44,290 nucleotides of DNA from Laspinema palackyanum D2a. GTDB lineage: Bacteria > Cyanobacteriota > Cyanobacteriia > Cyanobacteriales > Laspinemataceae. This document shows, one piece after another, positions 1 to 44,290 of the stretch (within the stretch, counting starts at the first letter, position 1; each line of letters opens with the position of its first letter). The translations under genes and the position numbers were made by a program. The stretch covers positions 1 to 44,290 of the forward strand of contig JAMXFF010000056.1 in NCBI GenBank assembly GCA_025370845.1. The letters are read 5' to 3'. Under the pieces are notes generated by a model that had not been told where the DNA came from, did not search any database, and was given only the letters and a program-made list of their open reading frames with translations.

Positions 1-132
1 TGTTAGGCGGGGGATTTATCCCCCGCCGGTTGTTGCAACGGGTGCAAGATCTCAGTTGAAACCGACTGAAAACACCACTGTATCAGACTTTCAGTCGTCT
101 TTAGACGACTTTAGCTATGAGGCCGCCAATCG
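1..132. repeat. MITE-like repeat, copy 1 (cut by window edge)
   Basis: This stretch shares its core with the element at 5341-5452: an ACTGAAAACACCACTGTATC block followed by a GTCGTCTTTAGACGAC hairpin and GACTTTAGCT. It begins with TGTTAGGCGGGGG, the same words that end the other copy. At 121-132 the string GGCCGCCAATCG is the reverse complement of part of the 34-bp tandem unit at 5445-5580. No coding frame covers it. It lies just past the stop of the minus-strand kinase gene, so it may also sit in that transcript's 3' end. Confidence 0.6.
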
Positions 133-134
133 AT

Positions 135-1970
135 TTATCCCCCCCCGGTTGTTGAGAATGGTGCTTGCCAGAGTTTAATACTGCCATCAGCGCTACCACT
201 AATCATCACCCTTCCATTGGATGCAAATACCACCGAGTTTACCGATGCCGAATGCGCTTGGACTCCATTTAATTCTTCTCCGGTATAGGGATTCCAAAAG
301 CCGACTGCACCATTGCGAGTTCCCCCCACAACTAAGGGTAACTGCGGACTAAATGCCACGGTTTCAATCCAATCCGTATGGGTTAAAGTTCCTAACAGTT
401 CCCCGCTATTCACTTGCCACAATTTTATGGTATGATCTCGACTGCCGGAGGCGAGAATTTGGCTGTCGGGACTGAAGGTAAGCGATCGCACCATATCCTC
501 ATGTCCCGTAAAGGTTGCCACGGCTTTTCCCGTGGGTAATTCCCAGAGTTTTACCGTGCGATCGCCGCTGCCACTGGCTAATAATTTGCCATCGGGAGAA
601 ATCGCCACCGATTCTATCGTTCCTTGATGGTCCGTTAACGTTGCAAATTGTTTCCCTGTACTAATATTCCAAAGTTTAATTGTTGTATCGGTACTGCCAC
701 TGGCTAAAATTGTGCCAGGAGAATTGAGAGCGATCGCATTAATCCATCCGGTATGAGGTGCAAACCAATCTCCCAGCGATCGTAGCAGTTTTCCTGTGCC
801 TAAATCCCATACTTTCAGACTGCGATCGCAACTGCCACTCATTAACAATCGCCCATCGGGACTAAAAACAACCGCCTGTACCCATCCCGAATGTCCCGAT
901 AGCCAATTTCCCAATTGTTCCCCAGACTTTCCCCTTCCCGGATACCATAATTGGATGCGATTCTCTTCACTGCCACTGGCAATTAATTGACTATCGGGAC
1001 TGACTGCCACACAGCGGATGCGACTACCCGAGGCAAAGGTTTCAACACACTTCCATTCCCTCGGTTGCAAACTGTCCAATTCTTGTAATACTTCTGGGGC
1101 GGATTGATAGCGTTGACTGGGTTTATCTTGCAGCAATTTATCTAAAATCTTGCCTAAAGCCGCACTCACCGGACGGCTGAGATATTGTCGCCATTCCCAT
1201 TGATTCCCATGACGAAGATTAAACGGACTGGTTTGGGTTAAGAGTTCAATACAAGTTACCCCTAAACTATATAAATCACTGGCAAAGGTAGGATTTCCCG
1301 TCAACTGTTCCGATGCCGTATATTCGGGGCTGCCGATGATGGTAGCATTGCCGATTGTGGGTTGATTGGAGAGGCTTTTTACGGCACTAAATCCCACAAG
1401 CAGCAAAGAATCAGAACGGGTTAGGGAAGAACTATCTCCTCCGGAAACCCGGGGACGGCGAATAATATTAGCCGGTTTGATATCCCGATGAATCACTTGA
1501 TTGCTGTGAACGAAATGCAGCAACGGTAAGATTTGTTTGAGAAACGTAAAAATTTGTTGTTCCGAAAAAGCACCGGACTGTTTGAGTTCTTCCCCGAGGG
1601 TTTTGCCCTCCATGAACTCTTGGATTAAATATTGATGTTTATCTTGTTCAAAATAGGCGAGGAGGCGAGGAATTTGGGGATGTTGTCCCAGTCGGTCTAA
1701 TTGTACTGCTTCTCGTTGAAAAAGTTCCGCTGCTTTTTGGGCTTCGCTGACAGTTCGCGGCGGAAAAAATTGCTTAATTACACAGAAGGGTTTGGAGGGA
1801 ATATCTTCATCAACCGCTAAAAATGTCCGGCTATAGGTGCTACTGCCAATGGGTTTCAAGGCTCGGTAATGGTCTCGCAGCAGCAGTTTTGACCCGCAGG
1901 TTTGACAAAATTTATTGCCCTCGGGGTTTTTTGGTTGTTTACAAACTGGATTTAAACAATGGTTCATCAT
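135..1970 (-). CDS. Kinase-WD40 protein, probable pseudokinase
   Basis: This 611-residue protein has an N-terminal zinc-ribbon-like segment (C5, C10, C22, C25), a Ser/Thr kinase fold at about 35-300 and seven WD40 repeats at about 308-605, enough for one beta-propeller. The ATP lysine (K66, in CVIKQ) and the catalytic loop HRDIKPAN (161-168) are intact. The metal-binding DFG is GFS (193-195; codons GGA TTT AGT) and the glycine loop reads IGSSTYSR instead of GxGxxG. Changing GAT to GGA needs two base changes, so one base error does not explain it. Catalysis is probably lost or weak, leaving a scaffold or regulatory role. It starts 7 bases after its upstream paralogue stops, which implies co-transcription and tandem duplication. 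Family assignment is firm; loss of activity is inferred. Confidence 0.9.
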   Translation of the reverse strand: MMNHCLNPVCKQPKNPEGNKFCQTCGSKLLLRDHYRALKPIGSSTYSRTFLAVDEDIPSKPFCVIKQFFPPRTVSEAQKAAELFQREAVQLDRLGQHPQIPRLLAYFEQDKHQYLIQEFMEGKTLGEELKQSGAFSEQQIFTFLKQILPLLHFVHSNQVIHRDIKPANIIRRPRVSGGDSSSLTRSDSLLLVGFSAVKSLSNQPTIGNATIIGSPEYTASEQLTGNPTFASDLYSLGVTCIELLTQTSPFNLRHGNQWEWRQYLSRPVSAALGKILDKLLQDKPSQRYQSAPEVLQELDSLQPREWKCVETFASGSRIRCVAVSPDSQLIASGSEENRIQLWYPGRGKSGEQLGNWLSGHSGWVQAVVFSPDGRLLMSGSCDRSLKVWDLGTGKLLRSLGDWFAPHTGWINAIALNSPGTILASGSTDTTIKLWNISTGKQFATLTDHQGTIESVAISPDGKLLASGSGDRTVKLWELPTGKAVATFTGHEDMVRSLTFSPDSQILASGSRDHTIKLWQVNSGELLGTLTHTDWIETVAFSPQLPLVVGGTRNGAVGFWNPYTGEELNGVQAHSASVNSVVFASNGRVMISGSADGSIKLWQAPFSTTGGG

Positions 1971-1977
1971 CTTAATT

Positions 1978-3903
1978 TTAAGGGGTTAAACTCTGCCAAA
2001 TTTTGAGGGTTTTATCAAGACTGCCACTGATGATGGTCTGACCCTCAAAACTTAAGGCCAAACAGGTTATACTATCACTATGGCCCGTGAGGGTGTGGAG
2101 GAGGTTGCCAGTTTCTTGATGCCAGATTTTCAGGGTTTTGTCTTCGCTGCCACTGACTAAAATATGACCATTTCCAGGATTGAGAGTGGGGAGTAAGGGG
2201 AGATAACCGATCGCCTGAAATCCGCTTAAATGTTCCTTGGGGGTGGCTAATCTTGTGCCCGTATCCAGTTGCCAGGTTTGGATGGTTTTATCCCGACTGC
2301 CCGAGGCGAGGGTTTGACTATCCGAGGCGATCGCCACTGCCTCAACCCGTTCCTGATGTCCCGTCAGCGTTGCTTTCACCGTGCCATTCCGCAGATTCCA
2401 GAGTTTAATCGTGCGATCGTCACTGCCGGAGGCGATGGTTTTGCCATCAGGGGAACAAGTGAGGCAGGAAACCCCTTGCGTATGTCCCTCCCAAGTTTGT
2501 TGCAGTTGTGCAGTCCGCAAATTCCAGAGTTTCAGAGTCTTGTCAGCGCTGCCACTGACTAAAGTTTTGCCATCGGGGGTAATCGTGAGAGCTGTAATCG
2601 CCCCGGTATGTCCAGTGAGGGTGCGAAGTAAAAAGCCCGTGGGTAATTGCCAGAATTTAATGGTTTTATCCGTACTTCCGGAAACCAGGAGTTTGCCATC
2701 GGGGGAAATGACAACGGCAGTAACTGCACCGGAATGTTGAGTGAGGGTATGGAGGACTTTCCCCGGATGACGGTCCCAAATCATGAGAGTTTTATCCTCA
2801 CTCCCAGAAGCAATGATTTTACCATCCCGGGAGAGAGCAACGGCTTTGATGGCTGCACTATGTCCCGTGAGAGTCGAGTCACAGTCCCAGCTTTGCCCTT
2901 TAAACAGTTCCAGCAGGGGATTCGGTGGAACCGTTGGCGGCGTAGGAACTGCGGGAACAAAGGGGGTGACTGCCCCGGGGAAACTCCGACTGCCTGAGGT
3001 ATTCAAGTCCTGAAGAACCGCTGATGCAGAGGGATAGCGGGCTTTCATGGAATCTTGGATCATCTTATTCAGAATGACAGCAAGGCGATCGCTCACAGTG
3101 CGTCCAACTTGCTGTAAGTGCGACTGCCACAACCACCGCGACTCCACCGGATCATAGAGGCGATCGAGGGAAATCCCCGTTAACAACTGAATACAAGTCA
3201 CCCCCAAACTATACAAATCACTCGCCGGAAATGCCCGCCCCCCGCGCAATTGTTCCATCGGCGCATATCCTTCCGTACCCGCCCTCGTCCCCGTTTTTCC
3301 CCCGCCTGAACTCAGTTGTTTGGCAATACCAAAATCAATTAACACCAACTGACCCCCAGAGGATTGTCTCCCATCCTCCCGACGAATAATATTCGCCGGT
3401 TTGATATCCCGGTGAATTACCTGCCGTTCATGGACAAACTGTAATACCGGCAGCAAATCTAACAACAACTGACGAATTTGTTCCTCTTTGAACGCCCCAA
3501 ACCGTTGCAATTCTTGCCACAACGTTTGTCCTTCAATAAACTGCTGCACCAAATACAGGCGTTTATCTTGTTCAAAATAGCCTAACAGGGCCGGAATTTG
3601 GGAATGTTGTTCCCCCAACAGTAACAACTGCCGCGCCTCCTGTTCAAATAACTCCGTCACCTTTGCCATTGCTTGCAAGTCAGACTGGATTTCCGGTGCC
3701 GGTAATAATTGCTTAATCGCACAGGGGGCATTGAGGCGGTCCTGATCCAGGGCCAAAAAAGTGCGTCCCATCCCGCCTTCCCCGAGGGGGCGAATGGTAC
3801 GATAGCGATTTTTAAGCCCTAACGGAGAACGACAACTCAGACAAAACTTGGCGTTATCTGGATTGTAAGGCTTCTTGCAATGGGGATTGAGGCAATAGCT
3901 CAT
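1978..3903 (-). CDS. Ser/Thr protein kinase with WD40 propeller
   Basis: This is the intact paralogue of the neighbouring gene. From the ATG at 3903 it has 641 residues; a TTG at 3918 would add five, but the ATG start gives MSYCLNP, matching the MNHCLNP start of the paralogue. Order: four-cysteine ribbon (C4, C9, C21, C24), kinase domain at about 33-300 with GEGGMG (41-46), K64, HRDIKPAN (164-171), DFG (190-192) and the activation segment ending GYAPMEQ, a proline-rich linker (about 310-330), then seven WD40 repeats to the end. All catalytic motifs are present, so it should phosphorylate Ser/Thr residues; the propeller probably recruits substrates or senses a ligand. It is the first gene of a two-gene unit. 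The substrate cannot be told from sequence. Confidence 0.93.
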   Translation of the reverse strand: MSYCLNPHCKKPYNPDNAKFCLSCRSPLGLKNRYRTIRPLGEGGMGRTFLALDQDRLNAPCAIKQLLPAPEIQSDLQAMAKVTELFEQEARQLLLLGEQHSQIPALLGYFEQDKRLYLVQQFIEGQTLWQELQRFGAFKEEQIRQLLLDLLPVLQFVHERQVIHRDIKPANIIRREDGRQSSGGQLVLIDFGIAKQLSSGGGKTGTRAGTEGYAPMEQLRGGRAFPASDLYSLGVTCIQLLTGISLDRLYDPVESRWLWQSHLQQVGRTVSDRLAVILNKMIQDSMKARYPSASAVLQDLNTSGSRSFPGAVTPFVPAVPTPPTVPPNPLLELFKGQSWDCDSTLTGHSAAIKAVALSRDGKIIASGSEDKTLMIWDRHPGKVLHTLTQHSGAVTAVVISPDGKLLVSGSTDKTIKFWQLPTGFLLRTLTGHTGAITALTITPDGKTLVSGSADKTLKLWNLRTAQLQQTWEGHTQGVSCLTCSPDGKTIASGSDDRTIKLWNLRNGTVKATLTGHQERVEAVAIASDSQTLASGSRDKTIQTWQLDTGTRLATPKEHLSGFQAIGYLPLLPTLNPGNGHILVSGSEDKTLKIWHQETGNLLHTLTGHSDSITCLALSFEGQTIISGSLDKTLKIWQSLTP

Positions 3904-4006
3904 AGAACAGAAGCGCAAGGCAAGGGGACTTAGGATCTATTGTACCGACAGGTTCCCCTTGGCTTACGTTAGCCTGAAAAAAAAAGAATTAAGAATTTAG
4001 GGGAAT

Positions 4007-5302
4007 ATGCGTCAATTACAAATTAGAGTCCCGCAGGGTTGCGGAAAAGAGGTGGTGCAGATTGCCCAGGGTTATGATGCCTCGAATCTGATCCAGTTCG
4101 AGGCAAAGGACTCAGAAGGTCCCGTGGATGTGGTATTTCTGCACGTTTCCAACCGGGAAGTGGAAGGGTTGCTAGAGGAGTTGGAATCCATTGAGAATTT
4201 GGCAGTGACATTAATTCCTCGGGGAATGATGCCCCTGCATCCGCCCAGTTCCGAGGCCCCCGAACAGGTAACGGAGGTTCAGGAACGCAGTGCGATCGAG
4301 ATTTTTCTCGGGGGATTGCAGAGTGTGGGGTCTTGGCGGGGATTTTTGGGATATGCGGCCCTCGCAGGGATTGTGGTGTGGATTGGATTATTTACCAATA
4401 GCAGCTTTTTACTGATTGCTGCCATGCTGATTGCACCGTTAGCGGGTCCAGCGATGAATGTGGCGATCGCCACGGCGCGAGGAGACAAAAAACTGCTCCA
4501 ACGCAGTCTGGTACGTTATTTTAGCGCCTTGGCGGTGTTAATTGCTGTGGCAGCGTTTCTGAGTCTGATCATGCAACAAGAGATTGCCACGCCGTTTATG
4601 GTGGAAAACTCTCAAATTTCCTCTGTAGCCATTTTGCTGCCTTTAGCTGCCGGGACTGCTGGGGCTTTAAATTTAGTACAATCGGAACGCAGCAGTTTGG
4701 TGGCAGGGGCATCAGTCGGAATGTTGGTTGCTGCCTCCCTCTCTCCCCCTGCGGGAATTATCGGGATGTCGATTCCTCTGGGGCGCTGGGATATGATTGT
4801 CAATGGCTTATTTTTGCTGTTGTTGCAATTATTCGGGATTAATTTATCCGCAGCGATTATTTTTCGGGTATTTGGATTAAGACCCCGGGGTGCAAGGTAC
4901 GATCGCGGGACGAAAAAGCTGTTTCCGATTTCAATGGGGTTGACAACTGCTGGACTGGTGGCGCTGCTGATGTGGCAGTTTTCTGATTCTCCCAATTTTC
5001 AACGCCCGAGTCGGGCACAGCGGATTAATGCGGAAATCAAGGAAGTGGTGGAAAGTAGCGACTTGGCGGATTTGGTGGAGGGGAATGTGCGGTTTACTCG
5101 GCCCAATATTTCGGGCCAGAATACCCTACTGGCGGTGGTTTATGTGCAGCGTCAAGAGGGGGTGGATCTGTCTACCGAAGAGATTCGCAGTCGTCTGACA
5201 CAGGAGATTCAAACTCACATTTTGCAGGAAGATTTTGAGGTGACTCCCTTGGTGTCGGTGACGGTGTTGGAAACACCTGAGTTTTTGGGGGATTTGCGGT
5301 AG
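4007..5302 (+). CDS. DUF389 family membrane protein
   Basis: This 431-residue protein has a soluble N-terminal part of about 90 residues, a hydrophobic region from about 112 to 330 with six or so membrane segments (for example WRGFLGYAALAGIVVWIGLF and FLLIAAMLIAPLAGPAMNVA), and a soluble C-terminal domain of about 95 residues. This layout and the AAMLIAPLAGP motif fit DUF389 (TIGR00341-like), whose function is not settled. It is transcribed away from the kinase pair, with about 100 bases between the divergent starts. GGGG precedes the ATG. The stop codon lies inside the first unit of a 20-bp direct repeat, so the 3' end borders a repeat block. No transport substrate can be assigned. Confidence 0.85.
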   Translation: MRQLQIRVPQGCGKEVVQIAQGYDASNLIQFEAKDSEGPVDVVFLHVSNREVEGLLEELESIENLAVTLIPRGMMPLHPPSSEAPEQVTEVQERSAIEIFLGGLQSVGSWRGFLGYAALAGIVVWIGLFTNSSFLLIAAMLIAPLAGPAMNVAIATARGDKKLLQRSLVRYFSALAVLIAVAAFLSLIMQQEIATPFMVENSQISSVAILLPLAAGTAGALNLVQSERSSLVAGASVGMLVAASLSPPAGIIGMSIPLGRWDMIVNGLFLLLLQLFGINLSAAIIFRVFGLRPRGARYDRGTKKLFPISMGLTTAGLVALLMWQFSDSPNFQRPSRAQRINAEIKEVVESSDLADLVEGNVRFTRPNISGQNTLLAVVYVQRQEGVDLSTEEIRSRLTQEIQTHILQEDFEVTPLVSVTVLETPEFLGDLR

Positions 5303-5339
5303 TGGCAACACCCGGCGGGTAGTGGCAACACCCGGCGGG
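5300..5339. repeat. 20-bp direct repeat, two units
   Basis: Two adjacent copies of a unit reading (T)AGTGGCAACACCCGGCGGG run from the stop codon of the DUF389 gene into the spacer. The stop codon TAG (5300-5302) overlaps the first unit, so the duplication reaches exactly the gene end. Confidence 0.8.
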
Positions 5340-5340
5340 G

Positions 5341-5452
5341 GTTCAAACCCCCGCCTAACAGCTAAAGTCGTCTAAAGACGACTGAAAACACCACTGTATC
5401 AGACTTGCAGTCGGTTTTTAACCGACTTTAGCTGTTAGGCGGGGGTTTAAAC
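5341..5452. mobile_element. MITE-like element with 30-bp terminal inverted repeats
   Basis: The left end (5341-5370, starting GTTCAAACCCCCGCCTAACA) and the right end (about 5423-5452, ending TAGGCGGGGGTTTAAAC) are reverse complements over 30 bases with one mismatch. Inside are a short hairpin (GTCGTCTAAAGACGAC), the block ACTGAAAACACCACTGTATC shared with 1-132, and a second hairpin (AGTCGGTTTTTAACCGACT). There is no coding capacity. Size and structure fit a non-autonomous miniature element; no target-site duplication could be fixed because repeats flank both sides. Confidence 0.6.
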
Positions 5453-5607
5453 GATTGGCGGCCGGTTGTCGCTACTAGGTTTAAACGATTGGCGGCCCGT
5501 TGTCGCTACTAGGTTTAAACGATTGGCGGCCGGTTGTCGCTACTAGGTTTAAACGATTGGCGGCCGGTTGTCGCTACTAGGTTTAAACCCCCGCCCGTTG
5601 TTGCTAC
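5445..5607. repeat. 34-bp tandem repeat, four full units plus a partial
   Basis: Units start at 5445, 5479, 5513 and 5547, each opening GTTTAAACGATTGGCGGCC and closing GTTGTCGCTACTAG. Unit 2 has one substitution (CCCG for CCGG). A diverged fifth unit (5581-5607) carries CCCCCGCC in place of the GATTGGCGG part, so it resembles the end of the MITE-like element. The units abut with no spacers. Confidence 0.9.
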
Positions 5608-5621
5608 GGACCGATCGCAGG

Positions 5622-5649
5622 TTTATCTCTCAATAGGGGTAGAGATAAA
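5622..5649. promoter_or_regulatory. Inverted repeat upstream of the stress protein gene
   Basis: TTTATCTCT (5622-5630) and AGAGATAAA (5641-5649) form a perfect 9-bp inverted repeat around a 10-base centre, about 220 bases upstream of the next start codon. It could be a protein-binding site or a short hairpin. No run of T follows, so it is not a clear terminator. Function is inferred only from symmetry. Confidence 0.3.
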
Positions 5650-5866
5650 TGACCCAATCCAGAAGAACATGAGATGGCGCAATCGCTGAAGTCCTTTGTA
5701 GGGTTACGCTGTGGAATTTTGCTGGCAAAAGATTTTCCCGATCGCCTGTTGGTTACTAACTTCACCCTTTCGAGGGATGAATCTTCTCGGCAAACATGGT
5801 GTAATTGAAATGTAAGACGGAAAGATATGTAGTTTTTCCAAATAAATTTTTTAAGCTGGAGGAAAC

Positions 5867-6583
5867 ATGGCTATAACATACCAAAAACGAGCCGTTGGTA
5901 CATTTCCCACTCGGATGCAAGCAGAACGGGCATTGCGTGAACTCAAAGATAGTGGCTTCCCAATGGACCGCGTATCTGTGATTGCCAAGGATGAAAATCG
6001 TCCCATTTCGGATGACCTCCACGGTGATGATCGAGGCAATAAAGCCGATGAAGGTGCAGCAGTGGGTGCAGCAACCGGAGGGGCGATCGGAACCATTACG
6101 GGTTTACTCGTCGGTTTGGGCGCACTTGCCATTCCCGGGATTGGTCCTATCATGTTAGCCGGTGCAACGGCAACGGCGTTGGCAACTACCGCAGGTGGTG
6201 CAGCGATCGGTGCAGCAGCAGGGGGCCTAATCGGTGCTTTAGTTGGCCTGGGAATTCCTGAAGAACGTGCTCAAGTGTATAAAGAGCGCGTCTCTCGGGG
6301 TGATTACTTAGTGATTGTAGACGGCAGCGAAGCAGATATCGCTCGTGCTGACACCATTTTAAATCGGGGTGGCATCGAAGAATGGGGCGTGTATGACGCT
6401 CGCCATACCCAAGATGTGCATCATCAAACCGACGTTGTTCATCGTCAAGAAACCGTGGTTGAAAATCGCACCCCCGTAGTTGAACGGGAACGGGATGTGG
6501 TTCGTACCGATGGCGATGTCGTCTATGAGGATAATGTTGTTAAGGTCGTTGACCATACCAAAGAACGGGATATCCGCCGCTAA
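5867..6583 (+). CDS. General stress protein 17M-like, glycine-zipper protein
   Basis: This 238-residue protein has an N-terminal domain of about 55 residues (AVGTFPTRMQAERALRELKD, then VSVIAKDE) like the general stress protein 17M-like family. A long Gly/Ala-rich zipper segment at about 60-135 alternates GAAVGAATGGAIG-type stretches with a hydrophobic core. A second small domain follows (GIPEERAQVYKERVSRGDYL to about 170), then a charged His/Val/Glu-rich tail to the end. A strong ribosome site, GGAGG, lies 6-10 bases before the ATG. The middle segment is likely membrane-associated or oligomerising. A stress role is suggested by the family and by the BON lipoprotein next to it; the molecular activity is unknown. 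Confidence 0.75.
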   Translation: MAITYQKRAVGTFPTRMQAERALRELKDSGFPMDRVSVIAKDENRPISDDLHGDDRGNKADEGAAVGAATGGAIGTITGLLVGLGALAIPGIGPIMLAGATATALATTAGGAAIGAAAGGLIGALVGLGIPEERAQVYKERVSRGDYLVIVDGSEADIARADTILNRGGIEEWGVYDARHTQDVHHQTDVVHRQETVVENRTPVVERERDVVRTDGDVVYEDNVVKVVDHTKERDIRR

Positions 6584-6614
6584 ACTTTAGCTTGTTTCTA
6601 AGCAAAGCATGAGG

Positions 6615-6658
6615 CTGGAACCCTCGGCCTTAATTGAACTCAGTTTACAGGGTTCCAG
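6615..6658. other. Hairpin after the stress protein gene
   Basis: CTGGAACCCT (6615-6624) and AGGGTTCCAG (6649-6658) are perfect reverse complements with a 24-base loop, 32 bases after the stop codon. No T-run follows, so it may be a processing or stabilising hairpin rather than an intrinsic terminator. Confidence 0.4.
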
Positions 6659-6815
6659 CAGTTGAGATCTTGTGTTCTCATAGAGAATTTTAAACAGATA
6701 GTTTCAATTGGGGCGATTCAGATGTGCTGAGGATACTTCCCAATCCGGTAGTGTCACCCATCAAAACTGAATCGCACATCTACCCTAAACGTAAAAAAAA
6801 TTCAGGAAAATAACC

Positions 6816-7289
6816 ATGAAAAAGATTACTCCTTTCTTACTCGGACTTGCTGTTTTATTTGGTGCCGGTGCTTGTCAGGACGTATCACGGACCAGCGCTG
6901 ATGCTCCTGTTACCGCCGACGGAACCGTAGAGGAACCCGCTCAAGTGGGAGAAACCTACGAAGATGCCCGGGATGAGACTCGCCGCGCTCAACTCGATAG
7001 CGACATTCGGGCGCGGGAAGAACGAAACAACGTCGCGGGCGACCCCCTAGAACGTGCAGACAGTGACCTAGCTAGTGAAGTTCGCAGTAAGCTAGAAGCC
7101 AATATCCCCCAGGGTAAGTTGGCCGTAATTGCTGAAGATGGGGTGGTTACGGTGACGGGAACGGTTCCTAACCAAGAAAAATATGACTCGATCGCCACTT
7201 TAGCCCAAGAAATTCGCGGGGTAAAAGAGGTGAAAGTAGACGCACAAATTGTTGACCCGACTGAAGCCCCAGCTCCGGCCGATCAATAG
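6816..7289 (+). CDS. BON-domain lipoprotein
   Basis: This 157-residue protein starts with a lipoprotein-type signal: KK, a hydrophobic stretch (LLGLAVLFGAG) and C20 as the likely lipidated residue. The lipobox is imperfect (AGAC). A low-complexity acidic, Arg-rich linker follows to about 80. One BON domain lies at about 83-148 (SDLASEVRSKLEANI, then GVVTVTGTVPNQEKYDSIA and VKEVKVDAQIV). BON domains usually bind membranes or ligands and occur in envelope-stress proteins such as OsmY. The short tail is Pro/Ala-rich. CAGGA upstream serves as ribosome site, and a terminator-like hairpin follows. It probably sits in the periplasm, attached to a membrane. Confidence 0.85.
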   Translation: MKKITPFLLGLAVLFGAGACQDVSRTSADAPVTADGTVEEPAQVGETYEDARDETRRAQLDSDIRAREERNNVAGDPLERADSDLASEVRSKLEANIPQGKLAVIAEDGVVTVTGTVPNQEKYDSIATLAQEIRGVKEVKVDAQIVDPTEAPAPADQ

Positions 7290-7343
7290 AACAAGCGGGG
7301 TAGAATGAGCGCGCTCATGATTGCCCCTCTTTAAAACATCAAG

Positions 7344-7376
7344 GTGCGTTAGGCATTTGTCTAACGCACTTTGTTC
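7344..7376 (+). terminator. Terminator hairpin after the BON lipoprotein gene
   Basis: GTGCGTTAG (7344-7352) pairs with CTAACGCAC (7361-7369) across an 8-base loop, followed by TTTGTT. It lies between two converging genes. The T-run is short, so confidence is moderate. Confidence 0.6.
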
Positions 7377-7411
7377 GTTGCTAGAGGTTAAATACCCCTC
7401 GCCCCTCACGC

Positions 7412-8764
7412 CTAAAACGGCTGCAATTGTTTATCTTTGTCCCGGGCAAATTTCAGCAACTCCTGAGCTTCTGCCGAGGCGGTGGTTCCGGCTGGCACTT
7501 GCTCCAATTGGGTGATAATTTTCCGTAATTCTCCCGAAAGTCTCCCCCAGTCCAGACTATCCTGATCGACTCTTGCCAACTCCTGCCAATCGGCGATCGC
7601 CTCTTTTGCCCGGTTGAGGGTTTGCACGGAATCGTTTTCCGCCTGTAAGCGCGTCGCCACAATCCCGCGATTGACCTCATATTCCGCCAATTTTTTCTGA
7701 ACTTCCAAATAATCCGGTGCATCCGCTTCAACCCGTTCTAACCGGGCGATCGCCATATCCCACAACCGCTGAACTTGCTCCCACTGCGCCGCAGAATGGG
7801 GGGGATTTTGGGAGGCGATCGCCGCTTGCATCGCAAATGCTTTCGCCGCATCCATCGTCGTCGCCGTTTGCAAACTGTCCTTTGCCGAACCCACCACCTG
7901 CTCAAAATCCCGCATTGCTGCTGTCAGCTTCGGTTGCGCCATCTGACTCGCCAAGGTTGCCGGGGGAATTTCTACTAAGCGATCAATTGCCGACTGCCAT
8001 GCGGCGATCGCCTGCTGTTTCTCCGTCAAATTCGTTGCCTGTTGATACTGCTGTTTCGCCGTATTCAGGGCCGTTTCCACTTCCGAAAGCTGAGTCTGAG
8101 CATTCTGTTGTTGAAACAGCGTCGCTTCCATCCGCCCGATCGCCTTACGCGCCGACTCAAACTCATCAAGGGTAAAGCGCCAGCTACAACCAAACAGAGT
8201 GCAATACCGTTCCGGATAATAGCCCAGAAACCACACCGGCAGGCGATCGAGGGATTTTTGGGCCAGATTGACCTTTTCGGTTCCCAAGTCAAAATCCGCC
8301 CGACTCGTGGCATTGTTCACCAGTTGATCCGCCTGTTCCACCAGGGAAATCGCTTGGCGATAGTTATGATCCATACTGATAAAACTCGGCAACAACACCA
8401 CCGGCATTGTCTTAGAAACCGGACGGCGAATCATCGGATAGGGGAGATTGAGCACCCAAACTACAGCGGCGACTCCTACCGCCCCTGCCATCGCCACGGG
8501 GATCCATTTGAGCGCGCTCAAGGGTCCGGGGGGACGATTCGCCTTCTGTGCCGCTTGCAAGATTTGTGGATCCAACTGCGGATAAATATCAACTAAAAGT
8601 TCTTGAATTTCCGCAGCAGTTACGGGATCTCCCGATTGTAGGCGAAGTTTTTCTAAGCGCTTAAATGCCATATTCCGCTGGAGTTTGCTGGCGGAATCGG
8701 TCCCACCGGATTTTTCAATTTCGGCACGGAGGATATCAAACGCGCGATCGCTCAAACGAACCAT
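7412..8764 (-). CDS. Conserved membrane-anchored helical protein, unknown function
   Basis: From the ATG at 8764 the protein has 450 residues; a GTG at 8773 would add three, but AAGGTG lies 6 bases before the ATG. The N-terminal 85 residues (VRLSDRAFDILRAEI, EIQELLVDIYPQLD) look like a small folded domain. One membrane segment follows (about 90-112, IPVAMAGAVGVAAVVWVLNL), then about 330 mostly helical, Ala/Gln/Glu-rich residues likely to form coiled coils. A distinctive patch, LGYYPERYCTLFGCSWRF, holds two cysteines at its centre. I do not recognise a named family. It is convergent with the BON lipoprotein gene and stands alone in its transcript. Confidence 0.75.
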   Translation of the reverse strand: MVRLSDRAFDILRAEIEKSGGTDSASKLQRNMAFKRLEKLRLQSGDPVTAAEIQELLVDIYPQLDPQILQAAQKANRPPGPLSALKWIPVAMAGAVGVAAVVWVLNLPYPMIRRPVSKTMPVVLLPSFISMDHNYRQAISLVEQADQLVNNATSRADFDLGTEKVNLAQKSLDRLPVWFLGYYPERYCTLFGCSWRFTLDEFESARKAIGRMEATLFQQQNAQTQLSEVETALNTAKQQYQQATNLTEKQQAIAAWQSAIDRLVEIPPATLASQMAQPKLTAAMRDFEQVVGSAKDSLQTATTMDAAKAFAMQAAIASQNPPHSAAQWEQVQRLWDMAIARLERVEADAPDYLEVQKKLAEYEVNRGIVATRLQAENDSVQTLNRAKEAIADWQELARVDQDSLDWGRLSGELRKIITQLEQVPAGTTASAEAQELLKFARDKDKQLQPF

Positions 8765-8880
8765 AAACAGCACCTTGGTAATGGGTTCAGGTAAGCTGCG
8801 ATGGCCTGGGCGCAGCCTCTGCTCAGGAGTCCAGAACTCTCTTGATTGCAGACAGTACCGACGTCCTCAGAATGCTTTGA

Positions 8881-8931
8881 TTATCTCATAACCGGACCGA
8901 GGCAAATCTAAATCAATCCTAAAATCCACAG
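8881..8931 (-). pseudogene. Fragment of the small 63-residue gene (copy A)
   Basis: Read on the minus strand, this gives DFRIDLDLPRSGYEII, matching residues 2-17 of the small protein at 14013-14204 with two substitutions (I for M5, R for Q11). Similarity stops after EII and a stop codon follows four codons on. Its upstream side is interrupted by the 106-bp repeat block. It is part of the decayed duplicate that also contains the transporter fragment at 9621. Confidence 0.65.
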
Positions 8932-9142
8932 ACACCGATGCGGGCGCAAGTCTCCTGACAACAGTAGGTTTTTTACGCTTAAGAGAACCTCTTGTCCCCT
9001 CCCCTTGCCAAGGGGAGGGTTAGGGTGGGGTCCTCTGACACCGATGCGGGCGCAAGTCTCCTGACAACAGCAGGTTTTTAACGCTTAAGAGCACCTCTTG
9101 TCCCCTCCCCTTGGCAAGGTCCGGGTTAGGGTGGGGTCCTCC
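8931..9142. repeat. 106-bp tandem duplication with C/G-rich hairpin
   Basis: Two direct copies begin at 8931 and 9037, each starting GACACCGATGCGGGCGCAAG. Each contains an ACAGYAGGTTTTT stretch and the motif CCCTCCCCTT. In the first copy this forms a perfect 10-bp hairpin (8997-9006 with 9010-9019, loop GCC) followed by TTAGGGTGGGGTCC; the second copy has decayed in this arm. No reading frame of note crosses the block. Confidence 0.85.
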
Positions 9143-9318
9143 TGAGTTGGCGCAAGCCAAGTCAGGATGAATGAGTGGGTTGAGATTTCACGCCCAAGCG
9201 CGATCGCCACCTCGCGAAGAAAGAGCTTGAACCCGCCGCCATACAGGTGCGGTAAGCGGATCTATCCCGTAGGGAATCGCCTCATGAGAGTGCATGACGT
9301 AGCGATCGCCCAAGAGGG

Positions 9319-9445
9319 ACCCCACCCTAACCCTCCCCTTGCCAAGGGGAGGGGACCGGAAGTAAAAAACCTACTATTGTAAGCCCTTGCCAAGGGGAGG
9401 GGACCGGAGGTGGAGTGAAGGGTTAAAAAACCTGCTCTTGTAAGG
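9319..9445. repeat. Inverted copies of the 106-bp repeat
   Basis: GGGACCCCACCCTAACCCTC at 9318 onward is the reverse complement of the end of the 106-bp unit. It repeats the 10-bp hairpin (9331-9340 with 9344-9353) and runs into AAAAAACCTACTATTGTAAG. A second, shorter inverted copy (from about 9382) ends AAAAAACCTGCTCTTGTAAG. With the direct copies at 8931-9142 this makes a large imperfect inverted repeat that splits the duplicated locus. Confidence 0.75.
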
Positions 9446-9620
9446 CGGGAGTCGCCGGGAAAAATGTTTAGAACCGGGAGTGGCGATCGCCTATAATGGC
9501 CTGAATGTGTCAGAAATCCCCCACTCGTTCTCGTCCAGCCTTCTGTATTCTCCTGGCCGATCGCCAGCGACTTCAACCGACTCCCATCAACACCGCGCTT
9601 CACCCCTTTGAATACCAAAT

Positions 9621-10064
9621 ATGGGCCTAAAACAGTATTTTGGGTTTATCTCCAAGCGCATCAGCGCCTTATTGCAACGCTCGCAACTCTTTCAACATCG
9701 CTGGATCGGCTACTTAATCGCCGTGGCAATTTATGCCACCCTCTTACTCATCCCCCTTCCCGGGTTTTAACCCAGTGCACAACGTGCCTTTGCCGTCTTT
9801 GGTTTAGCCGCCTTTTCCTGGGGAACCACCCTGCTGCCTTTGCCGGTAACGGCGATCGTCATCCTGTTCTTGCTGCCCTTTAGTGGCGCAATTTCCGCCC
9901 AAGAAACCTACGCCTATTTTGGTAACCGGGCGGTGTTTTTCATTCTCGGGGCTTTCATTCTGGCTAGTCCAATTATGCGATCGGGAATGGTTTGCTTCGT
10001 TGTTGAGTACCGAGAAGTTATTGGCAATTCCTTTCAGAATGTGTCCCGATGCAAAGATAAATAA
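9621..10064 (+). pseudogene. Truncated SLC13-type transporter gene (copy A)
   Basis: Bases 9621-9986 match the first 122 codons of the intact gene at 14396-15838, with about 13 mismatches counted by eye. Codon 50 is a stop (TAA at 9768-9770) where the intact copy has GAA. After it the frame stays open with the transporter sequence until GLY122 at 9986, then runs in frame into an unrelated 25-residue tail (MVCFVVEYREVIG, ending KDK, stop at 10062-10064). About 360 codons including most membrane segments are missing, so a working transporter is not possible. Upstream similarity to the intact locus begins near 9443, so the duplication included the promoter region. Confidence 0.85.
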
Positions 10065-10079
10065 TCGTTAAGCGATCGC
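9987..10079 (+). repeat. Left bracket repeat of the DUF262 island
   Basis: This sequence and 12399-12473 share TTTGCTTCGTTG, then GAG, CCGAGAAG and, further on, CAAAGAYAAATAAT with a HIP1-like end. Both can be read as the end of one coding sequence (MVCFVVEYREVIG here, MICFVDEFREAIG there), finishing with Lys-Asp-Lys-stop. They lie in direct orientation on either side of the AT-rich gene. Confidence 0.6.
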
Positions 10080-10524
10080 CCCAAAAATCAAGACTCACAA
10101 TAATAGCGATCGCATACCGCAAACCCTTTAGCAGCTAGATAATTGAGGATATTGTGCTTCACCAGAGAAAGCGAGCGTAGTGACTTGACAATTAGCCAAA
10201 AACAGAGTTATAATTCTCCTACAAGAGCGGTGATCGAACTTGAGTCGGTACGCAGTAACCCACCGTGAGGTTATCATTTTCTCTCGTTGGGTTGCGTTCC
10301 TTAACCCAAGCTAAAAGATCGGCGATCGCACTTTATGGAAATGAATGTTGATGCGATCGCCTAACTATTACGAATTATGGTAATGGTAATCGCCTTTAGT
10401 AGATGATTGTTGAGGCGATCAGTGCATAACACATCATTGGTGTGGGCAAAAGCGTAGTATTCTGGTTAAGAGTAAAATTTCTCTTGAACTCAATTAGTCC
10501 GTTAGCCGAAAACAGAGGACATAA
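10080..10524. other. Spacer left of the DUF262 gene
   Basis: About 445 bases without a believable gene. It holds several HIP1 octamers (for example near 10110, 10322 and 10354) and a short inverted repeat with arms TTGGGTT and AACCCAA at 10287-10311. Just before the gene is CTTGAACTCAATTAGTCCG followed by GTTAGCC (10501-10507), which resembles the 3' half of an integron attC site. The composition changes sharply to AT-rich at about 10420. Confidence 0.5.
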
Positions 10525-12267
10525 ATGTCGAAACTCAATGTTGATCAAAAGTCCATATTTGACTTATTGTCGGACAAAAAATCTGACTTCCTCATCCCTG
10601 ATTACCAAAGACCATATGCTTGGGATGATCAACAATGTCAAACTCTTTGGGATGACTTATTTTTATTTTCTTTTCCAAATAATAATTGTGATGCATTCGA
10701 CGATAACGAAGAATATTTTCTTGGATCAATAGTTACATTTAAAAATGAAAATGGGAAGTCAGAGGTGATTGACGGGCAACAGCGACTTACTACACTACTA
10801 TTAATCCTTCGTGCCTTTTATGACAAATTTTCAAATATGCAGGACAGAAATTCTATGCTTACTAGGGAACGAATTGAGAAGTGTATATGGAAAACTGACA
10901 CCTTTGGTAGCGCAGACAAATCACTATTAAAAATAGATTCCGAAGTAGCTACCGACAACGACAAAGATGAATTTCTTGAACTGCTAAGGACTGGCGATGT
11001 AAAGGCTGGCGCTAAGAGTCAATACGTTCAAAATTACAAATTCTTTCAAAATAAAATAGAAGATTTTTTACAAGGTTTTGCTAGTTATTTCCCATATTTT
11101 CCTGCTCGAATTTTAAACAACTGCATTCTTTTACCTATTGAGGCAGAGTCCCAAGATACGGCATTACGAATTTTTTCGACACTAAACGATCGTGGTCTTC
11201 CACTCTCAGATGCTGATATTTTTAAAGCCCAGTTTTATAAATACTTTAGCGACTCCAATAAGAAAGATGAATTTATCAAGGACTGGAAAGAACTTGAGGA
11301 ATTATCAAATACAGTGTTTCATCCAATAACTGGCACACCAATGGATGATCTATTTTCTCGATATATGTATTTTCTGCGAGCAAAAGAAGGAAATAAAAGT
11401 TCAACTACGGAATCACTGCGAAAGTTTTATGAACGGAATAAATATCAATACTTAAAGAAAGAAAATACTATAGGTGATCTAAAAACACTGGCTATTTTTT
11501 GGAAAAGTATCATCCTTCAAGACAAAGGACGATTCTCAGATAGCATTCTTAAAAAACTGTTTGTACTACATTTTGCTCCAAATGGAATGTGGCAAAATAT
11601 TACATCTGTCTATTTTTTGCAAAACAAGAACAGCGAAGGTCTTCTGGAGGAAAGCGCTTTTGGCACTTTCCTTGATCGAATCACGGCTTTTATATTTGCA
11701 TACGCAATAACTAATCCTGGAGTAAATGCCCTTCGTACTCCTGTGTACGATGAAATGATTACCATTGTTAATGGGTCAATCGCTACTTTTTCAAAGTATA
11801 AGTTTAATGAGACTCAATCTCGCGCTCAATTTGAAAATTATACATTTACGAACCAAAGGTCAATTACACGCTCCATGATAACTTGGTATGCCCATTCTTT
11901 CCAAGAACAAAAAGTCCTTGATTTGAAGCAAGGATTCGATATCGAACATATCTATTCGAGAAAGCGACAAGATATCGAAGGTGGTTTAAAAAACGAGAGC
12001 AATCTTGAATCCTTGGGGAATAAAATACTTCTGGAAGAAAGTATAAATATAAGAGCATCTGATTACCGATTTGAAGATAAGAAGAAAATATATAGTGGTA
12101 TACAGCGTCGTGGGAAATTTAAAGACCCAAGCCAAATTCATGAAATTAAGAATATTATTGATTTGAAGGAGTTTGACGAAAACCAGGTGATTACAAGAAG
12201 TAAAAATATTCATGATCGTTTTTTTCAATTTTTAAATGAACAAGACTTGATTGAGGTTCAGCAGTGA
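10525..12267 (+). CDS. DUF262-DUF1524 (GmrSD-type) nuclease-like defence protein
   Basis: This 580-residue protein has the DUF262 signatures DYQRPYAWDD (26-35) and VIDGQQRLTTLLLI (81-94), the ParB-like nucleotide-binding and cleaving motif of GmrS. Near the C terminus is a DUF1524 HNH-type motif, DIEHIY (472-477), followed by SNLESLGNKILL (492-503), as in GmrD. Single-chain GmrSD proteins are known as type IV restriction enzymes that attack modified DNA, and relatives include SspE and BrxU; the exact target here is inferred. GAGGA lies 8-12 bases before the ATG. The gene is clearly more AT-rich than its neighbours and contains no GCGATCGC, although both flanks do. That indicates recent transfer. 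No methylase or other defence gene is adjacent. Confidence 0.88.
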   Translation: MSKLNVDQKSIFDLLSDKKSDFLIPDYQRPYAWDDQQCQTLWDDLFLFSFPNNNCDAFDDNEEYFLGSIVTFKNENGKSEVIDGQQRLTTLLLILRAFYDKFSNMQDRNSMLTRERIEKCIWKTDTFGSADKSLLKIDSEVATDNDKDEFLELLRTGDVKAGAKSQYVQNYKFFQNKIEDFLQGFASYFPYFPARILNNCILLPIEAESQDTALRIFSTLNDRGLPLSDADIFKAQFYKYFSDSNKKDEFIKDWKELEELSNTVFHPITGTPMDDLFSRYMYFLRAKEGNKSSTTESLRKFYERNKYQYLKKENTIGDLKTLAIFWKSIILQDKGRFSDSILKKLFVLHFAPNGMWQNITSVYFLQNKNSEGLLEESAFGTFLDRITAFIFAYAITNPGVNALRTPVYDEMITIVNGSIATFSKYKFNETQSRAQFENYTFTNQRSITRSMITWYAHSFQEQKVLDLKQGFDIEHIYSRKRQDIEGGLKNESNLESLGNKILLEESINIRASDYRFEDKKKIYSGIQRRGKFKDPSQIHEIKNIIDLKEFDENQVITRSKNIHDRFFQFLNEQDLIEVQQ

Positions 12268-12284
12268 ATCGGCAATAAATATTC

Positions 12285-12330
12285 GCCTAACAAAGCGTTC
12301 ACCTCACGCGGAAGTCGCGCACATGAATGC
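12285..12330 (+). other. Possible attC-like half-site after the DUF262 gene
   Basis: GCCTAACAAAGCGTTCACC begins 18 bases after the stop codon. This matches the 5' part of many integron attC sites (RYYYAAC followed by AAAGCGTTCA). The expected complementary 3' half is not seen directly downstream. A related GTTAGCC word lies just upstream of the gene at 10501. No integrase gene is in the window. This is a suggestive motif only. Confidence 0.3.
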
Positions 12331-12398
12331 CGACATTATACCGAAGCAGATACGCTTATTAAAATTGTCTGTTTTTAGCCAAGATTAGGCAATCAAAA

Positions 12399-12473
12399 AT
12401 GATTTGCTTCGTTGATGAGTTCCGAGAAGCTATAGGCGACCGCAAAGACAAATAATTATTAACGCGATCGCCT
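12399..12473 (+). repeat. Right bracket repeat of the DUF262 island
   Basis: This is the direct-orientation partner of 9987-10079. It reads MICFVDEFREAIGDRKDK followed by TAA (12453-12455) and then a HIP1 site. It lacks the short internal segment of the left copy (the part coding SFQNVSRC). Recombination between the two could remove the island. Confidence 0.6.
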
Positions 12474-12519
12474 CCTTCAATCTCATCCCCACAACAAGAG
12501 ATCGCCTTCTTCTTCTTGA

Positions 12520-13854
12520 TTAAACTTGACCGATCGCTTTCACCGCAGCCAGATACCGCTCCTTCACATTTTTGTAGTCTAACTCCTCCGCAATTCCTTC
12601 CTGGCTACCGCGTTCAATCATATCGGCATGACGCTGTAGCGTGGTTCGGTCTGGTATTCGGTGAGTAAAGGGCGCGATCGCCGCGATCGCCTCTAACAAC
12701 CGCATCGTCACCGCAACACTCGACTTTCCATACTGCCGAATCTGGTTGAAAGCCGCATCCGTCGCATCCGCAAACGAGATCGGTTCAGCGATGATCCGAA
12801 GCTGATTGTGGTCGTCGTAGCGGTAGGGAGAAGGAATTTCTCTTTGGGCTAAATGACAAAGAGCCGCGCTCAGTTGATCGATGCAGCGGATGGCAGTAAA
12901 CGGATCGTTAATTCCTGGAGAAAGGGCGCGTACTGCAATCTCAACCAGTTGGTCGATGGGAAACTCCACATCTTGCTGCTCTGTGCGCTGTGAACCGAGA
13001 ATAAAGGCCTCGTTGATCTGTACTGCAAGCTTTTTGTTTACCTTTTCTTCAGGAAAGACCCGTACAATTTCACTTCCTTTTACCACAAAGCGACCAGGAC
13101 GCTGCTGAATCCGCAATAACAGATTATTCTCTGTCGCAATCTGCATCAGTTGGTTGTCATTAATCGTTTGAATGTAGCCACTGGCGATAGTCTTAATGGG
13201 ACAGGCAACTCGATCAAAGTCGGCTGGAATAGCGGCTAGGCTCTCCTCCTCTCGATGCTTTGATGTATTCCGTCCAATTCTTTCAGGAAAGAGCCGATCA
13301 ATCGCAACATCAAGATCATCCCCCACTTGTTTTATGATCTGCTCGACCTGAATTGATGAGGCTGAATGATGAATAAAGTAAATCAATACACCAACACTGG
13401 CGATCGCCAAGCCAAGGCCGATGGTCACTGCCAGGTGAGGGACAAACTCATCTTTGTCCACCCCATTGATTGTTCGCAGTACCATCAAGCTATACACAAA
13501 CGTGGAAATGAAAGTTCCCAGTACAATTTGGTTGCCCGTGTCTTGCATAAAGTTCCGCAGCAAGCGCGGCCCAAACTGGGAAGAGGCAAGCTGAAGTGCC
13601 ACGATTGTAATAGAAAAGGCAGTGGTAGCAACAGTAACCATTGAACCCGCGATCGCAGAAAGAATGGCCCGTGAACCATTAGGCCCTAGAGAATAAGCCC
13701 AGCCTATGTTTTCGATGAGAGTGGCTTCTTGGCTCTGGTCAATCCCGATGGTAATAAAGGAAAGGGCGATCGCCAGCAACACCATCAGGGTTGGCACAAA
13801 CCAGAAACTGGAATGTAATGAGTCCCACAGTTTAGCTAACTTAGCGTATTTCAT
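12520..13854 (-). CDS. DUF2254 family membrane protein
   Basis: This 444-residue protein has four hydrophobic segments in its first 170 residues: about 17-38 (FWFVPTLMVLLAIALSFITI), 60-88 (ILSAIAGSMVTVATTAFSIT), 108-128 and 140-165. A soluble C-terminal region follows, with SPGINDPFTAIRCIDQLSAA at about 316, a hallmark of the DUF2254 family. The family is predicted to lie in the inner membrane and its function is unknown. The start ATG at 13854 gives the expected MKYAKLAKLWDSL. TATACT sits just 10 bases before the ATG, too close for a normal leader unless the message is leaderless. The gene separates the decayed and intact copies of the duplicated locus. Confidence 0.85.
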   Translation of the reverse strand: MKYAKLAKLWDSLHSSFWFVPTLMVLLAIALSFITIGIDQSQEATLIENIGWAYSLGPNGSRAILSAIAGSMVTVATTAFSITIVALQLASSQFGPRLLRNFMQDTGNQIVLGTFISTFVYSLMVLRTINGVDKDEFVPHLAVTIGLGLAIASVGVLIYFIHHSASSIQVEQIIKQVGDDLDVAIDRLFPERIGRNTSKHREEESLAAIPADFDRVACPIKTIASGYIQTINDNQLMQIATENNLLLRIQQRPGRFVVKGSEIVRVFPEEKVNKKLAVQINEAFILGSQRTEQQDVEFPIDQLVEIAVRALSPGINDPFTAIRCIDQLSAALCHLAQREIPSPYRYDDHNQLRIIAEPISFADATDAAFNQIRQYGKSSVAVTMRLLEAIAAIAPFTHRIPDRTTLQRHADMIERGSQEGIAEELDYKNVKERYLAAVKAIGQV

Positions 13855-13924
13855 CGATAGTATAGCAACCGCTTTCAGCGGTTAGGGGCTAGGGGCTAGG
13901 GCGTCGGGAAAGAAGGGGAAGAAG

Positions 13925-13980
13925 GGAATAGAATAAACTGGCTGTAAATGATACCAGCTACTACAAGGCGAGTCAACCAT
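13925..13980 (-). pseudogene. Second fragment of the small 63-residue gene
   Basis: On the minus strand this gives QWLTRLVVAGIIYSQF, matching residues 19-34 of the small protein at 14013-14204 (KWFTRLVVAGIIYTQL). Upstream it begins at a HIP1 octamer; downstream it runs into unrelated purine-rich sequence. It lies immediately downstream of the intact copy in the same orientation, like a tandem duplicate that decayed. Confidence 0.6.
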
Positions 13981-14012
13981 TGGCGATCGCTAAAATCAAC
14001 CAATTCTCATCC

Positions 14013-14204
14013 TTATTTCTGGCTCTCCAGAATTGTCTTCGCATTCAAAAGCTCTTGATGTTGCTCTTTACTAAGCGTAGGATATTTGAGATTCAGTTCC
14101 TTCAACTGGGTGTAAATGATCCCCGCCACAACCAGACGAGTAAACCATTTATGAATTATCTCATAACCAGATTGAGGCAAATCTAAATCCATCCTAAAAT
14201 CCAT
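14013..14204 (-). CDS. Small conserved hypothetical protein
   Basis: From the ATG at 14204 this codes for 63 residues; a GTG at 14210 would add two. The sequence LDLPQSGYEIIHKWFTRLVV is followed by AGIIYTQLKELNLKYP and a helical tail. I do not recognise a family. Two independent signs support a real gene: partial copies at 8881-8931 and 13925-13980 preserve the same reading frame with amino-acid-level similarity, and the frame has a normal start and stop. It is divergent from the transporter gene at 14396, with 191 bases between, and that pairing was kept in the duplicated copy. Possible roles include a small regulator or antitoxin-like protein, which is speculation. Confidence 0.6.
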   Translation of the reverse strand: MDFRMDLDLPQSGYEIIHKWFTRLVVAGIIYTQLKELNLKYPTLSKEQHQELLNAKTILESQK

Positions 14205-14395
14205 TGACACCGAATCCGGGCGGGAGTCGCCTCGGAAAAATGTTTAGAACCGGGAAAGCGATCGCCTATAATTGCCTGGATGTGTCGGAAATCCCCAACT
14301 CGTTCTCGTCAACCCTTCTCTATTTTCCTCGCCGATCGCTGGCGAGTTCAATCGACTTTCACCAAAACCGCGCCTCACCCCTTTGAATACCAAAT

Positions 14396-15838
14396 ATGGG
14401 CCTAAAACAGTATTTTGGGTTTATCTCCAAGCGCATCAGCGCCTTATTGCAACGATCGCAACTCTTTCAACATCGCTGGATCGGCTACTTAATCGCCGTG
14501 GCGATTTATGTCACCCTCTTACTCATCCCCCTTCCCGGGTTTGAACCCAGTGCACAACGCGCCTTTGCCGTCTTTGGTTTAGCCGCCTTTTCCTGGGGAA
14601 CTACCCTGCTGCCTTTGCCGGTGACGGCGATCGTCATCCTGTTCTTGCTGCCCTTTAGTGGGGCAATTTCCGCCCAAGAAACCTATGCCTATTTTGGTAA
14701 CCGGGCGGTGTTTTTCATTCTCGGGGCTTTCATTCTCGCCAGTCCGATCATGCGATCGGGACTGAGTACCCGGATTGCCTTAGCAGTGGTAACCCGATGT
14801 GGGAACAGCCAGCGCCAGATTCTCGGGGCCATTTTAGGACTCTCGGCCCTGATGTCCTGTTTTATTAGTGCTCATGCCGTGGCAGCCATGTTATTTCCCA
14901 TTATCTTAGAAGTGGTGCGGGCCGCTGGCGCCAAGCCCGGCAAAGGCTTTGGGGTCGCCGCCTTTTTATCCCTCGCCTGGGGCGTTGTGATTGGCTCGAA
15001 TACCACCCTTCTCGGGGGGGCTAGGGGACCTCTAGCCTTGGGGATTCTTCAAAATACTACAGGTCAAACCATTTCTTTTGCCCAGTGGACCCTGTTTGTG
15101 GCTCCGGTGGTGCTGGTACTCTTACCGATCGCCTTTTTTGTCCTCCAGGGAGTGGGACAAACGGAACAAGTCTCCCTCGCCACAGCGCGACGCTTCCTAG
15201 AAAAACGCAATCAGCAACTTGGGGAGATTTCTCGCCGGGAAATTATGACCGCAGGAATCTTAATCCTGACCATTTTGTTATGGATTACCCTAGGCGATCG
15301 CTGGGGTTTAGATGTGATCGCCTTGTTGGGAGTCATCTTAACGTTTATTCTGGGAGTGGCAAATTGGGGAGAGGTCGAAGAAGATGTCAACTGGGGGATT
15401 TTTATCATGTATGGCAGTGCGATCGCCCTGTCTGCGGCCCTCAATGATACCGGGGCCGCTGCCGCACTCACCCAACTCCTCTTGGGGTTTGGAATTGAGT
15501 CCCCGTTGCTAATCTTCGCTGCCGTCACCATGATCGCCTTGGCAATGACTGAATTTATGAGCAATTCTGCTGCTGTAGCAGTGATTCTACCCGTGGCCCT
15601 GGCCCTGGCCCAAAAATATGGGATTGAACCCCGTGCCATGACCCTGGGGGTCGTGATTCCTGCTGGGTTAGGCTTTATGCTGCCTGTGAGTACCCCTGCC
15701 TTGGCGATCGCCGTGAGTAGTGGCTATGTTCGTCCTCTGGCGGTCCTGCGCTGGGGAGTCTGGCTGGATATTATTTCGATTGTGGTGTTTCTGGGCATTA
15801 GCCAATTCTACTGGCCCTTAGTCGGATTGAGGGGTTGA
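14396..15838 (+). CDS. SLC13/DASS-type anion permease
   Basis: This 480-residue, very hydrophobic protein has about a dozen membrane segments. The two SLC13-type signatures are present: a first loop VIGSNTTLLGGARGP (about 200-214) and a second ALAMTEFMSNSAAVAVILPV (about 381-400), with a C-terminal PAGLGFMLPVSTPALAIA. Members of this family import sulfate, phosphate or dicarboxylates, usually with sodium. The first 40 residues are cytosolic and basic. One base separates its stop from the next start (USP-like), so they form a unit. cysC lies beyond, which makes sulfate an attractive but unproven substrate. A truncated copy with a stop codon lies at 9621. No clear ribosome site precedes the ATG. 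Confidence 0.88.
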   Translation: MGLKQYFGFISKRISALLQRSQLFQHRWIGYLIAVAIYVTLLLIPLPGFEPSAQRAFAVFGLAAFSWGTTLLPLPVTAIVILFLLPFSGAISAQETYAYFGNRAVFFILGAFILASPIMRSGLSTRIALAVVTRCGNSQRQILGAILGLSALMSCFISAHAVAAMLFPIILEVVRAAGAKPGKGFGVAAFLSLAWGVVIGSNTTLLGGARGPLALGILQNTTGQTISFAQWTLFVAPVVLVLLPIAFFVLQGVGQTEQVSLATARRFLEKRNQQLGEISRREIMTAGILILTILLWITLGDRWGLDVIALLGVILTFILGVANWGEVEEDVNWGIFIMYGSAIALSAALNDTGAAAALTQLLLGFGIESPLLIFAAVTMIALAMTEFMSNSAAVAVILPVALALAQKYGIEPRAMTLGVVIPAGLGFMLPVSTPALAIAVSSGYVRPLAVLRWGVWLDIISIVVFLGISQFYWPLVGLRG

Positions 15839-15839
15839 C

Positions 15840-16271
15840 ATGGCAGAAATTTTACTCGTATTGACCAACCCGTATGGTTATGAAAAAGCGCTCCATCTCG
15901 CTTTTGAGGAAGCAAAACAACTCGATTGCCTCTTAAGCGTTACCTTTGCCATTGATCCCGAGGCGATCGATGACCTGATGCGGGACTTGGGAGAAAATGG
16001 TTGGTTAGGTATTGGGTCCCGTCGGACCTTGCAGATCTCGATGATGGAAGGATATCGCGCCTTAGCTACGGACATTTTAGAGGAAGTCTCTCGTCGTGCC
16101 GTTTCTATGGAAATCGCGGCGAAAACTGCCCTCAACGAGGAGGGAATCCGCAGTTATCTGAGTGGGTTGGGGACCCCAGGACCGGAGAAAATTTTCGTCA
16201 GTGGTTCCCATGCGCTGGGTCCTCTGATTCAAACCCTGGACTGCCCCTTAGAATGGGTCCCCGAAGATTGA
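15840..16271 (+). CDS. Universal-stress-protein-like small protein
   Basis: This 143-residue protein starts MAEILLVLTNPYGYEKALHL, followed by a helical segment and LLSVTFAIDPEAI, then a second half with an alpha/beta pattern and the motif IFVSGSHALGPLIQTLDCPL. This resembles the GSxG-type ending of universal stress proteins, but the ATP-binding pattern is not clear. It starts one base after the transporter stop, so translation is probably coupled. It may be a cytosolic partner or regulator of the transporter, as USP-like domains often accompany transporters. The fold is a tentative assignment. Confidence 0.65.
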   Translation: MAEILLVLTNPYGYEKALHLAFEEAKQLDCLLSVTFAIDPEAIDDLMRDLGENGWLGIGSRRTLQISMMEGYRALATDILEEVSRRAVSMEIAAKTALNEEGIRSYLSGLGTPGPEKIFVSGSHALGPLIQTLDCPLEWVPED

Positions 16272-16320
16272 AGGCTCAAGGACTGTGGCAATCAAATCCG
16301 TGACCCCCGGAATTAGCCAT

Positions 16321-16349
16321 TTAACAGGGGGGACAAAGTTCTGTACAAT
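16321..16349 (+). promoter_or_regulatory. Predicted sigma-70 promoter for cysC
   Basis: TTAACA (16321-16326) and TACAAT (16344-16349) are separated by 17 bases, each one base from the consensus. Transcription would start near 16356, giving a leader of about 60 bases before the cysC start. Confidence 0.6.
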
Positions 16350-16414
16350 CGAAAAGCCTTAAAGGGTGCTTGAGAAATAATCGTTTATTGCACAATATCT
16401 GGAGTTAAGTCAAA

Positions 16415-16951
16415 ATGCAACAGCGTGGTGTCACGGTGTGGTTTACAGGTTTGAGCGGTGCAGGCAAGACCACCATTAGCCAGGGAGTGGAGAAAGAACT
16501 GCGATCGCATGGATATCAACTCGAAATTCTCGATGGAGATATCGTTCGCCAAAACCTGACGAAGGGACTGGGTTTTAGTAAAGAAGACCGCGACGAAAAT
16601 ATTCGCCGCATCGGTTTTGTCTCTCATTTATTAACCCGCAATGGAGTGATTGTTTTGGTATCGGCGATCGCCCCCTACCGTGAAATCCGCGAAGAAGTCC
16701 GCCATCGGATTGGTGACTTCGTTCAGGTTTATGTAAATGCGCCTCTGGAAGTCTGCGAAGAACGCGATGTCAAGGGGCTTTACAAAAAAGCTCGCGCTGG
16801 GGAAATTAAAAACTTTACCGGCATTGATGACCCTTATGAGGCTCCCCTCAATCCGGATATTGTATGTTCTACTAAAGACGAAACCGAGGCAGAAAGTATC
16901 GCCAAGGTGCTGCAATATCTCAAAGATAAGGGGTATATCACCACCGCTTAA
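16415..16951 (+). CDS. cysC: Adenylylsulfate kinase
   Basis: This 178-residue enzyme phosphorylates adenosine 5'-phosphosulfate (APS) with ATP to make PAPS, the second step of sulfate activation. The P-loop GLSGAGKTT lies at about 13-21, the substrate motif ILDGDIVRQNL at about 40-50, then the conserved SAIAPYREIREEVR and the lid region IKNFTGIDDPYEAPLNPDI. Length and motifs are those of a free-standing CysC; no ATP-sulfurylase domain is attached. It follows the SLC13-type permease and USP-like gene in the same direction but with a 143-base gap that contains its own promoter-like pair. It acts in the cytosol. Confidence 0.97.
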   Translation: MQQRGVTVWFTGLSGAGKTTISQGVEKELRSHGYQLEILDGDIVRQNLTKGLGFSKEDRDENIRRIGFVSHLLTRNGVIVLVSAIAPYREIREEVRHRIGDFVQVYVNAPLEVCEERDVKGLYKKARAGEIKNFTGIDDPYEAPLNPDIVCSTKDETEAESIAKVLQYLKDKGYITTA

Positions 16952-17337
16952 ATTCCCGAGGGATTAGAAACCGGGTTTCTTCAGAAACACTGTCGCAACT
17001 AGCAGATTTCTGTAGGCAAGAAACCCATTTTCTGCTACCTGCTAGGGGGAAGAGAACGGGGTTTTTTCCAGGACTGATGCTGCCTTTGGAGACCCAACCC
17101 TAGACTGTAGGGGCATCCTTTGCGAATCGCCCCTACATTGAGCAAAAACCCGCACCTGATCGGGTGGGTTCGAGAGAAAACCCACCCTTGACCCTTGGAT
17201 TGGGGATGAGTCTTAACGCTCTTGTTACTTGAGGAGGGATTCGAGGATTCAGTCGCAATGGAGGAACGCTACAATTGATGAGATCCGGATCTTCTATCCC
17301 CCATTCCTCTGTTGCCGGTTGAGGCTCAAATTCAACA
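16952..17337. other. Spacer between cysC and the Wsp-like cluster
   Basis: No gene is visible in these 386 bases. A GAAACCGGGTTTCTTCAGAA repeat lies at about 16968. An inverted repeat TGTAGGGGC (17106-17114) and GCCCCTACA (17129-17137) follows; this is a common bacterial spacer hairpin. GGGTGGGTT and AACCCACCC (near 17160-17185) form another hairpin. A TACAAT box and a palindrome lie at the right end (see 17270). Confidence 0.6.
17270..17292 (+). promoter_or_regulatory. -10-like box and palindrome before the Wsp-like cluster
   Basis: TACAAT (17270-17275) could be a -10 box; the -35 region is poor. Six bases on, AGATCCGGATCT (17281-17292) is a perfect 12-bp palindrome, near the expected transcription start and 45 bases before the first gene. 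Such a site could bind a regulator of the operon. This is inference from position and symmetry. Confidence 0.35.
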
Positions 17338-17799
17338 ATGTTAATGTTACTGTTTTATGTCGGGCCTGATCGGTATGCCCTAGGCTGTTCCCAGGTCGTA
17401 GAAGTCATTCCCCTGGTGGAATTGAGAAAACTATACCATGCCCCAGAATATATGGCGGGATTGTTTAATTACCGAGGGAGCATTGTTCCGGTTCTCGATC
17501 TCTGTCATTTGATTCGGGGGAGTTCCTCTCGCTCTTGCTTAAGCACTCGGATTATTCTGGTTAAGTATCAGCAAAACCACCAGAATGAGCAACTGATTGG
17601 ATTAATGGCCGAGCGAGTGACGGATACGGTGAATGTCCCGGACTCTCAATTTAAGGGAGAGGGGATTCACTTAGAAAATGCGGCCTATTTGGGCAAAATC
17701 ATCATGGACGAAAAAGGGACAATCCAGCAGTTGCGCCTGGAGGATTTACTTTCACAGCAAGCACAAGCATTCCTATTGCCTATTGGGGAGACTGAATAG
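17338..17799 (+). CDS. cheW: CheW-like coupling protein (WspB position)
   Basis: This 153-residue protein is a single CheW domain. It begins with LLFYVGPDRYALGCSQVVEV, followed by the conserved turn GLFNYRGSIVPVLDL (about 42-56) and IGLMAERVTDTVNV (about 86-99). It should link the receptor to the CheA kinase. It has no extra domains and matches the simple CheW (WspB) of Wsp systems. It is the first gene of a run that continues with CheR two bases after its stop (17799 to 17802). A promoter-like box and palindrome lie just upstream. Confidence 0.9.
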   Translation: MLMLLFYVGPDRYALGCSQVVEVIPLVELRKLYHAPEYMAGLFNYRGSIVPVLDLCHLIRGSSSRSCLSTRIILVKYQQNHQNEQLIGLMAERVTDTVNVPDSQFKGEGIHLENAAYLGKIIMDEKGTIQQLRLEDLLSQQAQAFLLPIGETE

Positions 17800-17801
17800 T
17801 C

Positions 17802-19124
17802 ATGGTTTGGGACGAAATTGAGCGAAAACTCAGCAAGACGAGCGGATTAGACCCCAAAACCCTAGGTTCCCAGGCGATCGTCAAGGCGGTTCGAGACCGG
17901 ATGCAGGTTTGTGGGGTGGAGAATGTGACCACCTATCTCGATGTATGGCTCTGTTCCCCCCAGGAATTACAGGCCCTAATTGAGGAGACCGTTGTGCCCG
18001 AAACCTGGTTTTTTCGGGAGCCTGAATCTTTTGAGTTTCTCCGGCGTTACGTTCTGTTCGAGTGGTTACCCCACCACCAAGAAGGTATTCTGCGCCTGCT
18101 CAGTGTTCCCTGCTCCACGGGAGAAGAACCTTATTCCCTCGCTATGATGCTCCTAGATGCAGGGTTACCTCCGAATAGGTTTGTGATTGACGCCGTTGAT
18201 ATCAGTCAAAAAGCCCAAGCTAAAGCCAAACAAGGTCTCTATCGAGAGCATTCATTTCGGAGTAAAAATTTAGGCTTTCGCCACCGCTATTTTGAGGAAA
18301 CTTCCCAGGGATATCAACTTTCACCGGCAGTTAAGGAGACCGTAAATTTTATCCACGGCAATCTTTTAGAGCCACTATTTTTATATGGGAAACCGCTTTA
18401 TGATATTATATTTTTTCGGAATTTATTAATTTATCTGGAACCCGTTGCTCGCGATCGCGCCTTGCAAGTGTTAAATCGTTTATTATCTCCCGCTGGAGTG
18501 CTGTTTGTTGGGTCTGCTGAAGCCGGACCCATGATTGAGCAGCGATTCATCTCCCTGCGCCATTCCATGACTTTTGCCTACCGCAAGCGACAAAAAAGGG
18601 ACGGAAGCGCTCGCTTCTGTGTCCCACCGGATGAGCCTGAATACTCTTCCTTCCAGGTTCCCCCACCAAATCCGCCGCGCTCTGACTCTCCTGGATTTCC
18701 ACCCCAATCCCCACCCCCTTCTTGGGCGGAACCCCCCCCAGAAGCCAGAAGAGAACATCCTCCAAGCTCACAGAGCGCCTCGAACACCCCTTCCTCACCC
18801 CAGCCAATCCCTGAGTCCCTTCTGATGCAGGCTAGACATCTAGCGGATCTCGGACAATTGTATGAAGCCGCCCAGCTATGCGAAACTTACCTCAGTCAAC
18901 ATCGCACCGATGCCAATGCCTACGTCTTATTAGGTGAAATCCGCCAAGGCGCAGGACAGTCGGAGCGTGCCGAACAATGTTGGGAAAAAGCCGTTTACCT
19001 CGAACCCTACCACTATGAAGCCTTGACACATCTGCTTTTGCTCAAAGAATCTCAAGGAGATCTCACCCATGCCAGTACCCTGAGACAGCGGATTCAAAGA
19101 CTCCTCAACTCTCAGGGGAAATAG
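17802..19124 (+). CDS. cheR: CheR methyltransferase with TPR tail (WspC-like)
   Basis: This 440-residue protein has a CheR domain at about 1-265: an N-terminal helical part, PETWFFREPESF (66-77), the SAM-binding motif SVPCSTGEEPYSLAM (101-115), IDAVDIS, and FFRNLLIYL at about 204-212. A Pro/Ser-rich linker (about 273-330, visible as CCC runs at 18650-18800) joins it to TPR-type repeats at about 338-435. It should methylate glutamates of the receptor encoded next. WspC of Pseudomonas has the same CheR plus TPR layout. It is translated right after the CheW gene, and 69 bases precede the MCP gene. Confidence 0.92.
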   Translation: MVWDEIERKLSKTSGLDPKTLGSQAIVKAVRDRMQVCGVENVTTYLDVWLCSPQELQALIEETVVPETWFFREPESFEFLRRYVLFEWLPHHQEGILRLLSVPCSTGEEPYSLAMMLLDAGLPPNRFVIDAVDISQKAQAKAKQGLYREHSFRSKNLGFRHRYFEETSQGYQLSPAVKETVNFIHGNLLEPLFLYGKPLYDIIFFRNLLIYLEPVARDRALQVLNRLLSPAGVLFVGSAEAGPMIEQRFISLRHSMTFAYRKRQKRDGSARFCVPPDEPEYSSFQVPPPNPPRSDSPGFPPQSPPPSWAEPPPEARREHPPSSQSASNTPSSPQPIPESLLMQARHLADLGQLYEAAQLCETYLSQHRTDANAYVLLGEIRQGAGQSERAEQCWEKAVYLEPYHYEALTHLLLLKESQGDLTHASTLRQRIQRLLNSQGK

Positions 19125-19193
19125 CACGCTCTCATTCCGGGGTAAAGATTAATAGACCCATCCAAACCCTTTCAACACCAAAGGAAAAACAGA

Positions 19194-20945
19194 ATGTTTC
19201 GGAATCTCTCTTTGCAAGCTCGAATGCTGGCGGCTTTTATATTTATGGGCTTAATTGTATTAATTGTAGCCCTAGTCGGTTGGGGGGGAAATCATCGGTT
19301 AAGTAATCGCCTCGACACCATTACAGGTAACTCCATGCCGAGTGCGATCGCCCTATGGAAAATCAAAGAAGGTCAAACCCAAATTCAATCGGCTGAACGA
19401 TTGCTCCTCAATCCCCGCAGTTCCACTGACCGTAGAACCGTTGCCAAAGACAGAATCAATCGAGCATGGCAACAAATTAATCAAGGATTTGCCGAATACA
19501 ACAATATTACGGGGAATAATGAGGAAGAAATTCGCCTTTATAATCAGTTTATGGAAGCTTGGAACCGCTGGAAGCAAATCCATGAAGAATTCCTGCAACT
19601 GAATCAAGAATTTGAATCTTACGGCATTTTGCAACCTTGGGAAACTCAGGTCAGTTTATGGGAGTCCGGTCAAGCCAATAGTCCCCAAATGGCTAGTGCC
19701 CGAAACGCTACTGAGATTTTAGAACAGATGAATGCCCAACGCGCTCGCACCAATATTCCCGCGTATCAAGCGGCAGAATCAACCCTACAAGAGGTCTTAC
19801 AATCCAATCAAAATATAGCTTCTCAAGTGGTCAGAGATGCTGAAAAAGATGTGGCCCAAAGTAGTTTTTGGGTGTTTCTCGGAATGCTCCTGGGTCCCTT
19901 GACTGCCATCATTTTTGGCTTGTATTTTAGTAACACGATCGCCAAACCCCTCGGGGCTAAAATTGTCGGGGTGGTTCGAGTCGCGGAAAAGATTTCCTCG
20001 GGAGACTTGACCACTCCGGTGAAGGTGACGGAAACTCAGGATGAAATTGGCCGATTAACGGTTGCTTTTGCTCAGATGACCCAAAAGCTAAATTCCTTAA
20101 TTCGTCAGGTCCAACATTCGGGAATTCAAATCACCAGTTCCACCACGGAAATTGCCGCATCGGGCAAACAATTAGAAGCGACGGTGACAGAACAAGTGGC
20201 TTCGACGAACCAAGTGGTCGCCACGGCTAAAGAAATTGCAGCCACCTCGGGCGAATTAGTAAAAACAATGGATCAAGTCGGGGAACTCGCCGGACAAACG
20301 GCGATTGCTGCGGGAACCGGCCAACAAGAAATTGTTCGCATGGAAACCACCATGCGCCAATTAGCTAATGCCACCGCTTCGATTTCGTCCAAATTGGGGG
20401 TGATTAGCGAAAAAGCGAATAACATTAATAGTGTGGTGACTACTATTACCAAAGTGGCGGATCAGACCAATTTGCTCTCTCTCAACGCGGCGATTGAAGC
20501 TGAAAAAGCGGGGGAATATGGCACAGGGTTTGCGGTGGTGGCCCGGGAAATTCGGCGACTGGCGGACCAAACGGCGATCGCCACGTTGGATATTGAAAGT
20601 ATGGTCAAAGATATGCAATCGGCTGTTTCCACTGGGGTGATGGAAATGGATAAATTCACCACAGAAGTCAGCCGAGGGGTTGAGGATGTTCGTACTATCA
20701 GCGGCCAAATTGGTAAGATTATTGAGCGGGTTCAAAGTCTGACTCCCCGATTTGATGCCGTGACTAAAGGCATGGAGGATCAATCGGAAGGGGCTCAACA
20801 AATTAGTGATGCAATGGTTCAACTGAGTGAAGCCTCCCGACAAACGGCCCAATCTCTGCGGGATACCAATCGAGCGATCGAGCAATTAAATGAAGCCGCT
20901 CAAGGATTACAACGAGAAATCTCGTTTTTCAAGGTGCAAATCTAA
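19194..20945 (+). CDS. Methyl-accepting chemotaxis protein (WspA-like)
   Basis: This 583-residue receptor has TM1 at about 9-30 (MLAAFIFMGLIVLIVALVGW), a periplasmic helical bundle of about 190 residues, TM2 at about 224-249, a HAMP domain (about 250-300) and a long signalling coiled coil. The hairpin tip reads VADQTNLLSLNAAIEAEKAG (about 421-440), then FAVVAREIRRLADQT, the region that contacts CheA and CheW. Four-helix-bundle sensors of this size are typical of WspA, which senses surface contact; what this one senses is unknown. It lies between the CheR and the Cys-motif CheW genes. In the classical operon the MCP comes first. Confidence 0.95.
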   Translation: MFRNLSLQARMLAAFIFMGLIVLIVALVGWGGNHRLSNRLDTITGNSMPSAIALWKIKEGQTQIQSAERLLLNPRSSTDRRTVAKDRINRAWQQINQGFAEYNNITGNNEEEIRLYNQFMEAWNRWKQIHEEFLQLNQEFESYGILQPWETQVSLWESGQANSPQMASARNATEILEQMNAQRARTNIPAYQAAESTLQEVLQSNQNIASQVVRDAEKDVAQSSFWVFLGMLLGPLTAIIFGLYFSNTIAKPLGAKIVGVVRVAEKISSGDLTTPVKVTETQDEIGRLTVAFAQMTQKLNSLIRQVQHSGIQITSSTTEIAASGKQLEATVTEQVASTNQVVATAKEIAATSGELVKTMDQVGELAGQTAIAAGTGQQEIVRMETTMRQLANATASISSKLGVISEKANNINSVVTTITKVADQTNLLSLNAAIEAEKAGEYGTGFAVVAREIRRLADQTAIATLDIESMVKDMQSAVSTGVMEMDKFTTEVSRGVEDVRTISGQIGKIIERVQSLTPRFDAVTKGMEDQSEGAQQISDAMVQLSEASRQTAQSLRDTNRAIEQLNEAAQGLQREISFFKVQI

Positions 20946-21279
20946 GGGGCGATCGGTTGTCGCTATTTCTGCTCCCCTCCCTGAGCAGAGTAGCGTTTTG
21001 AAGCCGAAGCCTAACTCTCACCCAGACAGAGGGTTGGGCGATGGAAACCCACAACCTGTCAAGTTTACCCAATCAGGTTGACAGCCTTTTTGTAACAACC
21101 CTAAACCCGGGGTAATTCTGATGATAAAAACCGGGTTTCTGGAGAAAATTGGGGCCAATTCTTAACAAAGAAAGGGCAATGAAACCCGGTTTCTCGTCCC
21201 TTAATCATCCCACTCCTTATGAGCGAGCATCTGGCTATCACTCCTGTGCAAAATTATCCCCATCATTAAGACTTGCTCT
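20946..21279. other. Spacer after the MCP gene, with repeats
   Basis: No gene is seen. AAACCGGGTTTCTGGAGAAA (near 21129) and GAAACCCGGTTTCT (near 21181) are inverted copies of one repeat family about 40 bases apart. A terminator-like hairpin at 21056-21091 precedes them. The next gene therefore probably has its own promoter or depends on read-through. Confidence 0.55.
21056..21091 (+). terminator. Possible terminator after the MCP gene
   Basis: CTGTCAA (21056-21062) pairs with TTGACAG (21078-21084), followed by CCTTTTT. The loop of 15 bases includes a second, alternative pairing (AACCTG with CAGGTT). Confidence 0.5.
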
Positions 21280-22002
21280 ATGTCTGAAAAGTGCTGGAAC
21301 CAAATCGGAATAGAGGGCGATCGCTCTTGTCCCGAACTCAATACAGTCATCCATTGCCGAAACTGCCCTGTTTATACCAGTGCCGGTCGCAGTTTATTGG
21401 AACGGGATGCCCCAGAAAACTACCGGGCTGAATGGACAGATTTACTCGCTCAAACCCCCACAACCCTAACGAGCGATCGCCAGACCCTTCCCCAACTACA
21501 ACGAGCGACAGCGGAATTCTTTGACCCACTTTCTCTGCTGATCTTTCGCCTAGGGGTAGAATGGTTAGCCCTGGCCGCCTCTACCTTCCAAGAAATCACT
21601 CAGCCTTGCACCATTCATACCTTACCCCACCGAACTAACGAAATTCTCCTGGGCTTAGTGAATATTCGAGGGGAACTTTTGCCCTGCATTTCTCTGAGAA
21701 ATCTCCTAGGGTTGGAACCTCCAGGCACTTATCCCAAACCGTTAAACGGTCCTGGGGATTTGACTCGGACGGTTTATTCCCGTATGGTCGTTGTGAATAT
21801 TCAAGGAGATATTTGGGTCTTTTCTGTAGATGAAATTGAGGGAATTCACCGATGCGATCGCCATTTGATTGAAGAAGTGCCTGCGGTGGTTTCCAAAGCC
21901 CCGATTACTTATACTCAATACATTGTAAACTGGCAAGACAAAAAAGTAAATTACCTTGATGAAGAATTGGTATTTTCTACCCTGAAACGGAGGATTTTGT
22001 GA
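21280..22002 (+). CDS. cheW: CheW-like protein with N-terminal cysteine motif (WspD-like)
   Basis: This 240-residue protein begins with a cysteine signature: C5, C17, C26, C29 (KCWNQIGIEGDRSCPEL, then HCRNCPVY). The same type of signature opens WspD of Pseudomonas, as I recall it. Four such cysteines could hold an iron-sulfur cluster or zinc. A CheW domain follows from about 85 to the end, with ILLGLVNIRGELLPCISLRN (about 125-144) and FSVDEIEGIHR. It should dock CheA to the receptor. Its stop codon overlaps the GTG start of the next gene by four bases, so translation is coupled to the kinase. Confidence 0.9.
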   Translation: MSEKCWNQIGIEGDRSCPELNTVIHCRNCPVYTSAGRSLLERDAPENYRAEWTDLLAQTPTTLTSDRQTLPQLQRATAEFFDPLSLLIFRLGVEWLALAASTFQEITQPCTIHTLPHRTNEILLGLVNIRGELLPCISLRNLLGLEPPGTYPKPLNGPGDLTRTVYSRMVVVNIQGDIWVFSVDEIEGIHRCDRHLIEEVPAVVSKAPITYTQYIVNWQDKKVNYLDEELVFSTLKRRIL

Positions 22003-24362
22003 AACACTCTGAACAAGATTTAAGTCAATTATCCATGCTCGATTTATTCGGAATGGAAGTTGAAACCCAATCTGCTCTATTAAATGAAAATTTATTAAGC
22101 CTAGAAAATCACAGTCAGTCCGGCCAAGAACTCGAAGCGTTAATGCGGGGTGCTCATTCGATTAAAGGGGCGGCCCGGATTGTTCAAATTGAGGAAGCGG
22201 TCCAGATTGCTCATCGCATGGAGGACTATTTTGTAGCTGCCAAGGAAGGTCAAATCACGGTTTCAGAAAACCATATTGATGTACTACTTTCCGCCGTGGA
22301 CCTCCTCTTGAGTATGAGCAAGGTGAGGGAACCGGAGTTAAAAGGCTGGATGCAGGACCACCAGCCGGAAATTGACCTGATCGGCAGCCAAATCCAGGAG
22401 ATTGCCTCCCCAGCTCCCCCAGCTCCCCCAGCTCCCCCAGCTCCCCCAGCTCCCCCAAAATCAGGCACTCCCGAGCCGGAACCCCCATCCCCACCGGAAC
22501 CGCAGGATCACCCCGTTGACCCCCCCCCTTCCCGGCTCCTGGTTCCTTTTCCAGACCCTGCGCCGCCTCCAACGGTGAGGGCGCAATCCCCTTCCGCCTC
22601 TAGTTCCAGTGGCGATCGCGTCGTCCGCTTAAGTGCAGACAACTTAAATCGATTAATGGGTCTAGCCGGGGAGTCCCTGATTGAAGCCAATTGGTTACAA
22701 CCCTTTGCGGATTCCCTACTTAAACTCAAAAAACACCAAACCGAATTATCAAAAATCTTAGAAAAATTAGAAAGTTCATTGAGCGACCCTCAAACGAGCC
22801 AATTAGCCAAAACTCACATAGAAATCGCTCAAGTTCATCAAAAAGAATGCTTACAAATTCTCACGAATCGCATCAACGAACTCGAACTTTTTTCCCGTCG
22901 GTTTGCTAACCTTTCCGACCGTCTCTATCGGGAAGTAATTGACAGTCACATGAGACCTTTTGCTGAAGGGATTGCGGCCTTTCCTCGCATGATGAGAGAC
23001 TTAGCTAAACAACTAGGGAAGTCCGTAAATTTTGAAATCATGGGCAAATCTACCAAGGTTGACCGCGATATTTTAGAGAAGCTAGAAGCTCCCCTGACTC
23101 AAATTTTGCGAAATGCGATCGCCCACGGGATAGAATCACCCCGGGAACGGATTGAGAAAGGAAAACCCCCGGAAGGAACTGTGCGCCTTGAAGCGATTCA
23201 TCGCGGTGGAATGCTGTTGATTACGATTTCTGATGATGGTCGAGGCATCAATTTAGCCGAGGTCCGGCAACAGGTGATTGCTAATCAATTGGTCAATCCT
23301 GAGTTTGCTCATCAGCTCACCGATACGGAACTGATGGAATTTTTATTTTTACCCAGCTTTTCCACGGTTACGGAGGTGACTGAAATTTCTGGACGCGGTG
23401 TGGGGTTAGATATTGCCAAGGGGATGATGCAAGAAGTCGGGGGGTTATTGCGTGCTCAGTCTGAACTGGGAAAAGGGACCCGTTTTCATCTGCAATTACC
23501 CTTAACCCTCTCGGTGATTCGCACCCTGTTAGTGGAAATTTCTGCCGAACCCTACGGGGTTCCTCTCGCCCGAATTGATCGGATTGTTCAGATTAAGCGG
23601 GGGGAACTCTTTGTTGTGGAAAACCGGCAATATTTTAGCCTTAATGGTCAAAATGTTAGTCTGGTGAGTGCTCATCAAGTTCTGGAATTAGAAAAGAGTG
23701 AACTGAATGAGGAGTTGTTATCGGTGATTGTGATGAGCGATCGCAGCAACTATTATGGCTTAGTGGTCGATCGCTTCCTGGGGGAGCGAGATTTGGTGGT
23801 CCGCCCCCTAGACTCCCGTCTGGGCAAGGTCCGAGATATTAGTGCGGCAGCATTAATGGAAGATGGCTCTCCCGTTTTAATTATTGATGTGGAAGATTTA
23901 GTGCGATCGCTGGATCTGCTTCTGAGTAGTGGCCGGTTAAGTCAAATTACCCAGGATACCCAAGTCAAAGAGTCCAAACATCATAAAAAAATTCTGGTGG
24001 TTGATGATTCGATTACGGTCCGAGAAATGGAGCGTAAATTGTTGCAAAATAAAGGCTATAAAGTCGAGGTTGCAGTCAATGGTATTGATGCGTGGAATGC
24101 CGTCAGAACTGGGGAATATGACCTAATTATTACCGATGTTGATATGCCTCGAATGAATGGCATTGAGCTGGTTAACCACCTGAAAAGCCATGCAAAATTG
24201 AAGTCTACTCCGGTGATTATTGTGTCCTACAAGGACCGGGAAGAAGACCGGCTTTTAGGGTTAGAAGCGGGGGCAAATTATTACTTGACAAAAAGTAGTT
24301 TTCATGATGATACCTTTTTAAATGCGGTCATGGATATGATCGGGATGGCGGATGAGAGTTGA
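21999..24362 (+). CDS. cheA: Hybrid CheA histidine kinase with receiver (WspE-like)
   Basis: This 787-residue kinase starts with GTG, overlapping the stop of the CheW gene (GTGA). Domains: HPt at about 1-115 with phospho-histidine H53 in AHSIKGAAR; a Pro-rich linker at about 135-215 containing an imperfect APP repeat; dimerisation and ATPase regions with LRNAIAHGIESPRE, ITISDDGRGINLAEV and ISGRGVGLDIAK; a CheW-like domain at about 500-640; and a receiver at about 665-785 with D713 in IITDVDMPRMNG. The receiver has S in the switch position (IIVSYKD) and K in YYLTK. This HPt-kinase-receiver plan is that of WspE. It should pass phosphate to the CheB homologue and the last gene's receiver. Confidence 0.95.
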   Translation: MKHSEQDLSQLSMLDLFGMEVETQSALLNENLLSLENHSQSGQELEALMRGAHSIKGAARIVQIEEAVQIAHRMEDYFVAAKEGQITVSENHIDVLLSAVDLLLSMSKVREPELKGWMQDHQPEIDLIGSQIQEIASPAPPAPPAPPAPPAPPKSGTPEPEPPSPPEPQDHPVDPPPSRLLVPFPDPAPPPTVRAQSPSASSSSGDRVVRLSADNLNRLMGLAGESLIEANWLQPFADSLLKLKKHQTELSKILEKLESSLSDPQTSQLAKTHIEIAQVHQKECLQILTNRINELELFSRRFANLSDRLYREVIDSHMRPFAEGIAAFPRMMRDLAKQLGKSVNFEIMGKSTKVDRDILEKLEAPLTQILRNAIAHGIESPRERIEKGKPPEGTVRLEAIHRGGMLLITISDDGRGINLAEVRQQVIANQLVNPEFAHQLTDTELMEFLFLPSFSTVTEVTEISGRGVGLDIAKGMMQEVGGLLRAQSELGKGTRFHLQLPLTLSVIRTLLVEISAEPYGVPLARIDRIVQIKRGELFVVENRQYFSLNGQNVSLVSAHQVLELEKSELNEELLSVIVMSDRSNYYGLVVDRFLGERDLVVRPLDSRLGKVRDISAAALMEDGSPVLIIDVEDLVRSLDLLLSSGRLSQITQDTQVKESKHHKKILVVDDSITVREMERKLLQNKGYKVEVAVNGIDAWNAVRTGEYDLIITDVDMPRMNGIELVNHLKSHAKLKSTPVIIVSYKDREEDRLLGLEAGANYYLTKSSFHDDTFLNAVMDMIGMADES

Positions 24363-24687
24363 GCCTGCCCAGATCGAGGCGATCGCTGGGATCATCGCAC
24401 CGGAGGACTTATCTGCAGCATTGCCGGAAAACCTCTTTCCTGTCGCCTAGACAGGGGGCTTTGGGCATGACTGTAGTACCACCATGCCAACATCTACCGG
24501 AGAAACTATCGGCAATTGAGTCACGCTTGTTGAGTCCGAGGTGAGCGGATTATTTTAAATTGACCCTAAAAATCAGGCTTAGAGTGAGTTATTTATTAAA
24601 AAAATAATTTAAGGAAAAAGAGGGGAATTTAGATATAATAGGAGAAATTTCAAGATTCGTTCATTACTATACCTTAAAATCTCTTAT
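24363..24687. other. Spacer between CheA and CheB genes
   Basis: These 325 bases have no convincing gene. The first half carries a small hairpin (CCTGTC and GACAGG near 24443-24459). The second half is strongly AT-rich and contains TATAAT (24634-24639) followed by AGGAG. The TATAAT could be a -10 box for the CheB gene, but no good -35 was found. Confidence 0.45.
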
Positions 24688-25698
24688 ATGAAAATTGCTA
24701 TTGTTAATGATATGCTGTTGGCAATAGAAGCCTTACGGCGCGTCTTAACATCAGTGCCGGATTATGAACTGCTTTGGGTGGCCCGGAATGGGGCGGAAGC
24801 CCTGGATAAATGTACCTCGGTGCGACCGGATCTCATTTTAATGGATGTCTTCATGCCGGTGATGGATGGGGTAGAGGCAACTCGCCAAATTATGGGTCGT
24901 TGTCCCTGTGCCATATTGCTGGTCACCTCTAGTATTAACACTCACTTACCTAAAGTATTTGAAGCCCTCGGATATGGCGCGCTAGATGTAGTGATTACGC
25001 CAATTCTGGGACACTACGGCAATGCGGAAGGGGGAGAAACCCTCCTGGAAAAAATTAGGACGGTTCATAAATTGCTGGGTAAACCCATCAGCAAAAAGCC
25101 CCCAAATCCGATTCCTGCCAAGTGGGGTTATACGACTCAACCCTATCCCCCCCTGGTGGCGATCGGCGCTTCTACGGGAGGTCCCACGGCGATCGCCAAG
25201 ATTTTGTCTAAGTTACCCCAGGATTTTAGAATAGCGGTGGCGATCGTCCAGCATATCGATGTCCAGTTTTCCGCCAGTTTTGTCCAGTGGTTATCCCAGC
25301 AAACCCGCTTGAAAATTGATTTGGCTCAAGAGGGAATGACCCCACAACCGGGTAAAATTATCGTCGCAGGAACCAACGATCATCTCCTCATGCGCCCCGA
25401 TCGCACCCTGGGCTATACTAAACATCCCCGGAGTAATCCCTATCGTCCCTCGGTGGATGTTTTTTTTACAAGTTTGGCTGAAAACTGGCCGGGGCAAGGA
25501 TTAGGGGTGCTGCTCACCGGCATGGGACGAGATGGAGCCGTAGGATTGAGTGTGTTGCGATCGGCAGGTTGGCAGACGATCGCCCAAGATGCCAGCAGTT
25601 GTATCGTCTATGGAATGCCCAAAGCTGCGGTCGAATTGGGAGCAGTACAAGAAAGTTTGAATCCCGAGGCGATCGGGGTAAAACTCCTGAGTCTCTAA
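24688..25698 (+). CDS. cheB: CheB methylesterase (WspF-like)
   Basis: This 336-residue response regulator has a receiver at 1-125 with D53 (LILMDVFMPVMDG) and an acidic pair reduced to N7-D8 in IVNDMLLAIEALRR. The same IVNDM opening is, from memory, typical of WspF. The catalytic domain at about 153-335 has the triad S162 (GASTGGP), H189 (VQHID) and D282 (GMGRDG). It should demethylate or deamidate the receptor when phosphorylated by the kinase. It stands at the WspF position in the cluster. No good ribosome site precedes the ATG at 24688. Loss of WspF in Pseudomonas locks the system on, so this gene is probably the brake. Confidence 0.95.
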   Translation: MKIAIVNDMLLAIEALRRVLTSVPDYELLWVARNGAEALDKCTSVRPDLILMDVFMPVMDGVEATRQIMGRCPCAILLVTSSINTHLPKVFEALGYGALDVVITPILGHYGNAEGGETLLEKIRTVHKLLGKPISKKPPNPIPAKWGYTTQPYPPLVAIGASTGGPTAIAKILSKLPQDFRIAVAIVQHIDVQFSASFVQWLSQQTRLKIDLAQEGMTPQPGKIIVAGTNDHLLMRPDRTLGYTKHPRSNPYRPSVDVFFTSLAENWPGQGLGVLLTGMGRDGAVGLSVLRSAGWQTIAQDASSCIVYGMPKAAVELGAVQESLNPEAIGVKLLSL

Positions 25699-26407
25699 TC
25701 ACTCATCCAGTTTCTGAAGTTAGGGTTTCGAGGTTTTCTAATTTTACGGTGATTTACCCTCGGGCCTGGGTACGGTTTTGCCATCTCCTCGACAAGAATC
25801 GGGGTTTCACTAGAAACCGCCAGTTATACCAAATCCGGCTATTTCCAGTGGGTTTTCTGTCTTAAACTCCCAGAGGAAAGACGTCCGGTTGAGAGTCTGA
25901 ACCCTTGAGGGGTGCTGAGGTTGGGCCAACCGACAAGTACCGGCGGGGCTCTGAGAAATGGGTAACATTTTGTACAGAAACCCGGTTCGTTTTCCCTGTA
26001 CTTTACCCCTGGATCAGATTGCTCAACAGGGGAATACAGGGAATGGACTGGAAACTTTTTCAGCTAAGCCCTGTCCACCGAATAAAAGTAACCTCTGGAC
26101 TCCATTGTATGATAAGTTTAAAAAATTCAGTAGTCATTGTTACTACTTTTCTCTCATCAGCGCAACATCTACAAAAACTGAACCCCTCTGTTCTCCAGTT
26201 CTCCAGATTGAGAGTTCAAAGGGAAACTGGCGTTGATATTTTTAAGCCTAAAGATAGATGACATAGGATAGGGGAGTATAAAAAATGAAAAGAGGGGGAA
26301 TAACAATAGAGTGCCTCTACGACTCCCGGGCGATCGTCCATTCCAGGAAAATTTAACCTAACCCCATTAATGGGTGAGCCATTTTAGTTTTTATTTTAGG
26401 AGCCTAA
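25699..26407. other. Long spacer before the REC-kinase gene
   Basis: These 709 bases carry no believable gene; the open frames here lack ribosome sites and family features. Copies of the CCGGTTTC-type repeat lie at about 25809-25830 and 25978. The last 120 bases are AT-richer and purine-rich. The gene start at 26408 has a good AGGAG site. I saw no clear promoter pair. Confidence 0.5.
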
Positions 26408-27964
26408 ATGCAATCAAGGGTCACGAGTGAGGAATTAATCAAAGTGAATCAGGCGATCGCTTTACGTTCCAACCCTAAATTTTCAGTCCGATTCCGGGAA
26501 ACAGCAATGAGTAGAGAACTTTCAGCCCAACCTGTATCTATTTTATTAATAGACGATCAGCCGATTGTCGGTGAAGCCATTAGGCGGATGCTGGCAACGG
26601 AAAAAGATATTAAATTTTGTTATTCTACCGACCCGGATCAAGCCATTCAACTCGCCACTCAAATTCAGCCCACGGTAATTTTACAGGATTTAGTGATGGG
26701 GGCGATTGATGGGTTGATGCTCCTGCGCTTCTTTAAAGCTAATCCAGGGACTCGCAATATTCCGATCGTGGTCCTCTCCACAAAGGAAGAACCCCAAAAA
26801 AAAGCCCAAGCCTTTGCTTCAGGGGCCAATGATTACTTAATTAAAATACCCGACAAAATTGAGCTAGTTGCTCGACTGCGTTACCACTCTAATGCTTATC
26901 ATAATTTATGCAAAGGTTATGAATTCGAGCGAACCCAACAGTACAATAAAGAGTTAGAATTGCGAGTCCAAGAGCGCACCCAAGAACTAACCGAAGCCCT
27001 AGATAATCTCAAACAAACCCAAGCGCAATTAGTTCAAAGTGAAAAAATGTCCGGTCTAGGGCAACTGGTGGCGGGAATTGCCCATGAAATCAACAACCCT
27101 ATCAGTTTTATTTCGGGGAATTTAATTCATTTTATTGAATATGCTGAAGGATTATTAACTTTAGTGGAAATGTATGAACAAGCATTTCCCGATCTACCGA
27201 TTACGATTCAAGATTTTAGGGAATCCCTAGACTTAGAATTTATTCGGGAAGACTTGCCTCGCTTAATCTCTTCCATCCGAGGAGGATCCGATCGCATTCG
27301 AGAAATTGTAGTAAATTTGCGTAACTTTTCACGCATGGATGAATCGGATCGAAAACCGGCAGATATCCATGAAGGGCTAGAAAGCACCCTGGTGATGCTA
27401 CAACATCGCCTGGAGGAGAATCAGATTGAACTCAGCAAGGAGTATGGAGAGTTACCGCCAATCGAGTGTTATCCCGGACAACTCAATCAGGTGTTTATCA
27501 ATATGTTGTCCAATGCGATCGATGCGGTAAGCGATCGCCAGCAACACTCTCCCCGAAAAGCCATTTCCGATAACGGGGAGACGGTTCCCGGGAAAATCAG
27601 CATTAAAACTGAACTTCAAAACGGGGTAGTGGTGATTCGGATTACAGATAATGGGATAGGAATTCCCCCCGCACTTCAAACCCAAATTTTTAACCCCTTT
27701 TTCACCACCAAGGAAGTCGGACAAGGAACGGGATTGGGATTGGCAATCAGCTATGAAATTATCGTCAAAAAACATCACGGACGAATTCGATGTGAGTCGC
27801 ACCCCAATCGCGGCACCGCATTTACCATTGAAATTCCCTTCGGGTCTAACCAACCGAGTAATATTCGCCAACTGCCCCTCAGTCACAAAGAAACTGCTGT
27901 CTCCTCAGTGTCTCAACCGCCTCCAACAGAAATCCCTTCGCTACAGTGGCTTGAAGTCGGTTAA
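26408..27964 (+). CDS. WspR-like receiver fused to a histidine kinase
   Basis: This 518-residue protein has a receiver at about 43-165 with D49/D50, phospho-acceptor D94 (VILQDLVMGAIDGL), T125 in VVLSTKEEP and K146. Segments such as ILQDLVM, LSTKEEPQKK, ASGANDYLIK and IELVARLRYHSNAY are, from memory, very close to WspR. A coiled linker (about 170-210) follows where WspR carries its GGDEF domain. Here there is a histidine kinase: H226 in AGIAHEINNPISF, NMLSNAIDAVSD, ITDNGIGIPPA and [12 protein letters not shown]. Thus it likely receives phosphate from the WspE-like kinase and controls its own kinase output. AGGAG lies before the ATG; another ATG at codon 34 is less likely. No diguanylate cyclase follows. 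The partner regulator is not in the window. Confidence 0.93.
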   Translation: MQSRVTSEELIKVNQAIALRSNPKFSVRFRETAMSRELSAQPVSILLIDDQPIVGEAIRRMLATEKDIKFCYSTDPDQAIQLATQIQPTVILQDLVMGAIDGLMLLRFFKANPGTRNIPIVVLSTKEEPQKKAQAFASGANDYLIKIPDKIELVARLRYHSNAYHNLCKGYEFERTQQYNKELELRVQERTQELTEALDNLKQTQAQLVQSEKMSGLGQLVAGIAHEINNPISFISGNLIHFIEYAEGLLTLVEMYEQAFPDLPITIQDFRESLDLEFIREDLPRLISSIRGGSDRIREIVVNLRNFSRMDESDRKPADIHEGLESTLVMLQHRLEENQIELSKEYGELPPIECYPGQLNQVFINMLSNAIDAVSDRQQHSPRKAISDNGETVPGKISIKTELQNGVVVIRITDNGIGIPPALQTQIFNPFFTTKEVGQGTGLGLAISYEIIVKKHHGRIRCESHPNRGTAFTIEIPFGSNQPSNIRQLPLSHKETAVSSVSQPPPTEIPSLQWLEVG

Positions 27965-28385
27965 TTTGACAAGGTGACGGTTCAGTTCAAACCCTAGGCC
28001 CCTAGCTCTATTCCCTCATCCAGTGACCTGCACCTCGGGTCCCCTGCCCTCGGTCTGGGGTGGGGTTCGCCTGGGATTGCAGGAGGGGGCCAGAACTGGC
28101 TCCCCTGTGATGGACTCAGGGGTTGGGTAAAAAATCGAGGGCTGATTAGAAGGGTCCCAGTGGGTTGAAGTCAACTAAATGAGAAGCGAGAGCTAAAATC
28201 TCAATAAAAAAACATCATATTTCATTAACTCTTAAGGCATGATGAAAATAGAAACTTTTATAGTAGCGTCCGTAACCCGTTCTTCAAGAGGCCGGGAAAT
28301 AGCTACTCCCTTGAGTTATTTTTCTTCCCCGGTCTAAAGAGCGGGGGATTTACAACTATTGCCATAGAGGACATGAGGTTTGCCC
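27965..28385. other. Spacer before ilvB
   Basis: These 421 bases show no gene. The left part is GC-rich with CCTAGGCCCCTAG. Around 28190-28270 the sequence turns AT-rich (AATAAAAAAACATCATATTTC). This stretch could contain the ilvB promoter, but I found no pair of boxes I would defend. No leader peptide with a run of branched-chain codons was seen. Confidence 0.45.
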
Positions 28386-30248
28386 ATGCTTTCAGAAAGC
28401 AGATCAGACAGAAAAACAAAACCCGTCGTGGTTCCCACTCGTAGAACCGGCGCTTATGCGTTGATGGATAGTCTCAAGCGTCACGGAGTCAAACATATTT
28501 TTGGCTATCCGGGTGGGGCGATTTTACCGATTTATGATGAACTGTATCGGTTTGAAGCCACAGGGGATGTCCAGCATATTTTAGTTCGCCATGAACAAGG
28601 AGCCTCTCATGCAGCCGATGGCTATGCCCGCGCCACAGGCAAGGTGGGGGTTTGCTTTGGGACATCCGGCCCGGGGGCAACTAATTTAGTCACGGGAATT
28701 GCCACCGCCCACATGGATTCGATTCCAATGGTGATTATTACCGGACAAGTGCCCCGGGCGGCGATCGGCACGGATGCCTTCCAGGAAACGGATATTTATG
28801 GAATTACCTTACCGATTGTCAAGCATTCTTATGTAGTGCGCGACCCTCGGGATATGGCGCGGATTATCGCCGAAGGGTTTCATATTGCCAGTACCGGCAG
28901 ACCCGGTCCGGTGTTGATTGATATCCCTAAAGATGTGGGGTTGGAAGAGTTTGACTATGTGCCGGTGGAACCGGGGAGTATTAAATTACCGGGATATCGA
29001 CCGACGGTGAAAGGGAATCCCCGACAAATTAATCAGGCGATCGAGTTAATTCGCCAAGCCAAAAAACCCTTACTGTATGTCGGGGGTGGGGCGATCGCCG
29101 CCAGTGCTCATAACGAAATTAAAGAACTCGCCGAACATTTTCAGATTCCAGTGACAACCACCCTAATGGGCATTGGAGCCTTTGAGGAACATCATCCTTT
29201 GTCCTTGGGAATGTTAGGAATGCATGGCACCGCCTACGCAAATTTTGCCGTAAGTGAATGCGATTTGCTGATTGCCGTCGGTGCTCGTTTTGACGATCGC
29301 GTGACAGGCAAGCTGGATGAGTTTGCCGCCCGCGCTAAAGTCATTCATATCGATATTGACCCCGCAGAGGTGGGGAAAAACCGGGGACCGGAAGTTCCCA
29401 TCGTGGGTGACGTACACCAAGTGCTCACGGATCTGTTGCGTCGCCTGCGGGAAACCGGGGATATTGCCGATGCCAATCAAACCAAAGAATGGTTAGGACG
29501 AATTGAGCGCTGGCGGGAAGATTATCCCTTGCTGGTGCCTCATCCCGAAACCGCCCTCTCTCCCCAAGAGGTAATCGTAGAAGTGGGACGGCAAGCACCA
29601 GATGCCTACTACACCACCGATGTGGGACAGCATCAAATGTGGGCGGCCCAGTTCCTGAAAAATGGCCCCCGTCGATGGATTTCCAGCGCCGGATTAGGGA
29701 CAATGGGGTTTGGAGTCCCAGCGGCGATGGGTTCCCAAGTGGCGCTACCGGATGAACAAACCATCTGTATCAGTGGCGATGCCAGCTTCCAGATGAACCT
29801 CCAAGAACTGGGAACGATCGCCCAGTATGGCATTAAAGTCAAAATTGTCATTATCAATAATGGCTGGCAAGGGATGGTCCGTCAGTGGCAAGAAACCTTC
29901 TATGGGGAACGCTACTCCTCGTCCAACATGGAGATTGGGATGCCGGATATTCCCTTACTCTGTCAGGCGTATGGGATGAAAGGCAAGGTGGTATCAACCC
30001 GGGACGAACTCCAGGATGCGATCGCTGAAATGCTGGCTCATGATGGACCCTTTGTCCTCGATGTCCAGGTCACCCGCAACGAAAACTGCTACCCAATGGT
30101 AGCCCCGGGTAAGAGTAATGCTCAAATGATAGGTTTACCCGAACTCAAGCAAAAAGACTTACAGGTTGAGTTAGTTTATTGCAGCAATTGTGGGGCAAAA
30201 AATGCCTCGACAAATCACTTCTGCCCTGAATGCGGGACGAAGCTGTAG
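28386..30248 (+). CDS. ilvB: Acetolactate synthase large subunit with zinc-ribbon tail
   Basis: From the ATG at 28386 (GAGG seven bases upstream) the protein has 620 residues; a TTG at 28380 is less likely. It joins two pyruvates, or pyruvate and 2-ketobutyrate, with thiamine diphosphate in branched-chain amino acid synthesis. Seen: [16 protein letters not shown], the glutamate of [28 protein letters not shown], and the ThDP motif [14 protein letters not shown] ending in [12 protein letters not shown]. The first residues of that motif are GDA rather than the usual GDG. Residues after about 590 form CSNCGA and CPECG pairs, a zinc-ribbon-like tail not found in enzymes such as E. coli IlvB. The regulatory subunit (ilvN/ilvH) is not adjacent. 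Confidence 0.95.
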
Positions 30249-30282
30249 GGTAAGAGGGATGGGGAGGATGGGGAGAATGTTT

Positions 30283-30400
30283 GTAGTAACGACTTCAATC
30301 GTTCTCCCCGTTCGTAGTAACGACTTCAGTCGTTCTCTTCGTTCGTAGTAACGACTTCAGTCGTTCTCTTCGTTCGTAGTAACGACTTCAGTCGTTCTCC
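30283..30400. repeat. 31-bp tandem repeat, four units
   Basis: Units begin at 30283, 30314, 30345 and 30376, an exact 31-base period. Each carries the core GTAGTAACGACTTCAGTCGT (the first has CAATC for CAGTC) and joins the next by TTCTCTTCGTTC or a variant. The core has arms AACGACT and AGTCGTT. Its reverse complement recurs three times at 30511-30697. Confidence 0.92.
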
Positions 30401-30426
30401 GGTGTCACGGCTTGCGCCGTGACACC
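30401..30426. other. Perfect hairpin between the two repeat arrays
   Basis: GGTGTCACGGC (30401-30411) and GCCGTGACACC (30416-30426) form an 11-bp stem with loop TTGC. It lies between the direct and inverted arrays. No T-run follows. Confidence 0.75.
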
Positions 30427-30478
30427 CACAATTGGAGACTGACCCGCCTGCTTGGAGACTGGAGGATATCCAAAGGGG

Positions 30479-30700
30479 CGTGAAGAAAGCTGACGCTTTC
30501 TTCACGAGGAAACGACTGAAGTCGTTACTACAAACTTTCGGGTTATCTTTCACGGGGGTGTGATGAAAGCTGACGCTTTCTTCACGAGGAAACGACTGAA
30601 GTCGTTACTACAAACTTTCGGGTTATCTTTCATGGGGGTGTGATGAAAGCTCCCGCTTTCTTCACGAGGTAACGACTGAAGTCGTTACTACAAACTTTCT
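30479..30700. repeat. 80-bp tandem repeat, three units, with hairpin and inverted core
   Basis: Units start at 30481, 30561 and 30641, an exact 80-base period. Each has a hairpin around GAAAGC and GCTTTC, then CACGAGG, then AACGACTGAAGTCGTTACTA, the reverse complement of the 31-bp core. In unit 1 the hairpin is 12 bp (30479-30490 with 30495-30506). Unit 3 changes the loop (TGAC to TCCC) but keeps the stem. The array ends 25 bases before the stop of the TPR gene. Confidence 0.92.
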
Positions 30701-30724
30701 CCCGTATCTCCCGTATCTTCCCAT

Positions 30725-32002
30725 CTAGTGGGACAACAACCCGATCGCCTGATTATTTGCCTCGATCGCCTCGGAATAGCGGCCTAGTTTTTGCAAAACT
30801 ACCCCTTTATTAATCCAGGCATCGCGAAAGTCGGGTTTCATTTCTAGGACTTTATCCCAACTGGTTAATGCCTCTTCTAATTGATTTAAACTAGACAGAG
30901 CAATCCCGCGATAAAACCAAAATTGCACATCATTGGAGTTGAGGGCGATCGCCTGCTCTAAACTGGCTAATGCCTCATCCCATTGGCCTAAATTAACTCC
31001 CAAAGCCAACCCTTTATTATACCAAACTTCGGGATTATCTGGCTTTAATTCTAAAGATTTATTCCAACTGATTAATGCCTCATCAATGCGTTCTAAATCG
31101 TACAGGGCATCCCCCCGCGCACCCCAAGAAAACCCATCATCGGGGCGAAGTTCAATGGCGCGATCATAAGCGGATAGAGCCTCTTCCGCTTGCTCTAAAT
31201 TAAACAAGGCATTGCCGCGATTCATCCAAGCGCCTGCATGATTGGGTTCGAGTTCAATGACCCGATTAAAGGCATTCAGGGCAGAGCGATCGTCCCCTGC
31301 TTCCAAGCGTTCCACCCCTCGGGTAAACCATCCTTGCACATCCAAAGGTTCATCCAGGGGTTGAATCACCACAGGCATTTCTTGCCCTTGAATCGTCCCC
31401 AACTCATCCAGACTCACCGCTAATCCCGGGGCAGTTTCTAATTGAGAGGATTCGGTTATTAACTCCGGTGCCGCATTCTCGGAACTCTCCACCGGATGGG
31501 CTATTTCCCCGAGATTTAACTCCAAGGAAGCGGGTTTAGTTCCTGTCAAGGCTGAATTTTGCGCCGGTTCCTCGTTGTGAGGTGGTTTTTCCCGGTGAAT
31601 GTCAAAGGGTGCTTCCCTTGCCAATAACTGAGTGGCAATGTGACGAGCAGCGGTACTAACTTCGCCATATCCCAGTTCCCCGAGACGCTGCAAGCGGCGT
31701 GCCAGCTCCTGATTAGGGGCAGGGGAAGCCAATAAATTGCTGCCAAATTGCTGTAACCAATTACTCCATCGCTCATCGGTGACGCGATCGCCAAAAGCTT
31801 CAAAAAATCGCCGCACCTTAACTTGCTGCCAACCTTTATGAATGCCATCGAGCAACTGGAGAAAATAATGCTCTAATTCGGAATTACTTAGGGGGTGAAG
31901 GTCTCGTCTCGGTTCCAATTCAGGCCGATGGGATGAGCCTTTCAACCCTCCCAAAACGGCCCGAAAAAACCTCACCAATTGTTGCCAAATCCGCCCAATC
32001 AT
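30725..32002 (-). CDS. TPR protein
   Basis: This 425-residue protein has an N-terminal domain of about 115 residues (for example LSNSELEHYFLQLLDGIHKG), an acidic, Ser/Pro-rich middle (about 125-220), and six TPR repeats from about 226 to 420, recognisable by the pattern AWMNRGNALFNL, AYDRAIELRPDD and so on. TPRs bind protein partners; no catalytic domain is seen. The 56-base gap from the upstream ferredoxin gene on the same strand suggests co-transcription. The partner cannot be named. Its stop codon faces the repeat block at 30283-30700. Confidence 0.85.
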   Translation of the reverse strand: MIGRIWQQLVRFFRAVLGGLKGSSHRPELEPRRDLHPLSNSELEHYFLQLLDGIHKGWQQVKVRRFFEAFGDRVTDERWSNWLQQFGSNLLASPAPNQELARRLQRLGELGYGEVSTAARHIATQLLAREAPFDIHREKPPHNEEPAQNSALTGTKPASLELNLGEIAHPVESSENAAPELITESSQLETAPGLAVSLDELGTIQGQEMPVVIQPLDEPLDVQGWFTRGVERLEAGDDRSALNAFNRVIELEPNHAGAWMNRGNALFNLEQAEEALSAYDRAIELRPDDGFSWGARGDALYDLERIDEALISWNKSLELKPDNPEVWYNKGLALGVNLGQWDEALASLEQAIALNSNDVQFWFYRGIALSSLNQLEEALTSWDKVLEMKPDFRDAWINKGVVLQKLGRYSEAIEANNQAIGLLSH

Positions 32003-32058
32003 CTGCCACCTCTGTGATCGATTGCGATCGCCATTTCACTCCTTCTTTATTGCGGACT

Positions 32059-32286
32059 TTATTGCGGAGTCTGCTGGAGTTCCGGTCGTTCTTCCGCGAT
32101 GATCGCCCCTTCTACCGGACAAACTTGTACACAAATCCCGCAGTCAATACAAGTGGCAAAATCAATCCAATACCAATCGGTCCCCTTAACATTTTTCCCC
32201 GGACCCTCATGAATACAGGCAACGGGACAGGCATCGACACAATCGGCGACGCCTTCGCAGGTGTTGGTTACTATGGTATGTGGCAC
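32059..32286 (-). CDS. Ferredoxin with two Fe-S cluster motifs
   Basis: The best start is the GTG at 32286, with GAGAGGGA upstream, giving 75 residues that begin MPHTIVTNTCEG; a longer frame from 32340 adds a non-conserved head. Cysteines C46, C49, C52 and C56 form a classic CxxCxxCxxxCP motif for one [4Fe-4S] cluster. The first motif, CEGVADCVDACPVACI, has C10, C16, C20 and C24 and could hold a second cluster. It carries electrons in the cytosol. Similar small bicluster ferredoxins with HEGPGKNVKGTDWYWID are common in cyanobacteria. The gene lies between a TPR gene and a histidine kinase gene on the same strand. Confidence 0.92.
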   Translation of the reverse strand: MPHTIVTNTCEGVADCVDACPVACIHEGPGKNVKGTDWYWIDFATCIDCGICVQVCPVEGAIIAEERPELQQTPQ

Positions 32287-32390
32287 GGCGTTCCCTCTCT
32301 TACAGCTTAATTTCCAGTCCAGAATAGACTGATCTCTCAATCTTGGATTTTAATCGAAAAGGGGACGGCATGGGCAAAGAGTCGCTCGGA

Positions 32391-35300
32391 CTAGGGATCA
32401 ACCACTTCACAGGGAAGAATCACGGTAAAACGGGACCCGCACAGGGGTTGACTTTCTACGGAGATTTCCCCCCCCATCATTTGACAGAAGTGTTGACTAA
32501 TGGCGAGTCCCAATCCGGTGCCCCCATACTCCCGCGTGGTTGAGGCATCCCCTTGCATGAAGGGTTTGAACAGATGCTGCCGTTGTTCGGGGGTAATGCC
32601 GATGCCGGTATCGGCGATCGCAAACTGAATCCAAGAAGAGGGGGTCCCGTGAGCGGCAGAGCCCATTGCCCCGTTTGTGGGACAAAATAAGAGAACCGAG
32701 AGGGTAATCTCACCATTTTTAGTAAATTTGGCGGCATTGCTGAGAAGATTCAGCAGAATTTGACGGACTTTCGTCAAGTCAGCATACATCATCCCCAAAT
32801 TGCGATCGCACTCCACCCCCAGGGTATTCTCATTTCGTTCCACCAAAGGTTGAGCCGTACTCACCACATTTTCAATCAACTCATTGATATTAAAATCCTC
32901 CAAATACAAATCCATTTTTCCGGCTTCGATTTTGGAGATATCCAGAATATCGTTAATTAACACGAGCAGATGATTTCCTGACTTGCGAATTTTCTCCAAA
33001 TCGGGAACCAAATCCGTATAGCCAACATCATCGGCTTCTTCTTGAAGCATTTCGCTATAACCGATAATCGCATTCAGGGGCGTTCGCAATTCATGGCTCA
33101 TATTAGCCAGGAACATACTCTTAGAGCGATTGGCCGTTTCCGCAGCGTAGGCAGCCTCTTGGAGGGCGAGTTGTGCTTGCTTGCGATCGCTGATATCCAT
33201 CACAGTGCCAATGCTTCTAACCGCTTGTCCCGTGGCAAAATCGCGAATCACTTCCCCTTGAGCGCTCAACCAGCGCAATTCCCCGGTTTCCAGGCGAATG
33301 CGTTGTTCGATTTCAAACCGTTCTGAAGTAGAGGAGAGAATTTCAGCGATCGCCTCCTCAACCCGTTTTCTATCCTCCGGGTCAATGGCTTCCAAATAGG
33401 TCTCATACTTCCCATCAAATGAACCCGGAACGAAACCATAAAGCGCTTCCATCTCAGCCGAACCTGTTAGTTTATGATTGAGAATATCCCAATCCCAGGT
33501 TCCCATTCGCGCCGCAATTAAGCATTGCCGAAGTTGGTCTTTGCTGGCTTTTAAGGCAATTTGAACCTGTTCCCGATGGGCCACCTCAACTTGCAGGCGA
33601 TCGTTCGCTTCTTTTAAAAACGCCGTCCGTTCCTCCACCCGTTGTTCTAATTCATCTTTGGACTGTTGCAGTGCAGTCTCGGCATTCTTGCGTTCCGTAA
33701 TATCCCGACTAATCCCAATCATCCCCACAATTTCCCCATTCGGGTCAAAAAAGGGAGTTTGAATGGTTTCGAGCCAGGTTTTGCTCCCATCAAACTGCTC
33801 CAGTTGCTCCTCCATTCGCAAGAGTTGACCTTCGTCCAAAATACGCCGGTCAATTTCAGCACAAATTTTCGCCGTCTCTGAGGGAAACAGTTGCTCATCA
33901 GTTTTGCCAATAATCTCGCTTTCCTCTCGGGAGGCAAAGCGCTGAAACGCTTTATTTACCCGTTGATATACCCTTTGTTTATCTTTATAAAAAATTAAAT
34001 CGGGAATCGAATCGATTAGAGACCGCAGTAAAGCCCGTTCTTGTCGCAGTGCTTGTTCCGTTTGCTTGAGTTCGGTGATATCAATTCCCACACAAACCGC
34101 TGATTTTCCGTGATTGTATTTTTCGACCCCCACCAAATATTGCCGGAGAATTCCTTCAATGTCTAAGCCAATTTCTGCGGTAGTTTTATGGAGAGAACTT
34201 TCAAAGAATTGCTGTAAAAAGTTGGGAAATTCTTTGCGAGTTTGGAGAAATCCTACTGGGTGATTGACAAACTCGGCAGGCGATCGCCCGAACAAATTCG
34301 CCAGATAGCGATTCACCCCGAGGTAGCGTAAATCTGATGCAATCCAAGAGACACATCCGGGGACGGTATCTAACACCGCTTGGAGGCGATCGAGGGCTTT
34401 TTCTAAGTTGACTCTCGCTTGAGCGCGATCGCTGGCTTCTAACCCCAAGGCGACACAATCAGCTAGGGATGCGGCAAAGTTTTCCTCTTCTATCCGCCAT
34501 TGGCGAGCGGACCCAATATGTTCCAGACAGATCACCCCCACCATTTGTCCCCCCACCCGAATCGGTGCATCTAACATGGAGGTAATCCCCAAGGGAATCA
34601 GATAACCCTCGGTAAATTCCCGGGTTGTGGGGTCTTCCTGAGCCTGATCGGCGGCCAAGATCCGTTCCTGTTCGATGGTTTGAAAATACACCGGATAGTC
34701 AATGGCGGTGAGTTCGAGTCCGGCCGAATGTTTCTGGGGGGAGCGTTCGTAAAGTTCGATACAGTGAATCGCCCTGCGGTCTTCCGTATATAACCAGATA
34801 CTAGCCCGTTCCACTCCCAGGGTCTGGGTCACCGCTTCAGTGATTTGTTCCAGGGAAGCTTGTAAATCTCCCTGGTTGAGGCTGGGACTTTTCGCCAACT
34901 CTCCGAGGACCCGACTATATTGACGCAGGCGATTCTCCCGTCGCCGCAAGGAGGCTTCAGCGCGTTTTTGTTCGGTGATATTGCTAAAGGTACAGAGGAC
35001 CTGTTCGACTCTGCCATTGGAGGCGATTTGCGGATTGGCATTAACCAGCAACCATTGATCGCAATCGAGTTCCCCATTACAGGAGAGGAAGGAGTCCGGG
35101 ATGCCACGGGGATTGGGGGTGAGAAGAGACTGAGCCCCGATGCCGATGATCCCTTGAGTGGGGGATTGGGTGGCGATCGCCTCCATGATGGGACATTTTC
35201 CTGGCGCAAAGGGGGTGCAGTCTTCTTGCAACAGATGAGGATTGTCACAGAACAAGGGCCTGCCCATGACTGCCGCTTCATCCAAACTCAGCAGGGTCAA

Positions 35301-35534
35301 GGCAACAGGATTGGTGACGAGGACCTCGCCTTCAGGTCCCGTCAACACGACCCCAACATCCATCTGGGCGATCAGATTCAGGAACTGGGGTTCAAAGGAC
35401 CCCGGGCTGTCCTGGCTTGGGTTGGGGGGCTGGTGGAATTGGCGAGCGATCGCCACAGAGAGTCCGGGAATCACTCGCCTAATTCCGATGCCAATGCCGA
35501 TGCCTATGGTGAGCGAAATCGCAACCCAAATCAT
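32391..35534 (-). CDS. Multi-PAS/GAF sensor histidine kinase
   Basis: This 1047-residue kinase has an N-terminal membrane segment (about 2-20) containing the repeat IGIGIGIGI. Domains in order: a PAS (about 50-195, [19 protein letters not shown]), a GAF (about 210-370), a second PAS (about 385-500, [20 protein letters not shown]), a third PAS (about 505-620, [18 protein letters not shown]), a coiled stretch, a fourth PAS (about 670-790, ITGSAEME-type [13 protein letters not shown]), HisKA with H814 in [13 protein letters not shown], and an ATPase domain with [24 protein letters not shown] and [12 protein letters not shown]. No receiver is attached, so it needs a separate partner. AGGAG precedes the ATG. 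The signals sensed by PAS and GAF are not evident. Confidence 0.93.
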
Positions 35535-35621
35535 GAATTAACTCCTACAGATTGATTCCATTTTTGGGAGTCCCTCCCCCTAGGAACACCCCCTGGATTC
35601 GTTAGATGCTCTGGTTACGGG

Positions 35622-36857
35622 TTATCCGAGGATTTCGATTTCGGCGTTCCCATCCCCTTCAATCCAAGCAATTTGGGCAATCCGGCGCTCTCGTGCATAT
35701 TGGCGAACCCCTGAGCGACTGGAGTAGGGAGACAGATCCAGTTCTACAGGGATGTCCTCCCCATTCTGACGCAGGGTTTGCGCGTGAGCAAAGGCAGGCG
35801 CGTAGGCGCGAGGGCTGGTTGGCACCACTAAGGTATGAGGGGCTGGGGTTGTCGTCGGCAGTTGACCCGTTTGCAGCAGGATTTGGTGCAAGTTTTCTAG
35901 CTTGAGGGCAAAGCCAATCCCTGGAATCATTTCTCCTTGGGGATGATAAAGGCTTAAGAGGCGATCGTAACGCCCTCCCTGTCCGAGGGATTGCGGTCCG
36001 AACTCGGTTTCGCTGACCACTTCAAAGACGATGCCGGTGTAGTAATCCATCGGTTGGATCAGACTCAAATCCAGGATCGGACCCTCTTGGGTGGCCCCGT
36101 TGCTAGGAGAAGATTCCGCCAACAAGTCAATTAAGGATTTGAGATTTTCCAGAGTTTCCCGTTCCCCGGGTTCCAATTCCAATTGACCCACCCGCTGCAA
36201 GACATCCTCGGGACGACCCCGGAGATCTAACAAAAATAAGGCCCGTTCCTGTTGTTCGGGGGTTAAGGGGAGGGCTTCGAGGGTGAGGCGATCGAGTTGG
36301 GCGATCGCCTGCCGGACTTTATGTTTCAGTGGGTCCGGGAAGATCCGGAGTAAGGAGCGAGTTAACCCCGCTTCCCCTAAAACCAGCCGCCATTGGTGCA
36401 ATCCCAGACTCTGCAAACAGTCCTGCAAGAGCAATAAGATTTCTGCATCCGCCAGCAATCCACCCACCCCCAGCAGTTCTACCCCCGCTTGATAAAATTC
36501 CTGCTGGCTACCGTGGGAGTTGTTTTTGCTACGGCGAAATACATTGGCATTGTAATAAAGCCGTTGAGGAAATGTCGTGTCCGCCATCCGGGTGACAGCA
36601 GTGCGGGCGATCGAGGCGGTCAGTTCGGGACGCAGGGCCAGGGGGCTATCCTCCTCCCGTTCCTGAAGTTGGATCACCGTTGACTGGGCGATCGCGCCTC
36701 CAGCCATTAGGGTATCCAACCGTTCTACCGTTGAGGTGATAATCCGGTGATACCCCCACCCTTCAAATACCGGGCGCAGTCGCTTTTCTATCCAGCGTTT
36801 TTGGGTCACGTCAAGGGGCAGTAAATCCCTAGCCCCGGCTGGAGGTTGATGAATCAT
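35622..36857 (-). CDS. hisZ: ATP phosphoribosyltransferase regulatory subunit
   Basis: This 411-residue protein is the histidyl-tRNA-synthetase-like subunit that activates the short form of HisG, the first enzyme of histidine synthesis. Motifs: PPAGARDLLP at the start, ALRPELTASIARTAVTRM (about 73-90), LYYNANVFRR (about 99-108), EFYQAGVELLG (about 119-129), PMDYYTGIVFEV and GQGGRYDRLL. The C-terminal part from about 340 (HTLVVPTSP) resembles an anticodon-binding-like tail. Its start overlaps the end of the J-domain gene by four bases (ATGA), so translation may be coupled. hisG is not in the window. Confidence 0.92.
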   Translation of the reverse strand: MIHQPPAGARDLLPLDVTQKRWIEKRLRPVFEGWGYHRIITSTVERLDTLMAGGAIAQSTVIQLQEREEDSPLALRPELTASIARTAVTRMADTTFPQRLYYNANVFRRSKNNSHGSQQEFYQAGVELLGVGGLLADAEILLLLQDCLQSLGLHQWRLVLGEAGLTRSLLRIFPDPLKHKVRQAIAQLDRLTLEALPLTPEQQERALFLLDLRGRPEDVLQRVGQLELEPGERETLENLKSLIDLLAESSPSNGATQEGPILDLSLIQPMDYYTGIVFEVVSETEFGPQSLGQGGRYDRLLSLYHPQGEMIPGIGFALKLENLHQILLQTGQLPTTTPAPHTLVVPTSPRAYAPAFAHAQTLRQNGEDIPVELDLSPYSSRSGVRQYARERRIAQIAWIEGDGNAEIEILG

Positions 36858-37807
36858 TTTTTCTTTTTCCCACCCAACAAACTACCGAAGAAGGCCGCTA
36901 AAGGAGATTTTTTATCTTTCTCTTTCGCGGCTTTTTGAATCTGCTTTTGCAGTCCTTTTTGTGCCTCTAAAGCTGATTCTTCTTGCGGATTCAACTTCAG
37001 AGCTTGATTGATATGAACTTTAGCCAAGGTAGCCTGATTTTTCTTCAGATAGGCTTGGCCCAGCAATCCATGAGCCCGACTATTTTTAGGTTGAATTTTC
37101 AACCCTTCTTTTAGCTCATTCACTGCCCCATCGTAATCTCCCCCGGCGATGAAATTTTCCGCCCGACGGCAATAATTATCGATTTTTGAGGGAGCGGATT
37201 TTTCAGGATCTGCCTTCGGTTCCGCCGCCACAGGTTGTTGAGTTGGACTCTCTTCGGCTTTCTTTTTGCCCGAGGCGGCAGATTTGCCCGTTTTTTTATC
37301 AGAAGCAGGCTTGCCCACGGTTTCCCCTTGGCTTTCTTTGCGTTGCAGGTAGACCAAATTTAGCTCGCTAAGTTGTCCAATTGTCTCCAGGGTTTGACTC
37401 AGGGTTTCATAAGCCTGTTTCCCCAGTTTGGCGACGGATTCTTTATAGTCGGTTTCCAGATTTTGGGACTTTAATAACTGTTGAGCCGCTTCACTTTTGA
37501 GCTTAACTTTATCTTTTTCCTGCACCAATCGTTTGCCCATCATCCCCAGCAAAACACCATATTCGGCACGAGTGCTTTCGTTGGTGAGTTTGCTGTAAGC
37601 CGGATTGGCCAATTTGGACAAAATCTGGGTTGCGAGTTTTTTATCCGCTGGACTTTCTGCCTTAGAACTGTCTGGATGCAGTCTTCTGGCAATGAGCATA
37701 TAGCGTTTGCGGATTGTATTAAAATCCGCATCTAGTGGCACCCCCAAGATGGCATGGTGGTCCTCGAAATCAAATTGAAATAAGCCTTGCTTGATGTTTA
37801 AAGACAT
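36854..37807 (-). CDS. J-domain and TPR protein
   Basis: This 317-residue protein has a J-like domain at about 15-85 with the critical HPD (44-46, in RRLHPDSSKAES), a central helical region rich in Lys and Gln, a charged Lys/Ser/Pro-rich linker (about 160-205), TPR repeats at about 208-290, and a Lys-rich end with the hydrophobic FFGSLLGGKKKK. J domains stimulate Hsp70 (DnaK) ATPase, so this may bring DnaK to a specific client. The zinc-finger and client-binding regions of DnaJ are missing. It overlaps hisZ by four bases; a functional link with histidine synthesis is not obvious. Confidence 0.85.
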   Translation of the reverse strand: MSLNIKQGLFQFDFEDHHAILGVPLDADFNTIRKRYMLIARRLHPDSSKAESPADKKLATQILSKLANPAYSKLTNESTRAEYGVLLGMMGKRLVQEKDKVKLKSEAAQQLLKSQNLETDYKESVAKLGKQAYETLSQTLETIGQLSELNLVYLQRKESQGETVGKPASDKKTGKSAASGKKKAEESPTQQPVAAEPKADPEKSAPSKIDNYCRRAENFIAGGDYDGAVNELKEGLKIQPKNSRAHGLLGQAYLKKNQATLAKVHINQALKLNPQEESALEAQKGLQKQIQKAAKEKDKKSPLAAFFGSLLGGKKKK

Positions 37808-38029
37808 AGTAATATGCCCATCCCCTGGCTGTAACCTTATCTTTAGTGTACTTCGCCCTTGTCATTGCAGGGCGATCGCTATCACCTTTGCCCCCATAAT
37901 CGGGACAAAGGCAGTCCTCTAGGGCGATCGCCTCCCAAACCTGAACCATTCTCCGAGTCAGCAACAGAGCACTTTTATCAAAAACCCGAGACGGGTCAGA
38001 CCCCGGAAATGCCGAAACTTCACCTAAAA

Positions 38030-38857
38030 TCAGGAATTAGCCCACCGTTCTAAGGGTTTAACCTGGAGGAGTTCCTGACTCAGCCTCTCATGCAGTTTCC
38101 CGTTGGTGGCTAAAATTCGTCCGGATTCGATTTTCCAGGGACTGCCATCATAGGCGGTGATTTTTCCTCCCGCTTCCGATAAAATCACCACCCCAGCAGC
38201 CAAATCCCAGGGAGAGAGTCCCCGTTCCCAGTATCCATCCAAACGCCCGCAACTGACGTAACAGAGGTCGATGGAAGCCGATCCGCTGCGCCGGACTCCT
38301 TGGGTGAGATGAGTCAGATGACAAAATTCGGCATAGTTATTATCGGGGGTTTCCCGGCGATCGTAGGCGAATCCCGTCACTAATAAGCTATTTCGCAGTT
38401 CTACGGTTTCCGAGACGCGAATCGGTTGCCGATTCCGGGTGGCTCCCAGTCCCTTAGCGGCCCTAAATAATTCGTTATGGAAGGGGTCAAATACCACGCC
38501 CACTTGAGGAATGCCATCAATCAACAAGCCGATAGAGACGCCAAAGGGGGGATATTGATGGGCAAAATTCGTGGTCCCATCCAAGGGGTCGATCGCCCAC
38601 AGATACTGGCTGGTGCTATCTCCCAGCTTGCCACTTTCTTCGGCGAGGATGCCATGTTCAGGAACGTGCCGTCTGAGTACCTCTAAAATCGCTTTCTCCG
38701 AGGCTTTATCGGCGGCGGTGACTAGATCCCCGGGTCGTCCTTTTTCTTCGATCGCATTTAAGTTCCCCCAGTAGGATTGAATGATCGCCCCAGCATCGAG
38801 GGCCGCTTCGGTGGCAATATCGAGAAAGATTTGGAGTTGTTCGGGGGTATGACTCAT
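38030..38857 (-). CDS. suhB: Inositol-monophosphatase family enzyme
   Basis: This 275-residue enzyme has the metal-binding signatures: LAEES (71-75), AIDPLDGTTNFAHQYPPFGV starting at 88 with D90, D93, G94, T95, and LSPWDLAAGVVILSEAGG (about 214-231). The family hydrolyses inositol-1-phosphate or related sugar phosphates with magnesium; some members act on fructose-1,6-bisphosphate or PAP. The exact substrate is not shown by the sequence. It lies 54 bases downstream of the nuclease-like lipoprotein gene on the same strand. It is cytosolic. Confidence 0.92.
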   Translation of the reverse strand: MSHTPEQLQIFLDIATEAALDAGAIIQSYWGNLNAIEEKGRPGDLVTAADKASEKAILEVLRRHVPEHGILAEESGKLGDSTSQYLWAIDPLDGTTNFAHQYPPFGVSIGLLIDGIPQVGVVFDPFHNELFRAAKGLGATRNRQPIRVSETVELRNSLLVTGFAYDRRETPDNNYAEFCHLTHLTQGVRRSGSASIDLCYVSCGRLDGYWERGLSPWDLAAGVVILSEAGGKITAYDGSPWKIESGRILATNGKLHERLSQELLQVKPLERWANS

Positions 38858-38911
38858 GAAAATTTTAAGATTGACAGTTCAGCGTTAAGCAGAAGAATTT
38901 GAACTCAGGAT

Positions 38912-39430
38912 TTAGGGCCGATTCTGACGAAAGTCACTGGGATGGACCCGCAAAGGGGTCTGGGAATCCCAAATTCCCTGTCCCATAATTCTGGCCTTTT
39001 CTTGCGCGTGAGTAAACCTGCGATCGTATTTGATGTTGGGCGATCGCACCTGTGCCAAAGCATATCCCCCGGCAATGAGTTCTTCATTGACCAGTTTCCC
39101 ATCCCGCCAGAGATACGCCAAGTGGCGATCGTATCCGTCTTCCCGCTCTATATCCCATTCTAATAACAGGGTCTGCCCCTCAATCAGCCGTTCGAGTTCC
39201 TGTTTGGCCGCATTTCCCCAGGGATTTTGCTGCAAATCCGGTGCCTCAATGCCAATTAACCGGACTCGTTTGGCCCCACCTGCTTCGCCCAAGTCCCGCA
39301 CTTCTAAGCTGTTGCCACTGAGCACCCGCTCGACCCTGACTTCTACCGGTTCGGAACCAACCGGGCCCGAACAGCTCACCAGGAACAGAAGTCCGATCCA
39401 GGATACCGGACAACGAAAAATTTTTATCAT
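38912..39430 (-). CDS. Thermonuclease-like lipoprotein
   Basis: This 172-residue protein has a lipoprotein signal with a good lipobox (FLVSC, C20), then a staphylococcal-nuclease-like (SNase) domain at about 30-158. Seen: VERVLSGNSLEV, RVRLIGIEAPDLQQNPWG with the Arg and the Asp of the active-site strand, and DGYDRHLAYLWRDGKLVNEELIAGGYA. The usual catalytic Glu after the Asp is not obvious (APDLQQNPWG rather than xPExxxP-like), so activity needs a direct test. It is probably an outer or periplasmic membrane-anchored protein. The ferredoxin gene ends 21 bases upstream, and the phosphatase gene starts 54 bases downstream. Confidence 0.85.
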   Translation of the reverse strand: MIKIFRCPVSWIGLLFLVSCSGPVGSEPVEVRVERVLSGNSLEVRDLGEAGGAKRVRLIGIEAPDLQQNPWGNAAKQELERLIEGQTLLLEWDIEREDGYDRHLAYLWRDGKLVNEELIAGGYALAQVRSPNIKYDRRFTHAQEKARIMGQGIWDSQTPLRVHPSDFRQNRP

Positions 39431-39451
39431 AGCTCCTGCTCCCCATCGAGT

Positions 39452-39820
39452 TTAATCCTCGTCTAAAGGCAGTCCAAACCGGACCTTGCCTTTGCCAAAA
39501 TAACGCCCAAATTGGAGGTAGTACACTTCATCTTCATCTTGGGTTTCTACTTCTAAGTCAGAACGGGGATAGCTGACACACAACAGGGCATATCCGCGAT
39601 CGCGTAGGGCGGGGGAGAGTCCCATCGCCTCCGGTTGATGGATCTCTCCCGAGAGAACCCGCACGGCACAGGTGGTACAGGCCCCATTCCGACAGGAAAA
39701 CGGCAAATCAACCCCTTTGTTTTCGCAATGTTGCAGGATATAGCGGTCTTCGGGGACTTCAACGGTTTGGCGGCTGCCATTCTGACGATTGTGGATGGTG
39801 ATGCGATAAGAATGGGTCAT
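39452..39820 (-). CDS. Plant-type [2Fe-2S] ferredoxin, FdC2-like
   Basis: This 122-residue ferredoxin carries C43, C48, C51 (FSCRNGACTTCAVRV) and C81 (LLCVSYP) as cluster ligands. It has a C-terminal extension, DLEVETQDEDEVYYLQFGRY, that ordinary PetF (about 98 residues) lacks; the same type of extension marks the FdC2 class of cyanobacteria and plants, as I recall it. FdC2 proteins have a special role in electron transfer at photosystem I rather than general NADP reduction. The start ATG is at 39820; no strong ribosome site precedes it. It leads a short run with the nuclease-like and phosphatase genes. Confidence 0.9.
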   Translation of the reverse strand: MTHSYRITIHNRQNGSRQTVEVPEDRYILQHCENKGVDLPFSCRNGACTTCAVRVLSGEIHQPEAMGLSPALRDRGYALLCVSYPRSDLEVETQDEDEVYYLQFGRYFGKGKVRFGLPLDED

Positions 39821-40015
39821 GGTGTGGCTCAGTAATCAATGAAGGATTCGACCAAAGGATCTAATGCTTAGGTTACGCTATCTTTGATATCCGGATCTAC
39901 CCACTCCCTGGGATGCCACTGGATTCATAAGTCCCCAAACCCTTACTCCAGGGTCATTGTCCCCCCTCGAACTCGGACTCAATTCCGGGATAAAAAATTT
40001 TTTTTGGAAAAGGGT

Positions 40016-40044
40016 TTGCAAAACCGAATGGGTTCTGCTAGGAT
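40016..40044 (+). promoter_or_regulatory. Predicted promoter of the tRNA-Ser gene
   Basis: TTGCAA (40016-40021) and TAGGAT (40039-40044) are 17 bases apart. A run of A/T lies just upstream (near 39990-40008), as at strong stable-RNA promoters. Transcription would start about 36 bases before the mature tRNA. Confidence 0.4.
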
Positions 40045-40086
40045 AAGATTCTTGTGGGTATGAATTTGCATCAAACCCAGTTATCT

Positions 40087-40173
40087 GGAGAGGTGGCCGA
40101 GCGGTTGAAGGCGCAGCACTGGAAATGCTGTTTAGGGGTAACTTTAACGAGGGTTCGAATCCCTCCCTCTCCG
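40087..40173 (+). tRNA. tRNA-Ser (anticodon GGA)
   Basis: The 87-base sequence folds as a class II tRNA. Acceptor arm GGAGAGG (40087-40093) pairs with CCTCTCC (40166-40172), followed by discriminator G. The anticodon stem CAGCA (40114-40118) and TGCTG (40126-40130) encloses the loop CTGGAAA with anticodon GGA (40121-40123), reading UCC and UCU. A long variable arm and GGTTCGAATCC T-arm are present. The 3' CCA is not encoded, so it is added later. Confidence 0.97.
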
Positions 40174-40203
40174 TTCTCATAGAACGGACATTCCAAAGAC
40201 AAA

Positions 40204-40242
40204 GAAAACCAGCGATCGCCTGATCGCTGGTTTTCTTTTTTC
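40204..40242 (+). terminator. Intrinsic terminator after tRNA-Ser
   Basis: GAAAACCAGCGATC (40204-40217) and GATCGCTGGTTTTC (40222-40235) form a 14-bp perfect stem with loop GCCT, followed by TTTTTT. The GCGATCGC octamer lies across the stem and loop. The reverse strand also ends in a partly U-rich run, so it may serve the converging DMT gene as well. Confidence 0.9.
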
Positions 40243-40277
40243 CCCGTTTGAGAGTCTGTGAACTCCGTTGAACCGCT

Positions 40278-42113
40278 TTAAGCTCCTTGTTTTGCAGGAG
40301 CGGGGGCGACAGGGGCCTGTTTCTTTTGCTTAGTCATGTTGTCAACACTAATTCCGAGCACCCACAGGGTCACAATTAGCACCCCGAGCCACTCATTGAG
40401 CCCGAGTCCTTCCCCAATAAACAGCAACGCCATTAAACTGGTCAATCCAGGACCCGTTGCCGCTACCACCGAGGCTAAAGGTGCACCAATCATGGGAATG
40501 GCAAAGTTATTCAAGGCGTAACCAATCAGGGTGGTTGTCGCTAGAGCAATACTGCCAATCCATAACTGGGTCCAATTTTCGGGTAAGACATTCCAAGTAA
40601 AGAAGTTTCCTTGCGTCGAACCCAAGATCACGAAGGGAATCGCCAAGATTAAAATCACGGAAAAGTTGATGACACTAAACGGTGCCGGATGCAATTTCAG
40701 TTTTCTGGCACTGAGTTGGGTCAAAATTACATAGCCCGCAAAGGTCAACCCCGAGGCGATCGCCGTCCCAATTCCCAGACCCAAATTTCCATCCGGTGCG
40801 CCTCCAGTCAGCCGCCCAGATACCGTCAAAAAGCATCCTAGATAAATCGTTACGGTGGCTAAAACAAAGATAAAGCTCGGTCTGGCACCAAACATCAGCC
40901 ATGCCAAGACTGCCGTGACGGGTGGGAAAATAAAGAACAAAGTAATCGCCACCCCCGTTGGAATATTTCCCAGAGCGATATAGATAAAGAACTGGGACAT
41001 AAACAGGAATAAGCCACTGCCAATGACGATCCACAGGGACCCCCGCTTTTCAGGATTGCCCAGTTGTTTGATATCCCGCCAGGTATTGGGATACAGGAGT
41101 GGGGCCAGAATAAAGCCCATGAGCGGCACCACAAACAGCATCCGCATCCCTAAAATTAACAGGGAATTTCCCGCTCCAGGAGCGAGGATTTGTCCTTCCC
41201 ACAATCCAAAGAGGTCCTGAGCACTGAGAATCACCCGGGTGATGATGTTTTGGAAGGAAATGGTAATCGAGGATAACAAGGCCAGGATTAACCCGGTTAA
41301 AAAGACATTACTTTCAACGGGAGGACTGGGGACTGGGGTAGCTGGGGGAGCGGTCCGGACTTCTGCCATCGCCGCTTTTTCTGCCGCAACCCGATCGCTT
41401 TGAGATCCTGTCCCTTCCGGGCGATCGCCTCGGTTGGAGGGAGTTCCCACCGGCAGTCCTTGTCTGCGATTCGTGACAATCTCTGCGGTAGTTTGAACGT
41501 TAGTTGCTTCTTCCTGCAATTGGTCAATCAGGCGATCGACCAAGGTTTCTAAAATCACTTCCCCTTGCTGCTGCAACGAGTGCATTCGCCCGAGTTGCTG
41601 GGACAATGAGCTTTGATAGGTGCTCAGTTCCTGTTGCAGATTTTTAAAGGTGGTGTTCAGGGTCGTATCTAACGATGCCAACAACCGATAGGCATTTTCA
41701 TTTAAGTTTACCGTCTGCGGCGACGACATTCCACTATTGGGGTCTAGGGTCGTTAAGGATTGCGATGGGGCCGGTGGAGCCACCATGATTTCCTTCAACC
41801 GTTCGCTCAATTCTTGTTGGAGTTGGGACGCCATCACTTGCGCGAGTTGCTTTGTCCACTGCTGCTGGGTATGCCGTCCCGGTCCCCCCTGCATTTGCCG
41901 CGATTGGATTTGCTGCTGTTGATTTTGCAGTTTTTGAATATCAGCAGTGAGGCGGGATTGTTCCGCTTGCAGTCGGGCCATGTCCCGAGCCAACTGAACG
42001 ACTATATTTTGCTGAATATCTCGAAGCTCCTGGGTCATGGAACTCAGAAGGGTTTCGATTTCTTTAGTGTTACTGTTTGTCGAGTTTTCCGGTTGATTGT
42101 CCAGTTGCCCCAT
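40278..42113 (-). CDS. Coiled-coil-fused DMT (EamA-type) transporter
   Basis: This 611-residue protein has two distinct parts. The first 270 residues are hydrophilic, with heptad-like Gln/Leu-rich coiled coil (for example LQAEQSRLTADIQKLQNQQQ and LQQELSERLKEIM) and a Pro/Ala linker before the membrane. From about 275 there are roughly ten membrane segments arranged as two EamA halves, such as WIVIGSGLFLFMSQFFIYIA and GVAITLFFIFPPVTAVLAWL, ending SVVAATGPGLTSLMALLFIG. DMT proteins export or import metabolites; the substrate is unknown. A typical EamA protein is near 300 residues, so this is a fusion about twice that size. AGAGG precedes the start. The terminator of the tRNA lies 36 bases past its stop. 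Confidence 0.88.
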   Translation of the reverse strand: MGQLDNQPENSTNSNTKEIETLLSSMTQELRDIQQNIVVQLARDMARLQAEQSRLTADIQKLQNQQQQIQSRQMQGGPGRHTQQQWTKQLAQVMASQLQQELSERLKEIMVAPPAPSQSLTTLDPNSGMSSPQTVNLNENAYRLLASLDTTLNTTFKNLQQELSTYQSSLSQQLGRMHSLQQQGEVILETLVDRLIDQLQEEATNVQTTAEIVTNRRQGLPVGTPSNRGDRPEGTGSQSDRVAAEKAAMAEVRTAPPATPVPSPPVESNVFLTGLILALLSSITISFQNIITRVILSAQDLFGLWEGQILAPGAGNSLLILGMRMLFVVPLMGFILAPLLYPNTWRDIKQLGNPEKRGSLWIVIGSGLFLFMSQFFIYIALGNIPTGVAITLFFIFPPVTAVLAWLMFGARPSFIFVLATVTIYLGCFLTVSGRLTGGAPDGNLGLGIGTAIASGLTFAGYVILTQLSARKLKLHPAPFSVINFSVILILAIPFVILGSTQGNFFTWNVLPENWTQLWIGSIALATTTLIGYALNNFAIPMIGAPLASVVAATGPGLTSLMALLFIGEGLGLNEWLGVLIVTLWVLGISVDNMTKQKKQAPVAPAPAKQGA

Positions 42114-42212
42114 TATTCTGTTACCTCTAGCTTATCGATCGTAAACCAAACTAATCGCCGCTCGCTTGGCACTCGGTGTGTTTTTGCTGATGGGTTGGGT
42201 TGAACTTTAATT

Positions 42213-42230
42213 GATTCGCTTAAGCGAATC
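42213..42230. promoter_or_regulatory. Perfect 18-bp palindrome upstream of the DMT gene
   Basis: GATTCGCTTAAGCGAATC is its own reverse complement. It sits 100-117 bases upstream of the DMT gene start. An 18-bp perfect palindrome is a plausible operator for a dimeric regulator. Confidence 0.5.
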
Positions 42231-42263
42231 CTGCATCCTAGCCGTTGTTTGACTCTATCCGAT

Positions 42264-42293
42264 GTCAAACTGAAAAATTCCCTTCAGTTTGAC
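42264..42293. repeat. 11-bp inverted repeat
   Basis: GTCAAACTGAA (42264-42274) and TTCAGTTTGAC (42283-42293) are perfect reverse complements around 8 bases. They may form an operator or a hairpin; no T-run follows on the plus strand, and the leftward strand shows no T-run either. Confidence 0.5.
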
Positions 42294-42588
42294 ATTCTAA
42301 TCTAAATGAGTAAGCAGACGCACAGGTTTTGGTTGATTCTATCGAAGGTGGGTTAAATTTTCCATCAAACGCTCCAATTCTGTTAAAAAACTCAACAATT
42401 AATTTGTTATAAAAAGAAAATTATTCCACCGAGCTCGGGCTGTTGCTTCTTGGGGGCGATCGCCCTAGAGTCTATCCCGAGCTTGAAACTCCCACCTTCG
42501 AGGGGCGAGTCTAAGGGAGGAGGGCTGGATTTTCCCCCTACTGCTGAACTCAGGGATTCTTGATGTTTGTCCCCCCAGGGCGATCGCC

Positions 42589-43929
42589 TTATTCCCCAAT
42601 CAACCGCACGATACTAAATAGACCAGCTCCTAAAACAGCCGCGATCGGAACTGTAATAATCCAGGCTAAAAATACTCCCCGCAGGGTTTCCATGCGAATG
42701 GATTTAGGGTTTTGCACCAATCCAATGCCAATCACACCCCCGACTAAGGAATGGGAGGTGGAAACGGGTAAACCAAAGCGGGACGCAATTAATACCGTAG
42801 TCGCCGTGGCAAGTTCTGCACAGAATCCACCACTGGGTTTTAAGGCAATAATATTTTCGCCTACGGTGGCTATTACTTTTTTACCCCATATTGCTAAGCC
42901 TGTCACGATGCCTGCACCCCCCAATATCAAAATCCACAGGGGAACGCTGAAATCATCTAGGGGAACGGATCCTGTGCGGCGAATATAGGCGATCGCCGCT
43001 AAGGGGGCCACGGCATTCCCCACATCGTTGGATCCGTGGGCAAAGGCCACAAAACAAGCACTCAGCACTTGAAACCGCGCCAGTTGCTTTTCAACAGGGG
43101 AAGAGTACACTGTCGAGTTGATTTCTGTTTCCGTCTCTAAATCGGTCTCTTGCTCTAGTTCTTGCTCTAACTCTTGCTCTAACTCTTGCTCTAACTCTTG
43201 CCAATTTTGCCCATCCCCCTGTTCTAGGTTACGCCACTGCACCAGGGTCAGTCCAATTGCTGCCATACCCCCCACCAGCAGCGGTAAATCTTGTGAGGGA
43301 AGGACAATCCCAAACTCAGTCCCAATCCAAACATTGAGTGGATGCAGGACCTTGGGAAGCACGATAATCCCAAAGACGCCCAACAGCAGACTACTCAACC
43401 AAGGAATCCATTGGTCTAACTGTTGTAAGGGTTCTGGATGTTCTAAAATCCACCGCTTGATGAAACTATAAACCGTAGCGGCAATTAGGGCGCTAATCGC
43501 TGGGGTGAGTAGCCAACTGATGGAAATCAGCCGGATAGTAGACCAATCCACGGCATCGAATCCCACCGCCACCACACTAAATCCTGCGATCGCCCCAATA
43601 ATGGCATGGGACGAGGCAACGGGCCACCCCTGGGATGTGGCAACCTGCAACCAAATTCCACAGGTGACCATGACACAAATCATGCCCGTCAGGAGCAGAT
43701 GTGGCGCATGAGCAAACACATTCGGTTCCAGAACGCTGGTGGCTAGGGTTTGGGATACTTCTTGACCAAAGAGGACGGCCCCTGTAAATTCCAATATCCC
43801 GGCAATAATCAGTGCCTGTCGCAGGGTCAGTGCTTTGGACCCGACAGAGGTCCCCATCGAGTTCGCAACGTCGTTTGCCCCCAGGTTCGCCGCCACATAA
43901 AAGGCTAAAAGGGCTAGTAATGCAGTCAT
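42589..43929 (-). CDS. Pit-type inorganic phosphate transporter
   Basis: This 446-residue protein has the two PHO4-family signatures GANDVANSMG (18-27) and GSNDVGNAVAP (about 294-304), each in a hydrophobic half, with NLGANDVANSMGTSVGSKAL and SSHAIIGAIAGF near the first. About ten membrane segments are visible. The family co-transports phosphate with protons or sodium. A cytosolic loop at about 243-262 is a low-complexity run of ELEQ units, coded by a 12-bp tandem repeat (43150-43200), followed by ETDLETETE. The repeat may vary between strains. A predicted promoter lies upstream; it shows no clear tandem Pho-box set. It converges with nothing downstream except the spacer at 42114-42588. Confidence 0.92.
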   Translation of the reverse strand: MTALLALLAFYVAANLGANDVANSMGTSVGSKALTLRQALIIAGILEFTGAVLFGQEVSQTLATSVLEPNVFAHAPHLLLTGMICVMVTCGIWLQVATSQGWPVASSHAIIGAIAGFSVVAVGFDAVDWSTIRLISISWLLTPAISALIAATVYSFIKRWILEHPEPLQQLDQWIPWLSSLLLGVFGIIVLPKVLHPLNVWIGTEFGIVLPSQDLPLLVGGMAAIGLTLVQWRNLEQGDGQNWQELEQELEQELEQELEQETDLETETEINSTVYSSPVEKQLARFQVLSACFVAFAHGSNDVGNAVAPLAAIAYIRRTGSVPLDDFSVPLWILILGGAGIVTGLAIWGKKVIATVGENIIALKPSGGFCAELATATTVLIASRFGLPVSTSHSLVGGVIGIGLVQNPKSIRMETLRGVFLAWIITVPIAAVLGAGLFSIVRLIGE

Positions 43930-44000
43930 GTAATAAGTTAAATCCTTAATTTTGCACTTGTTAAATGGGTTTAAACCCGAAATATTAACAATTAATTTTG

Positions 44001-44030
44001 ATTCTAGTCCAAGATAGAATAAATTGACAA
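44001..44030 (-). promoter_or_regulatory. Predicted promoter of the phosphate transporter gene
   Basis: On the minus strand TTGTCA (44030-44025) and TAGAAT (44006-44001) are 18 bases apart, each one base off consensus. The start would lie about 65 bases before the ATG at 43929. Confidence 0.45.
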
Positions 44031-44145
44031 TTAACTGATTATTTGCAGTCTCAATTTGTTGTTATTTCTAGCTTTAGTTGATAAAATATCGTTTTTTATA
44101 AAGTTAAAATCGGTTTCATCCTCCATCAACTTGTAAAAACCAAAA

Positions 44146-44184
44146 AACCCGGTTGCTCTAGTTGTGGGGACTAGAAACCGGGTT
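44146..44184. repeat. Hairpin of the AACCCGGTT family
   Basis: AACCCGGTT (44146-44154) and AACCGGGTT (44176-44184) are reverse complements; CTAG words on both sides of the loop extend the pairing. Then GGTAAGATAATTTTTTC follows, so it could act as a terminator for a gene to the left on the plus strand, but none is present. Confidence 0.5.
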
Positions 44185-44290
44185 GGTAAGATAATTTTTT
44201 CTTGATCCAATAGATTAGACTCGTCCGAAAATTATAAATCCTTATGGAAAGGGAGTTTCAGCCTTTTGACCCGGCGTAATCTTCAAGAGG

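Follow-up and report, generated by a model that had tools for sequence, protein, structure and literature searches.

In textbooks, Wsp is the pathway that links surface sensing to cyclic-di-GMP. A Wsp-type gene cluster in the cyanobacterium Laspinema palackyanum D2a whose last gene encodes a histidine kinase raises the question of where such a system sends its signal when the GGDEF domain has been replaced. The cluster lies in a window of 44,290 nt (the whole stretch of contig JAMXFF010000056.1 that was analysed), and an earlier note had recognized all gene types of the wsp operon at 17338-27964. An ORF check and Pfam bore this out: the same interval holds a complete cluster of seven genes, all open and on the + strand (Table 1), in which the Wsp-type set of two CheW proteins, CheR-TPR, chemoreceptor (MCP), hybrid CheA and CheB stands together. 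The names WspA-F were assigned by analogy.

Table 1. Coordinates of the Wsp-type cluster in the window
Feature	Coordinates	Strand	Evidence
CheW (WspB-like)	17338..17799	+	Pfam CheW 81.5 bits
CheR with C-terminal TPR (WspC-like)	17802..19124	+	Pfam CheR 135 bits; TPR models 20-23 bits, under cut-off
Chemoreceptor 4HB-HAMP-MCPsignal (WspA-like)	19194..20945	+	Pfam
CheW with N-terminal four-Cys motif CWNQIGIEGDRSCPELNTVIHCRNC (WspD-like)	21280..22002	+	Pfam CheW 70 bits
CheA, Hpt-kinase-CheW-receiver (WspE-like)	21999..24362	+	Pfam; own-genome search
CheB, receiver-methylesterase (WspF-like)	24688..25698	+	Pfam; NCBIfam PRK12555
cheB / REC-HK gap, 709 bp	25699..26407	+	one ORF without Pfam match
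REC-HK output protein, 518 aa	26408..27964	+	Pfam, PDB sequence search, alignment, tree, AlphaFold2 model

Individual components named beforehand were likewise found by Pfam and in the sequence, namely the Cys-motif CheW, the CheR-TPR (its TPR under cut-off), the Hpt-CheA-receiver protein (Hpt, H-kinase_dim, HATPase, CheW and receiver domains, with H-kinase_dim under its cut-off) and a CheB starting IVNDM, whose N-terminus reads MKIAIVNDM and which passed PRK12555 at 437 bits (cut-off 342). The four cysteines at the N-terminus of the second CheW are spaced C-x11-C-x8-C-x2-C, a pattern that is exact in 75 of 80 distinct Cys-CheW proteins and looser in four. In the gap between cheB and the output gene, a promoter/terminator scan gave two promoter-like sites against 1.0 expected, a weak one being at 26258-26286, and no terminator-like site against 1.0 expected; when the gap was compared with that of a relative (L050), only 26236-26299 aligned (75%), edges apart. 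Across this gap, co-transcription of cheB and the REC-HK gene is putative.

The output protein, REC-HK, consists of a WspR-type receiver at about residues 42-168 (with D94), a helical linker, and a HisKA/HATPase unit at residues 218-478 (with H226). Pfam finds neither a GGDEF domain nor a second receiver in it, HisKA and HATPase standing where GGDEF would be; together with a residue check, this upholds the earlier proposal that a HisKA/ATPase unit carrying H226 replaces GGDEF. Residue 94 is an aspartate and residue 226 a histidine, and both are invariant in all 13 aligned HK-type proteins, REC-HK among them; residues of the N-box, DNGxG and GTG motifs are likewise invariant. No response-regulator gene adjoins the REC-HK gene, whose neighbours are cheB before it and ilvB after it. 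In an AlphaFold2 monomer model of moderate quality, built from 13 sequences (mean pLDDT 71.7, pTM 0.40; pLDDT falls to 52 over residues 211-220 and is 60 over 221-230, where H226 lies), a single helix spanning residues 150-259 connects the receiver with the DHp. The linker from receiver to H226 counts 54 residues in 8/13 proteins, 65 in two, 64 in two (REC-HK among them) and 39 in one; lengths of 54 and 65 are 11 residues apart, a spacing seen in coiled coils, whereas 39 and 64 do not fit that step from 54. The kinase module itself has 45 further matches in its own genome (45-57% identity), and can therefore be regarded as an off-the-shelf module.

When REC-HK was compared by phmmer with 177,635 distinct PDB sequences, two WspR structures came out on top (3bre at 164 bits and 3i5a at 157), and the next matches to its receiver part were 8avv at 58 bits and PleD at 56; with a margin of about 100 bits, the likeness to WspR is, as judged from sequence, not due to chance. 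Within the D2a genome, 134 receivers were scored with a WspR-type profile; three of them score 208-225 bits, and the next best 74 bits. Furthermore, 110 WspR-type receivers group in a single clade, apart from 18 generic receivers taken from D2a (support 100/97, recovered in 100% of 200 bootstrap trees, the tree having few columns relative to its rows). The receiver is thus far closer to WspR than to others (164 bits, against 56 for PleD), and the WspR likeness first read from short motifs holds: PDB search, own-genome profile scores and tree all set it apart from generic receivers, and the reading of it as a generic receiver was rejected on these three grounds.

We assign a probability of about 0.65 to the reading that this is a Wsp-type system with its WspR-type receiver placed on a histidine kinase, in which a receptor array would act through CheA on D94, and D94 through the H226 kinase on an unlinked regulator. 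We infer the phosphotransfer steps, sign, branching and target of this CheA-D94-H226 cascade as follows. The membrane receptor array would control the hybrid CheA, whose phosphate would pass to CheB (for adaptation), to CheA's own receiver and to D94 of REC-HK. Phosphorylation of D94 would be relayed via helix 150-259 to the DHp helix bearing H226 and would shift the kinase/phosphatase balance of REC-HK, and the kinase would phosphorylate (or dephosphorylate) a response regulator encoded elsewhere. A further phosphorelay to a regulator unlinked to the cluster is plausible, whereas the results lend no support to the earlier idea that a surface or contact signal is the input. Among the 13 HK-output loci from cyanobacteria that entered the CheA set, four (L037, L041, L106, L113) have a convergently oriented REC-LuxR gene 0.3-1.9 kb downstream of the REC-HK gene, checked by Pfam in two cases, and the D2a genome has a 79% match to this gene on contig C38; as a candidate partner regulator of REC-HK, comparable to the DNA-binding partner RowR of the WspH-type system, REC-LuxR is a lead too thin to claim.

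The sign could be the opposite, with the kinase on by default and CheA~P turning REC-HK off via D94, like CheA3-CheS3 of Rhodospirillum centenum; we consider this unlikely, though worth serious attention. In the account of the Che3 system, phenotypes and transfer assays led to the proposal that phosphorylation of CheS3 REC1 by CheA3 stops transfer from CheS3 to CheY3. REC-HK also carries H226-E227 and N230 at the positions described for CrdS, where an acidic residue serves kinase activity and an Asn phosphatase activity, so a kinase/phosphatase switch is possible. However, CheS3 is built differently from REC-HK, being a REC-REC-PAS-HWE kinase with a second receiver, and WspR, a relative of the REC-HK receiver, is described as activated by phosphorylation.

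Only one Wsp-type CheA was found in the D2a genome (self 1716 bits; next CheA 315 bits, 32% identity), against three WspR-type receivers, two of them on proteins encoded on contig C22, unlinked to the cluster (a second REC-HK and a REC-PAS-HK-REC-Hpt protein). Three such receivers occur in seven of eight genomes of the genus, and two in the eighth (92% complete). One CheA with three receivers makes a branched output possible, and the same CheA would probably also serve both C22 proteins. The same counts lend something to the idea that the kinase half of REC-HK serves chiefly as a partner or sink, with H226 trading phosphate with its own D94 or with CheA's receiver while the C22 receivers are the outputs; but the cluster-borne REC-HK is conserved, with catalytic boxes intact in all 13 aligned proteins, and no transfer from kinase to own receiver was seen in the CheS3 work as described, and we find the idea improbable. 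That a generic REC-HK gene merely adjoins a chemosensory cluster, as the gap after cheB and the many related kinase modules in the genome might suggest, is scarcely credible, given that the profile scores do not bear it out as regards receiver family and that the gene, expected from the outset to be kept with the cluster in relatives, follows cheB in 4/4 same-genus genomes fetched.

Weighing against the favoured reading, receiver and core can part. Among 292 cyanobacterial genomes (D2a included), 18 were found to carry the receiver and 23 the Cys-CheW, all 18 lying within the 23; at most 14 candidates were scored per genome, so any receiver present where Cys-CheW is absent may have escaped detection. 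The five discordant genomes, and also the relatives, were rescored in full, and no WspR-type receiver was found in these 5/23 Cys-CheW genomes (best 73-83 bits). Two relatives (G361 and G364) have a WspR-type receiver, but the 12-20 kb retrieved there contain no Wsp core.

Across a wider sample, the receiver is joined to unrelated outputs. At 80 loci these were GGDEF (29), PP2C (29), HK (12) and nucleotide cyclase (10); among 110 distinct receivers, from which identical receiver-plus-label pairs were dropped, the counts were 35, 34, 23 and 18, respectively. A set of 80 loci taken as the best of at least 555 favours receivers like that of REC-HK. Labels were given by phmmer against seed domains, and 15 output proteins, REC-HK included, were checked by Pfam. 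Of 111 receiver genes in 107 annotated loci, 83 stand directly after cheB and four directly before it, the remaining 24 being elsewhere or in stretches without cheB. Receiver and CheA distances are correlated (Spearman 0.60 over 84 loci and 0.71 over 29 cyanobacterial loci, with 0/999 permutations as high; the cyclase class has only one non-cyanobacterial locus in this comparison). The CheA tree of the 84 loci requires 11 output changes, where the least possible is three; it omits 23/107 loci, 22 without a receiver-bearing CheA in the stretch and one (L105) on the opposite strand. A single cyanobacterial clade was rejected for cyclase (12 loci, p-AU 2.9e-5) and for PP2C (3 loci, p-AU 3.4e-4), the groups being output labels tested after a quick tree had been seen, and each of these outputs needs more than one change on the cyanobacterial CheA tree. 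For HK output among cyanobacteria a single clade was not rejected (p-AU 0.31), and the REC-HK kind of fusion may therefore have arisen once.

In several phyla, then, the WspR-type receiver acts like a conserved adaptor to which different outputs can be attached, and this is what is new here. It may be the constant adaptor to the Wsp CheA, lineages having exchanged what is attached to it. We lean, with some reserve, towards a broader reading of Wsp as a widespread, output-agnostic module, in which one receiver lineage would be fitted to the Wsp CheA and stay matched with it while what lineages attach to it varies: a diguanylate cyclase, cyclases of class III, PP2C phosphatases, or one of two or more (probably three) distinct kinase modules. 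Several adaptors on one CheA (REC-HK, REC-HK and REC-PAS-HK-REC-Hpt in D2a; elsewhere a cyclase and PP2C tandem, or GGDEF and PP2C) would then give one array parallel outputs of different chemistry. Such natural chimeras bear on how one receiver controls unrelated enzymes via a helical linker, and on how CheA-receiver specificity persists while outputs change.

A 2021 survey describes Wsp as exclusive to beta- and gammaproteobacteria. Against that claim, Wsp is spread over several phyla: clusters were found in cyanobacteria, planctomycetes, verrucomicrobia, deltaproteobacteria, elusimicrobia and alphaproteobacteria, and outside Pseudomonadota they mostly have outputs other than GGDEF, which makes cyclic-di-GMP one choice among several. 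The D2a cluster shares with Pseudomonas Wsp (WspA-F, WspR) the gene set, the four-Cys CheW and the WspR-type receiver, but its output is HisKA/HATPase rather than GGDEF, and its order is CheW-CheR-MCP-CheW-CheA-CheB-output, whereas the fetched Pseudomonas loci read MCP-CheW-CheR-CheW-CheA-CheB-WspR.

Neither a kinase nor a cyclase is without precedent at this position: Burkholderia WspH has a kinase instead of GGDEF, and one cyanobacterium has a cyclase. As in D2a, the published WspH/WspHRR of Burkholderia belongs to a Wsp cluster and joins a kinase to a WspR-type receiver, and there too another regulator has been proposed to act downstream. Inheritance of the D2a fusion from WspH is not supported, the kinase modules being not detectably alike by phmmer: the REC-HK kinase listed 18 of 23 HK-type proteins at E up to 10, and the unlisted ones were the WspH-like L160 and L161 and three of six verrucomicrobial hybrids (one ended by a contig edge), a difference that concerns subfamily only, since all such kinases share the HATPase fold. 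L160 and L161 also have a short linker and stand at the 5' end of their own clusters, unlike D2a. In Phormidesmis priestleyi BC1401, the Wsp cassette is described as running wspB, C, A, D, E, F, the order also seen in D2a, with a class 3 adenylate cyclase in WspR's place, where D2a has a kinase, and WspR was sought among GGDEF proteins elsewhere in that genome (PMC4971617, 2016).

With its CheR-TPR (TPR under cut-off) and a multidomain regulator, the D2a cluster also falls within the ACF class. This class was reportedly defined by Wuichet and Zhulin in 2010. Its clusters likewise combine CheR-TPR with multidomain regulators whose output may be an HK, a GGDEF domain, a phosphatase or a cyclase, and a kinase module was reported in about 40% of the regulators that accompany CheR-TPR (PMC3447774, 2012); the available text of that survey counts output domains and does not follow a single receiver lineage through exchanges of output. 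Finally, in Che3 of R. centenum, as in our proposal for D2a, CheA is reported to act on the receiver of a separate kinase, and this kinase on a regulator, so that CheA3-CheS3-CheY3 provides a biochemical precedent for a CheA-to-kinase cascade.

The seven genes of the Wsp-like cluster in the window are real and share one strand, at the coordinates that the earlier note gave, and Pfam reproduced the domain make-up it had described, including receiver-HisKA-HATPase in the last protein (REC-HK); the observation was right and not a product of chance. Laspinema sp. D2d is the nearest named relative, its receiver being 91% identical. The second CheW carries a motif, C-x11-C-x8-C-x2-C (CW..IG...GD..C..L....HC.NC); of 80 distinct second CheW proteins, 75 show it exactly and four in a looser form. 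The motif looks like a metal site and like a good marker of Wsp clusters. A large sensor kinase gene lies 4.4 kb past the REC-HK gene, and a similar gene is found near the Wsp cluster of D2d.

Coordinates and annotation basis of the cluster genes and of other genes discussed (L-numbers are fetched loci; C22 is another contig of the window's genome).
Feature	Location	Strand	Basis
CheW, first of cluster		+	Pfam
CheR; C-terminal TPR matches below cut-offs		+	Pfam
Chemoreceptor, 4HB-HAMP-MCPsignal		+	Pfam
CheW with N-terminal Cys motif (Cys-CheW)	window 21280-22002	+	Pfam
CheA, Hpt-CheA-receiver		+	Pfam
CheB, receiver-CheB		+	Pfam; NCBIfam PRK12555 437 bits, cut-off 342
Output protein (REC-HK), receiver-HisKA-HATPase	window 26408-27964	+	Pfam
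ilvB-like gene	window 28380-30248		sequence letters
Sensor kinase, GAF-PAS-PAS-HisKA-HATPase	window 32394-35534	-
ilvB-like gene on C22	L035:3088-4920		sequence letters
REC-LuxR	L037:7968-8645		Pfam
REC-LuxR	L041:6415-7092		Pfam
REC-LuxR	L106:9299-9976		receiver match, equal length
REC-LuxR	L113:11614-12291		receiver match, equal length
Two genes behind cheB	L144:4366-6536

The earlier note had called the receiver WspR-like, and a PDB search, a profile and trees all set it with WspR. The two solved WspR proteins were its leading PDB matches (164 and 157 bits); for the receiver part, 8avv (58 bits) and PleD (56 bits) came next. A profile built from 21 WspR-type receivers (A1) picked out 3 of the 134 scored receivers in the window's genome at 208-225 bits, with the fourth at 74 bits. 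A carefully built tree separated 110 WspR-type receivers from 18 generic ones, drawn from the best-matching generic receivers of that genome (support 100/97; present in all 200 bootstrap trees). When 18 receivers of CheA and CheB proteins served as the outgroup, a quick tree set the WspR-type receivers apart in the same way (support 91).

The enzyme that follows this receiver varies from genome to genome (15 output proteins were checked with Pfam). Among the best 80 loci, from a scan taking one genome per species, the output was GGDEF in 29 (26 Pseudomonadota, one Myxococcota, one Thermodesulfobacteriota and one cyanobacterium), PP2C/SpoIIE in 29 (nine Planctomycetota, four cyanobacteria and 16 scattered elsewhere), a kinase in 12 (six cyanobacteria and six Verrucomicrobiota) and a class III cyclase in 10, five of them cyanobacteria. 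At least one of CheA, CheB and Cys-CheW was present in the fetched stretch at 70 of these 80 loci, all three at 60, and all three with CheR and MCP at 49; CheA, CheB, Cys-CheW and CheR were all absent at 10, and several stretches end at contig ends. Two WspR-type receivers of unlike output can sit together at one locus: L080 has cyclase and PP2C receiver proteins in tandem, while L082 and L115 have a GGDEF one in the operon and a divergent PP2C one.

On an unrooted CheA tree of 84 loci, for which we do not claim GGDEF as the ancestral output, the four outputs need 11 changes, the minimum possible being 3 and the shuffled mean 42.9. The 29 cyanobacterial Wsp CheAs form a group (SH-aLRT 93, quick tree) with all four outputs inside, and among them a single clade was rejected for cyclase (12 loci, p-AU 2.9e-5) and PP2C (3 loci, p-AU 3.4e-4) and was not rejected for kinase (13 loci, p-AU 0.31). 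Receiver distances tracked CheA distances (Spearman 0.60 for 84 loci and 0.71 for the 29 cyanobacterial ones; none of 999 permutations gave so high a value). Moreover, at 29/29 cyanobacterial loci the closest cyanobacterial receiver with another output was less distant than the closest same-output receiver from outside cyanobacteria, a comparison that for the cyclase class involves one outside locus only. The output enzyme was thus swapped beneath a receiver that remained with its CheA.

The REC-HK gene itself is kept with the cluster in relatives, the whole cluster followed by REC-HK being present in all four same-genus genomes whose regions were fetched (G355, G357, G359 and G360). By contrast, a genome of the same family (G361) has REC-HK with no che gene within its 20 kb, and in one of the same order (G364) the 12 kb fetched around a cyclase-type protein lack a Wsp core. 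Across 292 cyanobacterial genomes, the receiver was found in 18 (E up to 1e-20), all of them belonging to the 23 with Cys-CheW (E up to 1e-10); a full scan of the other five gave no WspR-type receiver (best 73-83 bits). The cluster of G118 reaches the contig end, and in G278 cheA is split and other cluster genes are short. G255, G262 and G193 share one type of cluster, and their fetched stretches contain no receiver (just 2.9 kb past cheB in G262); G131 has this type plus another cluster and, on a third contig, a PP2C-type receiver protein. Among 111 receiver genes in 107 annotated loci, 83 lie directly after cheB and 4 directly before, the remaining 24 being elsewhere or in a stretch without cheB. 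Two Wsp clusters look decayed, L141 with a transposase-like gene between cheA and a split cheB, and L143 with a split cheA and short receptor and CheW genes; on full scan, the WspR-type receiver was absent from both genomes. At L144, two genes at the regulator's usual place match a neurotransmitter-gated channel ligand-binding domain weakly, below cut-off (24.3 and 15.9 bits).

The window's kinase module has 45 further matches in its own genome (45-57% identity, E up to 1e-40) and is thus a common module of the lineage. A phmmer search with it among 23 HK-type WspR-receiver proteins listed 18: the 13 of its own class and, weakly (28-43 bits), five hybrid kinases, two from cyanobacteria and three from verrucomicrobia. 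With E allowed up to 10, the two Burkholderia WspH-like proteins were absent from this list, and WspH-like kinases matched hybrid kinases weakly (29-37 bits). At least two kinase modules, and probably three, were thus recruited to the WspR-type receiver. Across the 13 aligned proteins of the window's class, the residues of the H, N, G1, F and G2 boxes show no variation. In an AlphaFold2 model of REC-HK (mean pLDDT 71.7, pTM 0.40), a single helix at residues 150-259 takes in alpha-5 of the receiver, the linker and the DHp helix, with its lowest pLDDT at 211-220, and the distance from receiver to H226 is 54 residues in 8 of the 13 proteins, 64 in two, 65 in two and 39 in one. The modelled helix and these linker lengths would fit, weakly, with signalling along a coiled coil from receiver to kinase.

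A single Wsp-type CheA (1716 bits; the CheA after it scores 315 bits) was found in the window's genome, alongside three WspR-type receivers. The genes for the other two are convergent on C22, where 30 kb contain no che gene and none of the genome's 16 CheW matches falls; by Pfam, one encodes a second REC-HK and the other a REC-PAS-HisKA-HATPase-REC-Hpt protein. Three such receivers occur in seven of eight genus genomes, the window's included, and two in the eighth (92% complete). We infer that the single Wsp CheA serves all three. Each REC-HK gene of the window's genome adjoins an ilvB-like gene (a TPP enzyme, acetolactate synthase by its sequence letters); the two copies are 73% identical, the window copy ends in a zinc ribbon, and gene order differs between the pairs, which are perhaps an old duplication. 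At four loci a REC-LuxR gene lies downstream of, and convergent to, REC-HK; it has a 79% match on another contig (C38) of the window's genome, and the regulator is a candidate REC-HK target.

In Burkholderia, a kinase replaces the cyclase in the Wsp regulator (WspH/WspHRR), and genetics suggest a DNA-binding regulator downstream (PMC8552884, PMC4324302). A Phormidesmis priestleyi Wsp cassette has a class 3 cyclase at WspR's place, and L. boryana and Geitlerinema have also been named as carrying the Wsp system (PMC4971617). CheR-TPR clusters have regulators with many outputs, about 40% bearing a kinase module (PMC3447774), and in R. centenum a CheA was shown biochemically to act on a receiver belonging to another kinase, with an effect proposed to be inhibitory (PMC3868531). 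One report claims Wsp as exclusive to beta- and gammaproteobacteria, on a search that used synteny together with 30% identity or more, and states that WspH-type (H) and WspR-type (R) systems never occur together in any identified genome (PMC8552884). The first claim is contradicted by loci in cyanobacteria, planctomycetes and others, and by the Mesorhizobium japonicum plasmid pMLb (L156), typed as conjugative, on which this alphaproteobacterium carries a Wsp cluster ordered as in Pseudomonas and with GGDEF in its regulator; Novosphingobium (L157) has a similar cluster, and receiver matches occur in 20 plasmid records overall. The second is contradicted by Burkholderia stagnalis, with both cluster types on one replicon (L154 and L166). 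A B. arboris replicon (L155 and L167) has, besides an H cluster, a GGDEF-type regulator and the cheB that goes with it; the remainder of an R cluster was not found in B. arboris. Among open-licence papers, including passages of PMC8880074, PMC10333796 and PMC2577667, we found none that traces the WspR-type receiver as a single lineage whose outputs were exchanged. As a single gene, the window's REC-HK is a cyanobacterial counterpart of Burkholderia WspH; as a pattern, the greater interest lies in the exchangeable output of a Wsp core that is widespread.
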